DNA from: an uncultured Gemmatimonadota bacterium
Lineage (GTDB): Bacteria > Gemmatimonadota > Gemmatimonadetes > Gemmatimonadales > Gemmatimonadaceae
Reading direction: 5' to 3'
DNA: 64,000 bases
NCBI GenBank assembly: GCA_903910555.1
Contig: CAIVZZ010000019.1
Coordinates: 1-64,000 of the forward strand
Shown here: positions 1 through 64,000 of the stretch, in pieces
Numbering within the stretch: the first letter of the stretch is position 1
How the letters are laid out: each line of letters begins with the position of its first letter
Notes under the pieces: model-generated
Database searches by the model: none
Told to the model about the DNA's origin: nothing
The model's input: the letters and a program-made list of their open reading frames with translations, nothing else
Translations under genes and position numbers: made by a program

Positions 1-294
1 CGGCCGCACTCGAGCCTCGCGGATCAAACGCCGGACGAAGCATACTTCACGCCACTCTCAATTCGGAGAGCGGCCTGACCCCGCCCGTGAATCCACTTAT
101 CTCAAGCTGAAAAGCTGTACAGAAAAGCGGAGCCACTTCTAACCAAATTCTCTTCATATTGCTATTTCCTGATGAGGGGGTGGGCCGCAGTCAGTGCGCA
201 AAACTTACAGCAAGTCGCGGCACGCGGTCAACGATAAAATTGCTGTGACCGGCGCGTGACACTTCTTGACATACGGTGCCAGTTCGCTTTGCGA
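1..294. other. non-coding left edge of window
   Basis: No gene, tRNA, terminator with a T-run or convincing promoter is seen here. The permease gene to its right ends at 295 on the minus strand, so this is the region downstream of that gene. Confidence 0.5.
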
Positions 295-1662
295 TTATTG
301 CGCGGCGCGGCGGGCGCGCCCGACGGTCAGATAGTAGACCGGAATTCCAATGAGAAGCACTCCGAGAACGGCGAGTGTGCTCATGCGGCTCGATTCCTGC
401 ACGATGGCGTTGCCAAGCAGGTAGAGCACGGAGACGATAAACAACAGCGGCACCAAGGGATACAGCGGCACGCGGAAGGTCGGATTGTAGCCCGGCGTTC
501 CGCGCAGTTTGAAGACAGACGCGACGGCGAGCATGTAAAACGGAAGAAATGCGGTCACGAAAGTGTCGGCGAGCTGCTCAAATGGAAGGAGAAGCACGAA
601 TACCATGCCGAGCGCTGCCACGAGCGTGATCGCGACGTGTGGCGTGCCGAACTTCGGGTGAATCTTTGCGACCGGCTTGAAGAAAAGGCCGTCGTCAGCC
701 ATCGCGAAGAAGACACGGGGGCTGGTGAACAGCACCGTGTTGAGCGTGCCGAAGGTCGAGATCATGACGGTGATTGCAACAAACGCGACGCCGGGCGTGC
801 CGAGGACGTGCTGCGCGACGTCGGCCGCGACAAGTTTCGATACGCGAATTTCATCGATCGGCAGCACCGCCATATACGCGAGATTTGCCGCGAGATAAAT
901 CCCGAGGACGGCCAGCGTGCCGCCAATGAGCGCGCGCGGAAGATTGCGGCCGGGATCTTTCACTTCGCCGGCGTTGTAGGCGAGATCGGCCCATCCATCG
1001 AACGCCCAGAGCGTCGACACGAGTGCGAGTCCGAACGCCGGCAGCGTGAAGCTTCCGGGTGGGATCGCCGGAGAAAAGTGCGCAAGGCCGTAGTGCGGCA
1101 ATCCAATCGCGAACGCGGCGATGACGATGAACAGCAGGCCGCCGTATTTGGCGAGCACGGTGAAATTGTTCACATTGGCCGCGAACCGCACGCCGACGTA
1201 GTTGAACAGTCCGGTCAGTGCGATTGCGCCTGCGGCGGTCCAGTGCACCATCGACGAATTTTCCGGTGCGACGGGATTGTAGCCGAGCACGCGGAAGAAA
1301 TATTCGGAGAAGGTGATCGCAATGCCGCCAAGCGACGCGGCACGGATCATCGAGATCTGGCCCCAGCCAAACAAAAATCCCACGAGGTCACCCCAGGCAT
1401 CGCGGCAGAAGACGTACAGGCCGCCGGTGCGCGGGAGCGCGCTCGCGACTTCAGCCATCGTGAGCGCGCCGCACATCGCGAATATCCCGCCGGCGATCCA
1501 GACCGCCATCATCGGGAGCGGGCCGGGGAGTTTGTCGGCGATGCCGGCCGGCGAGCGGAAAATGCCGGAGCCGATGGTGGATCCGATGACGACTGCGGTC
1601 GCGCTCCAGACTCCGAGTTTGCGCTGGAGTTCGTTTTTTCCGGTCGGGACTGGATTGGCCAT
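295..1662 (-). CDS. APC-family amino acid permease
   Basis: Predicted inner-membrane amino acid transporter of about 455 residues, normal for the APC superfamily, with around 12 hydrophobic segments. The N-terminus carries the family signature GSTIGSGIFRSPAGIA in the first unwound helix, and a later segment contains AFDGWADLAYNAGEVKDP, typical of the LAT/APC substrate region. I chose the ATG at 1662; a GTG at 1677 would add five residues, and neither has a clear Shine-Dalgarno sequence. It is divergent from the small membrane protein and ctaB gene pair, with a large inverted repeat between them. It belongs to the same family as the permeases at 2996-4324 and 32254-33579. Substrate cannot be told from sequence. 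Confidence 0.9.
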   Translation of the reverse strand: MANPVPTGKNELQRKLGVWSATAVVIGSTIGSGIFRSPAGIADKLPGPLPMMAVWIAGGIFAMCGALTMAEVASALPRTGGLYVFCRDAWGDLVGFLFGWGQISMIRAASLGGIAITFSEYFFRVLGYNPVAPENSSMVHWTAAGAIALTGLFNYVGVRFAANVNNFTVLAKYGGLLFIVIAAFAIGLPHYGLAHFSPAIPPGSFTLPAFGLALVSTLWAFDGWADLAYNAGEVKDPGRNLPRALIGGTLAVLGIYLAANLAYMAVLPIDEIRVSKLVAADVAQHVLGTPGVAFVAITVMISTFGTLNTVLFTSPRVFFAMADDGLFFKPVAKIHPKFGTPHVAITLVAALGMVFVLLLPFEQLADTFVTAFLPFYMLAVASVFKLRGTPGYNPTFRVPLYPLVPLLFIVSVLYLLGNAIVQESSRMSTLAVLGVLLIGIPVYYLTVGRARRAAQ

Positions 1663-1708
1663 TTGGAAACGGTACACTCGGCAACGGCGATCCGCGAGAG
1701 TGATTTTG

Positions 1709-1838
1709 TCTCGTAGCTAACAGCACGCTGCCATCAGCTCACAGCTTCAGCCTCGAAGCTTCGAGCTCGCAGCGCTCAGAGCCGACAGCCACGAGGCTGA
1801 AGCTGTGAGCTGATAGCCACGTGCTGTTAGCTGCGAGA
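1709..1838. repeat. large imperfect inverted repeat (47-base arms)
   Basis: Bases 1709-1755 and 1792-1838 are inverted copies that agree at 43 of 47 positions, separated by 36 bases. The loop side begins with a perfect 12-base palindrome TCGAAGCTTCGA at 1753-1764. The structure lies between divergent start codons at 1662 and 1894, and a transcript from either side could fold into a long hairpin. There is no T-run, so it is not a standard intrinsic terminator. It encodes no protein that I can support. Confidence 0.85.
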
Positions 1839-1893
1839 AAACAACAACCGACCCTTCCCTGCACCCTCCCAACCCGCGAACTTTCACTCCGAA

Positions 1894-2148
1894 ATGCCAA
1901 CCCCGATCGCCGAGTTCATCTTCTGGGCCGCATCTGCGGTCATCGTGGTCGCGCAGCTGCTCATTCTGCGCTCCACTCGGCGCGGCATGAAGGTCGGCCC
2001 GCCCGGATCAGGCTCGGCACTCGAGTGGGCGTTCGCCATCGTTCCTTCGATCTGCCTGATCGCGCTGCTCTTTCTGACTTGGCGCACGATGCACGCCGGA
2101 ACGTTCAACTTCGACGCGAAAACTCCGTCTGCCGGAGTAAGCGCATGA
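1894..2148 (+). CDS. small two-helix membrane protein next to heme O synthase
   Basis: A protein of 84 residues with two predicted membrane helices, around residues 6-24 and 44-62, joined by a short basic and glycine/proline-rich loop (RSTRRGMKVGPPGSG). The second helix region, ALEWAFAIVPSICLIALLF, resembles the second transmembrane helix of cytochrome c oxidase subunit II, where a tryptophan and a proline sit in similar places, but the copper-binding domain is absent. Its stop overlaps the ctaB start by an ATGA junction, so the two are translationally coupled. I infer a role in oxidase assembly or as an oxidase membrane component; the family is not certain. Confidence 0.7.
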   Translation: MPTPIAEFIFWAASAVIVVAQLLILRSTRRGMKVGPPGSGSALEWAFAIVPSICLIALLFLTWRTMHAGTFNFDAKTPSAGVSA

Positions 2149-3044
2149 GCGCAGACATCGCGGCGGTTGCGACAGAAAAAAAACACACATTCGCGTCTGA
2201 CCTGATCTCGCTCACCAAGCCGCGCATCATCTCGCTGCTGCTGGTGACAACAGTCGCACCAATGTTCGTCGCCGGAACGCCCACGCTCTCCGCCGTCATC
2301 TGGGTCACGATCGGCGGCTATCTGATGGCCGGCGGTGCGAACGCGGTCAACATGTATCTCGACAGCGACATCGACGACGTCATGGCGCGCACCAAACTGC
2401 GCCCCATTCCGAGCGGCCGGATGTCGCCGCGCGCGGTGATCGCATTTGGAATCCTGATCGCGACCGCTGCGACGTACATGCTCGCGCACTTCGTCAATGT
2501 CCTCACCGCGGCGCTCGCGCTCGCCGGGTTCTACTTCTACGTCTTCATCTACACCCGCTGGCTCAAGCGGAGCTCGCCGCAGAACATCGTGATCGGCGGC
2601 GCGGCAGGCGCATTCCCGCCGCTCGTTGGATGGGCGGCTGTTACGGGCCGCATAGATCTCGCGGCAGTCTTTCTTTTTTTGATCGTGTTCTACTGGACGC
2701 CGCCGCACTTCTGGGCGCTCGCGCTCAACAAACAGCGCGATTACGGCAACGCCGGCGTCCCGATGGCACCACTCGTATGGGGAGTGCGCGAAACGATCGA
2801 TCAGATGTGGTATTACACGCTGCTGCTCGTCGCGCTCACGGTTCTGCCGGTCTGCTTCGGCGTGTTCGGGCTGATCTATCTCGCGTCAGCGCTCGTGCTC
2901 GGCCTGCTGCTCATCATCGGCGTCTGGAAAGTGCGAATGGTGCGCGACGGTGCGTGGGAAAAGCCGGCGTGGTGGGTGTTTAGCTACTCACTGCTCTATC
3001 TCGCGCTGCTGTTCGTCGCGATGGCCGCCGATCGCCATTTGTAG
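2145..3044 (+). CDS. ctaB: protoheme IX farnesyltransferase (heme O synthase)
   Basis: Attaches a farnesyl group to heme b to make heme O for terminal oxidases, in the inner membrane. The protein is 299 residues with about nine hydrophobic helices, normal for the UbiA superfamily. Both Asp-rich sites are recognisable: the first contains NMYLDSDIDDVMARTKLRPI, the usual N-x3-D-x2-D plus M-x-R-T-x2-R-P pattern, and the conserved YWTPPHFWALAL follows later. The start ATG at 2145 overlaps the upstream stop codon. A longer reading of the same frame exists upstream but lacks family similarity. Its last 49 bases overlap the 3' end of the convergent permease gene. Confidence 0.95.
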   Translation: MSADIAAVATEKKHTFASDLISLTKPRIISLLLVTTVAPMFVAGTPTLSAVIWVTIGGYLMAGGANAVNMYLDSDIDDVMARTKLRPIPSGRMSPRAVIAFGILIATAATYMLAHFVNVLTAALALAGFYFYVFIYTRWLKRSSPQNIVIGGAAGAFPPLVGWAAVTGRIDLAAVFLFLIVFYWTPPHFWALALNKQRDYGNAGVPMAPLVWGVRETIDQMWYYTLLLVALTVLPVCFGVFGLIYLASALVLGLLLIIGVWKVRMVRDGAWEKPAWWVFSYSLLYLALLFVAMAADRHL

Positions 3045-4324
3045 AGCACGACACCAACCGCGAGCATCGCGGTTCCTACGAGCGACATGCGAAGGGCCGC
3101 AACATAGGCGCTGATGATTCCGACCACCGCCGAAAGCACAAAAAATGCCGGCAGCCACGGATAGCCGAGCACGCGATACGGCCGGTGCAGCTCGGGCCGC
3201 GTGCGGCGCAACACAAAAACACTCGCCGCGCCGAGTCCGAAGAAAATCCAGTCTGCGAATACCACGCCGCTGAGCAGCGTCCCGATCGTGCCGCGTGTCG
3301 CCACCAGAAGCACGAGCGACCATCCGCCGAGCATCACGAGCGCAATGTGCGGTGATCCAAACTTCGGATGCACCTTTCCGGCGCTCGGCAGAAACGCGCC
3401 GTCCTGACCGAGCGCATAGAGCACCCGCGCGTTGGTGAGGAGCGCGACATTCACGAAACCAAATATTGAAAGCATCGCGGCGACGGTGATCGCCGTTGCG
3501 CCGGCGGGACCAATCAGACGACCCGCCGTATCAGCAGCGACCGCAGTGCTCGCCGCGAGGCCGTCGCGGCCGAGTGTCTTGAGATAGACGATGTTCGCGC
3601 CGAGGTACACGGCGATCACGATTCCGATTCCCACCGCGAGTGCCTTCGGAAGGGTACGGCCCGGATCGCGAATTTCCCCCGCGACCATGTTGGTCTGCTG
3701 CCAGCCGCCGATCGTGAAGAGCACGGCGACGAACGCTGCCGCGATTCCATTGGCGAGCGGTGGCGCAACGGGCGCGGCGGCAACGAGCGGAGGTGTGCCG
3801 GGGCTCAGCGCGAGACCGATGGCGATCAGTGCACTGAGCGCCGCGATTTTCGAGAGCGTGAAAATATTCGCGGTGACCGTACCGGGTTTCACTCCCAGAT
3901 AATTCGTGATGGTCAACGCGATGATCGTGATCGCCGCGACGCCGATCCGTCCGCCGACCGCGTCTATGGGAACAAAGCGTTCGAGATATCCTGCAAAGCC
4001 CATCGCGACCGCTGCGATCGCACCGCTCGCAATCATCAGGAGCGTCATCCAGCCGAGGAGAAATGCAGGGAGCCGGCCGAATGCTTCGCGCACATACACG
4101 TATCCGCCGCCGGCCTCGGGCAGCATGGCGCCGAGTTCGGCGTAGGTCAGTGCGCCGGCGAGAGCGACGATGCCGCCGACCGTCCAGATCGCGAGGACCC
4201 ATCCGGAAGTCGGAAGTGCGCGAGCGGTTTCGGCAGGAGTAAAGAAAATTCCGCTGCCGATGATGCCGCCGACGACCAGAAGCGCGGCCGAGAACAACCC
4301 CAGCTCGCGCCGGAGTTCGGTCAT
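2996..4324 (-). CDS. APC-family amino acid permease
   Basis: Inner-membrane amino acid transporter of 442 residues with about 12 hydrophobic segments. The first helix carries VVGGIIGSGIFFTPAETA and the region near residue 210 contains FTIGGWQQTNMVAGEIRDP, both characteristic of the LAT/APC group. Its ATG at 4324 overlaps the stop of the upstream M24 peptidase by four bases, so the pair is almost certainly co-transcribed. I infer import of amino acids or a role in recycling peptidase products. The 3' end overlaps the convergent ctaB by 49 bases. Exact substrate unknown. Confidence 0.9.
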   Translation of the reverse strand: MTELRRELGLFSAALLVVGGIIGSGIFFTPAETARALPTSGWVLAIWTVGGIVALAGALTYAELGAMLPEAGGGYVYVREAFGRLPAFLLGWMTLLMIASGAIAAVAMGFAGYLERFVPIDAVGGRIGVAAITIIALTITNYLGVKPGTVTANIFTLSKIAALSALIAIGLALSPGTPPLVAAAPVAPPLANGIAAAFVAVLFTIGGWQQTNMVAGEIRDPGRTLPKALAVGIGIVIAVYLGANIVYLKTLGRDGLAASTAVAADTAGRLIGPAGATAITVAAMLSIFGFVNVALLTNARVLYALGQDGAFLPSAGKVHPKFGSPHIALVMLGGWSLVLLVATRGTIGTLLSGVVFADWIFFGLGAASVFVLRRTRPELHRPYRVLGYPWLPAFFVLSAVVGIISAYVAALRMSLVGTAMLAVGVVLYKWRSAAIATNSSAR

Positions 4325-5499
4325 ACGATGATCAGGTCGCGCTGAATTTCTTTCGGCGTGATGATCAGTTCGCGATCGCCGATATATGCGTTCACTTCGG
4401 TTCTCACGCCGAACTCTCCCGTGAGATACACACCGGGTTCGATCGAGAATCCGACGCCGGGAATCAGCAAACGCTCTTCGCGAGTCTCGAGATTGTCGAG
4501 ATTGGGGCCCGAACCGTGAATGGCGCGCGCGTCGATTGAATGGCCGGTACGGTGCGTGAACGCGGCACCGTATCCGGCACGATCGATCACGCCTCGTGCG
4601 GCATCGTCGACGTCCGCGCCGCGCAGCGCCGTGCCGGCGGCCACGCGATCGCGCAGCAGCGTGATGGCCGCATCACGCGCGTCGCGGACGGTCGTCCACA
4701 CCTGCTGGAGTTTCGGCGACGGCGCGCCGATCGACGCCATCCACGTTTGGTCAGCGTACGGTGAGTTCGGCTCCATCGCCCACAGATCAATCAAAATCGA
4801 ATCGCCTGCACGAAACAGCCGCGGTGCCGCGGCCGACGGTTCGTAGTGCGGATTCGCGGCATTCTCTGTGGCGGAGACGTTCGGACCGTGATCGGTGAAC
4901 AGTCCGTTTGCGACAAACTCGCTTTTCATCCACTCCATGACCTGGTGTTCCGCGAGCGGCGTGCCGTTCTTGACGCTCGCGCCTGCGCGGGCGAACGCCT
5001 CTTTCGCAATGCGCGCGATGATTTCCGCGGCGCGCTCGTGTGATGCCAACTGCGCAGACGTCCACACCGCAAAAAACTTTGTCACGAGATTCGCCGATGT
5101 CACGACCGTCGCGCCGCACGCGCGAACCATCTCGATCACGCCGGCGGGTACGCGATCGACCACCGGCACCGCATCGCCGGGCGAATACTCCATCGCAGCT
5201 TTCTTTCCTTTGACTAGCTGCGCGATTTCAGACTCCAGCGATTTCCACGACGAATACACGCGGCGTTCCCACGAGCGCGGCCAGTGCTTCCATGAGTCCG
5301 GCTCGATGGCGTGCGTGATCGCAACCGGCGTCCCCTTGGTGGGAATCCACGCGACCATGCGGCGCGATGCGAGGCCCTCGGCGCGAAAGAGCGCCTGCGA
5401 AATCGGATTGATCCCGCGAAAATCGTACAACAGCCATCCGTCGACGCCCGCTTCGGCGAGTGCGGCCTGAACAGCGGGTAGTGTTTCCGGTGTCAGCAT
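4321..5499 (-). CDS. M24 family metallopeptidase (Xaa-Pro aminopeptidase-like)
   Basis: Predicted cytosolic metallo-aminopeptidase of 392 residues with an N-terminal creatinase-type domain and a C-terminal pita-bread domain. Candidate metal ligands are all present: Asp in ILIDLWA, Asp in YADQTWMAS, His in HRTGHSID, Glu in FSIEPGVYL and Glu in VRTEVNAYI. A GGAGGG ribosome site lies nine bases before the ATG at 5499. The 4-base overlap with the permease gene downstream suggests a peptide and amino-acid utilisation unit. Specificity for proline-containing peptides is the family default and is not shown by the sequence. Confidence 0.92.
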   Translation of the reverse strand: MLTPETLPAVQAALAEAGVDGWLLYDFRGINPISQALFRAEGLASRRMVAWIPTKGTPVAITHAIEPDSWKHWPRSWERRVYSSWKSLESEIAQLVKGKKAAMEYSPGDAVPVVDRVPAGVIEMVRACGATVVTSANLVTKFFAVWTSAQLASHERAAEIIARIAKEAFARAGASVKNGTPLAEHQVMEWMKSEFVANGLFTDHGPNVSATENAANPHYEPSAAAPRLFRAGDSILIDLWAMEPNSPYADQTWMASIGAPSPKLQQVWTTVRDARDAAITLLRDRVAAGTALRGADVDDAARGVIDRAGYGAAFTHRTGHSIDARAIHGSGPNLDNLETREERLLIPGVGFSIEPGVYLTGEFGVRTEVNAYIGDRELIITPKEIQRDLIIV

Positions 5500-5559
5500 T
5501 GCGAACGACCCTCCGTACTGCTTGCGCGGGTGATGAACGATTTAGGGCAGTAACCCGGT

Positions 5560-6192
5560 TTACTTCGAGCGCGATCCGATCGGCCGCCACTCGGCGCGCC
5601 ATTCACACACGCCTTCACCGCGACTGGCGCAGCGCACATGCTCCACGGCGCCGACACCGCCGACGAGCAGCTGCATCAGCTCGCGCAGTGCGGACTCATA
5701 GAAGGTGCAGCCGCCGAGCTTCGGCGCCGCGTCGAGCGTGACGGAATGCGAGATTTCGAGCAGGATGGTCGACCCCACACGGCGGATCATCCCTTCCGTG
5801 TAGCGGCCGGTGATCCGGCGGGCATGACGGAGCGCGATCGGACGCGAGAGAAGCGACGGGAGCGAGAGCATGAGGCGGCGCGTGACCGGAGAGATCGTGC
5901 GGTACGCCTGTCGCGCGAGGATCCGGCCGCCCTCGCGGAACACTTCCTCGGCGTCGGGACGGCGCCCGACGAGCTTCGCCAGCGCGGCAGCTTCATCGAA
6001 CGGCGGGCGCTGCTTGCGGCGCACAGCTTCGGTGTAGCGCTTGATCTGCGCAAAAACAGTATCGCTGAGGCCCAGACGCTTATTGCGGAGTTCGTGGACG
6101 AACTCGGCCTCGTACTCCCCTTTCGGAGTGTCCACCGCACGCACCGCTTCGAGCAGGCTGAGCGGAAGAAGTGGGTCGACGGTGGATGCCAT
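5560..6192 (-). CDS. V4R/DUF2378-like domain protein
   Basis: A soluble protein of 210 residues with no signal peptide. The C-terminal third, with CTFYESALRELMQLLVGG and then CASRGEGVCEWRAEW, looks like the small-molecule-binding V4R fold and related DUF2378 proteins, in which a Cys and aromatic residues follow two helices. The N-terminal part is helical and charged. I chose the ATG at 6192 because an extension to 6510 would run across the start of the divergent DUF92 gene and has out-of-frame composition. The function is unknown; a sensory or ligand-binding role is an inference from the fold. Confidence 0.6.
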   Translation of the reverse strand: MASTVDPLLPLSLLEAVRAVDTPKGEYEAEFVHELRNKRLGLSDTVFAQIKRYTEAVRRKQRPPFDEAAALAKLVGRRPDAEEVFREGGRILARQAYRTISPVTRRLMLSLPSLLSRPIALRHARRITGRYTEGMIRRVGSTILLEISHSVTLDAAPKLGGCTFYESALRELMQLLVGGVGAVEHVRCASRGEGVCEWRAEWRPIGSRSK

Positions 6193-6294
6193 GGGTGCGA
6201 CCAAACTAAGCGCTCGCCACGCCACCGTACAGTTGAACGGCGCTCCGAGCGAGTATCTTTCGCTGTCCCCGAGCCGGAGCGCGTTATCGAACAG

Positions 6295-7098
6295 ATGATG
6301 GTCATTCGCGCACTCGCCGGTGCGGCCGTCGCGGGAGCCATCACGGCTGGCGCGAGAAAAACGCGCTCGCTCTCTGAATCCGGGCAGTGGGCCGCATTCT
6401 TTTGTGGTATTCTCGCCGCCGCCGCGGGCTGGTGGTGGGCCGGGCTCTTGATTGCATTTTTCCTGACCTCGACGGCGCTCACACGTTGGCGGGCCCCCGA
6501 AAAAATGCAAAAGACGGAGGGGACACTTCCCCGCGCCACCGAGCGAAATGCGACCCAGGTTCTCGCGAACGGTGGACTGTTCGTGCTGTTCGCGTTTGGC
6601 GCGCAGTACACGGGGCGCGAGCGGCTCGCGTTCGCGGCGCTTGGCGCGCTCGCGGCCGCGTCGTCCGATACCTGGTCAACCGAAGTCGGCACGGCGCTCG
6701 GCGGTATGCCGCGCATGATTTCCACATGGAAGCCAGTTGAGCCGGGACTGTCCGGCGGCGTCTCATTCGCCGGGTTCGGCGCTGGAATCGCCGGCGCGCT
6801 GTTCATTGCGCTGGTCGGCGCGTTCGCGATTCCACATCATCGAACGCAACTCGCGATCGCCGCGGCACTCGGCGGATTTGCGGGCTGTGTCGCGGACTCG
6901 CTCATTGGCGCGACGCTGCAGTCAAAACGTTTTTGCGATCGCTGCCGGCACTGGACCGAGCGCCGCGTGCATGCGTGCGGCTATCGCACCCGGCACGCGC
7001 GCGGGATTTACTGGCTGTCGAACGATCTCGTGAATCTCTGCTGCACGTTCGTCGGCGCGGCGACCGCCGTTGTGGCAGGCTGGCTGCTCACGCGATGA
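6295..7098 (+). CDS. DUF92 family membrane protein (VTE6/TMEM19-like)
   Basis: Integral membrane protein of about 268 residues in the DUF92 family, whose plant member VTE6 is a phytyl-phosphate kinase. The family signatures are visible: AASSDTWSTEVGTALGG, then PGLSGGVSFAGFGAG, then ADSLIGATLQ, with a late NDLVNL. A CDRC pair and further Cys/His residues lie in the loop near the C-terminus. The start at 6295 (a second ATG follows at 6298) is preferred over a longer frame from 5638 that is antisense to the V4R-like gene. It overlaps the next gene by ATGA and opens the 6.3-12.0 kb operon. A prenyl-phosphate kinase role is an inference from VTE6. Confidence 0.85.
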   Translation: MMVIRALAGAAVAGAITAGARKTRSLSESGQWAAFFCGILAAAAGWWWAGLLIAFFLTSTALTRWRAPEKMQKTEGTLPRATERNATQVLANGGLFVLFAFGAQYTGRERLAFAALGALAAASSDTWSTEVGTALGGMPRMISTWKPVEPGLSGGVSFAGFGAGIAGALFIALVGAFAIPHHRTQLAIAAALGGFAGCVADSLIGATLQSKRFCDRCRHWTERRVHACGYRTRHARGIYWLSNDLVNLCCTFVGAATAVVAGWLLTR

Positions 7099-8348
7099 CG
7101 CAGACGTCTCAGCAGAGGGCAGACGTCGTGATCGTCGGCGGCGGGCCGGCCGGATCGACGACGGCGTGGTCGCTCGCACGCAACGGCGCCGACGTACTCG
7201 TGCTCGACCGCGCGCATTTTCCTCGCTCAAAGGCATGCGCGGAGTTTCTGAGTCCGCAGGCGCGACGGATCCTCGCTGAGATGGGCGCGCTCGACGCGGT
7301 GATCAGCTCAGGCGCGCCCAACCTCGAGGCGATGACCATTCATGCCGTGAATGGCCGTTCGTTTGAGGGCCGGTTCGACGCCGCGCGGGCGTGCGGCGGC
7401 CAGCGCAACGCCGGGCTCGGCGTTCGGCGCGAAATTCTCGATTCGATCCTGCTCGACAGGGCGCGCGCAGTGGGAGCGCGCGTCGCTGAGGGGATCGCGG
7501 TGACCGATGTCGTGCGCGACTCATCAGGACGCGTGGTTGGCGTGCGTGTGCGCGACGGCGATGCGACGCGAGAAATCAGCGCGCGAATCGTCGTTGGCGC
7601 GGACGGCCTGCGATCGGTGATCGGCCGCAGACTTGGACTGATTCGTTCCGCGCGCTGGCCGCGGCGCATGGGATTCGTGACGCATTTCACGGGAGTGGAA
7701 GGGATCGGCGCAGGCGGCGAGATGCATGTCGCGCGGAACGGATACTGCGGCCTCGCGAATGTCGGAGGCGGCGTAACGAACGTGGGAATGGCGATGCCGA
7801 TGCGGTTCGCGTCTGGCGCGAGCGGCGATTCTGCGGGCTTCATGGAGCAGTGGATTCGCGCGCACCCCGCACTCGCGCCCCGTTTCGCGCATGCCGAACG
7901 TGTGAGTCCGGTGATGGCAACCGGCCCCTTTGCCGTTCATGCGCGACGCGCGTGGGCCCCCGGCGCGGCGCTTGTGGGAGACGCGGCCGATTTTTTTGAT
8001 CCGTTCACCGGCGAAGGAATGTTCGAGGCGATGCGCGGCGGTGAGATTCTCGGCCCGTATCTCTGCACCGCGCTCGCGTCGAACTCGCTGCGCGTGATGG
8101 ATGAAGCGCTCTCCGCATACGACCGGGCGCGCCGATATCAATTCGCAGCGACGTGGCGCGTGCAAAAAATCGTCGCGCTCGCCGTCGCATTTCCGCCGAT
8201 GCTCAATCATACGGTGCGCGCGGCGACCAACCGCCGGGCAATTGCCGATCTCATCGTGAACGTCGCCAGCGGCTTCCTCTCTCCCAGCGAGCTGGCCCGG
8301 CCGGGTATTCTTCGTCAGCTGCTCTTTCCTTTCGGACCGCCCGCATGA
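7095..8348 (+). CDS. FAD-dependent oxidoreductase (geranylgeranyl reductase-like)
   Basis: A flavoprotein of 417 residues. The N-terminus has the Rossmann motif VVIVGGGPAGSTTAWSLARN, an Asp ending strand two (LVLDRAHFPR), and then ACAEFLSPQARRIL, a motif seen in the FAD oxidoreductases that accompany lipid and polyketide methyltransferases. The second FAD motif is GAALVGDAADFFDPFTGEG. The start ATG at 7095 overlaps the DUF92 stop, and its own stop overlaps the flavin reductase start. It may hydroxylate or reduce an aromatic or prenyl lipid; the substrate is unknown. Adjacent flavin reductase supports redox tailoring chemistry. Confidence 0.88.
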   Translation: MTQTSQQRADVVIVGGGPAGSTTAWSLARNGADVLVLDRAHFPRSKACAEFLSPQARRILAEMGALDAVISSGAPNLEAMTIHAVNGRSFEGRFDAARACGGQRNAGLGVRREILDSILLDRARAVGARVAEGIAVTDVVRDSSGRVVGVRVRDGDATREISARIVVGADGLRSVIGRRLGLIRSARWPRRMGFVTHFTGVEGIGAGGEMHVARNGYCGLANVGGGVTNVGMAMPMRFASGASGDSAGFMEQWIRAHPALAPRFAHAERVSPVMATGPFAVHARRAWAPGAALVGDAADFFDPFTGEGMFEAMRGGEILGPYLCTALASNSLRVMDEALSAYDRARRYQFAATWRVQKIVALAVAFPPMLNHTVRAATNRRAIADLIVNVASGFLSPSELARPGILRQLLFPFGPPA

Positions 8349-8824
8349 CACCGATCGACGCCGCCACATTTCGACACGCACTTGGCCGATTCCCGTCCGG
8401 CGTTACCGTCGTAACCGTTCGCGACGACGACGGACGTGATTTCGGAATGACCGTGAGCGCGTTCGCGTCAGTAAGTCTCGCCCCGCCGCTGGTGCTCGTG
8501 TGCATCGGTGACGACGCGACGATCGCCGGTGCCGTCGGTGCTGCCGGACACTTCGCCGTGAGTGTGCTCGCGGAGAATCAGGAAGCGCTCGCCCAGAGAT
8601 TCGCCGACTCCGACGCGGATCGGTTCGCCGGCACGGAATTTTCGCGCGGAGAGACCGGGCTCGCGCTGCTCGACGGTGCGGTGGCCTACCTCGAATGTGC
8701 GATTGTCGCGCGCCATCGCGGCGGCGATCATACCATCGTCGTCGGCGAAGTGCTCTTGGCTTCTGCCGTGGAAGATGGACGTCCGCTGATCTATCAGCGC
8801 GGCGAATATCGTCGTATGCAGTAA
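8345..8824 (+). CDS. flavin reductase family protein
   Basis: A protein of 159 residues with the FMN-binding split-barrel fold of NAD(P)H:flavin oxidoreductases. It shows the usual order: FPSGVTVVTV near the N-terminus, GMTVSAFASVSLAPPLVLVC for flavin binding, FAVSVLAENQEALAQRFA, and the closing IVVGEVLLA. It overlaps the FAD oxidoreductase gene by ATGA. Proteins of this type supply reduced flavin to a partner monooxygenase, so a two-component system with the preceding oxidoreductase, or a stand-alone reductase, is plausible. Confidence 0.92.
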   Translation: MTPIDAATFRHALGRFPSGVTVVTVRDDDGRDFGMTVSAFASVSLAPPLVLVCIGDDATIAGAVGAAGHFAVSVLAENQEALAQRFADSDADRFAGTEFSRGETGLALLDGAVAYLECAIVARHRGGDHTIVVGEVLLASAVEDGRPLIYQRGEYRRMQ

Positions 8825-8829
8825 GCGCT

Positions 8830-9540
8830 TTGAGTATTTCCGATGCGTTCGCACCGGCCCGTCGCAGGGGAATCGAGTTGCTGGACGACCCTGCGACCGA
8901 CCCGGCGCTTGCTGCACGGGCGCTGCGGGATATTGCGCGCAGCAACGTCTGGTTTGGCGGCGCGAACGCGGTGATTGCCGAACTGACTCCGATCCTGATC
9001 CACGCAGGCACACGTACGACGCCGCTGACATTGCTCGATGTAGGCACCGGCGCCGGCGACATCCCCGAACTCGCGCGCCGCGCCGCAGGGCGCAGCCGAG
9101 TGGAGCTGCTCACGATGGGACTGGAGATTACGCCGGCACTTGCCGCAGCGAGCCGTCCGCGCAGCGGCGATGCGATCGCAGGAAGCGCACTCGCGCTCCC
9201 GTTCGCGGATCACAGCGTCGACATCGTCACCTGTTCGCAGGTGCTCCATCACTTCGAAGCGGCGGAAGGCGCGCGATTGATTGCCGAGATGAACCGCGTT
9301 GCGCGTGTGCGCGTGATCGTTTCCGATCTCCGCCGCGCGTGGGCCGCTGCGATTGGATTCTGGCTCGCGAGCCATGCGCTGCGATTTCACCCGGTTACCC
9401 GGCATGACGGCGTGGTTTCTGTACTGCGCGGATTTCGCACGCACGAGCTCGCCGCCGCGGTGTTGAGCGCCACCGGCCGCACGCCGGACGTTCAAAACCG
9501 CCGTGGATTTCGCGTCACGGCGGCCTGGTCTCCTCAATAG
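8830..9540 (+). CDS. class I SAM-dependent methyltransferase
   Basis: A methyltransferase of about 236 residues. Motif I is LLDVGTGAGDIPELARR, followed by the acidic end of strand two (GLEITP), ALPFADHSVDIVTCSQVLHH and the post-motif VARVRVIVSDL, as in UbiE-like enzymes. No ATG fits the start of similarity; a TTG at 8830, six bases after the flavin reductase stop, gives a sensible N-terminus (MSISDAFAPARRRG). The gene sits between the flavin reductase and SRPBCC genes on the same strand and is likely co-transcribed. It probably methylates the product of the pathway; acceptor unknown. Confidence 0.88.
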   Translation: MSISDAFAPARRRGIELLDDPATDPALAARALRDIARSNVWFGGANAVIAELTPILIHAGTRTTPLTLLDVGTGAGDIPELARRAAGRSRVELLTMGLEITPALAAASRPRSGDAIAGSALALPFADHSVDIVTCSQVLHHFEAAEGARLIAEMNRVARVRVIVSDLRRAWAAAIGFWLASHALRFHPVTRHDGVVSVLRGFRTHELAAAVLSATGRTPDVQNRRGFRVTAAWSPQ

Positions 9541-9547
9541 TGCACTC

Positions 9548-10120
9548 ATGAACCATCTCCCGGTGCGGGCGCCGTTTGAACTCGGCGTTATGCCGCTCGG
9601 CCGCCCGATGCGCACGGTCGACGAAGGATTCGTGCGTGCACCGGCGCGCGCGGTATTCGAAATCGTTCGGGACGTCGAGCGCTGGCCGGCGTACCTGCCG
9701 CATTATCGGTTTGTGCGATTTCGCGAGCGCGCGAGCGACGGCGGCGGGATTGTCGAAATGGCCGCCAATCGTCCGTTCGGGTTGTTCAACTGGCCGACAT
9801 GGTGGCTGTCTGAAATGCAGGTCATCGATTCACCCGGCACCACACCCGCCGTCCGATTTCGTCACATCGGCGGTATCACGAAGGGTATGGACGTGGAATG
9901 GCGGTTCGAGTCTCGCGATGGAGGGACGGCAGTGGAACTCGTGCATGCGTGGAACGGTCCGCAGTGGCCGCTCATCGGAATATTTGCGGCGACGACGGTG
10001 ATCGGGCCGGTGTTCGTGCACGGGATCGCGTCGCGGACGCTCGCGGGGCTCGCGCGAATCGCGGAGCGTGACGCGTCAACGGGCGCACCCCGGAACGCAT
10101 CGCCCAGCGTGACCCCATGA
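9548..10120 (+). CDS. SRPBCC family protein (polyketide cyclase/coenzyme Q-binding type)
   Basis: A protein of 190 residues with the START/Bet v1-like fold used by polyketide aromatase/cyclases and by the COQ10-type lipid chaperones. Visible features are VFEIVRDVERWPAYLPHYRF at the N-terminal strand and helix, WRFESRDGGTAVELVHAW in the sheet, and a long C-terminal helix ending LAGLARIAERD. The ATG at 9548 is eight bases after the methyltransferase stop, and its stop overlaps the ketosynthase start. Adjacent placement to a ketosynthase suggests a cyclase or a lipid-binding chaperone in the same pathway. Confidence 0.85.
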   Translation: MNHLPVRAPFELGVMPLGRPMRTVDEGFVRAPARAVFEIVRDVERWPAYLPHYRFVRFRERASDGGGIVEMAANRPFGLFNWPTWWLSEMQVIDSPGTTPAVRFRHIGGITKGMDVEWRFESRDGGTAVELVHAWNGPQWPLIGIFAATTVIGPVFVHGIASRTLAGLARIAERDASTGAPRNASPSVTP

Positions 10121-11358
10121 CGACACGCAGAGTAGCCATCACCGGCATCGGTGCGATCACGCCTGTCGGCAGCGGCGGCGAGAATTTCTGGAACGGCATT
10201 CGCGCGGAGCGCTCGGCCGTGCGAACGATGACGCGCTTCGATCCGGAAATCTTCCGCTCGCATAACGCGGCGCAGGTGGACGATTTCCGCCCCGATGATC
10301 ACATCGACGCCAAGCGCGCCAAGCGGCTGGATCGTTTCGGGCAGTTTTCTGTCGCTGCGGCGCGAATGGCGATGGAAGATTCAGGAATCAAACTCGAGCG
10401 CGAAGACCGCGAGCGCATCGGCGCGATGATGGGAACGGCGCTCGGCGGAATCGGCTACGCAGAGGAGCAGCTCGGACGATTTCTCTCGGCCGGTCTGCGC
10501 GCCGTCGACGCGACGCTCGCACTTGCGGTCTTTGGCGGCGCATCGAGCTGCAACATCGCAATCGAGTTCGGCGTGAGCGGCCCGAATTCCACGAACGCAA
10601 TGAGCTGCGCGAGCGGCACGATGGCGATCGGTGAGGCGTTCCGTCAAATCCGGCACGGCTACGCCGATGTGATGCTGGCCGGAGGAGCGGAGGCGCCGCT
10701 CGCGCCTTTGTGCTTTGGTGCGTTCGCATTGATCCGCGCGATGAGCACCCGCAATGATGACCCGCAGCACGCGTCGCGTCCGTTCGACAAAGACCGCGAC
10801 GGCTTCGTGATGGGTGAGGGCGCAGTCGTGCTCACGCTCGAGGAATGGGGACGCGCGCAGTCGCGGGGCGCAAAGATCTACGCCGAGCTTTGCGGCTACG
10901 GCACGACGAACGACGCGCACCACATGACCGCGCCGCTGCCAACGGGCGCGCAGGCCGCGCGCTCGATGCGGCTCGCGCTCGACGACGCACACGTCGCGCC
11001 GCATGAAATCGGGTATATCAACGCGCACGGCAGCTCGACTCCGCTGAACGATCCGAGCGAAACGCTCGCGATCAAAACGATTTTTGGCGAGCACGCGCGC
11101 CGCATTCCGGTGAGCGGCACGAAAGGCTACTATGGTCATGCGCTCGGAGCGAGCGGCGCGTTCGAGGCGGCGATCTGCTCGCTCTCGCTGCGCGACGAGT
11201 GGATTCCACCGACGGTGAATCTCGATGTGCCGGATCCCGCGTGCGATCTCGATTATGTTCCGCGCACGGGGCGGATCACCCGTGTGGAGCATGTGCTGTC
11301 CAACTCGTTCGGATTCGGCGGCATTAACGCCGCCCTGGTTCTCCGGAGAGCGTCTTGA
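10117..11358 (+). CDS. beta-ketoacyl-ACP synthase II family ketosynthase
   Basis: Carries out decarboxylative Claisen condensation on acyl carrier protein. The 413-residue protein has an intact Cys-His-His active site: Cys164 in AMSCASGTMAIGEA, His304 in INAHGSSTPLND and His341 in GYYGHALGASGA, almost the same numbering as E. coli FabF, and ends with the FGFGGINAAL loop. The N-terminus (RRVAITGIGAITPVG) is typical. It is flanked by SRPBCC, methyltransferase and flavoenzyme genes instead of fabD, fabG or acpP, which points to a dedicated lipid or polyketide product rather than housekeeping fatty acid synthesis. No chain-length factor or acyl carrier protein is nearby. Confidence 0.93.
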   Translation: MTTRRVAITGIGAITPVGSGGENFWNGIRAERSAVRTMTRFDPEIFRSHNAAQVDDFRPDDHIDAKRAKRLDRFGQFSVAAARMAMEDSGIKLEREDRERIGAMMGTALGGIGYAEEQLGRFLSAGLRAVDATLALAVFGGASSCNIAIEFGVSGPNSTNAMSCASGTMAIGEAFRQIRHGYADVMLAGGAEAPLAPLCFGAFALIRAMSTRNDDPQHASRPFDKDRDGFVMGEGAVVLTLEEWGRAQSRGAKIYAELCGYGTTNDAHHMTAPLPTGAQAARSMRLALDDAHVAPHEIGYINAHGSSTPLNDPSETLAIKTIFGEHARRIPVSGTKGYYGHALGASGAFEAAICSLSLRDEWIPPTVNLDVPDPACDLDYVPRTGRITRVEHVLSNSFGFGGINAALVLRRAS

Positions 11359-11978
11359 TGACTGAAATCGAAGTCGACCGCGAGCGGGTGATTCAGGCCC
11401 TGTGCGCGCAATTCGCAAACGATAACCTCAGCACACAGGAACTCGAACTCCGGTTCGAGCATGCGTACAAGGCGCAAACGAGCGCTGAACTGAGCGCGCT
11501 CGTTGCCGGCCTGCCGGCGCTCCCTGCTGAGATGGCGCCCCCCGGACCGCTCTACGCCATCGCACCGGTCGGCTCGGCTGAGCCCGATGAGAAACGCCAC
11601 ATCGCGTTGATGGCCAATGTGCGCAAGAAGGGGCAGTGGACGCCGGCGCGACACAACAAGGTGCTCTGCGTCATGGGCGCGGCAAAGTTCGATTTGCGCG
11701 AAGCGCAGTTCCTGCACGGCGTGATGCACTTTGAAATCAGCGTACTCATGGGCGAGGTCGAGTTCATCGTTCCGCCCGGGCTTCGCGTCGAATGTGACGG
11801 CTTCGCGTTTATGGGAGAGTTCGACGATGCCCACGGCGACGGTCTCGCCGCGCCCGATGCGCCGGTCATTCGCGTGACGGGAACTGTGATCATGGGAGCG
11901 GCGCGCATCAAGACGCGCCTGCCGGGCGAGTCGACGCTTGAAGCGTGGCGCCGCCGCCGGCTCGAGGGAAGCCGTTAG
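11358..11978 (+). CDS. DUF1707 and LiaF-like domain protein
   Basis: A protein of 206 residues. The N-terminal 50 residues (REVIQALCAQF-like, then LSTQELELRFEHAYKAQT) match the DUF1707 SHOCT-like module, and the C-terminal half (VLCVMGAAKFDLREAQFLHG then EFIVPPGLRVECDG) matches the LiaF/DUF2154 beta-helix repeat. No membrane segment is seen. A GGAG ribosome site ten bases upstream supports the ATG at 11358, overlapping the ketosynthase stop. LiaF-type domains sense or respond to envelope stress in other bacteria; here the role is unknown. It is the last gene of the operon. Confidence 0.8.
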   Translation: MTEIEVDRERVIQALCAQFANDNLSTQELELRFEHAYKAQTSAELSALVAGLPALPAEMAPPGPLYAIAPVGSAEPDEKRHIALMANVRKKGQWTPARHNKVLCVMGAAKFDLREAQFLHGVMHFEISVLMGEVEFIVPPGLRVECDGFAFMGEFDDAHGDGLAAPDAPVIRVTGTVIMGAARIKTRLPGESTLEAWRRRRLEGSR

Positions 11979-12005
11979 CGGGTTGGTGTAGCTCCGCCAA
12001 CGACT

Positions 12006-12026
12006 CCCCCCGCACCCGGTGGGGGG
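12006..12026. terminator. possible bidirectional terminator hairpin
   Basis: Six C and six G residues (12006-12011 and 12021-12026) pair around a nine-base loop between the convergent ends of the DUF1707 and STAS genes. There is no T-run on either side, so this is a weak call. Confidence 0.4.
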
Positions 12027-12030
12027 CTGT

Positions 12031-12339
12031 TCAGTCTTCGAGTTCGAACAGGTATTCGAGCTTCGTCAGCGCAATCATCTGCTTCACGGACGCCGGAGCG
12101 CGCAGCAGCTTCGTCGCTATCATGCGCTCGCGTGCCCGCTTCTGCACCAGCACCAGCACACCGAGGCCACTGGCATCGATGTCGGTTGTATGCTGGAGGT
12201 CGATCACCACCCGCGTCTCGTTGCGCTGAATCACGCGTTCGAGATGCTCGAGTGCTGCGCGCCGGAAGTCGAGCCGGGAACCGGCGTCGAGATGCGGCGG
12301 TGCAATGAGGACTTCGTTGTAGCTCTCTGCAATCAACAT
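12031..12339 (-). CDS. STAS domain protein (anti-sigma factor antagonist type)
   Basis: A protein of 102 residues consisting of one STAS domain. The signature TDIDASGLGVLVLVQKRA holds the Ser that is phosphorylated in SpoIIAA-type antagonists. A strong GGAGGAAGG ribosome site six bases before the ATG at 12339 fixes the start; longer readings in the same frame are not supported. No partner anti-sigma kinase or PP2C phosphatase is in the window, so the signalling circuit is elsewhere. It is divergent from acs, with 418 non-coding bases between them. Confidence 0.88.
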   Translation of the reverse strand: MLIAESYNEVLIAPPHLDAGSRLDFRRAALEHLERVIQRNETRVVIDLQHTTDIDASGLGVLVLVQKRARERMIATKLLRAPASVKQMIALTKLEYLFELED

Positions 12340-12757
12340 GGTATGCCTTCCTCCGCCTGAGGCGGGAGCACACCGCGCTGCCTGGTGTTCGGTTCGCCGG
12401 TCGGAACGCGTGCAACATGTGCGGTTCCGCTCTCCTTCTTCGTTCGGCAACCGGACGATCTCGTAATCCAACTTTGAGATTCCTGGCTTTGCGGCCCCGC
12501 CTCGCGACGGGTGTGCCCTTTTCGTGGTGAAGCGAACTTCGATTGTGCCTAATAGCTAAGCGAGAACCGTGCCACAAAAAGCAAACCCCTAACCCCTGAC
12601 CTGGCATAGACTTGCACGACTATCACACTGTGACGCACAAAATCACCACTCTTTTGCGCGCGGTGAAATGCAGTCTGCAGTCGGTGTCAATTTTTCGACG
12701 TATTTCAGCGCAAGGCGCAACTATCACAATGCAGTTGTTTGTGCTTTTTTACGCGAC
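12340..12757. promoter_or_regulatory. long divergent control region between STAS gene and acs
   Basis: This 418-base stretch contains no gene. It holds an interrupted palindrome TCACA-C-TGTGA at 12623-12633, which is CRP-like in its half-sites but with the wrong spacing, and the nine bases ACTATCACA occur twice, at 12619-12627 and 12720-12728. A small CCGCCT/AGGCGG hairpin lies in the leader of the STAS gene. Regulation of acs from here is an inference. Confidence 0.4.
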
Positions 12758-14722
12758 ATGAGTGATATCGACGTTCTGCTCACAGAAACGCGATCGTTCC
12801 CGCCGCCGGAAAATTTCCGCGCGCGCGCGTTCATCAATAGCGACAGCGTCAGCGCGGAGGCCGCGCGCGATCCGGAAGGCTACTGGGCGAAAATGGCGGG
12901 TGAGCTCGAGTGGATCGCGCCATGGAAGACGGTGCTCGCCTGGAAACCTCCGCACGCGCAATGGTTCGTTGGCGGCAAGCTGAACGTCTCGGCGAATTGT
13001 GTCGACCGTCACGTTCGCGGCGCGGCGCGCAACAAAGCCGCAATCATATGGGAGGGTGAGCCGGGCGACCGGCGCACGCTGACGTACTGGGATCTGTATC
13101 GCGAAGTGCAGCAGTTCGCGAACGTCCTCAAATCGCTCGGCGTCGGGAAAGGCGATCGCGTCGGCATTTATCTGCCGCTGATTCCAGAGTGCGCGGTCGC
13201 GATGCTCGCGTGCGCGCGCATCGGCGCGATCCACTCGGTGGTGTTCGGCGGATTCTCGCCGGAGTCGCTGCGCGACCGCATGAACGACGCGCAGGCGAAA
13301 GTGCTCGTGACGTCGGACGGTGGATATCGGCGCGGGCAGATCGTGCCGCTCAAGCGCAACGCAGACAAGGCGCTGGAAGAGGCGCCGACAGTGAAGCACG
13401 TGGTCGTCGTGCAGCGGCGCACCGCGGGTCCGATTGGTGAGGCGCACGTCGAGATGCGCGAAGGGCGCGACCACTGGTACCACGAGCTGATGCGCAACGC
13501 GAGCGCGGTGTGCGCGTGCGAGACGATGGACGCCGAGGATGTCCTGTTCATTCTGTATACGTCTGGTACGACCGGAAAGCCGAAGGGAATTGTTCATACC
13601 ACCGGCGGCTACCTCACCGGCGCGACGGCGACCACCAAAGAAGTCTTTGACCTGCGCGACGACGATGTCTTCTGGTGCACGGCGGACGTCGGCTGGATCA
13701 CCGGACATTCGTATCTCGTCTACGGCCCGCTCTCCAACGGCGCGACGTGCGTGATGTACGAAGGCGCGCCCGACTGGCCCGAGAAAGATCGTTTTTGGGA
13801 TCTCTGCGAACGGCACGGCGTGACGATCCTGTACACTGCGCCGACGGCGATCCGCGCGTTCATGAAGTGGGGCGCACAGCATCCGGCGAAGCACGATCTC
13901 ACGCGGCTGCGACTGCTCGGCAGCGTCGGCGAGCCGATCAATCCGGAAGCGTGGATGTGGTATCACGAGCACATCGGCGGGAAGCGCTGCCCGATTGTCG
14001 ACACGTGGTGGCAGACGGAAACCGGCGCGATTGTGATTTCACCATTGCCGGGCGTGACCGCGACAAAACCTGGAAGCGCGACGACTGCGCTGCCGGGTTT
14101 TACGGCAGATTTGCTCGATTCCACCGGAAAGCGAATTGAAATCGGCGGAGGCCTCCTCGCGCTCACGAAGCCGTGGCCGTCGATGCTGCGCACGATCTGG
14201 GGCGATGACGCGCGCTACGTCGAGACCTATTTCACCAAGTGGAAAGACCGGCCCGATCTCTACTTCCCCGGCGACGGCGCGAAACGCGGAGACGACGGCT
14301 TTTTCTGGATCCTCGGCCGGGTCGACGACGTGCTGAACGTCGCGGGACATCGCATCGGCACGATGGAAGTCGAGAGCGCGCTCGTCGAGCATCCGGCGGT
14401 CGCCGAAGCGGCCGTCGTCGGGAAGTCGCATGACATCAAAGGGCAGGCGATTGCCGCGTTCGTCACGGTGCGGGAAGGGGTGAAAACGTCGATTTCGCTG
14501 CGCGACGAGCTGCGTGAGTTCGTGGCCAATAAGATTGGCGCGCTCGCGCGGCCCGACGACATCATTTTCAGTGCGGACTTGCCGAAAACCCGGTCCGGGA
14601 AGATTATGCGGCGGCTGCTTCGCGATATCGCGGAAGGGCGCGCGCTCGGCGATACGACGACGCTCGCGGATCCGGGCGTGGTAGCTTCGTTGAAAGATCA
14701 GTACGAGGATAAAGAGGGCTGA
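12758..14722 (+). CDS. acs: acetate--CoA ligase (acetyl-CoA synthetase)
   Basis: Activates acetate to acetyl-CoA through acetyl-AMP in the cytosol. The protein is 654 residues, as expected for Acs. The ATP-binding P-loop [18 protein letters not shown] starts near residue 266, the acetate pocket [12 protein letters not shown] near 413, the hinge and C-terminal motif [20 protein letters not shown] follows, and the acetylatable lysine lies in [13 protein letters not shown] near residue 614. The ATG at 12758 is chosen because similarity begins there; the frame stays open upstream to 12668. It stands alone, 24 bases before a kinase gene. Confidence 0.96.
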
Positions 14723-14746
14723 AGTACCTCTGACGGCGGGGGCAAG

Positions 14747-15730
14747 ATGCGACCACTTCTGCAGCAGGAACTGCAAGGTGCGCTCGGCGACGAGTACACA
14801 ATCGATCGGGAGTTGCCGCGCGGCGGAATGTCGCGCGTGTTTCTCGCGAACGAGAATGCGCTCGGGCGGAAAGTCGTCATCAAAGTGCTCGCGCCGGAAC
14901 TCGCCGCAACGCTGAGCGTCGAACGCTTCAAGCGCGAGATCATGCTCGCCGCGCGTCTGCAGCATCCGCACATCGTTCCGCTTCTCCATTCCGGTGTGGC
15001 AAGCGGATCGCTCTACTATACGATGCCATTTGTAGACGGCGAGTCGCTGCGCGACCGCATGAGCCGCGAACGGCAGATGAGCATTTCAGATGTGTCGCGC
15101 ATCCTCGAGGAAGTCGCGAGCGCGCTGGGATATGCGCACGAACAGGGCGTTGTTCACCGCGACATGAAGCCGGAAAATGTGCTCTTCTTCCACGGCCAGG
15201 CCGTGGTGCTCGATTTCGGCATCGCGAAAGCCCTGAGCGCGTCTGCAAACAGCGATGAACAATCAGGACGAATCACGCAGCGCGGGATGAGCCTCGGCAC
15301 GCCGGTGTATATCGCGCCCGAGCAGGCGGCGGGTGACCCGGATCTCGACCACCGCGCGGACATTTACGCGCTCGGCATCGTCACGTACGAAATGCTGTGC
15401 GGCCATCCGCCATTTTCGGGGCGCTCACCGCAGCAGGTCATGGCGGCGCACGCGACGCAGAAGCCGGAGCCGATCAGCCGACGGCGGCACGACACGCCGA
15501 ACGAACTCGCCGCGGTCGTGATGCGGTGCCTTGAGAAACGACCCGCAGACCGGCCGTCGAGCGCGATGGAAATCGCGCGCACGATTTCTGTGACACCGCT
15601 CGAAGGAACCCGGGTTGTGATGCCCGGCGGCGGCGCGTGGCGCGTTCCGGCCTGGCTGCCATGGGCGATTGCAGGCATCGCGACGTTGATTGCCGTTGCG
15701 CTGGCAGTGAAACTCGCCCGCACCGGCTAG
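14747..15730 (+). CDS. membrane-anchored Ser/Thr protein kinase
   Basis: A Hanks-type kinase of 327 residues. The glycine loop is ELPRGGMSRVF, the catalytic lysine lies in KVVIKVLAPE, the catalytic loop is HRDMKPENVLF near residue 137, and the magnesium loop is DFGIAKAL. The activation segment ends GTPVYIAPEQAAGD. One transmembrane helix closes the protein near residues 300-322 with only a few residues outside, so no extracellular sensor is present. It lies 24 bases after acs in the same direction. Substrates are unknown. Confidence 0.92.
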   Translation: MRPLLQQELQGALGDEYTIDRELPRGGMSRVFLANENALGRKVVIKVLAPELAATLSVERFKREIMLAARLQHPHIVPLLHSGVASGSLYYTMPFVDGESLRDRMSRERQMSISDVSRILEEVASALGYAHEQGVVHRDMKPENVLFFHGQAVVLDFGIAKALSASANSDEQSGRITQRGMSLGTPVYIAPEQAAGDPDLDHRADIYALGIVTYEMLCGHPPFSGRSPQQVMAAHATQKPEPISRRRHDTPNELAAVVMRCLEKRPADRPSSAMEIARTISVTPLEGTRVVMPGGGAWRVPAWLPWAIAGIATLIAVALAVKLARTG

Positions 15731-15791
15731 TGGTCCGCCGTCTGCCGTCTATTTCGTAACGTCACACCCGGTCGTTCGTCCCACTTAAGCC

Positions 15792-16157
15792 ATGTTCAAC
15801 AACTTCCTTCCCGAGTCGCTCTTCTCCAAAAAGCTTCAGCCCGCCACCGAACGGCGGATGCGGCTGGCGCAGGCGCGCGCGGAAGAAGCGATCATTCGCG
15901 CGCACGTGGAAAGCGCGCTGACGTTCGTCGATGCGCTCGCCGAAGAGTTGCCGTTTGACCGCGCGATCGACGCGTACATTCGCGTGATGGGAGTGCCGGA
16001 ACCGCTGGCGAGCATTATCGTCACGCGTGTGCTCGTGGTGCTCGGGCAGGATCTGCTCCCAGCGAAACGCGCGATGGAGCCGGTGCCGGACGAGATGCGG
16101 CCGAAGCTCAGGCTCGCGGATGCGTCGGATCGCTCGAAGCTGCCGCGCCGCGCCTAA
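15792..16157 (+). CDS. conserved hypothetical protein
   Basis: A predicted soluble, mostly helical protein of 121 residues, rich in Arg, Glu and Ala, beginning MFNNFLPESLFSKK. I do not recognise the family. There is no signal peptide, cysteine pair or metal motif. The last 50 bases overlap the 3' end of the convergent VKOR gene, so both proteins share antisense coding sequence at their C-termini. Confidence 0.65.
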   Translation: MFNNFLPESLFSKKLQPATERRMRLAQARAEEAIIRAHVESALTFVDALAEELPFDRAIDAYIRVMGVPEPLASIIVTRVLVVLGQDLLPAKRAMEPVPDEMRPKLRLADASDRSKLPRRA

Positions 16158-16560
16158 GATCCAGCGCGCTCAGTACGAATAGTGCCGTAACTATCAGCGC
16201 GCTGCCAACGCAGTAGCGGCAGATCGCGTGCAGTCGCGCGACCTCGATATACGTCAGCCAGCCTGAGAAGAGCACGCCGCTGCCGCTCATCAGCGCGAGT
16301 GCGACGCCGATCGCGCGCGATTCTACATAGCGCGCCAGCGTTCCCGTGAACGCAACGCCGAACATCGCCAGATAAAAACCGACACCCCACAGCGCGACCG
16401 GCTGTCCGAACAGCTTCGACCACTTGCTCGCCTGCACCACTTCGCAGCTGCCGGTGCCGCAGGCCAGCGTCTCGAGATAGCCCAGCTTATAAAGCGTGAG
16501 ATACGTCGCGAGAAAAACGCCGGCCAGTGACAGGACGGCGATGATCATGCGACGCGTCAT
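16108..16560 (-). CDS. vitamin K epoxide reductase family protein
   Basis: A four-helix membrane protein of 150 residues in the VKOR family, which reoxidises periplasmic thiol oxidases with quinone. The loop cysteines are Cys34 and Cys39 (LACGTGSCEVV), and the quinone-side CxxC is Cys114-Arg-Tyr-Cys117. A Ser-Lys-Trp stretch and the GQPVALWGVGFY helix are also typical. It starts directly after the stop of the DsbA-like thioredoxin gene, so the two form an oxidative folding pair. The 3' end overlaps the hypothetical gene at 15792-16157. Confidence 0.93.
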   Translation of the reverse strand: MTRRMIIAVLSLAGVFLATYLTLYKLGYLETLACGTGSCEVVQASKWSKLFGQPVALWGVGFYLAMFGVAFTGTLARYVESRAIGVALALMSGSGVLFSGWLTYIEVARLHAICRYCVGSALIVTALFVLSALDLRRGAAASSDPTHPRA

Positions 16561-17304
16561 TCAGTCGCCCTTCTTCGCGGCTGCGGGCTTCTTTGCCGAG
16601 TCGGCCTTCGCCTTGCCGCTCTCGGCAAGCACTTGATCGACAAGCTTCTTGAACTCGTCGTACGTCAGGCCGTTCACCTGCTTGTTGCCGATGATAATCG
16701 TCGGGGTCTGCGCGACATTGCGGCGCACGCCCTCGGCCTGATTTCCCTTGATGCGCGCGGTGTATTTCTGCGTGGTGACGCAGTCTTCCCACTTCGCGAC
16801 GTCCATTCCCATCTCTTTCGCGTAGCGACGGAATACCGGCAGCGGACTCTTCATGGTGGGATCGGTCAGATCGCTCCACTCATCCTGCCCCGCGTAAAGC
16901 CGATCGTGCATCTCCCAGAACTTTCCCTGGTCGTCGGCACAGGCGGCCGCGAGATGCGCCGTGAACGAGTTCAGGTGCTGTGTGAGCGGAAAATCAAAAA
17001 AGTGGAACCCGACCACGCCCGTATTGATCAAACGGGTACGAACGTCCGGCTCGGTCACGTTCGCGAAGTTGCCGCAGCCCGGGCATTCGAAATCGCCGAA
17101 CTCGAGCACCTGAACCGGCGCATCCGCGTTGCCCATCAGATGGCCTTCGGCGGCGCCTGCAGGAATCTTCGGATCGACGATGATCACCGTCGGGCCGCGA
17201 TGTGTGAGCACGTAGCCGAGCGCCGCGACGCCGATAATGGCGACGGCAACGAGCACGCCGGCGAATTGTTTGTTGTTGGCTTTCTGCACCGTCTTTTTCG
17301 CCAC
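16561..17304 (-). CDS. membrane-anchored DsbA-like thioredoxin domain protein
   Basis: A thiol-disulfide oxidoreductase of 247 residues with one N-terminal transmembrane anchor (about residues 14-33) and a DsbA-type domain. The active site is Cys74-Pro-Gly-Cys77 in FGDFECPGCGNF, and the cis-proline loop is QTPTIIIGNKQV. The C-terminal tail is Lys/Ala-rich. I chose the GTG at 17304 because AGGAG lies six bases upstream; an in-frame ATG at 17334 would add ten residues. VKOR, its likely electron acceptor, is encoded immediately downstream. It is divergent from the hydrolase gene. Confidence 0.93.
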   Translation of the reverse strand: MAKKTVQKANNKQFAGVLVAVAIIGVAALGYVLTHRGPTVIIVDPKIPAGAAEGHLMGNADAPVQVLEFGDFECPGCGNFANVTEPDVRTRLINTGVVGFHFFDFPLTQHLNSFTAHLAAACADDQGKFWEMHDRLYAGQDEWSDLTDPTMKSPLPVFRRYAKEMGMDVAKWEDCVTTQKYTARIKGNQAEGVRRNVAQTPTIIIGNKQVNGLTYDEFKKLVDQVLAESGKAKADSAKKPAAAKKGD

Positions 17305-17378
17305 GGTCGCTCCTGTTCTGTATGGGTCCCGCACACCAAAAACTAGCGTGGCGCCTCACACGAGGACAGGTTGCACGC

Positions 17379-18209
17379 GTGCGAATTCCGATCGGACCCG
17401 GAGCGGTTCACGTCGAGCGATACGGTTTTGGCGACCGGCCCGTCGTACTCCTGCACGGGTTCGGCACCTCCGGATTTCTCTGGCGCAACGTTGCTCCCGC
17501 GCTGCCGCTCGGCCGCGTCACCGCGTTCGCCGCGGACATGTTCGGCTGGGGCGAGTCGGATCGCGCACTCGATGCGGACTACGGCGTCGGCGCGCAGGCG
17601 GATTATCTCGACCGTGCGCTGACCGTGCTGCGCGTTGCGCGCGCGGACATCGTCGCGGTCGACATGGGCTGTGCGGTTGCGCTCTCACTCGCCGCACGGC
17701 GCCCGGCGCGGGTGCGGTCGCTCGTGCTCATCAATCCGGGCGACCCATCGTCGCTTCGCGGCGGCGACTTTGCGGAGCTCAAACGCCTCGCGGCGCGCCA
17801 TCTGCTCGACGCCGCGCGCGGGATGCTCGGGGCGGCAACGCTGCTCGGGCCGATACTGGAACGGAGTGTCGCGCGCGCGGAGGCCATGCCGCGAGCGCTT
17901 GTGGGACGGTACGCGGCGCCGTTTGTGGGCCGTGACGGCGTGCGCCACCTGCTGCAGATCGAGCGGGCGATCAACGATCAGGCGCTGGCGGACGTATCGT
18001 GGGAGAAGATCGCCGCACCAGCTCTGGTGGTACGCGGCGACTCCGATTTGTGGACGGCGCCCGAGGTTGCGGCGACGCTCGCTTCGCGGCTTCCGCGCGC
18101 GGAGCACCGACGGATGGCGGGCGCGGCGAGACTGGTTCCGGAGGACGCGCCGGCCGCACTCGCAGAGCTGCTGCGAGGGTGGATTGGCCCGGAAACTCAG
18201 GCCGGCTGA
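17379..18209 (+). CDS. alpha/beta hydrolase with Asp nucleophile (haloalkane dehalogenase/epoxide hydrolase-like)
   Basis: A protein of about 276 residues with the alpha/beta hydrolase fold. The oxyanion region LLHGFGTSGFLWRNVAPAL resembles haloalkane dehalogenases, and the nucleophile elbow reads AVDMGCAVAL, with Asp95 where esterases have Ser. The acid may be Asp in RGDSDLW. At the position where the family has the catalytic His, the sequence is GAARLVPEDAP, with Arg or Ala instead, so the triad looks incomplete. GTG at 17379 has AGG eight bases upstream; an ATG at 17322 would extend it by 19 residues but leave only 17 bases to the divergent gene. Confidence 0.82.
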   Translation: MRIPIGPGAVHVERYGFGDRPVVLLHGFGTSGFLWRNVAPALPLGRVTAFAADMFGWGESDRALDADYGVGAQADYLDRALTVLRVARADIVAVDMGCAVALSLAARRPARVRSLVLINPGDPSSLRGGDFAELKRLAARHLLDAARGMLGAATLLGPILERSVARAEAMPRALVGRYAAPFVGRDGVRHLLQIERAINDQALADVSWEKIAAPALVVRGDSDLWTAPEVAATLASRLPRAEHRRMAGAARLVPEDAPAALAELLRGWIGPETQAG

Positions 18210-18297
18210 CGCCGGGATATCTCAGTACTGACCCATAGGAACCATCGCTCCGACCGTTTAGCTTTCAGCGATACGCATCACCCTCAAACGCGAATAA

Positions 18298-18561
18298 ATG
18301 AACACTAAGAAAAAGCAGCCCCGCCGAGTCGCGGTGGAACCCAAGCCCTTCGACCAGGCGCGCGACGAACTGTTCCAGCACATCATGCGATGCGACGTTG
18401 TCGGCTCGCACCCCGATCATCAGAAAGAATGGTTCGACGAGACGCTCGCCTACATGGCGGAGCGGTATCACGAACTGGCGGCGGTGGAACTCGCAGATCT
18501 GCGGACACTTGGCGAGCGGTTCGCCCAGCCGGCGAAGACGGGTCAGGCGATAAGCGCGTAG
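18298..18561 (+). CDS. small conserved hypothetical protein
   Basis: A charged, helical protein of 87 residues (MNTKKKQPRRVAVEPKPFDQ at the start) with no membrane segment or signal peptide. The sequence FQHIMRCDVVGSHPDHQKEW contains one Cys and two His. I do not recognise the family. It stands between the hydrolase gene and a convergent secreted-protein gene. Confidence 0.7.
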   Translation: MNTKKKQPRRVAVEPKPFDQARDELFQHIMRCDVVGSHPDHQKEWFDETLAYMAERYHELAAVELADLRTLGERFAQPAKTGQAISA

Positions 18562-18575
18562 CAGTACGTTTGCTG

Positions 18576-19079
18576 TTAGCGGCCGTTTGATCGCGCGCGG
18601 CGGAGCACCACACCGAGCCGCGCGCCCCCGCCCAGCCCAAGTTCGACGGACGTGCGCCACCCCGCGTGCACGGGCCCTTCGATCCCCAGTACGACCAGCA
18701 AGTTGGCGCGCCAGTTTGCGCGCTGGTCCCACTGTGCCGTCATTCCGGCGCCGGCATAGGGGCCCCAGCGAAACTCGTGGAGCGGATCGAGCAGATATCG
18801 CGTGACGACGTCAACGCGACCGGCCGGCACGGCGGTCCCGCCGCGCGAGGCCGCGCCAAACGCCGCGTCCGCACCGAGTCGCAGATAGTAGTCGGGCGCG
18901 ATATTCGCGCCGATTCCGAGCTGCGCGCCGGCCGGCGGACCGCCGAGTGCGTCGATGCGCGTTTCGAACTGTACGGCGGGCTTGAACGGTTCGCCCTGCG
19001 CACGTGCGCCGGCGGGAAGAGCGGCGCATGCCAGCGCGAACGCCAGCGCGAACGCCGCGGCGCGTGATATCGCGAGCAT
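18576..19079 (-). CDS. secreted protein with probable outer-membrane beta strands
   Basis: A protein of 167 residues with an N-terminal signal peptide ending at ALPAGARA. The mature part alternates hydrophobic and polar residues, with glycine-rich strands such as VELGLGGGARLGVVLRR near the end, as in small outer-membrane beta-barrels. The ATG at 19079 lies one base from the stop of the phosphatidyltransferase gene, so the two are co-transcribed. No specific family is recognised. Confidence 0.72.
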   Translation of the reverse strand: MLAISRAAAFALAFALACAALPAGARAQGEPFKPAVQFETRIDALGGPPAGAQLGIGANIAPDYYLRLGADAAFGAASRGGTAVPAGRVDVVTRYLLDPLHEFRWGPYAGAGMTAQWDQRANWRANLLVVLGIEGPVHAGWRTSVELGLGGGARLGVVLRRARSNGR

Positions 19080-19080
19080 G

Positions 19081-19608
19081 CTACGCGCGCTGACGGGCAT
19101 GCCAGAGCGCGAGCGTGTAGTCGCCAATCGAGATGAGCGACGCGACGCCGACGAAGGCGAGCGCAACGTTCAGCAGCTGCGGCACGACGAAGACGATCGC
19201 GAGCGTGATCAGCTGCATCACCGTCACCACTTTGCCGATCGTGCGTGACTTGAAGCGGACGTTTCGCAGCCACGGGATCGCGCGAGCCGTGAGAAAGCCG
19301 ACGGCCGTCATGAAGTCGCGCGAGATCAGAATGGCGTACTGCCAGGTGCCGATCACATCGTCAAAGAGCAGGGCGCAAACGGCGGTGAAGACGAAGAATC
19401 GATCGGCGATCGGATCGATGAGCGCGCCCCACTTCGAGGTGGTGCCGCCGCGGCGCGCGAGGTAGCCGTCGAGGAAATCGGTGGCACCCGCGGCGGCAAT
19501 CACGATCAATCGCGCGTTGGTTCCCTTGAGCAACACGAACGCGACGGCGAGTCCAAGCCTTGAGAGCGAGATGATGTTCGGCAGGGTCGCCAGCGAATCG
19601 CGCTCCAT
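19081..19608 (-). CDS. CDP-alcohol phosphatidyltransferase family protein
   Basis: A membrane enzyme of 175 residues that transfers a phosphatidyl group from CDP-diacylglycerol to an alcohol. The signature D-G-x2-A-R-x8-G-x3-D-x3-D is complete in FLDGYLARRGGTTSKWGALI followed by DPIADR. It resembles phosphatidylglycerophosphate synthase (PgsA), but the acceptor cannot be fixed. The ATG at 19608 begins MERDSLATLPNIISLSR; a longer frame upstream has no similarity. It precedes the secreted-protein gene directly. Confidence 0.88.
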   Translation of the reverse strand: MERDSLATLPNIISLSRLGLAVAFVLLKGTNARLIVIAAAGATDFLDGYLARRGGTTSKWGALIDPIADRFFVFTAVCALLFDDVIGTWQYAILISRDFMTAVGFLTARAIPWLRNVRFKSRTIGKVVTVMQLITLAIVFVVPQLLNVALAFVGVASLISIGDYTLALWHARQRA

Positions 19609-19722
19609 ATGCCCTGAAGATAAAGGCCGGCGCAAGGCTGGCGCACGGCTGACGCTTGCCAGCGCGCACGGTGCCACCTAGCTTCGCGAGACGCACCATT
19701 TCCCTCGACTGAACGGGTTTCC

Positions 19723-20187
19723 ATGGCCGACGTGATCGAACTGCTCAGGCAGGTCGCCATCTTCAAGGATCTCGACGACGGCGAACTCGCGCGCGTTGCG
19801 GAAGTCTGCCGCAACCAGGAGTTCCAGTCGGGCGAATACATATTTCGCGAGGGCGAGCCCGGAAACCGGCTCTTCTTGATTGTCGAGGGCGAGGTGCGCA
19901 TCAGCCGCACGATTCCCGGCAGTGGCGAGGAAGCGCTGGCGGTTCTGAAACCGGGCGCCCTGTTCGGCGAGATGTCCGTGTTTGACCGCAGCGAGCGCTC
20001 GACGGACGCGATCTCCAACGGCGGAACGAAGGTCCTGACAATTGCGCGTTCAGATTTCGAGTTGCTGCTCGACTTTAATCGTGAGCTCGCGTACAAAGTG
20101 CTCTGGTCCTGCGTGCGCCTCCTGTCCATGCGCCTGCGCTCGACCAACGATTCGCTGCGTTCGTTCCTTGCAATGAGCATGTTCTAA
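19723..20187 (+). CDS. stand-alone cyclic nucleotide-binding domain protein
   Basis: A protein of 154 residues consisting of one Crp-type cyclic nucleotide-binding domain. It shows GEYIFREGEPGNRLFLIVEG, and a phosphate-binding-cassette-like FGEMSVFDRSERSTDAISNG in which Ser replaces the usual Arg-Ser pair in part. There is no DNA-binding domain. The C-terminal helix is the usual dimer helix. Such proteins act as cAMP or cGMP sensors by protein contact; no partner is obvious nearby. Confidence 0.88.
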   Translation: MADVIELLRQVAIFKDLDDGELARVAEVCRNQEFQSGEYIFREGEPGNRLFLIVEGEVRISRTIPGSGEEALAVLKPGALFGEMSVFDRSERSTDAISNGGTKVLTIARSDFELLLDFNRELAYKVLWSCVRLLSMRLRSTNDSLRSFLAMSMF

Positions 20188-20197
20188 GAGACGGCAG

Positions 20198-21604
20198 ATG
20201 ACAGACGGCGGACGACAGATGTTCGGCGGCGCGCTGGTGTGTGCGCTCGCGTTGGCGGCAGTCACACCCGCGGCGGCGCAGAAAGCACCGGCGAAGTCTC
20301 CGGCTGTGCCGGCCGCGAGCGCTGTTCAGAAAAGTGCAGACGTGAGCATCGGGCTCAAGCGTGATGCCGCGCTCGCGGCGGCGCTCGCTGATGTCTCCGC
20401 GGCGCGCATCCGTCAGACCGATTCCGTGCTCGTCTCGTTCGGCACGCGCAACACGATGAGCGACACCACCTCGGAGTCGCACGGCATCGGTGCGGCGCGG
20501 CGGTATTTGTATCGCGAACTCCGCGCGTACAGCCGCGATTGCAGCGGCTGTCTGCGCGTCGAGTACGACCCTGCGATGATCGTGAACGCGCGTCACCCGC
20601 AGAAGGTGACCATGAACGTCGTGAACGTGCTCGCGTGGCTCCCGGGGCGCGATACGACGCGCGTAATCGTCATGGGCGGCCACTACGACTCGTGCGTCTG
20701 CAAGACGAACACCAACGACTCGACCTCCACCGCGCCCGGCGCCGACGACGACGGATCTGGAACGTCGGCCGTGCTCGAACTCGCGCGCGTGATGTCGAAG
20801 CGCTATCCGAAAGGGCTCGACGCAACAATTGTCTTTGCGCTCTATGCCGCCGAAGAACAGGGAGTGCTCGGATCGGCGCATCTCGCGCAGCGACTGAAGG
20901 ACGCGGGGCTCACCGTTATGGCGGGGCTGACTGACGATATCGTCGGCAACGTGGTCGCCGAGAATGGCAAAGTCGATTCCTCGAGCGTGCGCATTTACGC
21001 CGTGGATTCAGTCCCGAGTTTGAGTGGTGAACTCGCGCGCTACGTGTGGGGGCTCGGCGCGGTGTATCTGCCGAAGTTCGAAGTGCGGCCGACGTTCCGA
21101 CTCGATCGGCTGGGACGCGGCGGCGATCACGGGCCGTTTCAGCGCGCTGGTTCGCCGGCGCTGCGATTCACCGAGCGACTCGAGAATTACAAACGGCAGC
21201 ATCTTCCGACCGACGAATTTAGTTTTGTGAATTTTGGATACACAGCGAATATCGCGCGATTGAATCTCGCGACGGTCGCGTCGCTCGCGGCCGCGCCGAT
21301 GCCGCCCGACAGTGCGCGACAGGTGCGCGACACACTGAGCGGCGGCCAGGACTGGGATTTGAAATGGCCGGCTGTGCAGGGCGCGGTTTCGTATGAGGTG
21401 CTGGTGCGGTCGACCGTTCAGCCGACGTACGTGCGTGTGATTCCCGTGCAGGGCACGTCGTTCCTGCTCGACGAAGAGCTGGATGATGCTGTTGCCGCCG
21501 TGCGATCGGTCGGAGCGGACGGATCGCGTTCGCTCACACGCGTGTTTCAGCAGCCGCTGCGGCGCCCTGCCGGCACGACCACCACGCCGCCGTCCACACA
21601 CTGA
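20198..21604 (+). CDS. secreted M28 family metallopeptidase
   Basis: A zinc aminopeptidase-type protein of 468 residues with a signal peptide ending near TPAAAQ. Ligand positions are visible: His in MGGHYDSCVC, Asp in APGADDDGSGTSAVLELA, the Glu pair in YAAEEQGVLGS, Asp in TDDIVGN and His in GGDHGPFQRAG. A C-terminal domain of about 100 residues, beginning near PDSARQVRDTLSGG, is probably a fibronectin-like module. The start may instead be the ATG at 20219. A second M28 peptidase is encoded at 61810-62907. Confidence 0.9.
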   Translation: MTDGGRQMFGGALVCALALAAVTPAAAQKAPAKSPAVPAASAVQKSADVSIGLKRDAALAAALADVSAARIRQTDSVLVSFGTRNTMSDTTSESHGIGAARRYLYRELRAYSRDCSGCLRVEYDPAMIVNARHPQKVTMNVVNVLAWLPGRDTTRVIVMGGHYDSCVCKTNTNDSTSTAPGADDDGSGTSAVLELARVMSKRYPKGLDATIVFALYAAEEQGVLGSAHLAQRLKDAGLTVMAGLTDDIVGNVVAENGKVDSSSVRIYAVDSVPSLSGELARYVWGLGAVYLPKFEVRPTFRLDRLGRGGDHGPFQRAGSPALRFTERLENYKRQHLPTDEFSFVNFGYTANIARLNLATVASLAAAPMPPDSARQVRDTLSGGQDWDLKWPAVQGAVSYEVLVRSTVQPTYVRVIPVQGTSFLLDEELDDAVAAVRSVGADGSRSLTRVFQQPLRRPAGTTTTPPSTH

Positions 21605-21608
21605 CGCG

Positions 21609-21968
21609 ATGGCCGTAGAAGCGCACGGAGCTCCGCCACTCGTTCATCGCACCGCTGATTTTCGAGGCGTGACGCTGCCGATCCTTCGGGACGGCGCAGC
21701 GCTTTCGGGATTGCTGCTGTCCGCGGCCGGGGCTGCGGGGCTCTCGACGGCGGAGCCGCCGTTGGTGCGCGAGCTGCCGCGCGACGGGCTCGCAGTCTTG
21801 CTGCTGCTCGACCTCGGACATGTCACGGTGCACACGATCCCCGCGCGCGAGACGCTGCTGCTGGACCTGCTGGTCCCCGCGGGGCGCGACCCGCAAAAGG
21901 CGGTTGATGTGTTTACGCGGAAGCTCGGCGCGAGTGAAGCGCGGAGCGGGCGGAGCGATCGGGGGTGA
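21609..21968 (+). CDS. SpeD-like protein lacking the pyruvoyl serine
   Basis: A protein of 119 residues related to S-adenosylmethionine decarboxylase proenzyme (SpeD). The core DGLAVLLLLDLGHVTVHTIP and then PQKAVDVFTRKLG align with the SpeD region around the cleavage site, but the usual Glu-Ser-His is Leu-Gly-His here, so the serine that forms the pyruvoyl cofactor is missing, and the later Cys-Gly is replaced as well. It therefore should not self-process in the normal way. It starts five bases after the M28 peptidase stop and may be co-transcribed. Confidence 0.72.
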   Translation: MAVEAHGAPPLVHRTADFRGVTLPILRDGAALSGLLLSAAGAAGLSTAEPPLVRELPRDGLAVLLLLDLGHVTVHTIPARETLLLDLLVPAGRDPQKAVDVFTRKLGASEARSGRSDRG

Positions 21969-22041
21969 ACGGCGACGACACGCGACTCGCGACTCGCCAC
22001 GAGTCTCGCGTGGGCTTCAGGATTCGGCGCTAGATTCACTC

Positions 22042-22767
22042 ATGCATTCTTTCCGCGGCTTCCCACCCACATCGCTCGCGTTTCTGCGCGCGCTGAAAAA
22101 AAACAACCGGCGCGAGTGGTTCGAAGAACATCGCGACGAGTTCGTGCGCGAAATCTCGGATCCGATGAAAGCGCTGATCGAGGAACTCGACATTCGCTTC
22201 GCGGCGCTCGCGCCGGAGTTCGTCGGCGATCCGAAGCGTTCGATGTTCCGGATCTACCGTGACGTGCGATTCTCAAAGGACAAATCGCCGTACAAGACGC
22301 ACGCGGCGCTCTGGATTTATCATCGGGCGCCGGGCCGCGGAGTGGGCAAGGAGATCGACGGCGGGGCGGGATTCTACGTGCACCTCGAACCGAATGCGTC
22401 CTTGATTGCCGCCGGTCTTTGGATGCCGCCGCGGCCTTCGCTCGCAAAAGTGCGCGAGCATTTCAGTGAAGATCTCGCGGGATGGAAACGCGCCGTGACC
22501 GCGCCGGCGGTGCTGAAACGATTCGGGGGATTGGTCGACGACGAACCCGGAATTTTATTGAAGCGGCTGCCGCGGGGATTTGAAGAAGGACATCCGGCGG
22601 AGAAATGGCTGCGGTATAACTCGTTTACGATGCACCGGTCATACACAGATGCAGAGATTCTCTCGCCGAAGCTGGCGGACCGGGCGATGAAGGATTTTTC
22701 GTTGTTGGTGCCGATGGCTCGGTGGCTTAACCGGGCGCTTGGGTATTTGCCGGCGAAGAGTCGATAG
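22042..22767 (+). CDS. DUF2461 family protein
   Basis: A soluble protein of 241 residues in the DUF2461/TIGR02453 family. Conserved blocks are FLRALKKNNRREWFEEHRDE at the N-terminus, RIYRDVRFSKDKSPYKTHAA in the middle and GFYVHLEPNASLIAAGLWMP. The ATG at 22042 is chosen since similarity begins with FRGFPPTSLAFL. The biochemical role of the family is not known. The gene ends eight bases before the IVS-like element, whose left arm begins at 22776. Confidence 0.9.
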   Translation: MHSFRGFPPTSLAFLRALKKNNRREWFEEHRDEFVREISDPMKALIEELDIRFAALAPEFVGDPKRSMFRIYRDVRFSKDKSPYKTHAALWIYHRAPGRGVGKEIDGGAGFYVHLEPNASLIAAGLWMPPRPSLAKVREHFSEDLAGWKRAVTAPAVLKRFGGLVDDEPGILLKRLPRGFEEGHPAEKWLRYNSFTMHRSYTDAEILSPKLADRAMKDFSLLVPMARWLNRALGYLPAKSR

Positions 22768-22775
22768 CAGGGACG

Positions 22776-23463
22776 CGGGATTTCCGGCTGATGCAGAATG
22801 CAGAAGAGGAATGCGGGATTTGGGATAAGAGATGAGGGGCGAGGTTGGATGCGGGATGTGGAATGGGTCTAGGAGTCTGAATCGGCCGAGCGACGGCCAA
22901 TGTCATTCATCGAGCGCGTGGATGTGGTCGGCCTCGCGTTCCTCACGGTCGTGAGAAGCAATCGGCGAATCTGAACGAGGATTCGTTGGCGATGAGCGAC
23001 TGTCTCGCCGAGTTCCATCGCGAGCGTGTCGTACCACGCAATCGCCTCTCGCGTCGATCCGAGTGCGTACCCATAGAAGCGCACGCGATCCGCGATTGAT
23101 GATCGTGAATAGCCCTCAGCAATGTTGGCCGCGACTGACCCGAGAGCGCGCGTCAACTGATCGAGCGCAGGCGCTTTCGTCATGGCGGGGCTGCGCACGC
23201 GATCGAACGTGTGGCACGCGATCGCATAAACGCTCATTCGGTAAGCCTGCACCGTCCAAAGCGGATCGCCGCTCCGCACGTCGTCCACTCCCTTCTCCCA
23301 CTCGGCGATTGGCAGCATCTCGGGTTTCGTCATCCCGCACGATGCCACCCCCGCCACTAAAACTCATCACCAATTCCCCGCATCCCGCATCCAATCTCGC
23401 CCGTCATCTCTTATCCCAAATCCCGCATTCCTCTTCTGCATCCTGCATCAGCGGAAAATCCCG
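22776..23463. mobile_element. free-standing 23S-IVS-like element with long complementary arms
   Basis: The arms 22776-22861 and 23378-23463 are 86-base inverted copies with only about seven mismatches. They enclose a single minus-strand gene (22869-23357) for a four-helix-bundle protein of the type encoded in 23S rRNA intervening sequences. A transcript would fold into a long stem with the gene in the loop, the same design as rRNA intervening sequences, but here the element sits between protein genes. The right arm abuts the 3' end of the M16 peptidase gene. A shortened copy of the arm sequence without the gene is at 51721-51914. Mobility is an inference. Confidence 0.75.
22869..23357 (-). 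CDS. four-helix-bundle protein (23S rRNA intervening-sequence protein type)
   Basis: A protein of about 162 residues (154 if the ATG at 23333 is the start rather than the GTG at 23357). It belongs to the TIGR02436/S23 four-helix-bundle family, seen in QLTRALGSVAANIAEGYSRS and then RVRFYGYALGSTREAIAWYD, which are the family's helix two and three signatures. Relatives are encoded in rRNA intervening sequences and, as Avd, beside diversity-generating retroelements. No reverse transcriptase is present. It is enclosed by long complementary arms on both sides. A nucleic-acid-binding role is known for Avd and inferred here. Confidence 0.88.
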   Translation of the reverse strand: MAGVASCGMTKPEMLPIAEWEKGVDDVRSGDPLWTVQAYRMSVYAIACHTFDRVRSPAMTKAPALDQLTRALGSVAANIAEGYSRSSIADRVRFYGYALGSTREAIAWYDTLAMELGETVAHRQRILVQIRRLLLTTVRNARPTTSTRSMNDIGRRSADSDS

Positions 23464-23510
23464 CATTCCTCTCCTGCATTCTGCGTCAGCAGTAAATCCC
23501 GCATCCCTAC
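23418..23510. repeat. tandem units in the right arm of the IVS-like element
   Basis: A unit of about 39 bases beginning AAATCCCGCATTCCTC is present from 23418, is repeated from about 23457, and a third partial copy (AAATCCCGCATCCC) runs to the stop codon of the M16 gene at 23507. The left arm has only one copy, so the right side has expanded by duplication. Confidence 0.75.
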
Positions 23511-26170
23511 ACGACTCGCCCCGTCCCCCTCACCACCCCCTCAACCCGCCGCTCAGAATCGAAGTACGCCCGCGCAAGCTGGAGCATCTGCGCCGCCGAA
23601 ACACTCCGCACGCGCTGCTCATAATCCGTTAGCTCCGAGAGCGACCGTCCGAACAACCACGCGTCCGCGATGTCATTCATCATCGCCCCCGCACTCTCGC
23701 GGCGAATTGCCCACGTTCCGAGCGCATAGGTTTTCGCCTGTGTGAGTTCGCGTTCCGTTACCGGCGATTCGCGCAGCCGCGCAAACTCACGAAGCAGTCC
23801 GCTGCGCGCCGCATCCTCCTTTTCGGGTGACATCGCGATGTACGCGCTGAACGCGCCGGCGCGGCGGCGGACGAGCGGCTGTGCCATGACGGTGTACGCG
23901 AGCGACTGACGGTCGCGCAGCTCGTCGAAGAACCGGCCGCCAAGTCCACTCGCGACGCCCGCGATCATCCCCGCGCTGAATCGCGCATCGTCGTCGCGCG
24001 CCGGACCTTCGAACAACATGGCGAGCGCGCTCTGTGCTTTGTCCCGCCGATCTTCTGCAGTCCGAACGGAATCAGTCCACGCCGGAACCGGCACTTCGCT
24101 TCCCGGCGCATCGCGCAGCGCGCTGAAAAAGCGCGTCGCGAGCGACGCACCTTCGTCCGGATCAACATCACCCACGCAGACCAGCACACCCGGCGCTTCG
24201 ACCGCCACCTTCGCATGCCATCGCCGCAAAGCCGCCGCGTCAATCTTGGCGAGCGATTCCTCTGTGCCGAGCACCGACTGTCCATACGGATGCGCGGCCC
24301 ACGCCGCACGGGTCGCGAGTCGCAGCGGCCAGCGGTACATGTCGTCACGCAGTGCCGCGAGATTCGCGAGGGCGACCGCACGCTCGGACTCGAGCGCCTC
24401 CTCGCCGAACGAGGGACGCTGCACGACGTCGGCAAGCAGCTCCGCCGCATCGTCGAGCCGCCGCCGCGGCACGGAGATCGTCCATTGGAATCCATCGGCG
24501 GCAGCGGCTGTCGAGAGCACGCCGCCGAGAAATTCGGCGTCCTCCGCAATCCGCTGCGCGCTGCGGCGCTCCGTTCCCTTGAGCGATACGCGCGTCATCA
24601 GCGACGTAAGACCGGCGGCGTTGGCCGGTTCATGCACGGCGCCGCCACGCACGAACCAGCCGAGATGTGCAACGGGCCCCGGACGTCGATGCACGAGCAC
24701 CGGCACGCCGCCCGACATTCTGAACACACGAACCTGCGCTTCCTCGCGCTCGAACACCCACGCGCGTGAGCCATGCACCGGGGTCGGCGGACTCGGATGC
24801 GTGAGCGGATCGAGTGGCGCCGGCCGCTCGCCGTCGAGTGCGTCGCGCATCTCGGCGGCATTCGCTGCGAACTGCGGCGCACCCACCGGCCGGTATGCGA
24901 CAAGCCCTGCGCGCTCGGGCGTGAGCCAGCGCGCCGCGACTTCGGTTACGCGTTCTGTGTCGGCGGAAAGGAGCCGGTCGAGATACGCGCCGCCGAGCTG
25001 CCAGTCGCCCGCGACTTCCCAGCTGGCAAGGTGGTTCGCCTGCCCCTCCATGGATTCAAAACGGCGCAGCCATTGCGCTTCGAGCACGCGCCGCGCGCGC
25101 TCGATTTCTGCCGGAGAAATCTCGCCCTCGCGGACGCGGCGCAGCTGATCCCATGTCGCGCGCGCAGCGCTGCGCACACGTTCAGGCCGCGCCGTGGAGT
25201 GCACAACGAATACGCCGACTTCGCCCGGCGTGTAATCGTACGCGACGACCGACGATGCCAGGCGTCGCTCGCGCACCGCACGGTACAAGCGCGACGCGCG
25301 ACCGTTCGCGAGCACCGCCGCGAGCAGGTCGAGCGGCGGCGTGTCCTCGTGCAGCAGTGCGGGCGTACGCCAGCCGAACACGATCTCGGCCTGCTGAATG
25401 TCGCCGGCAAACTCGCGGTAGCGGAATGACGGATCGACATGCGCCGGCTCCGGCGGCCCCGCGATGCGGTCCACGGCGCCGTTCGGAATCGATCCGTAGT
25501 ATCGCTCGGCAAGCGCGATCGCTTCGCTCGTGTCGACGTCGCCGACGATCGAGAGAACGGTGTTCGAAGGCCGGTAGAATTTTCGGTAAAAGCCGCCGAC
25601 CATCTCACTCGTGAACGTGCGCAGCCCGGCCTCGCGGCCGATGCGCCAGCGCCGGATGCGGTGTTTGTCGTGCAGGAGTTCAAAGAGCGTTTCGGTCGCC
25701 AGCGCCGTCGCGCTGTCGGTCTTGCGCTTGGCTTCTTCGATGATGACTTCGAGCTCCCGCGACAGTTCACCGGCATCGATCAGCGAGTTCGCGTACGCGT
25801 CGGCCTGGATCGCCAGGCCGGCGGCGAACCCGTTCGAAGGAAGCACTGTGTAGTAATGCGTGTGATCGTAAATCGTGCCGGCGTTGAGATAGCCGCCGCT
25901 CGCTTTCGTATCGCGAGCAATGTCACCGGGCCCGCGCGTGGGCGTTCCCTTGAAGTACATGTGCTCGAGCACGTGCGCGATCCCGACTTCATCGTCCGTT
26001 TCGTCGAAGTAGCCGGCCTTCACATAGGTCACGATCGCAACGACCGGCGCGCTGGTGTCGCGGCGCACAAGCAGGCGCAGACCGTTCGCGAGCGTCGTCC
26101 GCACGACGGAGTCGGGCGGCAGCACGCTGTCGAGCAGCCCGGCGTAAGGTGCGCGAGCCGGCGGAGTCAT
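23507..26170 (-). CDS. M16 family zinc metallopeptidase (two-domain, insulinase-like)
   Basis: A protein of about 887 residues with two M16 half-barrels. The inverted zinc motif is His66-Val-Leu-Glu69-His70 in GIAHVLEHMYFKGTPTRG, with the distal Glu in REVIIEEAKRK-like LEVIIEEAKRKTD. The second half (from about residue 450) lacks the zinc motif, as usual. The ATG at 26170 overlaps the stop of an ABC permease gene, giving an exporter-plus-peptidase operon. There is no signal peptide in the chosen start, so location is probably cytosolic. The stop codon touches the repeat at 23418-23510. Confidence 0.92.
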   Translation of the reverse strand: MTPPARAPYAGLLDSVLPPDSVVRTTLANGLRLLVRRDTSAPVVAIVTYVKAGYFDETDDEVGIAHVLEHMYFKGTPTRGPGDIARDTKASGGYLNAGTIYDHTHYYTVLPSNGFAAGLAIQADAYANSLIDAGELSRELEVIIEEAKRKTDSATALATETLFELLHDKHRIRRWRIGREAGLRTFTSEMVGGFYRKFYRPSNTVLSIVGDVDTSEAIALAERYYGSIPNGAVDRIAGPPEPAHVDPSFRYREFAGDIQQAEIVFGWRTPALLHEDTPPLDLLAAVLANGRASRLYRAVRERRLASSVVAYDYTPGEVGVFVVHSTARPERVRSAARATWDQLRRVREGEISPAEIERARRVLEAQWLRRFESMEGQANHLASWEVAGDWQLGGAYLDRLLSADTERVTEVAARWLTPERAGLVAYRPVGAPQFAANAAEMRDALDGERPAPLDPLTHPSPPTPVHGSRAWVFEREEAQVRVFRMSGGVPVLVHRRPGPVAHLGWFVRGGAVHEPANAAGLTSLMTRVSLKGTERRSAQRIAEDAEFLGGVLSTAAAADGFQWTISVPRRRLDDAAELLADVVQRPSFGEEALESERAVALANLAALRDDMYRWPLRLATRAAWAAHPYGQSVLGTEESLAKIDAAALRRWHAKVAVEAPGVLVCVGDVDPDEGASLATRFFSALRDAPGSEVPVPAWTDSVRTAEDRRDKAQSALAMLFEGPARDDDARFSAGMIAGVASGLGGRFFDELRDRQSLAYTVMAQPLVRRRAGAFSAYIAMSPEKEDAARSGLLREFARLRESPVTERELTQAKTYALGTWAIRRESAGAMMNDIADAWLFGRSLSELTDYEQRVRSVSAAQMLQLARAYFDSERRVEGVVRGTGRVV

Positions 26171-26937
26171 CGTGCGAGCGGACGCCAACGCAGAAAGATG
26201 AGGCCGAGAATCCAGCCGCCGGCGCCGTACGCGAGGACGTGCCACATGTCGCCGGAGGTGATCGGCTGGGCCGCACCGAGCTCACCGCGCAATTTTTCGA
26301 GACGGAGTCCCGGCGGAAGAATTTTTGCAGTGATAACAAGCCACTGCGGCGGCCCGGAATATCCGATCAGCGTGTTCTGCGCGGAAATCGCGAAAATAAA
26401 CGCGAGCGGCGTGACCGCAGCGTCCATGTTGGTGAGCGCGCCGAATCCGAACCCGAGCCCGCCGATCAGCGCGAACGCGAATACGCCGACGAGCGCGGCG
26501 CGATGCATCGACTCGTGCGGCATCCACGCGCTCCATATGAGCGCGAACACCGCGAGCAGCGCGCAGAGTACGGCGCCGTGGATCACGAACGTGTGCAAAT
26601 AGTACTGCACGACGTTCACCGGTTTTGAAAAGTAGAAGCGGTAATAGCCGGTGGTGCGATCCACCGTCATGATCGCGATCACCGCGAGAAATACCGAGAA
26701 ATAGAGCAGCAGTGCCGACAGGCTGCCGTACGTCGAGTGCAGATCCGCAATGAACTTCGGATTCGACCATTGTTTCGGACCGGCAATCTTGAGCGTGCTG
26801 TGGATCAGCGCCCACGTAATTAATCCGAGCAGCGCCACGGGAATCGAGGCGCGCTGCAGCAGATAGTCGCCGATGGTATATCGCGTCTGCGTGAGAAGCC
26901 GCGAGGGCGACGAGAACAAACTCCCGGGGCCGTTCAT
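26167..26937 (-). CDS. ABC-2 type transporter permease
   Basis: An integral membrane protein of 256 residues with about six hydrophobic segments. It is paralogous to the next upstream permease: both contain a central DRTTGYYRFYFSKPVNVVQY or similar stretch (DRQQGYFRFLFSKPINILAY in the other) and end with a short C-terminal helix followed by LRWRPL or LRRLPL. It overlaps the M16 gene and the second permease gene by four bases each. It forms the membrane half of an ABC exporter with the ATPase at 27680-28582. Confidence 0.85.
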   Translation of the reverse strand: MNGPGSLFSSPSRLLTQTRYTIGDYLLQRASIPVALLGLITWALIHSTLKIAGPKQWSNPKFIADLHSTYGSLSALLLYFSVFLAVIAIMTVDRTTGYYRFYFSKPVNVVQYYLHTFVIHGAVLCALLAVFALIWSAWMPHESMHRAALVGVFAFALIGGLGFGFGALTNMDAAVTPLAFIFAISAQNTLIGYSGPPQWLVITAKILPPGLRLEKLRGELGAAQPITSGDMWHVLAYGAGGWILGLIFLRWRPLAR

Positions 26938-27683
26938 CGCGACAGCGGCAGCCGCCGCAGCAACAGGAGTCCTATCACTGCCGCTCCGCCGCCATAGCCA
27001 AGCACATGCCAGAGCTGGGCGCTGTCGAGCGGCTGCGCGGCGTAGAGGTGGTCACGCAGCGTGTCCAGCTTGAGCACCGGCGGAAGCCCGCGCCCGACGG
27101 TCATGAGCCATTCGGGAAGTCCGCCGTGCGCCGGTGCGAGCGTCAGTTGCTGGAGAACCAAGGCCGCGATGTAGGTGACGATAAGCGTGGCCGCATCGAA
27201 TCGCGTGACTGCGCCGAACAACAATCCGAGCCCGCCGATCAGCACGAACGTCAGCACTGCGGCTTCCATCGCGCGGTGCACCGAGAAATGGATCGTGTAC
27301 GCGCTATAACCCCACACGATGAGACCGAACACCGCAACATAGATGATCGCGTGCAGAACGTATGTCTGCAGGTAATACGCGAGAATGTTGATCGGCTTCG
27401 AAAAGAGAAAGCGGAAATATCCCTGTTGGCGGTCCGCGGAAATCACGCCGACGGCGGCAACAAACGCGCCGAGCGGCAAAAAGAGCGTGATCGACTGCGA
27501 AAACATTTGACGAGCGAGATTGATCCCCTGTGGCGACTGCATCCAGCCGGGGGGAGTGTTCTTCGTCATCACGTACGTCGGCAGTCCCGCGGCGAATACG
27601 AGCAGGATGAGCGGCAGCGCGAGCCGGTGCGTCACGAACTCCGGAGCCTGATAGCGCGCATAGCGCAGGAGCCGCGTGTTCAT
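26934..27683 (-). CDS. ABC-2 type transporter permease
   Basis: An integral membrane protein of 249 residues, about six helices, related to its neighbour at 26167-26937 (shared YFRFLFSKPINI and a similar C-terminus). Duplication within the operon would give a heterodimeric membrane channel. Both junctions are 4-base overlaps, so stoichiometric translation is likely. Cargo is unknown; the coupled M16 peptidase hints at peptides but does not prove it. Confidence 0.85.
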   Translation of the reverse strand: MNTRLLRYARYQAPEFVTHRLALPLILLVFAAGLPTYVMTKNTPPGWMQSPQGINLARQMFSQSITLFLPLGAFVAAVGVISADRQQGYFRFLFSKPINILAYYLQTYVLHAIIYVAVFGLIVWGYSAYTIHFSVHRAMEAAVLTFVLIGGLGLLFGAVTRFDAATLIVTYIAALVLQQLTLAPAHGGLPEWLMTVGRGLPPVLKLDTLRDHLYAAQPLDSAQLWHVLGYGGGAAVIGLLLLRRLPLSR

Positions 27684-28582
27684 TGCGCCGTCCCGCCGAC
27701 GGACGCGTGAAATGCCTGCTCGAGCGCGCTTTCACGCGGGATGACGGCGGAGATCAGTGCGCCGGTGCCGATCGCGGCGGCGAGCCCCGCGTTGAGCGTC
27801 GGCACGTCGATCGGCGGCAGATCGAGATCGCCGTTCGACCCGAGGACCGCACCCGGGAACTGCGCCGTGAGCGCATCACCTCCGGCCACAACGCGAACGC
27901 GATATGCCATGAGCGTACTCACCGACGCGCCGCTCACTGTCACGACGCGCTGAATCTTGCCGCGATCAATAATCGCAACGCGATCGGTCAGTCGTTCGAG
28001 CTCGTCCAGATTGTGCGACGCGATAATAATCGCGCGATCCGAACCCTTGAGCGACGCAACGATCTCGCGGAACTTCTGCGTCCACACAGGATCGAGGCCG
28101 TGTGTTGGCTCGTCGAAAATCACGACGCGCGTCGGCATCAGCAGCGCCTGCGCGAGACCAACGCGCTGGAAATTTCCCTTCGAGAGTGTCTTCAGCCGCT
28201 TCTTGCGATGCTCGCCGATTGCAAGCATCTCGATCACACGGTCGACTTCAACACCGAGCTTGTCCGATGGCACGCCCGCCAGCACCGCGAGGCGGCGGAG
28301 CGCGCCCTCTGCGGTCCAGTGCGTGGGAAGCGCCATCAGCTCCGGTACGTACGACACGCCGAACTTTTCGACGTATGCCCGCGGTTCCATCCCGTCGATC
28401 GACAGCGTCCCGCTCGTCGGCTTGAGAAATCCGAGCAGGAGCGAAATGATCGTGCTCTTCCCTGCTCCGTTCGGGCCCGCAATCCCGAGCACCTCCCCGG
28501 GAGCGACGTCGAGCGTGACGTCCTCAACCGCGCGCACCTCGCGACCAAACAGCGAACGGTACGTCTTGGACACACCACGCAA
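27680..28582 (-). CDS. ABC transporter ATP-binding protein
   Basis: An ATPase of 300 residues. Walker A is GPNGAGKSTIISLLLGFL, the signature region is LSKGNFQRVGLAQALL (Gly-Asn-Phe in place of the common Gly-Gly-Gln), Walker B is VVIFDEPTHGLDP and the switch His lies in ASHNLDEL. The C-terminal part (about residues 215-300) is an extra domain, typical of ABC-2 exporters. The start is a TTG at 28582; no better start with a ribosome site is seen. It heads the permease-permease-M16 operon. Confidence 0.93.
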   Translation of the reverse strand: MRGVSKTYRSLFGREVRAVEDVTLDVAPGEVLGIAGPNGAGKSTIISLLLGFLKPTSGTLSIDGMEPRAYVEKFGVSYVPELMALPTHWTAEGALRRLAVLAGVPSDKLGVEVDRVIEMLAIGEHRKKRLKTLSKGNFQRVGLAQALLMPTRVVIFDEPTHGLDPVWTQKFREIVASLKGSDRAIIIASHNLDELERLTDRVAIIDRGKIQRVVTVSGASVSTLMAYRVRVVAGGDALTAQFPGAVLGSNGDLDLPPIDVPTLNAGLAAAIGTGALISAVIPRESALEQAFHASVGGTAQ

Positions 28583-28648
28583 TGCGATCAGGGCCCGGTC
28601 CTCGGGTCGAAGGGAAAAAATCAGTTCAATATGTGAGTGAAGCGCGGT

Positions 28649-29758
28649 TCAGATCGTAATGCGGAGCAATCCGGCATCGGCACTGCCGCGGATGAAGCTC
28701 TCGGCGTCGGCGGTAGAAATTAGAATCCCGGTGAGCGACAAACCCCTGCGGGCCTCGCTCTGCATAAAGTCCTGTACGGACTTTGCAGGTTGCGCGCTGG
28801 CATCGCGCATCCGCTCGACAATGTCGTCCCAGCTTCCCTCGTACGTCCTTCCGTCGCGGCCAATCACTTGATGGCTCGCCTCGGTCTGCTTCTGTTCCGT
28901 CAGGTCGGCGAGCAACGCACCGAAAAGTTCGAGCTGTCCCTTGGCTTCCTGCTCGGCGTCGCCGTTGACCGCCTGCTCGATTTCGCCGAGCATTTCGTCA
29001 ATCGAATCGGGCTCGCCCGCGAGCTCATTGAGGCGTTCGTCCCATGGGCGAAGCGCGGGATCGTCATCCGCGAGCCGGTACGTGCTCTTCTTGAGCTCGA
29101 TGAGCCGCCAGATCCCGAGCTCGTCCCAATGGTCGTCGGGGCTGGTGCGATCGAGATGATACAGCGCCGCTTCGTATTCGCCGCGATCGTACAGCACGTT
29201 GCCGAGATAAATGCGCGCTTCCACGTACTCCGGATCGAGCTGAAGCGCGCGCCGCAGCGTTGCGATGGCCGCATCGTCGTGGCCGAGCCGGTGCTCGGTG
29301 TAACCGACCATGGCGACCGCTTCGGCGTTGTCCGGCACCTGCTGGATCGCGGTATCGAAATACTCTTTCGCTTCTTCCATGAGGCCGTCGCGGAACAGCG
29401 CGCGTCCGACCTGCAGCATGAGCTCGATGTCGTCCTGATAGCCGAGCTCGAGAATCCGGTGGAAGGACTTCAGCGCTCCGGACGTCTGACCGAATTTGAG
29501 AAGCGTCTCACCGAGCCCCGCGAGCGCGTCTTCGTGGTCGGGATCGAGGACGAGCGCCTCCTCGAAGCTGCGGCGCGCCCACGCGAACTCGTCGCGGGCC
29601 ACGCGTGCATAACCGACTCCGACGTGCAGCTCCGTCGCGTTGGGATACAGTCCGAGCCCTTCACGCAGCGTGTCGAGGGCGTCGTCGTAGTTGCCCTCGT
29701 TATAGAGCTGATGCGCGCGCTCGTCGTACTCCTCGGAACTCAGAAACGGAGAGGGCAT
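28649..29758 (-). CDS. tetratricopeptide repeat protein
   Basis: A soluble protein of 369 residues. The first 220 residues contain about six TPR units, for example AHQLYNEGNYDDALDTLREG, ARRSFEEALVLDPDHEDALA and AIATLRRALQLDPEYVEARI. An acidic linker follows, and the C-terminal 80 residues (GRDGRTYEGSWDDIVERMRD) are a separate small domain. I chose the ATG at 29758, with GGAGG about 11 bases upstream; a TTG at 29776 would add six residues. TPR proteins act as scaffolds; the partner is unknown. It lies 66 bases upstream of the ABC operon on the same strand. Confidence 0.88.
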   Translation of the reverse strand: MPSPFLSSEEYDERAHQLYNEGNYDDALDTLREGLGLYPNATELHVGVGYARVARDEFAWARRSFEEALVLDPDHEDALAGLGETLLKFGQTSGALKSFHRILELGYQDDIELMLQVGRALFRDGLMEEAKEYFDTAIQQVPDNAEAVAMVGYTEHRLGHDDAAIATLRRALQLDPEYVEARIYLGNVLYDRGEYEAALYHLDRTSPDDHWDELGIWRLIELKKSTYRLADDDPALRPWDERLNELAGEPDSIDEMLGEIEQAVNGDAEQEAKGQLELFGALLADLTEQKQTEASHQVIGRDGRTYEGSWDDIVERMRDASAQPAKSVQDFMQSEARRGLSLTGILISTADAESFIRGSADAGLLRITI

Positions 29759-29811
29759 CGCTCGGGTGACCTCCAACGCTGGGGACGTTTCCGGAACTTA
29801 CAGAAACATTA

Positions 29812-30738
29812 TCAGCGGGAATCGGTCAACGCCACGGCAATTTCGGCCGCGAGGGCGGCGTTCGCTTCAAGGAGGGCGATATTCGTGTCGAGCGAGCGGC
29901 CACCGGTGGCGCGTTCGACCGCCGCGAGCAGGAATGGGGTCAGCTTTGCACCCGAGATTCCGGCTGCCGAGGCCTCGGCGACAGCGCTCCTGACGGCGTC
30001 GTCCACGAGCCAGCCGTCGAGAGCGGCCGCGGCCGGCGGGGGCTGCACGACCAGCACCGCACCAGGCCTGCCAAGCGCGCGCGCCGCACGGAAAGTCGCG
30101 GCGATTTCCGCCGGCGACTCGGCCACGGCTCCAATGGGAATCCCAGTCCGTTCTGTGAAAAAGCCCGGGAACTCATCCGTGCGATACCCGATGACGGTCA
30201 CGCCGAGGGTTTCGAGGCGCTCGACCGTCGCGGGAAGGTCGAGAATCGATTTGGCGCCGGCACATACCGTGACGACACTCGACCGCGAGAGCTCGAGCAA
30301 ATCAGCCGACTCATCAAGCGGCGCATTCCCGGCCAAGCGGTGGACCCCGCCGATTCCGCCTGTTGAAAAGACGGGAAGTCCCGCCTGCGTACAGATGCAG
30401 AGCGCCGCGGCCACGGTCGTCGCGCCGTCGGTCCCGTGCGCGATGGCCCACGGAAGATCGCGCGCGGAAACCTTTGGGATTCCGGACCGCGCGAGAAATC
30501 GCTCCAGATCGGGGTCATCGAGGCCGACGGCCGGCACACCTCGAACAACCGCCGTGACTGCGGGGAGTGCACTGCCCGCGCGAATCGCGGCGCACATGCG
30601 CCGGTCCGCTTCACGGTTCGATGGTTCGGGCAGTCCCTGCGCGAGGACCGAGCTTTCGAGCGCCACCACCGCGCGCCCGTCACGCAGGGCCGCGGCGACT
30701 TCCGGGTGGAGCTGGACCCTGTCCAACCGGTTTACCAA
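29812..30738 (-). CDS. psuG: pseudouridine-5'-phosphate glycosidase
   Basis: Cleaves the C-C glycosidic bond of pseudouridine 5'-phosphate to uracil and ribose 5-phosphate, in the cytosol. The protein is about 308 residues, normal for PsuG. Family blocks are ALESSVLAQGLPEPSN, the AHGTDGATTVAAAL segment, VFSTGGIGGVHRLAG, VTVCAGAKSILDLPATVE with the catalytic Lys, and LDTNIALLEANAALAAEIA. No psuK kinase gene is adjacent. The start is uncertain: the frame opens with a TTG at 30738, five bases after the stop of the small upstream gene, so it may be translated by coupling. Confidence 0.92.
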   Translation of the reverse strand: MVNRLDRVQLHPEVAAALRDGRAVVALESSVLAQGLPEPSNREADRRMCAAIRAGSALPAVTAVVRGVPAVGLDDPDLERFLARSGIPKVSARDLPWAIAHGTDGATTVAAALCICTQAGLPVFSTGGIGGVHRLAGNAPLDESADLLELSRSSVVTVCAGAKSILDLPATVERLETLGVTVIGYRTDEFPGFFTERTGIPIGAVAESPAEIAATFRAARALGRPGAVLVVQPPPAAAALDGWLVDDAVRSAVAEASAAGISGAKLTPFLLAAVERATGGRSLDTNIALLEANAALAAEIAVALTDSR

Positions 30739-30742
30739 CCAG

Positions 30743-30970
30743 TTAGGCGTTGTCGAACTCTTCCGCTTTCTTCGTCATGACCAGCTCACGCTCACGCGCG
30801 TCCGGGTCAAATACGGCAAGCACACGGACGGTCTCGCCGGCGAAAATATCGAACGTCTTGCCGACGCCGCGCTTCACAACGATCTCATGACCGTCTTCAA
30901 AGCGGAGCACCACGTTCGGGTACTCGGTGTTGACGTATTGCTTGCGAAGTTTCTGCGGAGAAGTCGGCAT
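30743..30970 (-). CDS. small conserved hypothetical protein
   Basis: A protein of 75 residues, beginning MPTSPQKLRKQYVNTEYPNV, with an alternating pattern (RFEDGHEIVVKRGVGKTFDI) that suggests a small beta barrel. It has no signal peptide or Cys. It lies directly upstream of psuG and probably shares its mRNA. I do not recognise the family. Confidence 0.72.
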   Translation of the reverse strand: MPTSPQKLRKQYVNTEYPNVVLRFEDGHEIVVKRGVGKTFDIFAGETVRVLAVFDPDARERELVMTKKAEEFDNA

Positions 30971-31063
30971 CGGATGGTTGTGGGGGACGAGGCGAAAGTA
31001 GCGCGCGAAACATTCGGGTGCAACCGCAGACAGTGCTTTTGGCTCTGTTTTTGCTCTATTTGG

Positions 31064-32257
31064 TTACGTGACGGTCGGCCGCGACCCTTCAAACTGCTTC
31101 CAGGCACCGGATTCGAGGATCGCAGCCGTCTCGGCCACCGCGCGCTCGACTTCGGCATCTGTAGTATAGAAGTGCGGTGCCACACGGATCCCCGCGCCGG
31201 GACGATAGTCGATGATCACGTCACGCGCGAGCAACGCCTGAGCGACCTCCGCGCCGTGCGGGACATCGAACGCGACCGTGCCGCCGCGCCGCGCCGGATC
31301 GCGCGGCGCGCTCACCGTGTACCCGTGCGCGTCTGCGAGCTCGACGAGCCGCGCGGTTTGCCTCATCGATTTTGCGCGGACCGCCTCGATCCCTGCCCGC
31401 AACACGATGCGCGGGCCTTCAGCGTTCGCGTAGAGCGCAGGGATCACAGGGGTACCGCCGAGCCAGCGTGCCGCTCCCGACGCGTATTCCATGTCACCAT
31501 CGAACGCGAACGGATGGGCGTGTGCCTGCCAGCCGGTTAGTGCGGGTGCGTAGCGGGCCGACGCGGTTGGTGACGCGTACAAGAAACATCCGCCCGGACC
31601 GCCGCAGAGCCATTTGAGCACGCCGCCCGTCAGAAAGTCAGCATCGAGCGCCCGGACGTCGACCGGGACCACGCCAACCGAGTGGTATGCATCGAGCGAC
31701 ACGACGGCGCCCATGCGATGCGCGTGCGCAATGATCCGCGCGACATCCACGATGTACGCAGACTTGAAGAGCACATGTGAAATCGCAACGAGCGCGGTGC
31801 GTTCGTCGATCGCGGCGCAGAGCCGCTCTTCATCGATCGATACTCCGTCGTCGCTCGGCACGGTAACGATTCGCGCGCCCAGCTTTGGGGCGAGCTCTTC
31901 ATATAGGTAGCGGACGCTTGGAAAATCGAGCGCGCTCATGACAATCGTATTGCGCTCCGGCGTGAAGTTGAGCGACGACAAAATCACCGCCTGCGCAAAG
32001 GTGACCGTCGGCGCCATCGCAACGGTGCCCTTGGCGGCGCCGATCAGCGGCGCGATTTCGTCGCCGAGCGCGAGCGGCAGCTCCCACCATCCCTTGGCCC
32101 ACGCACGCACACCGAGCGTCGCCCACTGATCGGCGTACTCGGCGAGCCTCGCCGGAACCGATCTCGGCATCGCGCCGAGCGAGTTGGATACGAGATATGT
32201 GGTCCGTTCTAGAATCGGAAACTCGCTGCGGAACGCGAGCAGTGGATCGGGGCTCAT
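31064..32257 (-). CDS. PLP-dependent aminotransferase class V-fold enzyme, kynureninase-like
   Basis: A PLP enzyme of 397 residues. It has a kynureninase-like layout: YLVSNSLGAMPRSVPARLAE at the N-terminus, the PLP Asp in SLDAYHSVGVVPVDV, and the Schiff-base lysine in TGGVLKWLCGGPGG, then GWQAHAHPFAFD. No other kynurenine pathway gene is near, so the activity is unproven; a desulfurase or other C-C lyase is possible. Its ATG overlaps the stop of the upstream permease by four bases, implying an amino-acid uptake and breakdown unit. Confidence 0.85.
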   Translation of the reverse strand: MSPDPLLAFRSEFPILERTTYLVSNSLGAMPRSVPARLAEYADQWATLGVRAWAKGWWELPLALGDEIAPLIGAAKGTVAMAPTVTFAQAVILSSLNFTPERNTIVMSALDFPSVRYLYEELAPKLGARIVTVPSDDGVSIDEERLCAAIDERTALVAISHVLFKSAYIVDVARIIAHAHRMGAVVSLDAYHSVGVVPVDVRALDADFLTGGVLKWLCGGPGGCFLYASPTASARYAPALTGWQAHAHPFAFDGDMEYASGAARWLGGTPVIPALYANAEGPRIVLRAGIEAVRAKSMRQTARLVELADAHGYTVSAPRDPARRGGTVAFDVPHGAEVAQALLARDVIIDYRPGAGIRVAPHFYTTDAEVERAVAETAAILESGAWKQFEGSRPTVT

Positions 32258-33579
32258 GTCAGAGGGGCCGTGCGCGGCCGGCGAAAGAAGTAAAGCGCAA
32301 TGGCGATCGCGAGTGCGATACCGATCGAGCGCATCTCCACCATTGTTGCGTTCGACAACAGAAACAGTATGACGATGATCGAGAGCACAGGCACTGCGGC
32401 GCCGCCCGGAATGCGAAACGGCTCACCCGCTTCCCGCACATCGCGCCGGCGCAGCTCGAACGCCGCCGCGCTGCAGAGCAGATAGAGCAACAGCGCGGAG
32501 ATGTTGGAGAGAATCGCGAGCGACTCGAACGTTCCTGAAACAGCGAGCGCGCTGACGGCAACCGCGTGCGCGATGATCGCTGCCGTCGGCACATGCGTTT
32601 TGGGATTCACGTGCGCGAGTGCGCGCGGCAGATAGCCGTCGCGTGCAAATGCGAACAGCGTGCGCGGCATCGCGAGCATCATGCCGGAGAGATAGCCGAA
32701 CATCGAGATCGACGCGCCGACCAGCAGGAGCAAGCCGCCGGCCGGTCCGAAGGCGCGCTCTGCGGCGGCGGCAAGCGGTGCGTCCGGGTGACGCGCGAGA
32801 TCAGGCCCGAGAATTCCCTGCGCGACGAGCTGCACCGAGACGTAGAGCAGGGTGATGCCGACCATCGCGAGCCCGACGGCGCGCGGCACGGTGCGCGAAG
32901 GGTCCTTCACCTCGCCGCTTGGCGCGAGCGCGCTCTCAACTCCCGAAAACGCGAAGACGAGCAGAATCGACATGCGGCCAAGATCTGCAATCTTCGGCAT
33001 TCCCGGCCACGCAAGGTTCGGCGACGACATGAAAAAGAGTCCGCACAAAACGAAGACGGCGAGGGGGAGGAGTTTCGCGACTGTTGCGACCTCGATCAAC
33101 CGCGCGCCCTGCCGCACGCCACGAATGTTGACCGCGGCGAAGAATCCGAACACCGCGAGAATCATCACGGTGTGCAGCACGCCTACTCCGAGGCCGGGGA
33201 AGAACACGTTGAGTCCTTTCACAAAGCCGTTCGCGATGGCCGCGTGCGCTTGCACGCCGAGCAGCCAGAGCAGCACGCCGCTGAGATATCCGATGAACGG
33301 GCCGAAGACCGTCCCGACGTACGCGTACGGACCGCCGGTGAGTTTTACGCGGCTTCCCGCTTCCGCAAAGCAGAGGACGATGAGACCGAATGCAACCGCA
33401 CATACCACGTATGCGAGCCACGCGGCGGCGCCGAGCCCGCCGGCGACAATTGCCGGATACAGAAAAATCCCGCCACCCACAGTGATGTCGAGGATGCTCG
33501 CCGCAAGCGAGCGCACGCCGAGCGATCGCTCGAGTGCGCGCTCGACGTCGCCGGCGTCTTGTAGGTGTGAATCCGACAT
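32254..33579 (-). CDS. APC-family amino acid permease
   Basis: An inner-membrane transporter of about 441 residues and 12 helices. The first helix contains LDITVGGGIFLYPAIVAGGL, a variant of the usual Gly-Ser-Gly-Ile-Phe motif, and helix six contains FAFSGVESALAPSGEVKDPS. I chose the ATG at 33579 (MSDSHLQDAGD), with AGGA about eight bases upstream, over an extension to 33690 that has no similarity and would run into the promoter region of the divergent gene. It overlaps the kynureninase-like gene by four bases. Confidence 0.9.
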   Translation of the reverse strand: MSDSHLQDAGDVERALERSLGVRSLAASILDITVGGGIFLYPAIVAGGLGAAAWLAYVVCAVAFGLIVLCFAEAGSRVKLTGGPYAYVGTVFGPFIGYLSGVLLWLLGVQAHAAIANGFVKGLNVFFPGLGVGVLHTVMILAVFGFFAAVNIRGVRQGARLIEVATVAKLLPLAVFVLCGLFFMSSPNLAWPGMPKIADLGRMSILLVFAFSGVESALAPSGEVKDPSRTVPRAVGLAMVGITLLYVSVQLVAQGILGPDLARHPDAPLAAAAERAFGPAGGLLLLVGASISMFGYLSGMMLAMPRTLFAFARDGYLPRALAHVNPKTHVPTAAIIAHAVAVSALAVSGTFESLAILSNISALLLYLLCSAAAFELRRRDVREAGEPFRIPGGAAVPVLSIIVILFLLSNATMVEMRSIGIALAIAIALYFFRRPRTAPLT

Positions 33580-33698
33580 TGGGAGTAGTCCTAATTGGCT
33601 AGAGATAAAAAGGTATCCCGCTCGTAGCTTGGGTGTATACACTCGCGAAGTCTCACTCGAACTAAAGGAGAACTCATACGCAAACGTCACACCGTGTC

Positions 33699-34106
33699 AT
33701 GTCCGTCGTTGCCGCACTGTTCGTCGCTGCGGGTTCGCTTACTGCGCAGACTTCGACTGCCACTGATCAACAGTCCGTTGCGCAGACTCCAGCTCCAGCT
33801 GTCGCGCCGGCAGTCGCGCCCGCGCCCGTGAGCGATGCAACCGTTTCGCAGATGCCGTTGGCGGAGAATGCGTCGGTCGGCATCCATGTACAGCCGGCGA
33901 ATGCACCCGCACCGTACGCGCCGATGCGCCGCGACCAGCCGGTCAGCCACAGCGCCATGCTGATGATCGTTGGCGGCGCCATTCTGGTGACCGGCGCGGT
34001 CATCGCAGGCAGTGCGTCGAGTTCCGGCGGCAGAAGCGTCGGTGACATCGCCATGATCGGCGGCGCCGTCGTCGGCATTATCGGGCTGATTCGTTATCTC
34101 CAGTAA
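33699..34106 (+). CDS. small secreted or membrane protein, alanine/proline-rich
   Basis: A protein of at least 135 residues with a signal-like N-terminus (VVAALFVAAGSLTAQT), an Ala/Pro/Val-rich middle and two C-terminal hydrophobic helices, around residues 86-104 and 114-131. The only in-frame ATG is at 33699, but the strong ribosome site AAAGGAG at 33664-33670 is spaced for an in-frame ACG at 33678, which would begin QTSHRVMSVV and make a better signal peptide. A GTGTATACAC palindrome at 33633-33642 lies upstream. Family not recognised. Confidence 0.65.
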   Translation: MSVVAALFVAAGSLTAQTSTATDQQSVAQTPAPAVAPAVAPAPVSDATVSQMPLAENASVGIHVQPANAPAPYAPMRRDQPVSHSAMLMIVGGAILVTGAVIAGSASSSGGRSVGDIAMIGGAVVGIIGLIRYLQ

Positions 34107-34160
34107 ACAGACGCCACCGTACAGATCACTCGCCGACGACGGCGAGACTGCAGTGAGACG

Positions 34161-35585
34161 ATGAAGGTCGTGTGTGCCCTGTTGCTCGTCGCACGAGTTG
34201 CAGCCGCACAGCACCCCGATTCGAACTACAGCTCCGACGCGCTGCGCGCTCTCGTGGCGCACGCGTCGGAGTCGAACCGGCAAATCCCCGCCAAGCTCGC
34301 CGGATACAAAGCACTCGTCGAAAGCGAAGTCTCGCTGCTGTTGAACCGGCCCGACGGCACCAACGGAGCGGTCGCCGGCACCGCCGCGGCATCGTCCGAG
34401 TCCGCGGAACAGATCGAGCAGTTCGAAATCCGCGCCGCGTGGGACCGCAACGGAATGTACGATCAGGAAGTGATCGGCTACCGCATCCGGCAGCTGGTGC
34501 CGATGGTCTCGGTGCTCAGCATGCTGCAGCGGCCATGGACCGCACCGACGCTCTACGGAAACAGACTGTCATTCATTTTCAGCGGTCCTCCCGGACTCGG
34601 CGCTGCGGACAGCTCACGTGTACGGCTCCTGGCCGTACATCCGTTCGCGTTGGATCGCGACGCGTTCTATCGCTTTACCGGCGGCGATACCGTCACGCAG
34701 ATGCGCGTCGGCGATCGCGTACTGAACGTCGTGCGCGTGCACGTCGAACCGATCGAATCAGCGCCGCGCGCCGTCGTATTCTCGGGAGACGTTCTGCTCG
34801 ACCACGCGACGGCGGAAATCATCCGGATGCGCGGAAATATCCGGCTCGAATCATCCGCGGGTGAGCACGCACCGGCGCTCCTGCTGCGAAAAGTCGCGCA
34901 GCTGCGCGACGTCGCGTACATCGATTTCGAAAACGGCGAGCGTGAAGGCCGCTTTTGGCTCCCGCTCCGGCAGCGTCTCGAATACCAGGTAACGACGGGC
35001 CTCACCGAGGCACGCGTCGCGATTCGCATCCAGTCCAGCTGGCGCGACGTCGAGGTCCGGCAGCGCACCGGAACGGATGCAGCAGAGGCCGACACCGCGC
35101 GCGCGCTCCACTATACGATGCGATTCGCGCCGAAGGACAGCATCGCCGACTGGAATAACTGGCGCTTCGACCTCGGCACGATGACCGCCGAAACGAGCAT
35201 GCGCGACTTCGACGATGTCGCACCGATCGAAATGCGGCCCGGCGGCGCGCCGCATTGGCGCTGGCAGGCGCGGAGTTTTTCAGACTTCGTGCGCTACGAT
35301 CGCGTCGAAGGTCTCTACACCGGTCTCGCCGGACTGTACGACTTCAGAGATGCGATGCCGGGTGTGTCCATCCGCGGCATGCTCGGCTACGCGTGGTTCG
35401 AGCAGGCGTTAAAGGGCGGCGTCGAAGCGACCGTCGTGCGGGGCCGCCATGCGGCGCGGCGCCGGACGAAAGCTCTACGGTGCGCATTGGCCGGACGGCG
35501 TCACAGCGGACATGATCGATACAATAGCTCCTGCGCCGGTCCCGCGAGCGCTCCACACCTCCCCCGGCATCACGCGATTCGCTAG
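34161..35585 (+). CDS. secreted protein with a truncated C-terminal region
   Basis: An exported protein of 474 residues with a signal peptide ending ARVAAAQ. The body to about residue 425 is a good coding sequence with many beta strands and resembles the N-terminal part of large outer-membrane proteins (DUF5686-like), whose barrel follows. Here, after GLAGLYDFRDAMPGVSIRG and MLGYAWFEQAL, the reading becomes Arg/His-rich (GRHAARRRTKALRC), typical of out-of-frame sequence, and stops within 60 residues. A 49-codon frame at 35449-35598 overlaps the end and runs into the patatin start. I infer a 3' deletion that removed the barrel. Confidence 0.6.
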   Translation: MKVVCALLLVARVAAAQHPDSNYSSDALRALVAHASESNRQIPAKLAGYKALVESEVSLLLNRPDGTNGAVAGTAAASSESAEQIEQFEIRAAWDRNGMYDQEVIGYRIRQLVPMVSVLSMLQRPWTAPTLYGNRLSFIFSGPPGLGAADSSRVRLLAVHPFALDRDAFYRFTGGDTVTQMRVGDRVLNVVRVHVEPIESAPRAVVFSGDVLLDHATAEIIRMRGNIRLESSAGEHAPALLLRKVAQLRDVAYIDFENGEREGRFWLPLRQRLEYQVTTGLTEARVAIRIQSSWRDVEVRQRTGTDAAEADTARALHYTMRFAPKDSIADWNNWRFDLGTMTAETSMRDFDDVAPIEMRPGGAPHWRWQARSFSDFVRYDRVEGLYTGLAGLYDFRDAMPGVSIRGMLGYAWFEQALKGGVEATVVRGRHAARRRTKALRCALAGRRHSGHDRYNSSCAGPASAPHLPRHHAIR

Positions 35586-35597
35586 AATGCACGTCTG

Positions 35598-36731
35598 ATG
35601 TCGTCGCCATCCCCCTCGCCCGCCGAACACGCTCAGACGTATCTCCCCGAACGGTTTGCGCTCGTTCTCGGAGGCGGTGGACTGAAGGGATTTGCGCATA
35701 TCGGCCTGTTGCGGGCGTTTGAAGAGCGCGGTATCAAGCCCGCGCTTGTCGCCGGCACGAGCATTGGTGCGCTGATCGCGGCAGCGTACGCGAGCGGGAT
35801 GCCGGTGGACGACATGGAGCGCCGCGCACTCGCGCTCACCAAGAAAGATCTGTTCCGCATCGACCGGCTGCACATGGTCACGAAGCGGATGCTCTCACCC
35901 TCGCTCTATCTGCCGGGGCCGCTCGACGCGCTGGTGCGCGACATCGTGCCGCGCGTGACGTTTCGCGACCTGAAGATTCCGTTGCTGATCAACACGGTCG
36001 ATCTCGAGCGCGGAGCGCAGGTCATCTGGGGCTTGCCGGGCATGCAGGACGTTCTCGTATCCGATGCCGTGTACGCATCGTGCGCGCTGCCGGGATTTTT
36101 TCCGCCGCGTGTCATTGCCGGACGCACCTGCGTCGACGGCGGCGTCATGGACAATCTGCCAAACGCGATCGCCGTGCAGGGGATGGACGCGGTAATCGGC
36201 GTGGATGTCGGCAGCTCGAGTCTGGCGACCGCACGGCGCATCAAAGACAAAGGGTTCGCCGCGATTTATATGCGCGCCGCGCAAACGATGATGAAGTCGC
36301 TGCAGGTTTCGCAGCTCGCGACCTGGGCCGGTCCGCCGCTGCTGCTCGTGCGCCCCGCCGTCTGGCACTACAACTGGTTCAGCTTTGCCTCAACACGTCG
36401 GATGATCGACGCAGGGTATGCGGCCGCGCACGATGCGCTGGACCGCGCGGGCGATTCGCTCGCGTCCGCAGGTGGAGTGTACCCGCGGCGGACCATCGAG
36501 CTGAGCGTCGACCGGCCGCGATGCGTCGGCTGTACGCTCTGCGTGACGCTGGCGCCGGATCTGATGGCGATGGATGCGGACAATAAAGCCATCGTCCTCG
36601 AGTCTCCGCTCGAGTGGTCGCGCGCGGACGGCGACTTCATTCACCAGTGCCCGACGGACGCGATTCAAGTTGCAGTCATGGAAGGGGACGTTCGCACGTT
36701 GACGATGGAACGGAAGGTTGAGCCGGAGTAA
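35598..36731 (+). CDS. patatin-like phospholipase fused to a ferredoxin domain
   Basis: A protein of 377 residues. The N-terminal 275 residues form a patatin domain with the oxyanion loop LGGGGLKGFAHIG, the nucleophile Ser55 in AGTSIGALIAA and the Asp180 of CVDGGVMDNLP. The C-terminal 80 residues form a small ferredoxin: Cys309, Cys312, Cys315 (RCVGCTLCVTLAP) and Cys351 (HQCPTDAIQV), enough for one iron-sulfur cluster of the [4Fe-4S] (or [3Fe-4S]) type. No signal peptide is seen. The pairing suggests a lipid hydrolase controlled by or linked to redox state, which is an inference. Confidence 0.88.
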   Translation: MSSPSPSPAEHAQTYLPERFALVLGGGGLKGFAHIGLLRAFEERGIKPALVAGTSIGALIAAAYASGMPVDDMERRALALTKKDLFRIDRLHMVTKRMLSPSLYLPGPLDALVRDIVPRVTFRDLKIPLLINTVDLERGAQVIWGLPGMQDVLVSDAVYASCALPGFFPPRVIAGRTCVDGGVMDNLPNAIAVQGMDAVIGVDVGSSSLATARRIKDKGFAAIYMRAAQTMMKSLQVSQLATWAGPPLLLVRPAVWHYNWFSFASTRRMIDAGYAAAHDALDRAGDSLASAGGVYPRRTIELSVDRPRCVGCTLCVTLAPDLMAMDADNKAIVLESPLEWSRADGDFIHQCPTDAIQVAVMEGDVRTLTMERKVEPE

Positions 36732-36769
36732 GAAGACCGAGAACCGCGAACCATTTAGATTTCCGAACT

Positions 36770-39511
36770 ATGACTAGTCGAAATAGCTTCAAATCCCGCG
36801 CGTCGCTTCCCGTCGACGGCGAATCGTACGTCGTCTACCGCCTCGACGCGCTCAGCGCGGTCCCGGGCAACACGGTCGCGACGCTTCCCTTCTCGCTCAA
36901 GATTCTGCTTGAGAATCTTTTGCGAAACGAAGACGGCGCGTTCGTCAAAGCGGCCGACGTGCTCTCCATGGCAACATGGAATGTCCGCGAACGCGTCGAC
37001 AAGGAAATCGCATTCCGCACTGCGCGCGTTCTCCTGCAGGACTTCACCGGCGTCCCCTGCGTGGTCGATCTCGCCGCGATGCGCGACGCGCTCGCGAAGC
37101 TCGGCGGCAAACCGTCGAAGATCAACCCGCTGCAGCCGGTGGATCTTGTCATCGACCACTCGGTGCAAGTCGACGAATACGGCTCCGATGCAGCGCTGCT
37201 CATCAACACCGACCTCGAATACGAACGCAACCTCGAGCGCTATCAGTTCCTGCGCTGGGGCCAGAAGGCATTCGAAAACTTCCGCGTCGTTCCACCGGGC
37301 ACCGGCATCTGCCACCAGGTGAACCTGGAGTATCTCGGCCAGGTGGTGTTCACCGGCGCCGAAGGAGCTGAGAAAGCCGCGTACTGCGATTCACTGGTTG
37401 GGACGGATTCACATACCACGATGATCAACGGCCTCGGCGTGCTCGGCTGGGGCGTCGGCGGAATCGAGGCCGAAGCCGCGATGCTCGGTCAGCCTGTGTC
37501 GATGCTGATTCCGGAAGTCGTCGGATTCAAACTTCATGGAAAATTGCCACCGGGTGCGACCGCGACCGATCTCGTGCTCACGTGCACCGAGATGCTGCGC
37601 AAGAAAAAAGTCGTCGGGAAATTCGTCGAGTACTACGGCAGCGGATTGTCGTCGCTCGCGCTCGCCGATCGCGCGACGATCGCGAACATGAGCCCCGAAT
37701 ATGGCGCGACGATGGGCTTCTTCCCGTGCGACGACGAAACGCTGAAATATTTGCGCCTCTCCGGGCGCAGTGAACATCAGGTCAAGCTCGTCGAGGCATA
37801 CACAAAGGCGCAGGGCCTCTTCCGCACCGACGCAACTCCCGACCCAGTGTTCTCCGACACGCTCGAACTCGACCTCTCGACCGTAGTGCCGAGTCTCGCG
37901 GGACCGAAGCGTCCCCAGGATCGCATTCCGCTGACAGCGTCGAAAAAGATGTACGCCGAAGCATTCGCCGCGCAGATGGCGGGGGCGGCCGGTGCGGCAC
38001 CGACCGCGCGTGCCGTCGCGGTGATGGAAGCCGAAGCGCCCGTGCACACTGAAGAACCGGGGATTCCGTGCGAGCATAACGGCGAGAAGTTCACGCTGCA
38101 GCACGGCGCCGTGGTGATCGCAGCGATCACCAGCTGCACAAACACGAGCAACCCAAGCGTCATGCTCGCGGCCGGGCTCCTCGCGCAGAAGGCGGTCGCG
38201 AAAGGCTTACGCACGCGCCCATGGGTGAAGACGTCGCTTGCACCGGGATCGAAAGTCGTCACTGATTATTACGCGAAGGCCGGTGTGCAGGACGCACTCG
38301 ACGCACTCGGATTCGATCTCGTCGGCTACGGCTGCACGACCTGCATCGGCAACTCGGGCCCGCTGCCGCAGCCGATCGCCGACGCGATCGATCGCGGTAA
38401 GCTCGTGGTATCCGCCGTGCTCTCGGGCAATCGCAACTTCGAGGGACGCGTGAACCCGCAGACGCGCTTCAACTATTTGATGTCGCCGCCGCTGGTCGTT
38501 GCGTACGCGCTCGCCGGACGCATGGACATCGACATGGAAACCGAGCCGCTCGGCGTTGGCACGGACGGTCCCGTATTTCTGCGCGACATCTGGCCAAGTC
38601 CGAAAGAAGTCGCGGACGTGGTGCTCTCGAGCGTGCTGCGCGCACAGTTCGAAAAGCAGTACGCCAATGTGTTTGACGGCGACGAAAACTGGCGCGGTAT
38701 CAGCGTTGCCGAAGGCGACCGGTACGCGTGGAACGACAAATCGACATACGTGAAGCATCCACCGTATTTCGAAGGGATGACCATGACACCGCCGGGCGTG
38801 CAGCCGGTGACGAACGCGCGCGTGCTCGGCGTGTTCGGCGACTCGATCACGACGGACCATATCTCACCCGCTGGATCGATTGCGGAGAAAAGTCCGGCCG
38901 GCCAGTGGCTGATCGCGCAGGGCGTTGCGAAGAAAGATTTCAACTCGTACGGTGCGCGCCGCGGCAATCACGAAGTCATGATGCGCGGCACCTTTGCAAA
39001 CATCCGGCTTAAGAACGAGCTGACGCCGGGAATGGAGGGATGGTGGACGCGCACTGCGCCGAACGCCGAGCCGACTTCGTTTTTTGAAGCGTCGGAATCT
39101 TTCCGTAAGAGCAACACGTCGCTCGTCGTAATCGCCGGAAAGGAATACGGCACGGGGTCATCGCGCGACTGGGCTGCGAAAGGTACGATGCTGCTCGGTG
39201 TGCGCGCCGTGATCGCGGAGAGCTTCGAGCGCATTCATCGCTCGAACCTCGTCGGCATGGGAGTGATTCCGCTCGAGTTCACCGGCGATGCGACGCGCAA
39301 ATCGATCGGCCTCACCGGATTCGAAACGATCACGATCGAAGGGCTGACGGACGCGATGACGCCGCGCGCGGAGCTGACGGTGAACGCAACGGGCGCGGAC
39401 GGCGCCGTGAAGTCATTCAAGGTGCGCAGCCGGATCGACACGCCAGAGGAGCTGAACTACTACAAGAACGGCGGCATCCTGCCGTACGTGCTGCGGAATC
39501 TGGCGAGATAA
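36770..39511 (+). CDS. acnA: aconitate hydratase
   Basis: Interconverts citrate and isocitrate in the TCA cycle through a [4Fe-4S] cluster. The protein is 913 residues, the AcnA/IRP1 length. Cluster cysteines are found in [18 protein letters not shown] near residue 455 and in [14 protein letters not shown] near 521. The swivel domain at the C-terminus has [15 protein letters not shown] and [15 protein letters not shown]. The ATG at 36770 follows a short gap after the patatin gene. An insertion near residues 400-420, rich in Ala, is unusual but small. Confidence 0.97.
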
Positions 39512-39553
39512 TTCGCGCTCGACGCAGCACCGGGAAGCCGCTGGCGTGTTTGC

Positions 39554-41443
39554 TTACGCCGGCGGCTTCTTTGCTTTCCGCGCCGAGTCCGCCAGCTGCT
39601 GCAAACGCTGGTATCGCGCGCGTGCGGCCGGCGTGAGTCCTCCTGGAGCCGTCGCGGAGTCGCCGCTCACAGCCGCCTGCTGGCGCTGCGCCTGCCGCTG
39701 CGAGATGAACACGGCCTGCACCGTGTCGTCCTGCGCGGGATTGAGCGTGATCTCTGTTGGCGAGAAAAGATTCCCCGCCTGACCGCGAACGGAGACGACG
39801 TGCGGCCCAGGCGGGACTTCGACAACGGTCGGCGCGTTATTGGTCGTCGCAACGCCATCGACGAACACACGCGGCGTGCCGCCGTGCACGAGCACCATGA
39901 TATGCGCATGCGGTGGCTCGACCGGCGCCGGTGGTGGCGCCGCAGCGACGCCATTCTTCGTGCCCGCCGGCGCGGAATTCTTTGTTGCGGCCGTCGCCGA
40001 GAGAACCTCGAGTTTATGCTCTGCGGCCAGCGCGACCTTCTTTTGGTCGTCCAACTCTTTCTGAAGCCGCGCGTTCTCCGTCGCTTCTGCTTTTTGCAGC
40101 GCGGCGATCGAATCTGCTTCGGCGGTCGACACTGGTGCTGCCGCCGGCGGCGCGGCAGAGGCGAGCGGTGCCGCCGCATTTCTATTCGCGCGCTGCACGA
40201 GAATCGCGCCAGCGACGCCACCGAGTACGAGCAGCAGCACGATCACAAGCCACGGAAAGCTCGAGCGCGCCGGCGCTGCTTCGGCCAGCTCTTCGATTTT
40301 CGCAGTAGGAACACGTGACGGGCGCGGCGTCGCCGGTTTGCGCGGCGCCGTTTTGGCCGCCGGCTGCGGCGTCAGATGCTTGACCGTTGTCTTTCCGGTT
40401 ATCGCATCGTTCGGGATCGGCGGCGCGACGCGCGGCCGCGACATGCGCGGCGAAGATTCACCCGCGAGCGCATCAACGAACGCACCGGCTGACACAAATC
40501 GATCGGCGGGATCCTTCGCCATCGCGTGCCACACTGCATCGGTCGTGTGCGACGGCAGGTCATCACGGAACGAAACGATGTCCGGCGGATCCTCCGCGAG
40601 ATGCATACGAAGCAGTTCCTGCATCGATGCATCCGCGAACGGACGCTTCCCGGTGAGCAGTTCGAACGCCAGCACGCCGAGCGCGTATTGATCGGCGCGG
40701 CCGTCGACTTTTTCGCCGCGCCACTGTTCGGGGCTCATATAGGCCGGACTCCCCACCACGCCCGTCGCTGTTGCCGTCGCAGCGGAATCGCCGCCGAACG
40801 CGCGTGCGATGCCGAAGTCCGCGACCATCGCGTGGCCGCTGTCGCCAATGAGAATATTTGCGGGCTTGATGTCGCGGTGCACAACGCCGTTCGCGTGTGC
40901 ATAGTCGAGCGCGGCGGCGACGTCGCGCAGAATCGACAGCGCGCGATCGAGTTCCAAGCCGACGCCCGGTGTTACGAGCTGCTCGACGCTGCCGCCCTTC
41001 ACCAATCGCATCGTGTAAAACGCGACGCCCGCGCGCTGGCCGACTGAGAAGATCGGCACGATGTGCGGGTGATCGAGACGCGCCGCCAGCTTTGCTTCGC
41101 GCTCAAAGCGCGCGTAGGCATCGGGATTCAGAATCGGATCAAACGCGAGCACCTTGAGGGCGACGTCGCGATCGAGCGAGACTTCACGCGCGCGATACAC
41201 GATCCCCATGCCGCCACGCCCGAGGAGATCGCCGAGGACGAACGCTTCGCCGATCGCATCCTGGAGCTTCGTGCGCACTTTGTCGCCGCGCCCCGTGTCG
41301 CTCCCTGCGCCGGTGATGACCGCGCCGCACGCGCCGCACGATGTGGTGAGCGCATCGAGCATCACGCCGCATTGCGGGCAGATGGTCGTCACGCCAACCG
41401 GCGTCGTAACAGCGTCGTTGTGCTTGCTAGGTGGTTCGGCCAT
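39554..41443 (-). CDS. Ser/Thr protein kinase with zinc ribbon, membrane helix and PEGA-like domain
   Basis: A protein of 629 residues. The N-terminus has a zinc-ribbon pair, Cys22-x2-Cys25 and Cys36-x2-Cys39. The kinase follows: glycine loop LLGRGGMGIVYRA, lysine in VALKVLAFD, catalytic loop HRDIKPANILI, DFGIARAF and GSPAYMSPEQWRG. A single membrane helix (SFPWLVIVLLLVLGGVAGAI) is near residue 395-415, then a coiled coil of Ala/Glu/Lys, and a PEGA-like beta domain with HIMVLVHGGTPRVFVDGV. This is a sensor kinase facing the periplasm; ligand unknown. Confidence 0.92.
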   Translation of the reverse strand: MAEPPSKHNDAVTTPVGVTTICPQCGVMLDALTTSCGACGAVITGAGSDTGRGDKVRTKLQDAIGEAFVLGDLLGRGGMGIVYRAREVSLDRDVALKVLAFDPILNPDAYARFEREAKLAARLDHPHIVPIFSVGQRAGVAFYTMRLVKGGSVEQLVTPGVGLELDRALSILRDVAAALDYAHANGVVHRDIKPANILIGDSGHAMVADFGIARAFGGDSAATATATGVVGSPAYMSPEQWRGEKVDGRADQYALGVLAFELLTGKRPFADASMQELLRMHLAEDPPDIVSFRDDLPSHTTDAVWHAMAKDPADRFVSAGAFVDALAGESSPRMSRPRVAPPIPNDAITGKTTVKHLTPQPAAKTAPRKPATPRPSRVPTAKIEELAEAAPARSSFPWLVIVLLLVLGGVAGAILVQRANRNAAAPLASAAPPAAAPVSTAEADSIAALQKAEATENARLQKELDDQKKVALAAEHKLEVLSATAATKNSAPAGTKNGVAAAPPPAPVEPPHAHIMVLVHGGTPRVFVDGVATTNNAPTVVEVPPGPHVVSVRGQAGNLFSPTEITLNPAQDDTVQAVFISQRQAQRQQAAVSGDSATAPGGLTPAARARYQRLQQLADSARKAKKPPA

Positions 41444-41540
41444 GACTCAATGTGGAGCGTGCAGAGGATGGACGGTAGACGACGCGCCACCCGCGGCGTT
41501 ACTGCGCCCTTGCCGGTTACTCCGCGGCTCTACTTGGTAA

Positions 41541-41981
41541 CTACTGGGTAATCCTCTTCACGGCCTCGCGCGCACGCTCGCGCTCGCCCCACGTGGGGAT
41601 CAGCATTTTGCCCGGCGCGATGCACAGCGTGTCGGGCGGCGTCGAGTTCGGGCCGCCCATCGGGAGCCACGCGTTGATGCAGCGCAGCACGGCGTCGGAA
41701 TCTTCTTTTGACCAGCCGTGCTCGCTGCCCGCGACCGCCGGTGCAGAGACGCTGGGACGTGGCGAGGTGGCGATCGGCGTGGGACGGCGGCCCGGCCCGG
41801 CCCCGACTGCCGCCGTTGCGTCGCCGAGCGCGTTGGCGACTTTCGCTCGCGCATCCTGAATTAGATGGCCGGTTCGCGCCTTGGCGGTGTTTTGACGCAT
41901 CTCACCGCGATAGAGCGAATGGACGGCGGCTTCGACGTCCTTGGCGAGTTTCTCCAGTATTTGATCGATATCAGATGACAT
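41541..41981 (-). CDS. conserved hypothetical protein
   Basis: A protein of 146 residues with an acidic N-terminal helical part (MSSDIDQILEKLAKDVEAAV), a Pro/Ser/Ala-rich linker, and a C-terminal part with one Cys in AVLRCINAWLPMGGPN and another in DTLCIAPG. No signal peptide or membrane segment. I do not recognise it. The ATG at 41981 is preferred to an extension to 42044, which would enter the peroxiredoxin promoter region. Confidence 0.65.
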   Translation of the reverse strand: MSSDIDQILEKLAKDVEAAVHSLYRGEMRQNTAKARTGHLIQDARAKVANALGDATAAVGAGPGRRPTPIATSPRPSVSAPAVAGSEHGWSKEDSDAVLRCINAWLPMGGPNSTPPDTLCIAPGKMLIPTWGERERAREAVKRITQ

Positions 41982-42085
41982 TGTGTGGCTCCGCCGGGTA
42001 GCAATTAGGATAGCTAAAGTTGCGCGCACGACGGTGAGGCGCAAACTTCAATATGGGTCGTTCACCATCAAACCGAGGTAGTTCC

Positions 42086-42652
42086 ATGCTGCATCGAAAC
42101 ACTACACTTCTCGCCGCCGCACTCGTGACGTGCGTCACCGTCGCACACGCGCAGGCTCCTGCACAGGCTGAAGTTGGCCCGAAAGTCGGCGAAGTGGCGC
42201 CCGACTTTACACTGCCAGGCGCGACCATGGGCGGCCTGTCGAAAATCTCACTCTCAAAATTCAAGGGACAGACGGTCGTGATCGCCTTCTTCCCGAAGGC
42301 GCGCACGTCAGGCTGCACCGCGCAGATGACGGGCTACCGTGACCAGTGGGCAACGCTGTTCAACGGCGGCAAGGGCATTCAGGTCATCGGCATCAGCATG
42401 GACGCCGACACGACGCAGATGGATTGGGCACAAGAAGCACACCTGCCAATGATGTTCGCAAGCGACATGAAGGGTGAAGTCGGCAAGCTCTACGGCGCGT
42501 ACGTCGATGGGCGCCCCGTGGAGAACCGCCTGCTCTACGTTGTCGGCCCGGACGGCAAGATCGCGTGGACGGCCAAGCCGTTCAAGCCGATGGTCGCAGA
42601 GTCTTACTCCGAGCTCGGCACCGAGATCAAGAAAGTCGCGGGAACGAAGTGA
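42086..42652 (+). CDS. exported peroxiredoxin/AhpC-TSA family protein (Cys form)
   Basis: A thiol peroxidase of 188 residues with a signal peptide (cleavage near THAQA-like VAHAQA). The core GEVAPDFTLPG and TVVIAFFPKARTSGCTAQM is typical, with peroxidatic Cys77. The resolving cysteine is not obvious, so a 1-Cys or partner-dependent mechanism is likely. A GAGG site eight bases before the ATG at 42086 supports the start; the frame is open upstream to 42053. Its stop overlaps the start of a paralogue of exactly the same length in which this cysteine is TGA. Confidence 0.93.
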   Translation: MLHRNTTLLAAALVTCVTVAHAQAPAQAEVGPKVGEVAPDFTLPGATMGGLSKISLSKFKGQTVVIAFFPKARTSGCTAQMTGYRDQWATLFNGGKGIQVIGISMDADTTQMDWAQEAHLPMMFASDMKGEVGKLYGAYVDGRPVENRLLYVVGPDGKIAWTAKPFKPMVAESYSELGTEIKKVAGTK

Positions 42653-43215
42653 TTTCGAAGTTGGTAATCGCAGCCCTCACCGTCACCGCGCTCGTCGCGG
42701 TGACGGCTGGGGGGTTGCTCGCGCAGATGCCGAAAGTCGGTGACATGGCTCCCGACTTCACGCTGAAAGGTTCGACCAAGGACGGACTTCTCCCGAAGCC
42801 GATCCACCTCGCCGATTTCCGCGGGCAGACCGTAGTCCTCGCCTTTTTTCCAAAGTCGCGAACGAAGGGCTGAACCGTTCAAATGGAGGCGTACCGTGAT
42901 CAGTACGCCACGCTCTTCAAAAACGGACAAGGAGTTGCCGTCATCGGTATCAGCACCGACGACGACACCGTGCAATTCAACTGGGCGCGCGACGCGCACT
43001 TCCCGGTGTATTTCGCCAGCGATCCAGACATCAAGGTCGGCAAGCTCTACGACGTAAAGTATCCGCTCATTAACTACGAGAAGCGCGTGGTGTTCGTGAT
43101 CGATCCGAGCGGAAAAATCACGCACGTTATGGATCCGTTCAAAGAGCTGGTCGCGGACTCGTACACAGAGCTCGGCGATGCGGTAACCAAGGCCGGAGCG
43201 AACAAACCCGAGTAG
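42649..43215 (+). CDS. probable selenocysteine-containing peroxiredoxin (in-frame TGA at the peroxidatic site)
   Basis: Read through one TGA at 42871-42873, this is a 188-residue exported peroxiredoxin, the same length as the upstream Cys paralogue. The sequence before the TGA ends FFPKSRTKG and continues TVQMEAYRDQYATLF; in the paralogue the aligned position is Cys77 (SGCTAQMTGYRDQWATLF), so the TGA encodes residue 75 as selenocysteine at the peroxidatic site. Codon use is normal on both sides and the protein ends at TAG. The GTG start at 42649 overlaps the upstream stop (GTGA). A hairpin with seven base pairs at 42888-42909 fits a bacterial SECIS. Selenocysteine machinery is outside this window. 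Confidence 0.85.
42888..42909 (+). other. SECIS-like hairpin downstream of the in-frame TGA
   Basis: GGCGTAC at 42888-42894 pairs perfectly with GTACGCC at 42903-42909, with an eight-base loop CGTGATCA. The loop begins 21 bases after the TGA and has G as its second base, in line with the bacterial SECIS pattern as I recall it (loop G in the first two positions, stem within tens of bases of the UGA). The aligned stretch in the Cys paralogue (GGGCTAC and GTGGGCA) does not pair. Confidence 0.72.
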
Positions 43216-43227
43216 ATTTCGGGCGAC

Positions 43228-44139
43228 ATGACTCCACCAACGCAGATAACGATCGGACTCATCCAGGACGCCGTCAGCGGTGATCAAACGCAAACGCTGA
43301 CGGCCACGATCGCGCGCATTCGCGAGGCCGCCGGCCGCGGCGCGCAGATCATCTGCCTCAAGGAACTCTTCAACGCGCCGTACTTCTGCAAATCGCTCAA
43401 GCAGGAGTATTTCAATTTCGCGGAGCCGATTCCGGGGCACACCACCGAAGTGCTGCACGCGCTCGCCGCGGAACTGCAGATCGTGCTGATCGTGCCGATG
43501 TATGAACGCCAGGGCCCCGGCATCTATCGCAACTCCGCCGCAGTGATCGACGCCGACGGCACGCTGCTCGGCGTCTATCGCAAAATGCACATCCCGCACG
43601 ACCCGATGTTCGAAGAGAAATATTATTTCACACCGGGCGATTCCGACGGCGACGGCCCGCAGTCTGCCGGCGGCTTCAAAGTCTGGAAGACGCGCTACGG
43701 AATCATCGGCGTGCTCATTTGCTGGGATCAGTGGTATCCCGAAGCCGCGCGTATCACCGCGCTGCTCGGCGCGGAGATTCTGTTTTATCCGACAGCCATC
43801 GGCTGGCACCCCGCGGAAAAAGCAGAGTGGGGCGACGCGCAGGTTGATGCGTGGCGTACGGCGCAACGCGCCCACGCAATTGCGAACGGCGTGTTCGTCG
43901 CTGCGACAAATCGCGTGGGGCTCGAACCGGAACCCGGCACCGACGGACTCGAGTTTTTCGGACATTCGTTCGTCTGCGATCCGTTCGGGCGTGTGATCGC
44001 CGAAGCGGGCACCGATCCGTCGATCGTCGTCGCGTCGTGCGATCTCTCGCACATCGAGTCCACCCGCCGCAACTGGCCGTTCCTGCGCGATCGGCGCATC
44101 GACGCGTACGGTCCGATCCTGAACCGCTGGATGGGATGA
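43228..44139 (+). CDS. aguB: N-carbamoylputrescine amidase
   Basis: Hydrolyses N-carbamoylputrescine to putrescine, CO2 and ammonia. A nitrilase-superfamily protein of 303 residues with the Glu-Lys-Cys triad: Glu in CLKELFNAPYF, Lys in VYRKMHIPHDP and Cys in GVLICWDQWYPEAAR. The conserved ending is RRNWPFLRDRRIDAYG. The gene starts 12 bases after the selenoprotein stop and overlaps aguA by ATGA, forming the agmatine-to-putrescine pair. Placement downstream of the two peroxiredoxins suggests one transcript. Confidence 0.94.
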   Translation: MTPPTQITIGLIQDAVSGDQTQTLTATIARIREAAGRGAQIICLKELFNAPYFCKSLKQEYFNFAEPIPGHTTEVLHALAAELQIVLIVPMYERQGPGIYRNSAAVIDADGTLLGVYRKMHIPHDPMFEEKYYFTPGDSDGDGPQSAGGFKVWKTRYGIIGVLICWDQWYPEAARITALLGAEILFYPTAIGWHPAEKAEWGDAQVDAWRTAQRAHAIANGVFVAATNRVGLEPEPGTDGLEFFGHSFVCDPFGRVIAEAGTDPSIVVASCDLSHIESTRRNWPFLRDRRIDAYGPILNRWMG

Positions 44140-45185
44140 CGCCACTGCGCTGGCCCGCCGAGTGGGAACGGCACGATGCGACATGGATTGCCTGGCCGCA
44201 TCACGAACCGGATTGGCCGGGAAAGTTTGAGCCGATTCCGCTGGTCTACGCGGAGATCGTACACGCGCTGCATTCACACGAGCGCGTCGAGATTCTTTGC
44301 CACGATGAAACCGTTCGAGAGAAGGCCTCGCGGATTCTCGGCGAACGCGGGGTCGACTTGGCGCGCGTCCGTCTGCATCTCGTTCCGACAGATCGCACCT
44401 GGCTGCGCGATTCCGCACCGACCGCTGTGCGCAGCGCCGCCGGCGATGTCGAACTCGTGCGATGGGGATTCAACGCGTGGGCGAAGTACGACAATTTTTC
44501 ACGCGACGCTGAAATCGGCGTCGCGGTCGCGCGGCTGACCGGGTTAAAGGTTCGCGAACCGCAGCGCCCTGACGGAAAAGGCCGCGTGATTCTCGAAGGC
44601 GGCGGCATCGAAACCGACGGACTCGGCACGATGCTCGTCACCGAAGAATGGCTGCTCTCGGATACGCAGGTGCGAAATTCCGGACTCGGACGCGGTGACT
44701 ACGAACGCATCTTCGCCGACGCGCTCGGCATTTCAAAAACGATCTGGCTCGGCGAAGGCTGCATCGGCGATGACACGCACGGTCACATCGATGATATCGC
44801 GCGATTCGTCGCGCCCGGTGTATTGGTGCTCGCGCACGAAGAAGATCCCTCCGACGAAAACCACACACGCTCGCTCGACAATTTGAAACGGCTCGCCAAC
44901 GCAACCGATGCGCGCGGCGAGCCGATCAAAGTTGTCACGCTTCCCTATCCGAGCGCCGTCATGATGGAAGGCCAGCGCCTTCCCGCGAGCTACGCAAATT
45001 TTTACATCGCAAACGGCATCGTCATCGTCCCAACTTTCAACGACGCGAACGACCGCGTTGCGCTGAACACACTCTCATTACTCTTCCCCGACCGAAAAAT
45101 CGTCGGCATTAACTCAGTAGATCTCGTCTGGGGCCTGGGAACGCTGCACTGTCTGACCCAACAGCAGCCGTCTCCTCGCTCCTAG
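44136..45185 (+). CDS. aguA: agmatine deiminase
   Basis: Converts agmatine to N-carbamoylputrescine. The protein is 349 residues, with the guanidine-deiminase fold. Motifs include HDATWIAWPHHEPDWPG near the N-terminus, RTWLRDSAPT, EGGGIETDGLGT, the catalytic His in THGHIDDIARF, and the nucleophile Cys in GTLHCLTQQQPSP at the C-terminus. The ATG at 44136 overlaps the aguB stop, so its product is passed to the enzyme encoded just upstream. Together they give a two-step route to putrescine. Confidence 0.95.
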   Translation: MTPLRWPAEWERHDATWIAWPHHEPDWPGKFEPIPLVYAEIVHALHSHERVEILCHDETVREKASRILGERGVDLARVRLHLVPTDRTWLRDSAPTAVRSAAGDVELVRWGFNAWAKYDNFSRDAEIGVAVARLTGLKVREPQRPDGKGRVILEGGGIETDGLGTMLVTEEWLLSDTQVRNSGLGRGDYERIFADALGISKTIWLGEGCIGDDTHGHIDDIARFVAPGVLVLAHEEDPSDENHTRSLDNLKRLANATDARGEPIKVVTLPYPSAVMMEGQRLPASYANFYIANGIVIVPTFNDANDRVALNTLSLLFPDRKIVGINSVDLVWGLGTLHCLTQQQPSPRS

Positions 45186-45201
45186 CACATTGCGAGGTCG
45201 C

Positions 45202-45224
45202 CCCTCATGCTTCGCTCGTCCCCG
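45202..45224. repeat. dispersed 23-base intergenic repeat, copy 1
   Basis: This stretch begins CCCCTCATGCTTCGCTCGT and is an inverted copy, 22 of 23 bases, of the sequence at 49312-49334. It lies in the short gap between the convergent ends of aguA and the membrane-protein gene at 45228-45725. A degenerate relative is at 61757-61803. Confidence 0.6.
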
Positions 45225-45227
45225 CCG

Positions 45228-45725
45228 TTAGTGCTCGTGCTCCATCTTCGGCGGCGCAACCCACCCCGCCGGCGGTGTCTTCAGCGACTGCTGATCGCGA
45301 ATAACCTTCCCGCCCAGCCACGCCGTCCGCCCCATCGTCGTCGCACCCATCAGGCACGCGATCACGAGCACGATCTGCATCCAGCTCGCGAGCACCGCGT
45401 CTTTCGCCCGCGTGAGCTTCCACCATGCGAACGCCGCAAACGCGCCGCCGAGCAAGCAGACAATGTTCGCGTAACCGGCGGCTTCGCGGTGTTCATCCCA
45501 CGAGTCCGCTTTCACCCACCAGAAATCTTCGAGCACCTCGTGCGCACCGTGTCCGGTTAGCACGCTCGGGTATGCGAACAATCCCGCGATCGTCAGAGAA
45601 GCGGCGGCGTACAGCCACGCCGCGCGCGATTTTGTCGCAATCGCGAGCAGTGACGCAAAAAGTGCCATCACGGTGAGAATCACTGGAAAGTGATTCAGAA
45701 TCAGATGCAGTTCGCGTTGGTCCAT
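45228..45725 (-). CDS. multi-pass membrane protein (DUF2231-like)
   Basis: A membrane protein of 165 residues with about four or five hydrophobic segments and a His-rich C-terminus (PPKMEHEH). The N-terminal helix LHLILNHFPVILTVMALFAS with a conserved His resembles DUF2231-type membrane proteins, where histidines may bind heme or metal. An AAAGGAG ribosome site just before the ATG at 45725 supports this start over 45797. It is divergent from the binding-protein gene by 53 bases. Confidence 0.72.
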   Translation of the reverse strand: MDQRELHLILNHFPVILTVMALFASLLAIATKSRAAWLYAAASLTIAGLFAYPSVLTGHGAHEVLEDFWWVKADSWDEHREAAGYANIVCLLGGAFAAFAWWKLTRAKDAVLASWMQIVLVIACLMGATTMGRTAWLGGKVIRDQQSLKTPPAGWVAPPKMEHEH

Positions 45726-45778
45726 GGCTCCTTTCGGGTATCGGTTCCGCGACGCACGTCCGACGTGCACATTGAAGA

Positions 45779-46885
45779 ATGCTTCGGACGCGCGCAAAAA
45801 TCACCTCTATTCTACTTCTTGTCGCCGCGGCGTGCTCGCCGGCCGATAAAAGTGGAGGCGCGCCCTACACGATCGGTGCGGCGGGACCGTGGCAGCTCAG
45901 TCACGGACGCAACACTCGCCTCGGAATTGAACTCGCCCTCAAAGAGATCAACGACGCGGGCGGCGTGAATGGCCACAAGCTGCAAATCAAGGAAGCCGAC
46001 GATCGCGCCGACGGCGCCGTCGCCGCGCAGGTCGCGAAGAAATTCGTCGAGGACAAATCGATCGCCGCTGTCGTCGGTCACGTCACGTCGGGCGCGATGG
46101 TTGCCGCCGCGCAGGTCTACGACGGCCAGCTCGCCGCCGTCGCGACATCGGCGAGCTCACCGGATCTAACCGGCATTTCGAAGTGGGCCTTTCGCATCAT
46201 CTCGAGCGATTCGGCCAACGGCGCAGACATGGCCAAGTTCGCATCGCGCACGGGACACAAACGCGCTGCGATCCTGTACGAGAACGACAACTACGGGCGC
46301 GGGCTCGCCGACGCGTTCCGCAAGAACTTTACGGGCGAGATCATCGATATCGATCCGATCCGTTCCGACGCGGCGAATCACGAGATCTACATCTCATACT
46401 TCAAACTCAAGCAGCCGGATATCGTTTTCGTCGCCGGCGTGATCGGCTCCGCTCTGCCAATGCTCGCCGAAGCAAAAAAACAGGGACTCAAAGTCGACTT
46501 CATGGGCGGCGACGGATGGACCCCGATCGTCGAGCGGCCCGAGATTTCCGAGGGTGCATATGTTGGCGCACCGTTCGCGCCCACCGATCCGCGCCCCGAA
46601 GCGCAGAAGTTCGTCGCGACGTACAAGGCCGCCTACAAAGGAGAAGAGCCCGACGGCAACGCCGCGCTCGGGTACGACGCGACAAAAATCATCGCGGCTG
46701 CACTCGCCGCCGTCGGCCCTGATCGCGAAAAAATCCGCGACTGGCTCGCACATCTTTCTCTGCCGTTTGCCGGCGTGACGGGACCGATTCGATTTCTGCC
46801 GACCGGTGATCCCGCGGGTAAGAGCATCACGATGACGCGCGTGGGGCACGACGGCACGCTCGTTGTGCTCGGCGCGGCAAAGTAG
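45779..46885 (+). CDS. branched-chain amino acid-type ABC transporter substrate-binding lipoprotein
   Basis: A periplasmic binding protein of 368 residues (LivK/type I fold). A lipobox is visible at the end of the signal peptide, [11 protein letters not shown], so it is probably lipid-anchored. Core features are [20 protein letters not shown], then [27 protein letters not shown] and [12 protein letters not shown]. No permease or ATPase gene of the Liv type is adjacent; the next gene, seven bases downstream, is a chemoreceptor. I infer the binding protein may present a ligand to the receptor. Confidence 0.88.
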
Positions 46886-46892
46886 CTCACGC

Positions 46893-48599
46893 ATGAATCC
46901 CCTGACACTCGGCACGATTCGCTCACGCCTCCTCGCCGGATTCGGTGCGGTAATCGTGCTGCTCGCCGTCGCGGGAATTGTCGGGCGCCTCTCACTCACA
47001 TCGCTCTCGCAGCGGATCGAGTCGACGCTCGCGGCCACACGCCGCGAGGCGCGCCTGACCACAGACATCACGTCGAACGTCGCGCAGGAACTCTCGGCGG
47101 GCGGCCGCTACCTCGAAAATCCGGACACCGCGAGCCAGAACGCATTTCGTTCGTACGGCTGGGCCGCGCACCGCGCGCAGAAAGAACTCAACGAAAGCGA
47201 GGGAATGAGCGCCGACGATATCGCGGTCGTCGCCGCGATCGACGTGCGACTTTCCGGGCTCGAAAACGAACTCGCCGTCGCGCATCGACTGAAAGATCTC
47301 AAGCGCGACAAAGAAGCGGGCGTCGCGGAGGCGTCGGCGCACGTGTCGGAATCCGCGCTCCTCGCGAGCGTGCAGCAGCTCGGACAGCGGCGCGCCCGGC
47401 AGATGGAGCACACGTCGCAAGACCTGCGCGCGGAGGCGGACCGCCGCTCGCTGCTGCTCGTCGCATTCATATTCGTCGCGATCGTACTCGGCATCGTCAT
47501 CGTGATGAGCACGGTGCGGTCGATCTCCGTGCCGCTCGAGGCGCTCGTTGCCCATGCGCGCGCGCTGAGCAATGGCAGACTCGACGTCCGCACCAAGACC
47601 GATATGCCCGGCGAGTTCCGCGAGCTCGCGATCGCGATGAATTCAACCGCGGACTCACTCGCGCGAATTGTCGATGTCGCGAGCTCAACGGCCGAAGATG
47701 TCTCGACATCCGCGCACCAGCTCGCCTCTGCAGCCGAGCAGATCTCGCATGCCGCAGGTCAGACGGCGACGGCGATGTCGGACGTCACCGAGGGCGCGGA
47801 ACTCCAGGTAACCGCGCTGCGCACCGTGGACGACTCATTCCACGTGATGCGCACGAGTGCAGATACCGTGCGCACCGGTGCAAGCCAGGTGAAGGATCTC
47901 GCCGACGGAATCGAACGTTCGGCACGCGAAAAGCGCGCGGAAATAGACCGCGCGCTTGGGATTCTCGCCGAGGTTCGCACGAGCGTCGAGCGTGCCGCCG
48001 GCGAAGTTCGCGAACTCACCGGAGTGGCAGAGAGCATCAACAGGTTTGTCGCAACGGTCAGCCGCATCGCCGAGCAGACGAACCTGCTCGCGCTGAACGC
48101 GGCAATCGAAGCGGCGCGCGCGGGCGCGGCCGGCCGCGGCTTCGCCGTTGTTGCCGACGAAGTGCGCAAACTCGCCGAGCAGGCGCAGACCGCGGCGGAC
48201 GATGTCGTGCAGCTGACGGCGGTCGTCACCGCGCGAGTCGGCAGCACAACGCAGGCGATGCAGGCGGGCTCATCGCGCGTACGCGAGATCCAGCAGCTCT
48301 CGCGTGATATCGACGCGGCGCTCTCGGAAATCACGAACGCCGCGAAAGACACGCTGATTGCCGCTGGCGATGTGACCGTGGCCGCCGACGAAAATGTGAA
48401 TGCGGTCTTGGGAGCGAGCGCCGGGATCTCGCAGGCCGCGCGCACCGCGGAAGGACATGCAGCGGCGGCTCAGGAAGTCAGCGCGAGCACCGAGGAACAG
48501 AGCGCCGCGTGCGAAGAGATGAGTTCGGCCTCAGCGTCGCTCCTGACCGGCGCGAGCCGTCTCAAGGAAATCGTTTCCGGGCTGCGCACCAACCAATGA
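46893..48599 (+). CDS. methyl-accepting chemotaxis protein
   Basis: A chemoreceptor of 568 residues. Helix one ([18 protein letters not shown]) and a second membrane helix near residues 188-210 ([20 protein letters not shown]) enclose a helical sensing domain; a HAMP domain follows ([20 protein letters not shown]). The signalling hairpin tip is [18 protein letters not shown] and then [17 protein letters not shown]. It starts seven bases after the binding-lipoprotein stop, and its stop overlaps queC by ATGA. The pairing with a binding protein suggests a taxis or sensing module for an amino acid-like ligand. Confidence 0.93.
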
Positions 48600-49306
48600 C
48601 GGCAGGCAGCAAAGACGGCGCCGGCGCACCGGCCGTGCTGCTCCTGAGCGGCGGCCTCGATTCGACGACGCTGCTCGCGCTCGCGACGAAACAGGGATTC
48701 GCCGTCAACGCACTGACCTTTCGGTATGGTCAGCGTCACGGCGTGGAGATCGACCGTGCGCGTGAGATCGCCGCGAAGTACGGCGTCGCGCGGCATGTTG
48801 TTGCGGACATCGACCTTCGCCTCTTTGGCGGATCCGCGCTCACGAGCGACATCGCGGTTCCGAAAGACCGGAGCGCAGGCGAGCTCGGCCATGGGATTCC
48901 CGTGACGTATGTTCCCGCGCGCAATACGATTTTTCTTTCGTTCGCGCTCGCATGGGCCGAGGTGCTCGGCGCAAATGAAATTTTTATTGGCGTCAACGCG
49001 CTCGACTACAGCGGCTATCCCGACTGCAGGCCGGAATTCATTCGCGCGTTTGAGGCCATGGCGCGGCTCGCGACGCGGGTCGGCGTGGAGAATGCGGGGG
49101 GCGTCAGTGTGCGCACGCCGCTGATCGACATGAGCAAAAAAGAGATCGTCGCGCTCGGACTTTCACTCGGCGTGGATTACGGGATGACCACGAGTTGCTA
49201 CGACCCCGCTCCGGATGGAACCGCGTGCGGGCACTGCGATGCGTGCCAGCTGCGGCTGAAAGGATTTTCTGAGGCGGGCGTGCGCGATCCGGTGAGATAC
49301 GCGTGA
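48596..49306 (+). CDS. queC: 7-cyano-7-deazaguanine synthase
   Basis: Makes preQ0 from 7-carboxy-7-deazaguanine using ATP and ammonia, in the queuosine tRNA-modification pathway. The protein is 236 residues with the PP-loop [16 protein letters not shown], the segment [18 protein letters not shown], and zinc cysteines in [20 protein letters not shown]. The ATG at 48596 overlaps the chemoreceptor stop. queE, the enzyme before it in the pathway, follows after 34 bases. Confidence 0.95.
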
Positions 49307-49311
49307 AAAAC

Positions 49312-49334
49312 GGGGACGAGCGAAGCGTGAGGGG
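49312..49334. repeat. dispersed 23-base intergenic repeat, copy 2 (carries the queE ribosome site)
   Basis: Begins GGGGACGAGCGAAGCGTGA and is the inverse complement of 45202-45224 with one mismatch. It lies between queC and queE, and its last bases (GTGAGGGG) with the next AG form the ribosome-binding site GAGGGGAG ahead of the queE GTG start at 49341. Confidence 0.65.
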
Positions 49335-49340
49335 AGTCCG

Positions 49341-49979
49341 GTGACATACGCCGTCAAAGAGATCTTCTATACGCTGCAGGGCGAAGGCTTTCACACGGGC
49401 CGCCCGGCGGTGTTCATGCGGTTCGCCGGCTGCAATCTGTGGACGGGCCGCGAGGAAGACCGCGCGACGGCCGTATGCAAGTTCTGCGACACGGATTTTG
49501 TCGGGATCGGCCCCGATGGCGGCAAGTTTGCGACCGCGAATGATCTTGCCGATGCCGTCGCTGCGAAGTGGCCCAAAGAGCATGAAGGCGGGGGCCGCCG
49601 ATTTGTGGTCTGCACCGGCGGCGAACCGCTCCTGCAACTCGACATTGACGCGATCGATGCGCTGCACGCACGCGGATTCGCCGTGGCAGTCGAAACGAAC
49701 GGTACGCAGCCGGCACCGCGCGGGCTTGACTGGATTTGCGTGAGCCCGAAAATCGGTGCGCCCCTCGTGCTCACCTCGGGCGACGAGCTGAAGCTCGTTT
49801 ACCCGCAAACGGGCGGCGAACCGGAGCAATTCGCGCAGCTCGACTTTGCGCATTTCTTTGTGCAGCCGATGGACGGACCGGACATCGACCGAAACTCCCG
49901 GCTGGCTCTGGAGTACTGCCTGACAAACCCCCGGTGGCGACTTTCTGTCCAAACACACAAAGCGCTGGGGATCCGCTAG
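49341..49979 (+). CDS. queE: 7-carboxy-7-deazaguanine synthase
   Basis: Radical SAM enzyme of the queuosine pathway that forms 7-carboxy-7-deazaguanine. The protein has 212 residues. The cluster motif is the long-spaced C-x14-C-x2-C form known in one QueE clade: Cys in RFAGCNLWTGRE, then AVCKFCDTDFVG. The N-terminal VKEIFYTLQGEGFHTGRPAV and the SAM motif VCTGGEPLLQLD agree. The start is a GTG at 49341 with GAGGGGAG upstream. It completes a two-gene unit with queC; queD and queF are not in this window. Confidence 0.94.
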   Translation: MTYAVKEIFYTLQGEGFHTGRPAVFMRFAGCNLWTGREEDRATAVCKFCDTDFVGIGPDGGKFATANDLADAVAAKWPKEHEGGGRRFVVCTGGEPLLQLDIDAIDALHARGFAVAVETNGTQPAPRGLDWICVSPKIGAPLVLTSGDELKLVYPQTGGEPEQFAQLDFAHFFVQPMDGPDIDRNSRLALEYCLTNPRWRLSVQTHKALGIR

Positions 49980-50056
49980 GAAATCGTTCGAAAGGGTTAC
50001 GGCGGGTCGGACTATGAACTACCTTGAACGGTCGTTCCCCCAATAACACGGTCTAA

Positions 50057-50659
50057 ATGCTTCGTTCCCGCCTCACCCTGCTGTTGTCTGGCGCCATCCT
50101 CTGTGCCGTCGCGGTTCCCGCGTCGGCCCAGCAGAAGGCGTCCGTCAAGTCGCCCAAAAAGGCGGTGCAGGCAGTGACGGAGCGTGAGGCCAACCCGGCC
50201 GGTCCGTTCGCACGGCTTTCGTTCGTCCAGCGCGACTCGATCATCGAACACACGCGGAACCTGCTGGGCGTGAAGTACAAGTGGGCCGGGCTCAATCCTT
50301 TGAAGGGACTCGACTGCAGCGGCATCGTGAAGTACGTCTTCGCGAAGCTCGGTGTCGAGCTCCCGCACCACGCTGCCGCACTCGCGAAGATGGGCGACCC
50401 GATTGCGAAAGACACCGCCGAAATGCAGCCCGGCGATCTTCTCGTATTCGGCAAGGGCAAGCGCATCTCGCATGTCGGGATCTACGTCGGTGACGGCAAG
50501 ATGATCCACGCCTCGAGCAGCGCGCATCACGTGGTCGAGACGGAAGTCGTGAAGTACCGTCCCGCCGGCGGCCTGCAGTGGAAGGGTGTCCGCCGCATCG
50601 TCGGGATCGACTCGACGGTGATCGAGAACGACCCAGAGCCCACCCCGCCCGCGCGCTAG
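50057..50659 (+). CDS. NlpC/P60 family secreted peptidoglycan hydrolase
   Basis: A cysteine peptidase of 200 residues, exported by a signal peptide ending AVPASAQ. The catalytic Cys is in GLDCSGIVKYVF, the His in ISHVGIYVGDG and the third polar residue in MIHASSSAHH. The preceding NLLGVKYKWAG is typical of the family. The short domain is preceded by a basic linker. It likely cleaves cell-wall peptide bonds. It converges with the CapA-family gene, with stops seven bases apart. Confidence 0.92.
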   Translation: MLRSRLTLLLSGAILCAVAVPASAQQKASVKSPKKAVQAVTEREANPAGPFARLSFVQRDSIIEHTRNLLGVKYKWAGLNPLKGLDCSGIVKYVFAKLGVELPHHAAALAKMGDPIAKDTAEMQPGDLLVFGKGKRISHVGIYVGDGKMIHASSSAHHVVETEVVKYRPAGGLQWKGVRRIVGIDSTVIENDPEPTPPAR

Positions 50660-50665
50660 TCCGGG

Positions 50666-51754
50666 CTAGGGCCGCGGTTTGATCTCGCCGGTGGCTGAGA
50701 TCTCCGCTCCAGTCGCAGGAAAATCCTGTTTGGACAATTCCGCGACATCATGTGCCCCGAGATTGGCGGAATCCGCCTGCACATAGCCGGGCGCGCTTTG
50801 CACCGTTGAACGCAGCACCGCGTCGTGCACCGAGCCGTCGCCCGCAAGATTCGCGCACAGCACCGCGCCGTGGTCGTTCACTCCAGAGTGATTGAACGGC
50901 CCGTACGTGACCAGATTCCCGAGCGAGTGCGCGATGAGTGAGTGTCCATTCCACTCGATCGCGCGCAGCACGTGCGGTCCGCTGCCAATCACGAGACTCG
51001 CACCTGCTGCGACCGCGGCGCGCGCGAACGCGACACTGTTGCCGCGATTCTCACCGGCAAAATGCTCGATCCGGTCCGGCGTGTGGCGCGCGGTGGCACC
51101 TTCCGCGCCGATATGCATCGTGACGATCACGCGGCCATAACGCTCCGCAGCGCGCGCGACGCTGCGCGTCACGGCGTCGAGATCGGTGACGCCTTGCACA
51201 CTCCACGGGCTGAAGCCGAGGAACGCGATGGTGTCGCCATCGGCGATCGGGACCGGAGTTGCGAGCGTATCAGCGCCGGTGGCGAGCACGCCGGCCTGCG
51301 CGAGGAGGCGCTGCGTTTCAAACAATCCCGCTTCGCCGGCATCGTGCGCGTGATTGTTCGCGATGTTGCCGACGACGGATGCGGAGTCATTTACGTGGCG
51401 CAGCGCAGCAGCCACGGACGGCTGCTGGCGGAGCGCGAAGCAAAGCGTCGAGCGTCGCGCGCACTTTCGCGGCGCGCGACCGCTGCCAATCGCGCCTTCG
51501 ACGTTCAGCAGGATGACGTTGGCGTCGGCGAGGAGCGGCGTGAGCGGCGCGAGCAGCTCGCGCGGATCCGGAAGTGCGCGGACACCGCGGCCGCGTGCCC
51601 AGGCGGTGTCGAGGTTGGTGCCCAGAGAGACATCACCGCCGGCGCAGAAGCGGATGTCTTTTTTGATGGGTGCTTGGGCGACTGCAACGGCAGAAGCGAG
51701 AACGAACGCTGTGAGAAACGAAAATGCAGAATGCAGAAGAGGAATGCGGGGCAC
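50666..51754 (-). CDS. CapA family protein (poly-gamma-glutamate synthesis type)
   Basis: An exported protein of 362 residues in the CapA metallophosphatase-like family. Conserved pieces are RFCAGGDVSLGTNLD, ILLNVEGAIGSG, VVGNIANNHAHDAGEAGL, VIVTMHIGAEG and LVIGSGPHVLRAIEWNGH. The start is a GTG at 51754. The first eleven codons (PRIPLLHSAF and so on) are encoded by an intergenic repeat, and together with SFLTAFVLASAVAVAQA they make a signal peptide. Without the repeat there would be no start codon. No other capsule genes are near. Confidence 0.88.
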   Translation of the reverse strand: MPRIPLLHSAFSFLTAFVLASAVAVAQAPIKKDIRFCAGGDVSLGTNLDTAWARGRGVRALPDPRELLAPLTPLLADANVILLNVEGAIGSGRAPRKCARRSTLCFALRQQPSVAAALRHVNDSASVVGNIANNHAHDAGEAGLFETQRLLAQAGVLATGADTLATPVPIADGDTIAFLGFSPWSVQGVTDLDAVTRSVARAAERYGRVIVTMHIGAEGATARHTPDRIEHFAGENRGNSVAFARAAVAAGASLVIGSGPHVLRAIEWNGHSLIAHSLGNLVTYGPFNHSGVNDHGAVLCANLAGDGSVHDAVLRSTVQSAPGYVQADSANLGAHDVAELSKQDFPATGAEISATGEIKPRP

Positions 51755-51914
51755 GGGATAAGTGGCGAGAGATGAGATGGATCAAGGATGCGGTACAACG
51801 TCGTTCTTCGCACCTGTGGCCCTGCGTCCTGCGTTCAACTCAAATCTCGCCGCTCCATGCCTGTACCCGCGTTCCTCTTCTGCATTCTGCATTAGCTGGA
51901 AAATCCGCATCCCG
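51721..51914. repeat. solo repeat related to the arms of the IVS-like element
   Basis: Bases 51722-51750 and 51866-51895 are inverted copies of the same core, AATGCAGAATGCAGAAGAGG, found in the arms at 22776-22861 and 23378-23463. Between them is non-coding sequence of 115 bases, without the four-helix-bundle gene. The left copy overlaps the start of the CapA-family gene and the right copy lies upstream of the TonB receptor gene. It looks like a remnant or a short non-coding derivative. Confidence 0.7.
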
Positions 51915-51988
51915 AATTGCCTTGCCTATTCGCGGTTAAACGCCAAAGCTTGTCCCGTCCCACACACTCACTCAATATGGGGTGTCTC

Positions 51989-54835
51989 ATGGTTCGAACT
52001 TTGGTAAGCCGGCTCTCCACATTCGCCGCCTTTTGCGTGTTTGCGGGAAGCGCCGCGGCTCAGACGGGCAGTATTACGGGAAAAATTACAGATGCCGAGG
52101 GCGGCACGCCGGTGGTCGGCGCGCGCGTTACGGCCGTCTCCGGACTTCGTACGGCGGCGACAGTCGTCTCCGGCGATAACGGCGGGTTCAGGATCACCGG
52201 CCTCGCGGCAGGCACGTATTCCGTGTCCGTCACGCGCATCGGGTTCGAAGCCAAGCGCGTCGACGGCGTGAACGTCACCGGAACGGGGAACGTCACCGCC
52301 GATTTCGCGATGACCGAAATCTCCACCAAGCTCAACGAAGTCGTCACGACCGTCACGCGCGGCGCGACACCCGAAAAAATCCTCGACGCACCCGCGTCGA
52401 TCTCGGTCGTCAACTCGGAACAGATCACCAACGTTCCAGCGGCCACGATCGCCGACTATCTCAAGACAACGCCCGGTCTCTCGGTCTCGACCGGCGGCAT
52501 GATGCAGTCGAACATCGTCTCGCGCGGCTTCAACAACGCATTTTCGGGCGCGATGCTGATGCTGCAGGACTATCGCTTCACGGGCGTGCCGTCGCTGCGC
52601 GTCAACGTCCCCGCCCTGTTCACCGGCACGGACGACGACATCGAGCGGATCGAAGTCCTGAACGGTCCGGCGTCGGCGCTCTACGGACCGAACTCGGCAA
52701 ATGGCGTGCTCCACATCATCACGAAGTCGCCGTTCACATCGCAGGGCACCACCGTCTCGGTCGACGGCGGTGGAAATGCGATGCTGCAGGCGAACTTCCG
52801 CAACGCCGGCGTCTTTGGCGACAACAAGTGGGGCTACAAGATTTCCGGTTCGTATTTCACCGCGACGGACTGGAAGTACAACGATCCGAATGAACCGGCG
52901 ACGTACCCGGTCATCGCCGGCAGCGCGCGCTCAGGCCAGACGCTGACCCGCGATTTCGACGACAAGAAATATTCGGGCGAGTTCCGCCTCGACTACAAGC
53001 CGAACGCTGATTTCGACAACATCATCAACGCCGGCTACTCGAAGATTCTCAGCGGCATCGATATCACGACCGCGTTCGGCGCTGCGCAGGTTCGGAACTG
53101 GTCGTACACCAGCCTTCAGGATCGCCTCCGCTACAAGGGTTTCTTCGCGCAGATTTTCTACAACGCGAACAACTCCGGCAACAGCAGCTCGACCGATACG
53201 ACCGGCACGTACTATCTCCGCACGGGTCTCCCGGTCGTCGACCGTTCGACGGTCACCGTTGCGCAGATCCAGCAGTCGTTCCAGATCGGCAAGGCGGCGA
53301 TGGTCGCCGGCGCGGATTACATCTACACGCATCCGGTATCGGACTCGACGATCTTCGGCCGCAACGAAGGCTCGACCGATATTCACGAGCAGGGCGTGTA
53401 CCTGCAGGGCACTGTGCCGCTGACGCCGAAGATCGATTTCATCGGCGCCGTACGCGGTGACCAGACGGATCGCCTGGCGGGATCGCAGTTCTCGCCGCGC
53501 GTCGCGTTCGTGTACAAGGCGAACGACAACAATAATTTCCGCTTCACCTTCAGCCGCGCGTTCAACTCACCGGCGAGCTTCGAGTACATGCTCGATCAGG
53601 TTTCGAATCCGAATCAGGCACCCGGATTCGCGCTGCGCGCGATTGGCAACCCGTCCAAGACCGGCTGGCAGTTCGCCCGCAACTGCGACGCGACGGTCAA
53701 CGCCGGCATCTGCATGCACTCGCCGTGGGTCGCAGCGGGCCCGACGTCTTTCGTGTCGTCGACCTCTGCGAATGCGTTCCCCGGATTCGTGTCGCAGCTC
53801 GCGACGATCGCCGGTGCGCTTCCCGCGTCGACCTTCGCAAGCGCAGCCGATCCGACAGGAGCGGCAAGCAAGGCCGGCTTCATCGGCCTCGTCAACAGCC
53901 TCTCGCCAATCCTCAACTCGCTGCGGCCGACCGACGCACAGGTTGGCTCCGTGCTTCGCGTTGGCTCCACAGCCGTGCCGGTCAGCAGCGTGACCGACAT
54001 CCAGCCGCTGATGGCGTCGTTCAACACGACATGGGAAGTCGGCTACAAGGGCATCATCAATAACCGCCTGCGCGTGGCGGTCGATGCCTGGTATCAGATC
54101 CGCGGTGACGTTGGCGCTCCGATCGGCCAGATCAACCCGCTGGTCTTCATGGATCCGACCAAGCTTCAGGCGTACCTCACGACGGCGCTTTCGCAGGGAC
54201 TCGCCGCCGGCGGAGCATCGCCCGCTCAGATTCAGGCGACCCTCGCACAGGCACTTCCCGCGCTCGTGCCGATCATGGCCGGGCTGCCGCAGGGTGCGCT
54301 CGCCTTCACCAACACGAAGCTCGCACCCGATCAGTCGATCATCGCTTCGTACACGAACGGTGCCGGACAGATCGACGTGCACGGCCTCGATGTCGCACTC
54401 GACTATCAGCTCAGCGATGTCTGGATGCTCTCCGGGATGTACTCGGGGATGTCGCAGGTCGTCTGGACGCAGATTGGTGGTCCGGGCAATCCGCTGACGT
54501 CGAACTCGCCGAAATACCGCGCGTCGAGCACGGCGACATACACGAACAATGCCAGCGGCTGGTCGTTCAATGGCACGGTTCGCTATGCGGACGCCTTCCC
54601 GGTGAACTCGGGAACGTTCAGCTCATATTCGCCGAACCCGGCCGGCGGCGTTTCATACGCGCCGGTCCCGGCAAACACCGAGTTCGATCTCGGTGCATCG
54701 TGGCGTCTGCCGATCGCGCAGAATGTCACCTGGTCGCTCAACGTGTCGGATCTTCTCGACACGCGCGTGGCGACATTCGCCGGCGTGCCGCAGATCGGGC
54801 GGCTCATTGCTACGCGGGTGAAGTACAACTTCTAG
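51989..54835 (+). CDS. TonB-dependent receptor with carboxypeptidase-like N-terminal domain
   Basis: An outer-membrane receptor of about 948 residues. Signal peptide to FAGSAAAQ; a carboxypeptidase regulatory-like domain (GSITGKITDAEGGTPVVGAR); a plug with APASISVVNSEQITNVPA, DDDIERIEVLNGPASALYGP and GVLHIITKSPF; then a 22-strand-type barrel ending with Phe (GRLIATRVKYNF). There is a long Ala/Pro-rich insertion in the barrel, about residues 575-680. I chose the ATG at 51989, with GGGG upstream; an ATG at 51977 is possible. No siderophore genes are nearby, so the substrate is unknown. Confidence 0.95.
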   Translation: MVRTLVSRLSTFAAFCVFAGSAAAQTGSITGKITDAEGGTPVVGARVTAVSGLRTAATVVSGDNGGFRITGLAAGTYSVSVTRIGFEAKRVDGVNVTGTGNVTADFAMTEISTKLNEVVTTVTRGATPEKILDAPASISVVNSEQITNVPAATIADYLKTTPGLSVSTGGMMQSNIVSRGFNNAFSGAMLMLQDYRFTGVPSLRVNVPALFTGTDDDIERIEVLNGPASALYGPNSANGVLHIITKSPFTSQGTTVSVDGGGNAMLQANFRNAGVFGDNKWGYKISGSYFTATDWKYNDPNEPATYPVIAGSARSGQTLTRDFDDKKYSGEFRLDYKPNADFDNIINAGYSKILSGIDITTAFGAAQVRNWSYTSLQDRLRYKGFFAQIFYNANNSGNSSSTDTTGTYYLRTGLPVVDRSTVTVAQIQQSFQIGKAAMVAGADYIYTHPVSDSTIFGRNEGSTDIHEQGVYLQGTVPLTPKIDFIGAVRGDQTDRLAGSQFSPRVAFVYKANDNNNFRFTFSRAFNSPASFEYMLDQVSNPNQAPGFALRAIGNPSKTGWQFARNCDATVNAGICMHSPWVAAGPTSFVSSTSANAFPGFVSQLATIAGALPASTFASAADPTGAASKAGFIGLVNSLSPILNSLRPTDAQVGSVLRVGSTAVPVSSVTDIQPLMASFNTTWEVGYKGIINNRLRVAVDAWYQIRGDVGAPIGQINPLVFMDPTKLQAYLTTALSQGLAAGGASPAQIQATLAQALPALVPIMAGLPQGALAFTNTKLAPDQSIIASYTNGAGQIDVHGLDVALDYQLSDVWMLSGMYSGMSQVVWTQIGGPGNPLTSNSPKYRASSTATYTNNASGWSFNGTVRYADAFPVNSGTFSSYSPNPAGGVSYAPVPANTEFDLGASWRLPIAQNVTWSLNVSDLLDTRVATFAGVPQIGRLIATRVKYNF

Positions 54836-54862
54836 TTGGAAGTCTGAAGTCTAAGATCTAGA

Positions 54863-54936
54863 GTCTAACGTCTGAAAACCCGCGGTTTGCGGTTCACAGC
54901 TGTGAACTGCGAACCGCGGGTTTTCAGACGTTAGAC
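54863..54936. repeat. 37-base inverted repeat hairpin after the TonB receptor
   Basis: Bases 54863-54899 and 54900-54936 form an inverted repeat with no loop, centred on CACAG/CTGTG; the two mismatches become G-U pairs in RNA. It lies 28 bases after the receptor stop and could act as a transcription or mRNA-stability hairpin. No T-run follows, so a classical terminator is not proven. Confidence 0.8.
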
Positions 54937-54982
54937 ACATGACCTTAGACGCCAGACCTCTCGTGGTGGCTAACTTGATACC

Positions 54983-55747
54983 ATGAACCCCCTGCTCGAC
55001 CCCGCCGCGAAACTCGTCATCGCGCACCGCGGGAACTCGGCATTTTGTCCTGAGAACACACTCGCGTCGTTCGGGCGTGGAATGACGCTGGGTGCCGACG
55101 CGCTCGAGTTCGACGTCCGCGTGTCGCGCGACGGGCACGCGGTCGTCATCCACGACGCGACACTCGAACGCACGACTGACGGCTCCGGTCGCGTAGATGC
55201 GTGTGCACTTGCAGAGCTCCAGCGGCTCGACGCCGGATATCACTTCACCCGCGATGCCGGCCGGACATTTCCGTTTCGCGGCCAGGGGATCACGATCCCC
55301 ACGCTCGAGCAGGCGCTGGCAACCTTCCCGGGCGTGCCGGTCATCCTGGAGATCAAGACGCGCAACGCCTCCGCAGCGGTGAAGCGCGTGCTGACCGCGG
55401 CGGGCGCGATGGGCCGGGTGCTCGTGGCGTCGTTCGACGATAGTGCGCTTGCACCGTTCCGCGGCACCGGCTTCACGCACAGCGCATCGCGGCGCGAGTT
55501 GGTTAAACTGTATGCAAGAGCGTTGCTGCCGGGCATGCCATCGCGCCTGCCGTTCATGGCGCTCGCGATTCCGCCCTCGTTCTGGGGAATTCCGATTCCC
55601 GTGCAACGATTCGCGCGAATGGCGCGACACTCGGGGCTGGCAACACACGTATGGACTGTCGACGACCCGGCCCGGGCGCGCGAATACTTGGCGGGAGCGG
55701 TCAACGGAATTATCACCAACGATCCGGAAACAATAATTGCGCGTTAG
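54983..55747 (+). CDS. glycerophosphodiester phosphodiesterase
   Basis: A protein of 254 residues in the GDPD family, releasing glycerol 3-phosphate and an alcohol from lipid head-group diesters. The signature is VIAHRGNSAFCPENTLASF, followed by ALEFDVRVSRDGHAVVIHD with the metal ligands and THVWTVDDPARAREYL near the end. There is no clear signal peptide, so it is probably cytosolic. It precedes an ABC transporter gene on the same strand. Confidence 0.92.
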   Translation: MNPLLDPAAKLVIAHRGNSAFCPENTLASFGRGMTLGADALEFDVRVSRDGHAVVIHDATLERTTDGSGRVDACALAELQRLDAGYHFTRDAGRTFPFRGQGITIPTLEQALATFPGVPVILEIKTRNASAAVKRVLTAAGAMGRVLVASFDDSALAPFRGTGFTHSASRRELVKLYARALLPGMPSRLPFMALAIPPSFWGIPIPVQRFARMARHSGLATHVWTVDDPARAREYLAGAVNGIITNDPETIIAR

Positions 55748-55805
55748 CCGAACGGGGCAGCTCCGCGTCCGCGCCTCAGACACCAGAAGCCTGACCAACA
55801 GACCA

Positions 55806-57617
55806 ATGGCAGAGCCAGTCAAGAAAAAGAAAGTCAACTACGCGAACGCGTGGGCCGAAGCAAAAGTTCTGATGCAGCGGCATCGCAGTTCGCTGGCGAT
55901 CGGCTTCGTGCTCATGCTCATCAGCCGCGTGGCGAGCTTCGTGCTCCCGCGCAGCACACAGTTCCTGATCGATAACGTGATCGGCAAGAACCGCCCGGAT
56001 CTCCTCTGGCCGGTGGCGCTCGCCTGCGCTGGCGCGACGATCATCCAGGCGATCACCTCGTTCGCGAACTCGCAGGTCATCAGCGTCGCTGGTCAGCGCG
56101 CGATCACCGAACTGCGCCGCCGCGTCGAAGAGCACGTGATGCGCCTGCCGGTGAGTTTCTTCGACTCACAGCAGAGCGGCGTGCTTGTGCAGCGCGTAAT
56201 GAGCGACGCCGAAGGGGTCCGCAATCTCGTCGGCAGCGGAATCATTCAGCTCGTGGGCGGCATGCTCACGGCGGTTGTCGCGCTCGTGTGGCTGTTCGTC
56301 GTGAACTGGAAACTCACCACCGCGACCATCGCACTCCTCGCGATGTTCGGCGGCGTGATGTCGTACGCGTTCAGCAAGCTGCGTCCGATTTTCCGCGAGC
56401 GGAGCAAGATCTACGCGGAGGTTTCGGGGCGTCTCGTGCAGGCGCTGGGCGGCGCGCGTGTGGTGAAGGTCTACACGGCCGAGAAGCGTGAAGAGATTGT
56501 ATTTACCAAGGGCGCGAATCGTCTGTTCAGAAATATCGCCAGCACGATCACCGGCACCTCAATGGTTGGCGCGTTCTCGACGCTGATCGTCGGGGCCATT
56601 GGTGTGCTGATGTCGATTGTCGGCGGGCACGAGATCCTCGCGGGCCGCATGACGATCGGCCAGCTGTTCTTCTATATCATCCTCGTGGGCCTCGTCACGG
56701 TCCCCGTGATTCAGCTCGCCTCCATCGGCACACAGATCACCGAAGCGTTCGCCGGGCTCGACCGCATTCGCGACATCATGCAGACCCCGACCGAGGATGC
56801 GGACGATGCGAATCGTGCGCCGCTCAAATCGGTCGACGGCGACATCGAGTTCAAGGATGTCTGGTTCGAGTATCGCGAGAATCTGCCGGTGATCAAGGGC
56901 GTGAGCTTCGTCGCGAAGGAGGGCACGACGACGGCGCTGGTGGGATCGAGCGGCTCGGGTAAGAGCACGCTGATCTCGCTTATTATGGCCTTTGCCCGCC
57001 CACAGAAAGGATCGATTATCGTCGCCGGCCGCGACTTGGGCGACATGCGTCTCAAGGATTATCGCGCGCACATGGGCGTGGTGCTCCAGGACAACTTCCT
57101 GTTCGACGGTACCATCACGGACAACATCGCGTTCTCCAAGCCGGGCGCGACGATGGACGAGATCAAAGCCGTCGCGCACGTCGCGCACTGCGACGAGTTC
57201 ATCGCCGGATTTCCCGATAAGTACGACACGATCGTCGGTGAGCGCGGCGTAAAGCTGTCCGGCGGTCAGCGTCAGCGCATTGCAATCGCCCGTGCGATTC
57301 TCGCCGACCCGAAAATCCTGATTCTCGACGAAGCCACGTCGAGTCTCGATTCAGAGAGCGAACAGGAAATCCGCGACGGTCTTCGTGCGCTGCGCACGGG
57401 TCGCACGACGTTCGTGATCGCGCACCGTCTCTCGACCATCCAGAGCGCCGATCAGATTCTCGTGCTCGAGCATGGGGAAATTGTGGAGCGCGGCCGTCAC
57501 GCGGAACTTCTCGCGCGCAACGGCCGCTACAAACAGCTCTACGACAAGCAGTATCAGATCGAGCGCGATCAGTTCATCAATCCGGGCGAAGACTACACCG
57601 CGGCGAAACCGATCTAG
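55806..57617 (+). CDS. ABC transporter with fused membrane and ATPase domains
   Basis: A half-transporter of 603 residues of the MsbA/LmrA type: six membrane helices (about residues 30-320) and then an ATPase. Walker A is GSSGSGKSTLISLIMAFA, the Q-loop is VVLQDNFLFDGTI, the signature is LSGGQRQRIAIARAILA, Walker B is LILDEATSSLD and the switch His is in VIAHRLSTIQSAD. The N-terminus is basic (MAEPVKKKKVNYANAW). It likely acts as a homodimer exporting lipid or a drug-like compound. ATG at 55806; the frame is open upstream but lacks similarity. Confidence 0.94.
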   Translation: MAEPVKKKKVNYANAWAEAKVLMQRHRSSLAIGFVLMLISRVASFVLPRSTQFLIDNVIGKNRPDLLWPVALACAGATIIQAITSFANSQVISVAGQRAITELRRRVEEHVMRLPVSFFDSQQSGVLVQRVMSDAEGVRNLVGSGIIQLVGGMLTAVVALVWLFVVNWKLTTATIALLAMFGGVMSYAFSKLRPIFRERSKIYAEVSGRLVQALGGARVVKVYTAEKREEIVFTKGANRLFRNIASTITGTSMVGAFSTLIVGAIGVLMSIVGGHEILAGRMTIGQLFFYIILVGLVTVPVIQLASIGTQITEAFAGLDRIRDIMQTPTEDADDANRAPLKSVDGDIEFKDVWFEYRENLPVIKGVSFVAKEGTTTALVGSSGSGKSTLISLIMAFARPQKGSIIVAGRDLGDMRLKDYRAHMGVVLQDNFLFDGTITDNIAFSKPGATMDEIKAVAHVAHCDEFIAGFPDKYDTIVGERGVKLSGGQRQRIAIARAILADPKILILDEATSSLDSESEQEIRDGLRALRTGRTTFVIAHRLSTIQSADQILVLEHGEIVERGRHAELLARNGRYKQLYDKQYQIERDQFINPGEDYTAAKPI

Positions 57618-57629
57618 TGCGAGTTAGTT

Positions 57630-57668
57630 CTCCAAGATCACGGGGCCTTTTTGCCCGTGATCTTGGAG
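57630..57668. terminator. perfect 15-base inverted repeat between convergent genes
   Basis: CTCCAAGATCACGGG at 57630-57644 pairs with 57654-57668 without mismatch around a nine-base loop (GCCTTTTTG). It lies 12 bases after the ABC transporter stop and covers the last ten codons and the stop of the minus-strand gene. It could end transcription from either side, though no T-run follows. Confidence 0.6.
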
Positions 57669-58060
57669 CCGTCGTTCGCCATCGACCACTCGCCGGTGAT
57701 GTCGTCGCCGGTGATGATCATCGAGATAACCGCTTCGCTGCCATCCGGCGCCGTGAGCGACAGCTTCACTTTGTTCCCCGTAACGGTGACCGAGGTAACT
57801 GGGAGCGGCGGGATACCGTCTCCGTTCACGGTGCCGCCGTACGTGCCGTCGGTCCGCTTGTCGATGCGCGTGGTAGTTGTCATCGCGTTGCCCTGCGCCG
57901 TGAGGTAGACGGTGTAGGTCCCGACCGGATCGATATCCTTGGTGCTGTCCTTTGAAGCGGCCGGTGCCGGCTTGTCCGGAATGGCCTGTGCTGCCACAAT
58001 GCGCGGCGCCGCGCTGGCAATGGTCGCGGCGGCGGCGAGGAACAGAATTCGTGTTTTCAT
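57638..58060 (-). CDS. secreted protein of unknown function
   Basis: A protein of 140 residues with a signal peptide ending near IVAAQ, after MKTRILFLAAAATIASAA. The mature part has repeated beta-hairpin patterns such as DGTYGGTVNGDGIPPL, VTSVTVTGNKVKLSL and GDDITGEWSMANDGSKI, reminiscent of small lipocalin-like or autotransporter-style barrels found in secreted proteins. Family not recognised. Its last codons form half of a hairpin with the sequence beyond the stop. Confidence 0.78.
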   Translation of the reverse strand: MKTRILFLAAAATIASAAPRIVAAQAIPDKPAPAASKDSTKDIDPVGTYTVYLTAQGNAMTTTTRIDKRTDGTYGGTVNGDGIPPLPVTSVTVTGNKVKLSLTAPDGSEAVISMIITGDDITGEWSMANDGSKITGKKAP

Positions 58061-58187
58061 GGTCGCCGAATCTCGGTTGAATGGTGTGTGACTGTGGCCC
58101 TGACGGTGGCCGGTAGCTTCGCAAAGTTGGCGACGAAGCGCGTCGCGCGCCATCGTTCTGGCGGCTCGAATCGCACCATTCGCCCCT

Positions 58188-59297
58188 ATGGATGACCATA
58201 AGACACTGCTAAACCTCCGGGAGTTCGAATCGGCCGCCGCGGCGCGACTCCCCAAGATGGTTTTCGACTACTACGCCGGCGGCGCCGGTGATGAGGTTAC
58301 CGCCCGCACCGCACATGACGCGTGGGATGCGATCTCCATTCGCTACCGCGTGCTGCGCGACGTCTCGCAGCGGAATCTCGCGGTGAAAGTGCTGGCCGAC
58401 GACCTGGCCTTTCCTGTCATGGTCGCGCCAATGGCCTTTCAGCGGCTCGCGCATCCTGACGGCGAGCTCGCAACCGCTCGCGCCGCCGCCGCGATCGGCG
58501 CCGGAATGATTCTCTCCACCATGGCGACCACGTCGATCGAAGATGTGCGCGCCGCCGCAAAAGGCCCCCTCTGGTTCCAGCTCTACATCTATCGCGATCG
58601 CGAAGCGTCGCGCGCGCTGGTCGAGCGCGCCGAGCGCGCGGGGTGCACCGCGCTCGTACTGACCGTTGACTCGCCGCTCTTGGGCCGGCGCGAGCGCGAT
58701 GTGCGCAACGGATTTCACGTTGGGCCGGAGTTCACGGTGCCGAATCTCACCGGCGACCCGCGCGCAGCCCTCGCCGCGTCGGCCGCACACGGCAATCCTC
58801 ATGGCCGGAATGAATCCGCACTCGCGCGATTTGTCGAAGACCATTGGGACGCGTCGATTTCCTGGAGCGATGTCGCGTGGCTCCGCTCGATTACCAAGTT
58901 GCCGGTGCTCGTGAAAGGCGTCGTGCGCGGCGATGACGCGGCGCTCGCGCTCGACCATGGCGCCGCCGGCGTGATTGTTTCGAATCATGGCGGGCGTCAG
59001 CTCGACACCTCAATCGACAGTGCACGCGCGCTGCGTGAGGTCGCCGACGCGATGGGCGGGCGCGGCGCGCTGTTGGCAGATGGCGGAATCCGGCGCGGCA
59101 CCGACGTCATCAAGGCGCTCGCGTGCGGCGCGAACGCTGTGCTGCTCGGCCGGCCCGTTCTGTGGGGTCTCGCCGTTGGCGGCGCCGAAGGCGTACAACA
59201 TGTGCTGCAGCTGCTGCGTGATGAGTTCGATCTCGCGCTTGCACTAACCGGATGCCGATCCGCGGCCGAACTTACGCGCGACCTCTTGAGTTTCTAA
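58188..59297 (+). CDS. FMN-dependent alpha-hydroxy acid oxidase/dehydrogenase (lactate type)
   Basis: Oxidises L-2-hydroxy acids such as lactate using FMN. The protein has 369 residues. Family blocks are FDYYAGGAGDEVTARTAHDA near the N-terminus, PVMVAPMAFQRLAHPDGELA, GPLWFQLYIYRDRE, then VSNHGGRQLDTSIDS with the catalytic His and an FMN phosphate site ADGGIRRGTDVIKAL. No membrane-binding segment is evident. The lactate permease gene follows after 36 bases, which supports lactate as substrate. Confidence 0.93.
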   Translation: MDDHKTLLNLREFESAAAARLPKMVFDYYAGGAGDEVTARTAHDAWDAISIRYRVLRDVSQRNLAVKVLADDLAFPVMVAPMAFQRLAHPDGELATARAAAAIGAGMILSTMATTSIEDVRAAAKGPLWFQLYIYRDREASRALVERAERAGCTALVLTVDSPLLGRRERDVRNGFHVGPEFTVPNLTGDPRAALAASAAHGNPHGRNESALARFVEDHWDASISWSDVAWLRSITKLPVLVKGVVRGDDAALALDHGAAGVIVSNHGGRQLDTSIDSARALREVADAMGGRGALLADGGIRRGTDVIKALACGANAVLLGRPVLWGLAVGGAEGVQHVLQLLRDEFDLALALTGCRSAAELTRDLLSF

Positions 59298-59333
59298 AGC
59301 GTTGTTTTTGCCCGAACCCGGAATCGAACGAAC

Positions 59334-60926
59334 ATGACCTGGCCGCAGCGCTACGACCCGATGGGTTCGGCAGTCCTCTCCACGCTCGTCGCGCTCGCAC
59401 CTGTGGTCCTGCTGCTCGGACTGCTCGCGACGCGGCGAGTGCGCGCGGAATGGGCCGCACTCGTCGGACTCGCCGCGTCGATCTCGGTGGCCGTCTTTGC
59501 GATAGGCATGCCCGCGGGCATGGCGCTGCGCGCCGCGGTGTTCGGCGCGGCATACGGCCTCTTTCCGATCGGCTGGATTCTACTCAACGTAATTTTTCTC
59601 TACCGCCTCACAGTTGAACAGGGCGCGTTCGGCGTGCTCCAGCGAAGCATTGCGCAGCTGACCACCGACAAACGTCTTCAGCTCGTGCTCATCGCGTTTG
59701 CGTTCGGCGCGTTCTTCGAGGGCGCGGCGGGATTCGGAACGCCGGTGGCCGTCACCGCGGCATTGTTGATCGGGCTGGGATTTTCGCCGCTCGAGGCGTC
59801 GGGACTCTCGCTGATCGCGAACACCGCGCCCGTCGCGTTCGGCGCGCTCGGCACGCCGCTCATCGCGCTCCAGGGTGTGACGGGCCTCGACATGCACGAA
59901 CTCTCCGCGCAGGTCGGCCGTCAGCTTCCCGTCTTCAGCGTGATGATTCCATTCTGGCTCGTCGCCGTCTACGCCGGCTTCGGCAAGATGATGGAAGTGT
60001 GGCCCGCGCTCGCGGTCGCCGGAATTTCGTTCGCGGTGCCGCAGTATCTCATTTCCAACTTCCACGGGCCGTGGCTCGTCGACGTCGGTGCGGCGCTCAT
60101 CTCGATGGGGTCGTTCGCACTTTTCCTTCGCGTGTGGCGCCCCGCCGGCACCGAGCGCATTACGGCGCGCGAGACCGACATTCCTCGCGCGGCAATGCTG
60201 CGCGCGCTCATGCCGTGGGCGCTCCTCTGCGTGATCGTGTTCGCGTGGGGAACGCCGCAGGTGAAGGCGTGGCTCGATTCGGTCTCGATCGGAAAATTCC
60301 CGATTCACGGGCTCGATCTTCAGGTGCTGCGCGTGCCGCCGGTCGTAACCGCGGCGAAACCAGAGCCGGCCGTGTTCACGCTGAACTGGCTGAGCGCGAG
60401 CGGCTCTGGAATCGCGCTCACGGCAATCATCGCCGGCATCCTCATGGGATGCACACCGTCGCAGATGGCGCGCGCATACGGGGGAACGCTCAAGCGGATC
60501 GGGCCATCGCTTCTAACAATTTCGGCGATGATGGCGCTCGGCTACGTCACGCGCTATTCGGGAACAGACGCGATCCTCGGCATCGCGTTCGCGCATGCCG
60601 GCGTGCTCTATCCGTTCTTCGGCACATACCTCGGCTGGCTCGGCGTCGCGCTCACCGGCTCGGATACGTCGTCGAACGTTTTGTTCGGCGGGCTGCAGGT
60701 GGTCACCGCGCATCAAGTCGGTGTCAGCCCCGTGCTCATGGCGGCGGCGAACAGCTCCGGCGGTGTGATGGGAAAAATGATCGACGCCCAGAGCATCGTC
60801 GTCGCCGGCACAGCGACGCAGACGCGCGGAATGGAAGGCGCGATCCTGCGCTACGTATTCCGCCACAGCCTCGCGCTCGTCACGCTCGTGGGGATTTGGG
60901 TGATGCTGCAGGCCTATGTATTTTGA
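59334..60926 (+). CDS. L-lactate permease (LctP family)
   Basis: An inner-membrane lactate or glycolate transporter of 530 residues with about 12-14 helices. The family signature is in FGAFFEGAAGFGTPVAVTAA and again near ALTGSDTSSNVLFGGLQ, followed by AANSSGGVMGKMIDAQSIVV. It is co-directional with the hydroxy acid oxidase 36 bases upstream, making a two-gene lactate utilisation unit. A GspF-like gene follows seven bases after its stop. Confidence 0.94.
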   Translation: MTWPQRYDPMGSAVLSTLVALAPVVLLLGLLATRRVRAEWAALVGLAASISVAVFAIGMPAGMALRAAVFGAAYGLFPIGWILLNVIFLYRLTVEQGAFGVLQRSIAQLTTDKRLQLVLIAFAFGAFFEGAAGFGTPVAVTAALLIGLGFSPLEASGLSLIANTAPVAFGALGTPLIALQGVTGLDMHELSAQVGRQLPVFSVMIPFWLVAVYAGFGKMMEVWPALAVAGISFAVPQYLISNFHGPWLVDVGAALISMGSFALFLRVWRPAGTERITARETDIPRAAMLRALMPWALLCVIVFAWGTPQVKAWLDSVSIGKFPIHGLDLQVLRVPPVVTAAKPEPAVFTLNWLSASGSGIALTAIIAGILMGCTPSQMARAYGGTLKRIGPSLLTISAMMALGYVTRYSGTDAILGIAFAHAGVLYPFFGTYLGWLGVALTGSDTSSNVLFGGLQVVTAHQVGVSPVLMAAANSSGGVMGKMIDAQSIVVAGTATQTRGMEGAILRYVFRHSLALVTLVGIWVMLQAYVF

Positions 60927-60932
60927 GTTGAT

Positions 60933-61757
60933 ATGAGCTTCACGGTTCTCGGATCACTGCGTCGTCTCGACGAAAGCCGTCACCGCGCCGAACTGTATCG
61001 GGCATGGAGCATCGGACTCGCGGCCGGATTGACGTCGAATGTGGCGCTCGACCATATGGGCCGGATCGCATTCCCATCGGTCGAGGAAGCGCGGCGCTAT
61101 CTCGTGGTCGGCACGGGACAGGGAAAATCGGTCACCGCGCTCGTGAAGGCCCGCCCGAATCTGCTTGCGCCGTTCGAGGGCGCTGTGCTCACCGCCGGCG
61201 ATGAAAGCGGAACGCTGAACCAGTCGCTGCAGTTGCTCACGAACTTCTACGCCGGCGAGTTCAAGCGGGCACTCAAGATTCGAAACTCCATGCTCTACCC
61301 GGTTTTTGCGGGGCTCGTCGCGTCATTCGGTCTGCCGTTCGTGGTGCTGCACAAGAGTCCGGTCAAAACGTATGTAACCGCGATCATCGTGCTGCTCGTC
61401 GCGTTCTTGCTCATGGGCGGCGTGTTCATTTCGATTCTCGCGTCGATTTTACTCAACACGCGTGCCATGTCTCGCGCACGCTTCGCGCGCGTGCTGTCAT
61501 CGACGATCGAGGCCGGACTCCCGCTGGGCCGCGCAATCCGTCTGTCTGTGGATGCGTCGGGAAACAGGGGATTGCTCGAGCATATCAAGAAACGCTCGGA
61601 GCGCGAACTCTCGACTACGCCGCTCGCAAAAATATTCGAGGGGTGCGAAGACATTCCCGCGGCGCTTCTGTCACAGCTAATGATCGCCGACGCGACCGGC
61701 GACTATAAGAACACCCTCGTCGCCTACGCCCGCGACCTGGAGCTACGCGAGAAGTAA
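60933..61757 (+). CDS. type II secretion/type IV pilus GspF-like inner-membrane protein (short form)
   Basis: A protein of 274 residues resembling GspF/PilC platform proteins. Two copies of the GspF helical domain are recognised, one with EGAVLTAGDESGTLNQSLQL and one with SSTIEAGLPLGRAIRLSVDA, separated by two membrane helices. Normal members have about 400 residues and a third C-terminal helix, so this one lacks the end. No other pilus or secretion gene is near; it lies directly after the lactate permease. It may be a remnant or a specialised short form. Confidence 0.78.
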   Translation: MSFTVLGSLRRLDESRHRAELYRAWSIGLAAGLTSNVALDHMGRIAFPSVEEARRYLVVGTGQGKSVTALVKARPNLLAPFEGAVLTAGDESGTLNQSLQLLTNFYAGEFKRALKIRNSMLYPVFAGLVASFGLPFVVLHKSPVKTYVTAIIVLLVAFLLMGGVFISILASILLNTRAMSRARFARVLSSTIEAGLPLGRAIRLSVDASGNRGLLEHIKKRSERELSTTPLAKIFEGCEDIPAALLSQLMIADATGDYKNTLVAYARDLELREK

Positions 61758-61809
61758 CCCCTCACGCCTCGCTGATCTTCCCCCTCATCCTTCGCCCGTC
61801 CCTGCAGTC

Positions 61810-62907
61810 TTAAGGCCTTCCCCCGGCCTTCCACTCCGGCTTCGGCCCATCCGTCAGCAGCCTCACTGCCTTGGCCCCTGCATTGATCACGCCGGCCATG
61901 TGTACGAAATCGACCTTCGTTATGTCGTCCGACGGTTGGTGATAGTCGCTGTGCAAGTTGAATGATGAAAGCGTGTGCGCCGGAATCCCGCGCATCGCGA
62001 ACGCGATGTTGTCGCTGCGTTCAAAGAACCGCTGATCCAGGCGTTTGTCCGGCACGATCGGAATTCCGTTCGCCGCGAGTTCGTCACCCATCGTCGAGCG
62101 CTCGTATCCCGTGAGCCACGCGCGACCGACGCCGCCGGCGAGTGAGTCCGGGCGGCCGATCATTTCGATTTCGAGATTTGCAGCCATTTGCTCGAGTGGA
62201 ATGGCCGGATGCGCGATGTACCAATTGGTGCCGAGCAGTCCGACTTCCTCACCCATCATCGCCGCGAACACCACCGTGCGCTTCGGTTTCGGTCCCTTGA
62301 GCATCTGCCGCGCGATCTCGAGAACCGCGGTGACGCCGGACGCGTCGTCGTCAGCGCCGTTATAAATCGAGTCGCCTTTCACCGGGCGGCCAATGCCGAG
62401 GTGGTCATAGTGGCCGTCGACGAGCACGTACTCGCTTTTCAGTTTGGGATCTGAGCCGCGGATCACACCGATCACATTCACGGCCGGACGGCGCCGCGAC
62501 GCCGGCACCGAGTCCAAATCCGCGAAGCTCGGGTGCACGCGCAGTGCGGCGCGCAACGGACCGTCCATTGGAACGGCGATCATCTTGGTGCTGTCCTGCG
62601 GATTTCGAATGCGCCGCATCGGCTTCATCGAGTCGACGGCGAGCGGCACACGCTGAAAATATCCGCTGTCGCCAAGCGGCTCGAGCCCGATCTTTTTCAT
62701 CTCGCCCGCGATGTACCGCGCCGCGCGCTGTCCTCCGGGCGATCCGCTCGCGCGCCCCTCCATCGAATCGTCTGCGAGCGCGGAGAGAATGCGCCGAACG
62801 TCGGCAGGCGTCGTGGTCGGGCCACCCTGAACCGGAGTGGAACTGCTCGCGGTTAGTCCAGCCACCGCGGCGAATGCGAGCAGAACAGCGGAGAGTCGTT
62901 TCGTCAT
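61810..62907 (-). CDS. secreted M28 family metallopeptidase
   Basis: A zinc aminopeptidase-type protein of 365 residues with a signal peptide of about 22 residues (LLAFAAVAGLTASSS). Metal and catalytic residues are seen in VDGHYDHLGIG, NGADDDASGVTAVLEIA, MMGEEVGLLGTNW and FNLHSDYHQPSDD. The ATG at 62907 is preferred over longer readings, which enter the divergent acyltransferase gene. A six-base hairpin (AAGGCC/GGCCTT, 61812-61830) lies at its end. Confidence 0.92.
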   Translation of the reverse strand: MTKRLSAVLLAFAAVAGLTASSSTPVQGGPTTTPADVRRILSALADDSMEGRASGSPGGQRAARYIAGEMKKIGLEPLGDSGYFQRVPLAVDSMKPMRRIRNPQDSTKMIAVPMDGPLRAALRVHPSFADLDSVPASRRRPAVNVIGVIRGSDPKLKSEYVLVDGHYDHLGIGRPVKGDSIYNGADDDASGVTAVLEIARQMLKGPKPKRTVVFAAMMGEEVGLLGTNWYIAHPAIPLEQMAANLEIEMIGRPDSLAGGVGRAWLTGYERSTMGDELAANGIPIVPDKRLDQRFFERSDNIAFAMRGIPAHTLSSFNLHSDYHQPSDDITKVDFVHMAGVINAGAKAVRLLTDGPKPEWKAGGRP

Positions 62908-62965
62908 GCGATTGAATTTCACGGGAAACCTTGCCCCGCGCCAGCCGGAATCGCACAATGCGGCG

Positions 62966-63565
62966 ATGCCAATTGTCCCGGTCACCGTACCGCCCCTCGG
63001 CGACGCCGTCGCGAGGCGAGGCAACGCGCTCACGCGTGCGCTCGCCACGACCGCCATGCGGCTAACCGGCTGGCGGATCGAGGGCACGTTTCCCAACGTG
63101 CCGCAATTCGTCGTCATAGTGGCGCCCCACACGTCGAACTGGGATTTCTTCGTGGGCGTCATGGTGATGTTCGCGATCGGATTTCGCGGCACGTTTCTCG
63201 GCAAGCACACGCTCTTTCGCTGGCCGGTCAGCGTTGTGATGCGCTGGCTCGGTGGCGTTCCGGTGGATCGCTCTTCTTCGCACAACGTGGTGCAACAGAC
63301 CATCGACTACTTCGAGTCGCGACCGCAGCTGCTCCTCGCGCTCTCGCCCGAGGGAACGCGCAAGAAACTTCCCGCGTGGCGCACCGGATTCTGGTACGTC
63401 GCGAAGGGTGCGGGCGTGCCGATCGTGCCGGCGGCGTTCGACTATCCGGCAAAGCGGGTCCGGATATTCTCGCCGATCCAACCCGGCGAGGATATCGCCG
63501 CCGATATCGCAAAGTTGCAAACGCACTTCAACGCGCAGATGGCGCGGCACCCGGAGCGGTATTGA
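62966..63565 (+). CDS. 1-acyl-sn-glycerol-3-phosphate acyltransferase-like protein
   Basis: A PlsC-type acyltransferase of 199 residues. The acyl-transfer motif is APHTSNWDFFVG (His-x4-Asp), followed by LGKHTLFRWP and the phosphate-binding SPEGTRKKLPAWRTGF, and then PAAFDYPAKRVRIF. There is no clear transmembrane segment beyond one near the N-terminus. The short form is typical of small bacterial PlsC-like proteins. The next gene starts at the stop codon (TGATG overlap). Function in phospholipid acylation is inferred from the family. Confidence 0.9.
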   Translation: MPIVPVTVPPLGDAVARRGNALTRALATTAMRLTGWRIEGTFPNVPQFVVIVAPHTSNWDFFVGVMVMFAIGFRGTFLGKHTLFRWPVSVVMRWLGGVPVDRSSSHNVVQQTIDYFESRPQLLLALSPEGTRKKLPAWRTGFWYVAKGAGVPIVPAAFDYPAKRVRIFSPIQPGEDIAADIAKLQTHFNAQMARHPERY

Positions 63566-63990
63566 TGGAGCTCTTCACCGCTCCGCGCCCGGACCATTCG
63601 CCGCCCGAAGGGCTCAGCAGCGAAGAACTCGCGCAGGCGATCGACTCGCTGAGCCGCAAACTGCGCTCCGTGCGAGCGTCGCTGCGCACCGCGCGGCTCG
63701 CCGGACTGGCCGTTTTCGTGCTGATCATCGGGATCGGCTTCATCCTGCTCTGGGTGGGTCCCGAACCATTCCTGCCGCGAATCTTCGAGAGCGGTGACGT
63801 GGTGACCGTCCCGACGTTGCTCGGGTGGTGGATGGCGGTGATTCTCGCCGCGCTGTTTGTCGGCATCGTGAGCTACCGGGTCTTCGCGCACCGCCAGCAG
63901 GTTGTGCGTGGCTGGGTACACAAGTCGCACGATCTCGAGCGCAGACTGGATCACGCGGAGTCGGAGGCGCGCCGCCGCACGAAAGCGTAG
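63565..63990 (+). CDS. two-helix membrane protein of unknown function
   Basis: A protein of 141 residues with a helical N-terminus (SSEELAQAIDSLSRKLRSVR), two membrane helices (about residues 46-64 and 89-108) and a charged C-terminal helix (HDLERRLDHAESEARRRTKA). The start ATG at 63565 overlaps the acyltransferase stop, so the two are probably translated together. Family not recognised. The gene ends ten bases before the window edge. Confidence 0.75.
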   Translation: MELFTAPRPDHSPPEGLSSEELAQAIDSLSRKLRSVRASLRTARLAGLAVFVLIIGIGFILLWVGPEPFLPRIFESGDVVTVPTLLGWWMAVILAALFVGIVSYRVFAHRQQVVRGWVHKSHDLERRLDHAESEARRRTKA

Positions 63991-64000
63991 TTTGATAGGG

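Follow-up and report, generated by a model that had tools for sequence, protein, structure and literature searches.

Many genes of the IVP family outside rRNA lie between inverted arrays of a seven-nucleotide word and probably form small mobile elements

To our knowledge, IVP genes (annotated as 'four helix bundle protein' or 'S23') are common and have no assigned role outside rRNA. In available accounts of REP/REPIN sequences and their RAYT genes, a gene is flanked by its own inverted repeats and gene-less inverted pairs are dispersed, much as at the locus described here; here, however, the sole gene encodes a four-helix bundle and 7-nt arrays form the repeats, while RAYTs (TnpA-REP) are Y1/HUH enzymes. 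Heptamer repeats of cyanobacteria, the STRR, were reportedly described by Mazel in 1990. Another similar system is the rRNA intervening sequence (IVS). According to the available text of PMC4990558, the IVS of Coxiella is 428 nt long and carries an S23p/IVP gene, and IVSs are already suspected to be mobile or remnants of transposition. Our element shares with them the protein family, the position of the gene between pairing ends and the similar size (PMC4990558, same text), but it lies between protein genes and has many copies per genome. A heptad rule, gene-less derivatives and a target duplication are not mentioned for IVSs in the text available from that source. Regarding other heptamers, the accessible part of PMC4679880 considers horizontal transfer of TAACTGA repeats likely, but states that 'no mechanism is evident' and suggests seeking a repeat-binding protein. 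The MTYCTGA heptads of Geobacter were predicted to be regulator sites and drawn as fold-back pairs (PMC2700814, accessible part), and for the heptamers of PMC4692102 the accessible part reports no general link to mobile elements.

The locus lies in a 64,000-nt stretch (hereafter the window) of a contig from an uncultured Gemmatimonadota bacterium. The whole element, an IVP gene with both arms, occupies 22768..23509 on the minus strand. The gene itself (23S_rRNA_IVP/four helix bundle; 22869..23333, minus strand) encodes 154 aa from an ATG at 23333, with an alternative in-frame GTG upstream at 23357, and scored 46.8 bits with the PF05635 profile (cut-off 33.8) and 52.1 bits with TIGR02436 (cut-off 24). 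The two arms, named by the gene strand, are the 5′ arm at 23378..23470 and the 3′ arm at 22769..22861, both given on the minus strand; they form an inverted pair of 93 nt with 91.4 % identity. A sequence-only reading had described an IVP-type gene flanked by arms of 86 bases with about seven mismatches; the arrangement is real and the figures are close to ours. The 5′ arm continues in an extra repeat unit (23456..23508, minus strand) with a 38-nt higher-order period (families D2 and I2), which overlaps the M16 stop codon. As that reading also stated, the arms touch the stop codons of both neighbours, because the DUF2461 gene (22042..22767, plus strand; PF09365, 215 bits) ends at 22767 and the M16 peptidase gene (23507..26245, minus strand; PF00675 and PF05193) begins at 23507. 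The element thus sits between two protein genes and not inside an rRNA gene. Both arms are heptad arrays: the self-match at lag 7 was 0.547 in the 3′ arm (0.314 when shuffled) and 0.460 in the 5′ arm taken as 23378-23508 (0.291 when shuffled), and in neither case did any of 5000 permutations reach the observed value. The RNA fold of the element had a z of -17.8 against 20 shuffles, which puts the structure well outside chance. Pfam and NCBIfam scans of the window protein found no transposase or nuclease domain, the only hits being the IVP family and IVP-like subfamilies. There is no second gene in the element, as the arms leave no room for one, and no Y1/HUH (TnpA-REP) transposase.

We searched the source genome with PF05635 for other copies, as had been proposed from the sequence, and found 11 IVP genes, all 11 with matching inverted flanks; three of the loci (L010, L013, L019) have a direct flank match besides the inverted one. 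The arm sequences are alike within each element and mostly different between elements. With the window element as query, 56 matches were recovered in its own genome, mostly gene-less arms, several of them in inverted pairs. One such pair of the window arm family, with no strand assigned, is in the window itself at 51724..51913 (51724-51762, with an extended match to 51793, and inverted 51866-51913). Around control genes of this genome, inverted pairs were seen in 14 of 133 cases, two of which are themselves IVP genes; this rate is biased high, because most of the stretches were fetched for carrying the repeat. At 40 bits or more, only 3/131 non-IVP control genes were paired as against 28/36 IVP loci. 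Two non-IVP ORFs of the genome (L024 1553-2296 and L020 6088-6612) likewise have inverted members of the same family of repeats in their flanks.

Within the genus, IVP genes were identified in 14 of 18 genomes, with 1-11 genes each; the four genomes without any have quoted completeness values of 96-100 %. Inverted arms were present at 34/38 genus loci. For the controls, loci with short flanks were left out, so that 36 of the 38 were used; own flanks paired in 33/36 and mismatched flanks in 57/1260. In 33 genus arms the self-match peaked at lag 7 (z = 12.8), followed by 14 and 21, and the IVP gene bodies showed no such peak (z = 0.2). The DUF2461-M16 synteny is maintained across the genus, and 13 congeneric genomes could be aligned on both sides of the window site. 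The site is filled in two of them (the source genome and G005) and empty in 11, where the gap is estimated at -4 to 65 bp; the flanks are too diverged to show a target duplication. The position is therefore not conserved in all relatives, and empty-site alleles do exist. Moreover, in two of the genomes with an empty site, G001 and G009, a related gene with related arms is found between other genes, with DNA identities of 74 % and 69 %, respectively. The proposal of a mobile element living outside rRNA gains support from the 11 copies in one genome, the patchy occurrence in 14/18 genomes and the empty sites. Four congeneric copies of the window gene gave dN/dS values of 0.17-0.27 in all six pairs, which by this measure puts the gene under purifying selection. 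As a separate observation, the empty DUF2461-M16 spacers of G001 and G009 (L066, L065) hold other short repeats with different words, and this spacer looks as if it were a hot spot.

Outside the genus, IVP genes were present in 105 of 200 genomes sampled from the phylum, with inverted arms at 22/27 loci (27 of 28 having sufficient flanks). In a named set of 80 loci, 75 of which had flanks long enough for testing, arms were found at 60. By record title, the arm-positive loci belong to Gemmatimonadota, Planctomycetota, Acidobacteriota, Chloroflexota, Cyanobacteria, Bacteroidota, Pseudomonadota, Actinobacteria, Nitrospirae, Omnitrophota and a Nealsonbacteria bin. Neighbouring genes served as control and had inverted arms in 10/145 cases, and these include at least one IVP gene (L148). 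Mismatched flanks matched more often in this set (921/5550, own flanks 60/75), because the TCAGC word is common to several phyla. Further arms were recovered at 16/20 loci in ten genomes, at 4/5 Holophagales loci (two of seven had short flanks) and at 13/13 plasmid loci, tested out of 28 records with a match. Once identical genes were removed, 160 distinct loci remained, of which 134 carry inverted arms and 26 lack detectable ones. Apart from one, L259, the 134 arm-bearing loci are not known to have an rRNA context, as judged with short motifs, and a search for phage association with one query protein gave no match in 50,697 records.

We scanned 159 of the 160 loci (one was dropped) for a 4-mer repeated at least three times with a constant period of 4-12, on both sides and inverted. 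Arrays of period 7 flank 91/159 IVP genes, and each of the periods 4-6 and 8-12 was found at 0-6 of the 159. In direct orientation, period 7 was found at 27 loci, and in shuffles at none; among neighbour genes it was found at 6/145, three of these being IVP genes. The mismatched flanks, shuffles and period scan rule out chance or base composition as the source of the arms. The element is real and widespread.

In the named set, the word is mostly TCAG[C/T]NN upstream on the gene strand and its reverse complement downstream. In the 5′ flanks of this set, TCAG spacings of 7, 14, 21 and 28 account for 140, 108, 76 and 48 pairs, and other spacings are almost nil. The 5′ array stands about 70 nt ahead of the start codon. 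Both arms have the expected orientation at 34/75 loci and the opposite one at 1/75. Similarity of the words tracks similarity of the proteins (Mantel r 0.40, 0/2000 permutations as high), also between phyla. Comparisons of sequences document that gene and arms occur together at different sites and that word and protein co-vary. We consider the locus likely to be a small mobile element: a single IVP gene, bounded by two mutually inverted arrays of a 7-nt word that is specific to the element.

In a plasmid of Trichormus variabilis, an IVP element is inserted in a trb operon, and the insertion is absent from Nostoc linckia, Tolypothrix and Nostoc carneum at flank identities of 97.4-97.8 %. The empty site AAAAAGTAATTAAC has become AAAAAGTAAT-element-GTAATTAAC, with a 5-bp duplication of GTAAT, and the two copies of the target enclose both gene and arms. 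In Scytonema the same insertion is present, but the heptads on its 5′ side are fewer. The GTAAT duplication was the single clean one at the seven sites compared. At site B, TTCTA is compatible with a duplication but the case is ambiguous, because the last heptad resembles TTCTA; four sites were unresolved (plasmid sites 2, 3, A and C), with differing flanks and no clear duplication; and the seventh, in rRNA, is a replacement of 19 bp. Mobility is well supported by these comparisons, which document the same anatomy in many phyla, dispersal, empty sites and, in a relative, one clean 5-bp duplication. At the Trichormus site, Nostoc C052 (L265 1015-1215, NZ_CP040277.1) has a decayed remnant consisting of the 5′ arm and a partial gene.

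The rRNA copy is on a plasmid of Azospirillum lipoferum 4B (L259, NC_016586.1 13392-15730), unannotated and within 23S rRNA (LSU_rRNA_bacteria, 1699 bits). The element takes the place of a 19-bp hairpin tip; another replicon of the strain still has this tip, in an uninterrupted gene, and no target duplication was found at the insertion. Its arms have self-matches of 0.66 at lag 7 in both and of 0.77 and 0.68 at lag 14, so at least one rRNA IVS shares the anatomy of the free-standing elements, and the analogy to rRNA IVSs drawn in the sequence-only reading was borne out by these heptad arms.

That reading also described the locus as a long hairpin. The arms are inverted and the fold of the window element is strong, but strict pairing fits less well, and inverted arrays of 7-nt words describe the arms better. 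Between arms of the named set, constant bases are identical at 600/625 positions and variable bases at 132/227, and across 92 loci the in-register agreement of the variable bases is only a little higher than in shuffled order (z = 4.0). The strict hairpin is weakened by this test: the arms resemble arrays of sites more than a strict stem, because pairing would preserve variable and constant bases alike. The same numbers bear on an element acting at the RNA level, in which the arms would pair and RNase III would excise the IVP hairpin, so that insertion into operons would be tolerated, and an Avd-like protein would aid movement through an RNA intermediate. The fold z of -17.8, the common anatomy of the rRNA copy, the tight operons hit (e.g. 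cas10|cmr3) and the weak resemblance of the IVP fold to Avd of the DGR retroelements agree with such a life cycle. The register test does not, and neither do the neighbours: no orientation preference relative to them was found, and they are co-directional no more often than in controls. We regard the RNA-level explanation as rather unlikely.

Regarding the protein, the AF2 model had a mean pLDDT of 90 and matched the folds of 2gsc and 2rld, both entries with five chains by sequence. Avd (PDB 4dwl, 8ube) was a weaker match (Foldseek E 0.47-1.4). The available text of PMC10053308 is in line with a related four-helix-bundle fold in Avd of DGRs, but the match is weak and the window IVP gene has no reverse transcriptase among its immediate neighbours (DUF2461, M16). 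Among the residues invariant in 18/18 aligned proteins are Gln, Ser, Asn and two Glu, and no known catalytic motif was identified among the conserved positions of this alignment. We strongly infer that IVP binds the heptads. A putative IVP oligomer, perhaps like the five-chain relatives, would recognise the heptads at both ends, bring the ends of the element together and direct insertion into intergenic spacers; cutting and joining could be done either by IVP itself or by a host enzyme. Gene-less arm pairs might be moved in trans, like MITEs and REPINs.

Binding of the arms would also be expected if the locus were a stationary autoregulatory unit, with the arms as operator or attenuator arrays conserved for regulation. 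Arrays of a spaced word resemble the targets of RNA-binding proteins that form rings, such as TRAP, and the 5′ array, some 70 nt upstream of the start codon, is suitably placed. A stationary unit is nevertheless hard to reconcile with the patchy occurrence, the sites found empty, the copies that have moved, the scattered gene-less pairs and the one target duplication, and we think it improbable.

Gene-less arrays were surveyed in 61 Holophagales genomes. The pattern (TCAGCNN)3 was present in 20 genomes, IVP genes in 17 and both in nine (Fisher p = 0.04; with at least 20 arrays required, 0.004), and the reversed control pattern was present in just four. An IVP gene is missing from 11 of the 20 genomes that have TCAGC arrays (two genomes of this kind have 53 and 28 array matches), and 8/17 with IVP lack the TCAGC word. 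A strict dependence of repeat and gene was therefore rejected; in this order it is only partial. At 20 array loci examined, arrays within 300 bp of each other are arranged forward-then-reverse in nine cases and in the opposite order in one, which falls between two adjacent pairs.

Arrays in genomes without IVP, together with the different solo repeats at the window intergenic site in G001 and G009, would fit a passenger role, in which IVP lands between heptad repeats of the host (terminators, or STRR/REP-like sequences) that act as insertion hot spots. But the word is particular to each element, agrees between its two sides and co-varies with the protein, the orientation is fixed (34/75 against 1/75), neighbour genes lack arms, and in Trichormus the target duplicates enclose arms and gene alike. 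We disfavour the passenger role as very improbable.

The heptamer repeats of other bacteria have the same 7-nt period and word class as the IVP arms: TAACTGA is the reverse complement of TCAGTTA, and MTYCTGA that of TCAGRAK. The accessible parts of PMC4679880 and PMC2700814, however, treat them as repeats or regulatory sites with no associated gene. As word and period are common to both, we infer a link to IVP genes. Our best reading is a widespread class of mobile element, with rRNA IVSs as one niche and the heptamer repeats as likely non-autonomous derivatives. A fuller version, slightly favoured in our judgement, makes IVP the recognition (perhaps catalytic) part of an unrecognised, multi-phylum class of transposable elements ending in inverted heptad arrays; the heptamer repeats of cyanobacteria, Beggiatoaceae, Bacteroidetes and Geobacter would be non-autonomous derivatives and rRNA IVSs copies that landed in rRNA. 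No report of heptad arms at IVP genes was found among the titles and abstract openings covered by our incomplete literature search. The heptad rule offers a lead on IVP genes, namely that they travel with their own repeat arrays, and makes the spread of bacterial heptamer repeats and the mobility of rRNA IVSs testable. The element may account for the enigmatic seven-base repeats described from many bacterial genomes. Its mobility would also rest on a protein in which no nuclease or recombinase domain is known.

Some further cyanobacterial plasmid loci deserve mention. IVP elements were seen in CRISPR operons (L248, L253, L256), twice at cas6|cas4 and once at cas10|cmr3. Nostoc ATCC 53789 (L268 995-1310, NZ_CP046706.1) has a gene-less inverted heptad pair at a site that in Nostoc C052 is occupied by gene and arms. 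In Dolichospermum (H152, NZ_CP043057.1 11170-12194), the cas6/cas4 flanks are about 99 % identical to those of Anabaena sp. 90, and a different sequence, perhaps a gene-less derivative, replaces the IVP element of that strain.

Follow-up and report, generated by a model that had tools for sequence, protein, structure and literature searches.

The gene at positions 42649 to 43215 of the window, by which we mean the whole stretch of 64,000 nucleotides that was analysed, very probably encodes a selenocysteine (Sec) peroxiredoxin, in which an in-frame UGA would be decoded by means of SelB and a hairpin behind it, and the Sec form would be ancestral, with Cys forms derived from it repeatedly. The evidence, drawn from sequence comparisons, supports the Sec reading put forward in the original prediction: the source genome contains the Sec machinery, homologues have only TGA or Cys at the column in question, and the hairpin displays both covariation and a freezing of synonymous sites. 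The TGA specifies residue 75 of 188 and aligns with Cys77 of the gene just upstream; as had been predicted, both genes are 188 codons long and the second frame runs past the TGA to a TAG at 43215 (Table 1). In profile searches both tandem genes were AhpC/TSA peroxiredoxins, the Sec gene matching PF00578 with an E-value of 2.4e-28 and 99 bits against a curated cut-off of 26.

Table 1. Positions of the features discussed in the text; coordinates are those of the window except for fdhA.
Feature	Position	Strand	Remarks
Cys paralogue peroxiredoxin	42086..42652	+	Cys77 is the sole Cys of the mature domain; 49% identity to the Sec protein
GTGA overlap, stop of upstream gene and start of Sec gene	42649..42652	+	likely translational coupling
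Sec-peroxiredoxin gene	42649..43215	+	188 codons: GTG start, TGA (probable Sec) at codon 75, TAG stop
Hydrophobic N-terminus (ends ...LLAQ), a likely signal peptide	42649..42726	+	predicted from hydropathy
In-frame TGA, probable Sec codon of the peroxidatic site	42871..42873	+	PKSRTKGU, matching PxxxTxxU; TGA in 88/133 homologues, Cys in 45/133
Near-invariant nucleotide block in Sec genes, CAAATGGAGGCGTACCGTGATCAGTACGCC	42880..42909	+	alignment of Sec genes
SECIS hairpin, GGCGTAC-CGTGATCA-GTACGCC	42888..42909	+	7-bp stem, 8-nt loop CGUGAUCA, UGA-to-loop distance 21 nt
Carbon-nitrogen hydrolase, aguB-like	43228..44139	+	PF00795; homologue at 45/81 loci
Agmatine deiminase-like, aguA	44136..45185	+	PF04371; homologue at 44/81 loci
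fdhA (locus L183)	G000:C15:22436-24376 (outside window)		in-frame TGA at NRTUHAPSVVGL; second selenoprotein gene of the source genome

A homologue was present in 162 of the 179 genomes of the family (Gemmatimonadaceae), about 100 of them with a TGA inside the match, and the TGA form also occurred in other families of the order and in one Longimicrobiales MAG (L127). When the peroxidatic column was read from the DNA of 133 homologues, it contained TGA or Cys and nothing else, in agreement with the original prediction. These data bear on the alternative that the gene is a pseudogene, contains a sequencing error or stops early, its downstream part being either a remnant or an independent gene that starts internally at ATG 42883. 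Standard ORF calling did split the gene, as had been foreseen, into the two fragments 42565-42873 and 42883-43215, just as such a truncation would lead one to expect; however, the TGA lies in the same codon of 88 homologues with both halves conserved, neither TAA nor TAG occurs at the column, the silent sites beyond the TGA are frozen, and the Sec machinery is present, which together make truncation extremely improbable.

Behind the TGA the perfect seven-pair hairpin described earlier was found exactly at 42888-42909 and was missing from the Cys copy; it folds, and it fits the published bacterial model. Bacterial SECIS elements have a loop of 3-9 nt with a G at its first or second position, a stem of 4-16 bp and a distance of 16-37 nt from the UGA (PMC13188914), and the hairpin agrees with all of these rules, its G being at loop position 2. 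As a single sequence it is weak evidence, because, when this stretch was recoded at random with synonymous codons, about 4% of the versions contained a perfect hairpin with 7 bp or more (10% folded equally well), and we rejected the lone hairpin as proof of a SECIS for that reason. Its conservation across genomes turns it into strong evidence for a putative SECIS. Among 79 Sec genes, codons +3 to +12 showed hardly any variation at silent sites, contrary to the codon preferences of both the Cys genes and the source genome; the frozen codons included CGT (99%), GAT (99%) and CAA (95%), whereas Cys genes, in which the hairpin stretch was unconstrained, favoured CGC, GAC and CAG. Three stem pairs had changed on both sides, a level of covariation matched by 0 of 500 shuffles, and in homologue L023 (ACG/GTC) the double change replaced two alanines, one by T and the other by V, while the RNA pair was retained; the outermost stem pair was unpaired in 12 of 61 sequences. 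A covariance model of the SECIS recovered the hairpin at 82 bits in a search of the source genome, where only the Sec gene and its Cys twin scored above chance; because bacterial SECIS elements vary by gene, this carries no information on further selenoproteins of the genome.

The source genome (3.2 Mb, 100% complete) contained every component of the machinery whose presence the original prediction called for: selA (548 bits) on contig C27, and selB (337 bits), selD (382 bits) and, immediately adjoining selD, a tRNA-Sec with anticodon tca (UCA; 77.4 bits) on contig C15. The same genome carries an fdhA gene with an in-frame TGA, and the place of that TGA (RTUHAPSV) is the known Sec site of FdhA. 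The TGA in fdhA ruled out the peroxiredoxin as the sole selenoprotein of this genome. With machinery and fdhA TGA both present, the reading of UGA as Sec is expected in the host cell independently of the peroxiredoxin. Insertion of Cys or Trp at the UGA, by a near-cognate tRNA or a change of the code, would be in keeping with the Cys found elsewhere at this residue; but TGA terminates the neighbouring Cys paralogue, and thus the genetic code is not reassigned, the genome encodes a tRNA-Sec(tca), and such readthrough would give no role to a hairpin conserved at the spacing of a SECIS, nor to the co-occurrence with selA. We therefore consider it very improbable and retain Sec as the residue most probably inserted.

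The distribution of selA followed that of the TGA form. Within the set of 162 family genomes that carry a homologue, selA was detected in 94 of 102 with a TGA-form peroxiredoxin versus 9 of 60 without (Fisher p ~4e-24, uncorrected for relatedness among genomes). For these counts TGA status was checked by alignment at 88 loci and taken elsewhere from the stop count in the search match; G155 and G156 were counted as Cys forms after alignment showed Cys. An independent-pairs test of the association was not significant, there being too few pairs, and a phylogenetically corrected association was accordingly dropped as a claim. The eight Sec-type genomes in which selA was undetected were mostly incomplete MAGs; G139 (L035 / L106; 96% complete) has a Sec peroxiredoxin with an intact SECIS, an FdhA without TGA and no detected selA, reflecting either an assembly gap or a recent loss of the machinery. 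FdhA uses the same Sec machinery in the source genome and has an unrelated fold. In genus g31, by contrast, FdhA lacks the TGA while the peroxiredoxin is of the Sec form: eight genomes (G133, G135, G136, G138, G142, G143, G147 and G148) combine a Sec peroxiredoxin and selA with a Cys-type FdhA, and G137 and G149 have a Cys peroxiredoxin and Cys-type FdhA, with selA absent. Because the peroxiredoxin tracks selA in this genus despite the Cys-type FdhA, it may be the Sec peroxiredoxin that sustains the Sec machinery there. G027 contains Cys peroxiredoxin copies, yet has kept selA and a TGA-containing FdhA.

The tandem arrangement was observed in part of the source genus. A 4-nt stop/start overlap, GTGA as in the window or ATGA, was shared by every one of the 11 tandem pairs read in the genus, and likely reflects translational coupling. 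The Sec/Cys duplicate pair that had been proposed is real in the window, but it belongs to part of the genus, represented by the 11 pairs read, in two of which (G027 and G028) both copies are Cys; most relatives have the Sec copy without a twin. The Cys paralogue, made from the reading frame immediately upstream and sharing the 4-nt overlap, would serve as a selenium-independent companion. Alternatively, the two proteins, instead of being an enzyme with a backup copy, might act as one mixed Sec/Cys hetero-pair, with Cys77 of the paralogue resolving or reducing the Sec partner once it is oxidised. The lack of a resolving Cys in either protein and the retention of the coupling overlap in 11/11 pairs would suit a hetero-pair, but the occurrence of the Sec form alone in most relatives indicates that a partner is not generally needed, and G027 and G028 have two Cys copies; we regard the hetero-pair as unlikely and favour a companion role for the paralogue. 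The aguB- and aguA-like genes come next, as expected from the placement of the pair upstream of aguBA. Together with aconitase they recur as neighbours at many loci; they probably mark the location and nothing further, and the aguB-like gene is not needed for the mechanism.

Two other features of the window were recorded in passing: a c-di-GMP-I-GGC riboswitch at 12442-12526 on the minus strand (63.5 bits), and, at 35598-36731 on the plus strand, a gene that fuses, in an unusual combination, a patatin-like phospholipase to a C-terminal 4Fe-4S ferredoxin domain.

The Sec protein is probably exported, as judged from its hydrophobic N-terminus and the similar signal-like N-termini of its homologues. 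An AF2 model with a mean pLDDT of 90.3 had a peroxiredoxin fold with residue 75 near a helix start, and the nearest structures by both sequence and fold were Sulfolobus Bcp1 (3drn) and other peroxiredoxins. Arg146 was kept in all rows of the alignment, residue 72 was Thr or Ser, and none of the 133 rows had a second Cys in the domain. From these features we propose that the protein is likely an extracytoplasmic peroxide reductase with a 1-Sec mechanism that draws on a thiol from elsewhere; its export, its reductant and its substrate are all predictions. SelB carrying Sec-tRNA(UCA) would bind the hairpin and decode the UGA at 42871 as Sec75; Sec75, assisted by Thr72 and Arg146, would attack H2O2 or an alkyl hydroperoxide and become a selenenic acid; and the oxidised Sec75 would then be reduced by an external thiol, as in 1-Cys peroxiredoxins, an external reductant being needed because the domain has no other Cys. 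The Pro of the PxxxTxxC/U motif (Pro68 in the window protein, -7 from Sec) is replaced by Y, F, I, V or S in 53 of the 88 Sec forms (homologues L022-L169), and is retained in all 45 Cys forms. A causal tie between Sec status and loss of the Pro was considered and set aside, the direction fitting but the independent pairs being too few. The missing Pro could also point to an exported thiol oxidoreductase or redox sensor built on a peroxiredoxin fold and not mainly a peroxidase; against this, the peroxide-site residues (Thr/Ser and Arg) are retained in all rows and the top fold matches (Bcp1, Prx) are peroxidases, so that we consider such a function quite unlikely and peroxide reduction the likely one.

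Resolving Cys residues in PrxQ-type enzymes commonly lie at +5. The window protein differs from 2-Cys BCP/PrxQ enzymes in having no Cys at +5, and from BCP/PrxQ proteins such as Bcp1 in that Sec would replace the peroxidatic Cys. With the known bacterial Sec peroxiredoxins (PF00578/COG1225) it shares the fold family, the Sec position, the motif and a SECIS right behind the UGA. A Sec peroxiredoxin with PxxxTxxU has been shown experimentally in Eubacterium acidaminophilum (PrxU; Sohling 2001, as cited by PMC8533274), and others were found in the Sargasso Sea set (PMC1088965). The window protein scored 55.1 bits against NCBIfam PrxU (NF040737), below its cut-off of 270, and unlike the PrxU type it has no resolving Cys, a predicted export signal and a tandem Cys twin. 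By title or abstract, the open-licence PMC literature held no description of this gene in Gemmatimonadetes or Gemmatimonadota, and the open-licence PMC papers on selenoproteins that we examined did not name the phylum Gemmatimonadota. Thus, although Sec peroxiredoxins are already known, the Gemmatimonadota subfamily is apparently new and undescribed.

Trees were built after removal of the active-site and SECIS columns, the careful tree comprising 67 rows. The best 67-row tree called for nine Sec/Cys exchanges (7-9 across bootstraps); a single exchange sufficed in 0% of bootstraps, and at least five exchanges were forced by well-supported branches. Cys rows were nested among Sec groups in the second copies of G027 and G028 (98/93), in the g5 group (97/93) and in the Cys groups within g31 (99/97). 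A single origin of Sec followed by repeated Sec-to-Cys loss is the simpler reading that this pattern suggests, and independent gains of Sec are unlikely because the SECIS is the same in all Sec genes, silent sites included; the direction from Sec to Cys depends on how the trees are rooted and on this common SECIS, and some of the apparent events could instead stem from gene conversion between copies. The Sec form with its SECIS would then be ancestral to the subfamily in Gemmatimonadota, and the Cys forms would have been derived repeatedly, often alongside loss of the Sec machinery. No Sec-to-Cys event for peroxiredoxin appears in the list of Zhang and co-workers (PMC1794560), and a 2026 review described Sec-to-Cys reversions as rare in bacteria (PMC13188914).

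For Gemmatimonadota as a phylum, we consider it an evenly balanced proposition that an exported 1-Sec peroxiredoxin, and not formate dehydrogenase, can keep the Sec machinery in place, and that this protein has reverted to Cys at least five times. If true, at least five Sec-to-Cys reversions in a peroxiredoxin would run against the published view of their rarity. The analysis adds to Gemmatimonadota a widespread probable selenoprotein that gene callers cut in two, and it offers a natural experiment on the retention and loss of Sec, in which close relatives differ at one site and some genomes would have the two forms, Sec and Cys, adjacent in one operon.
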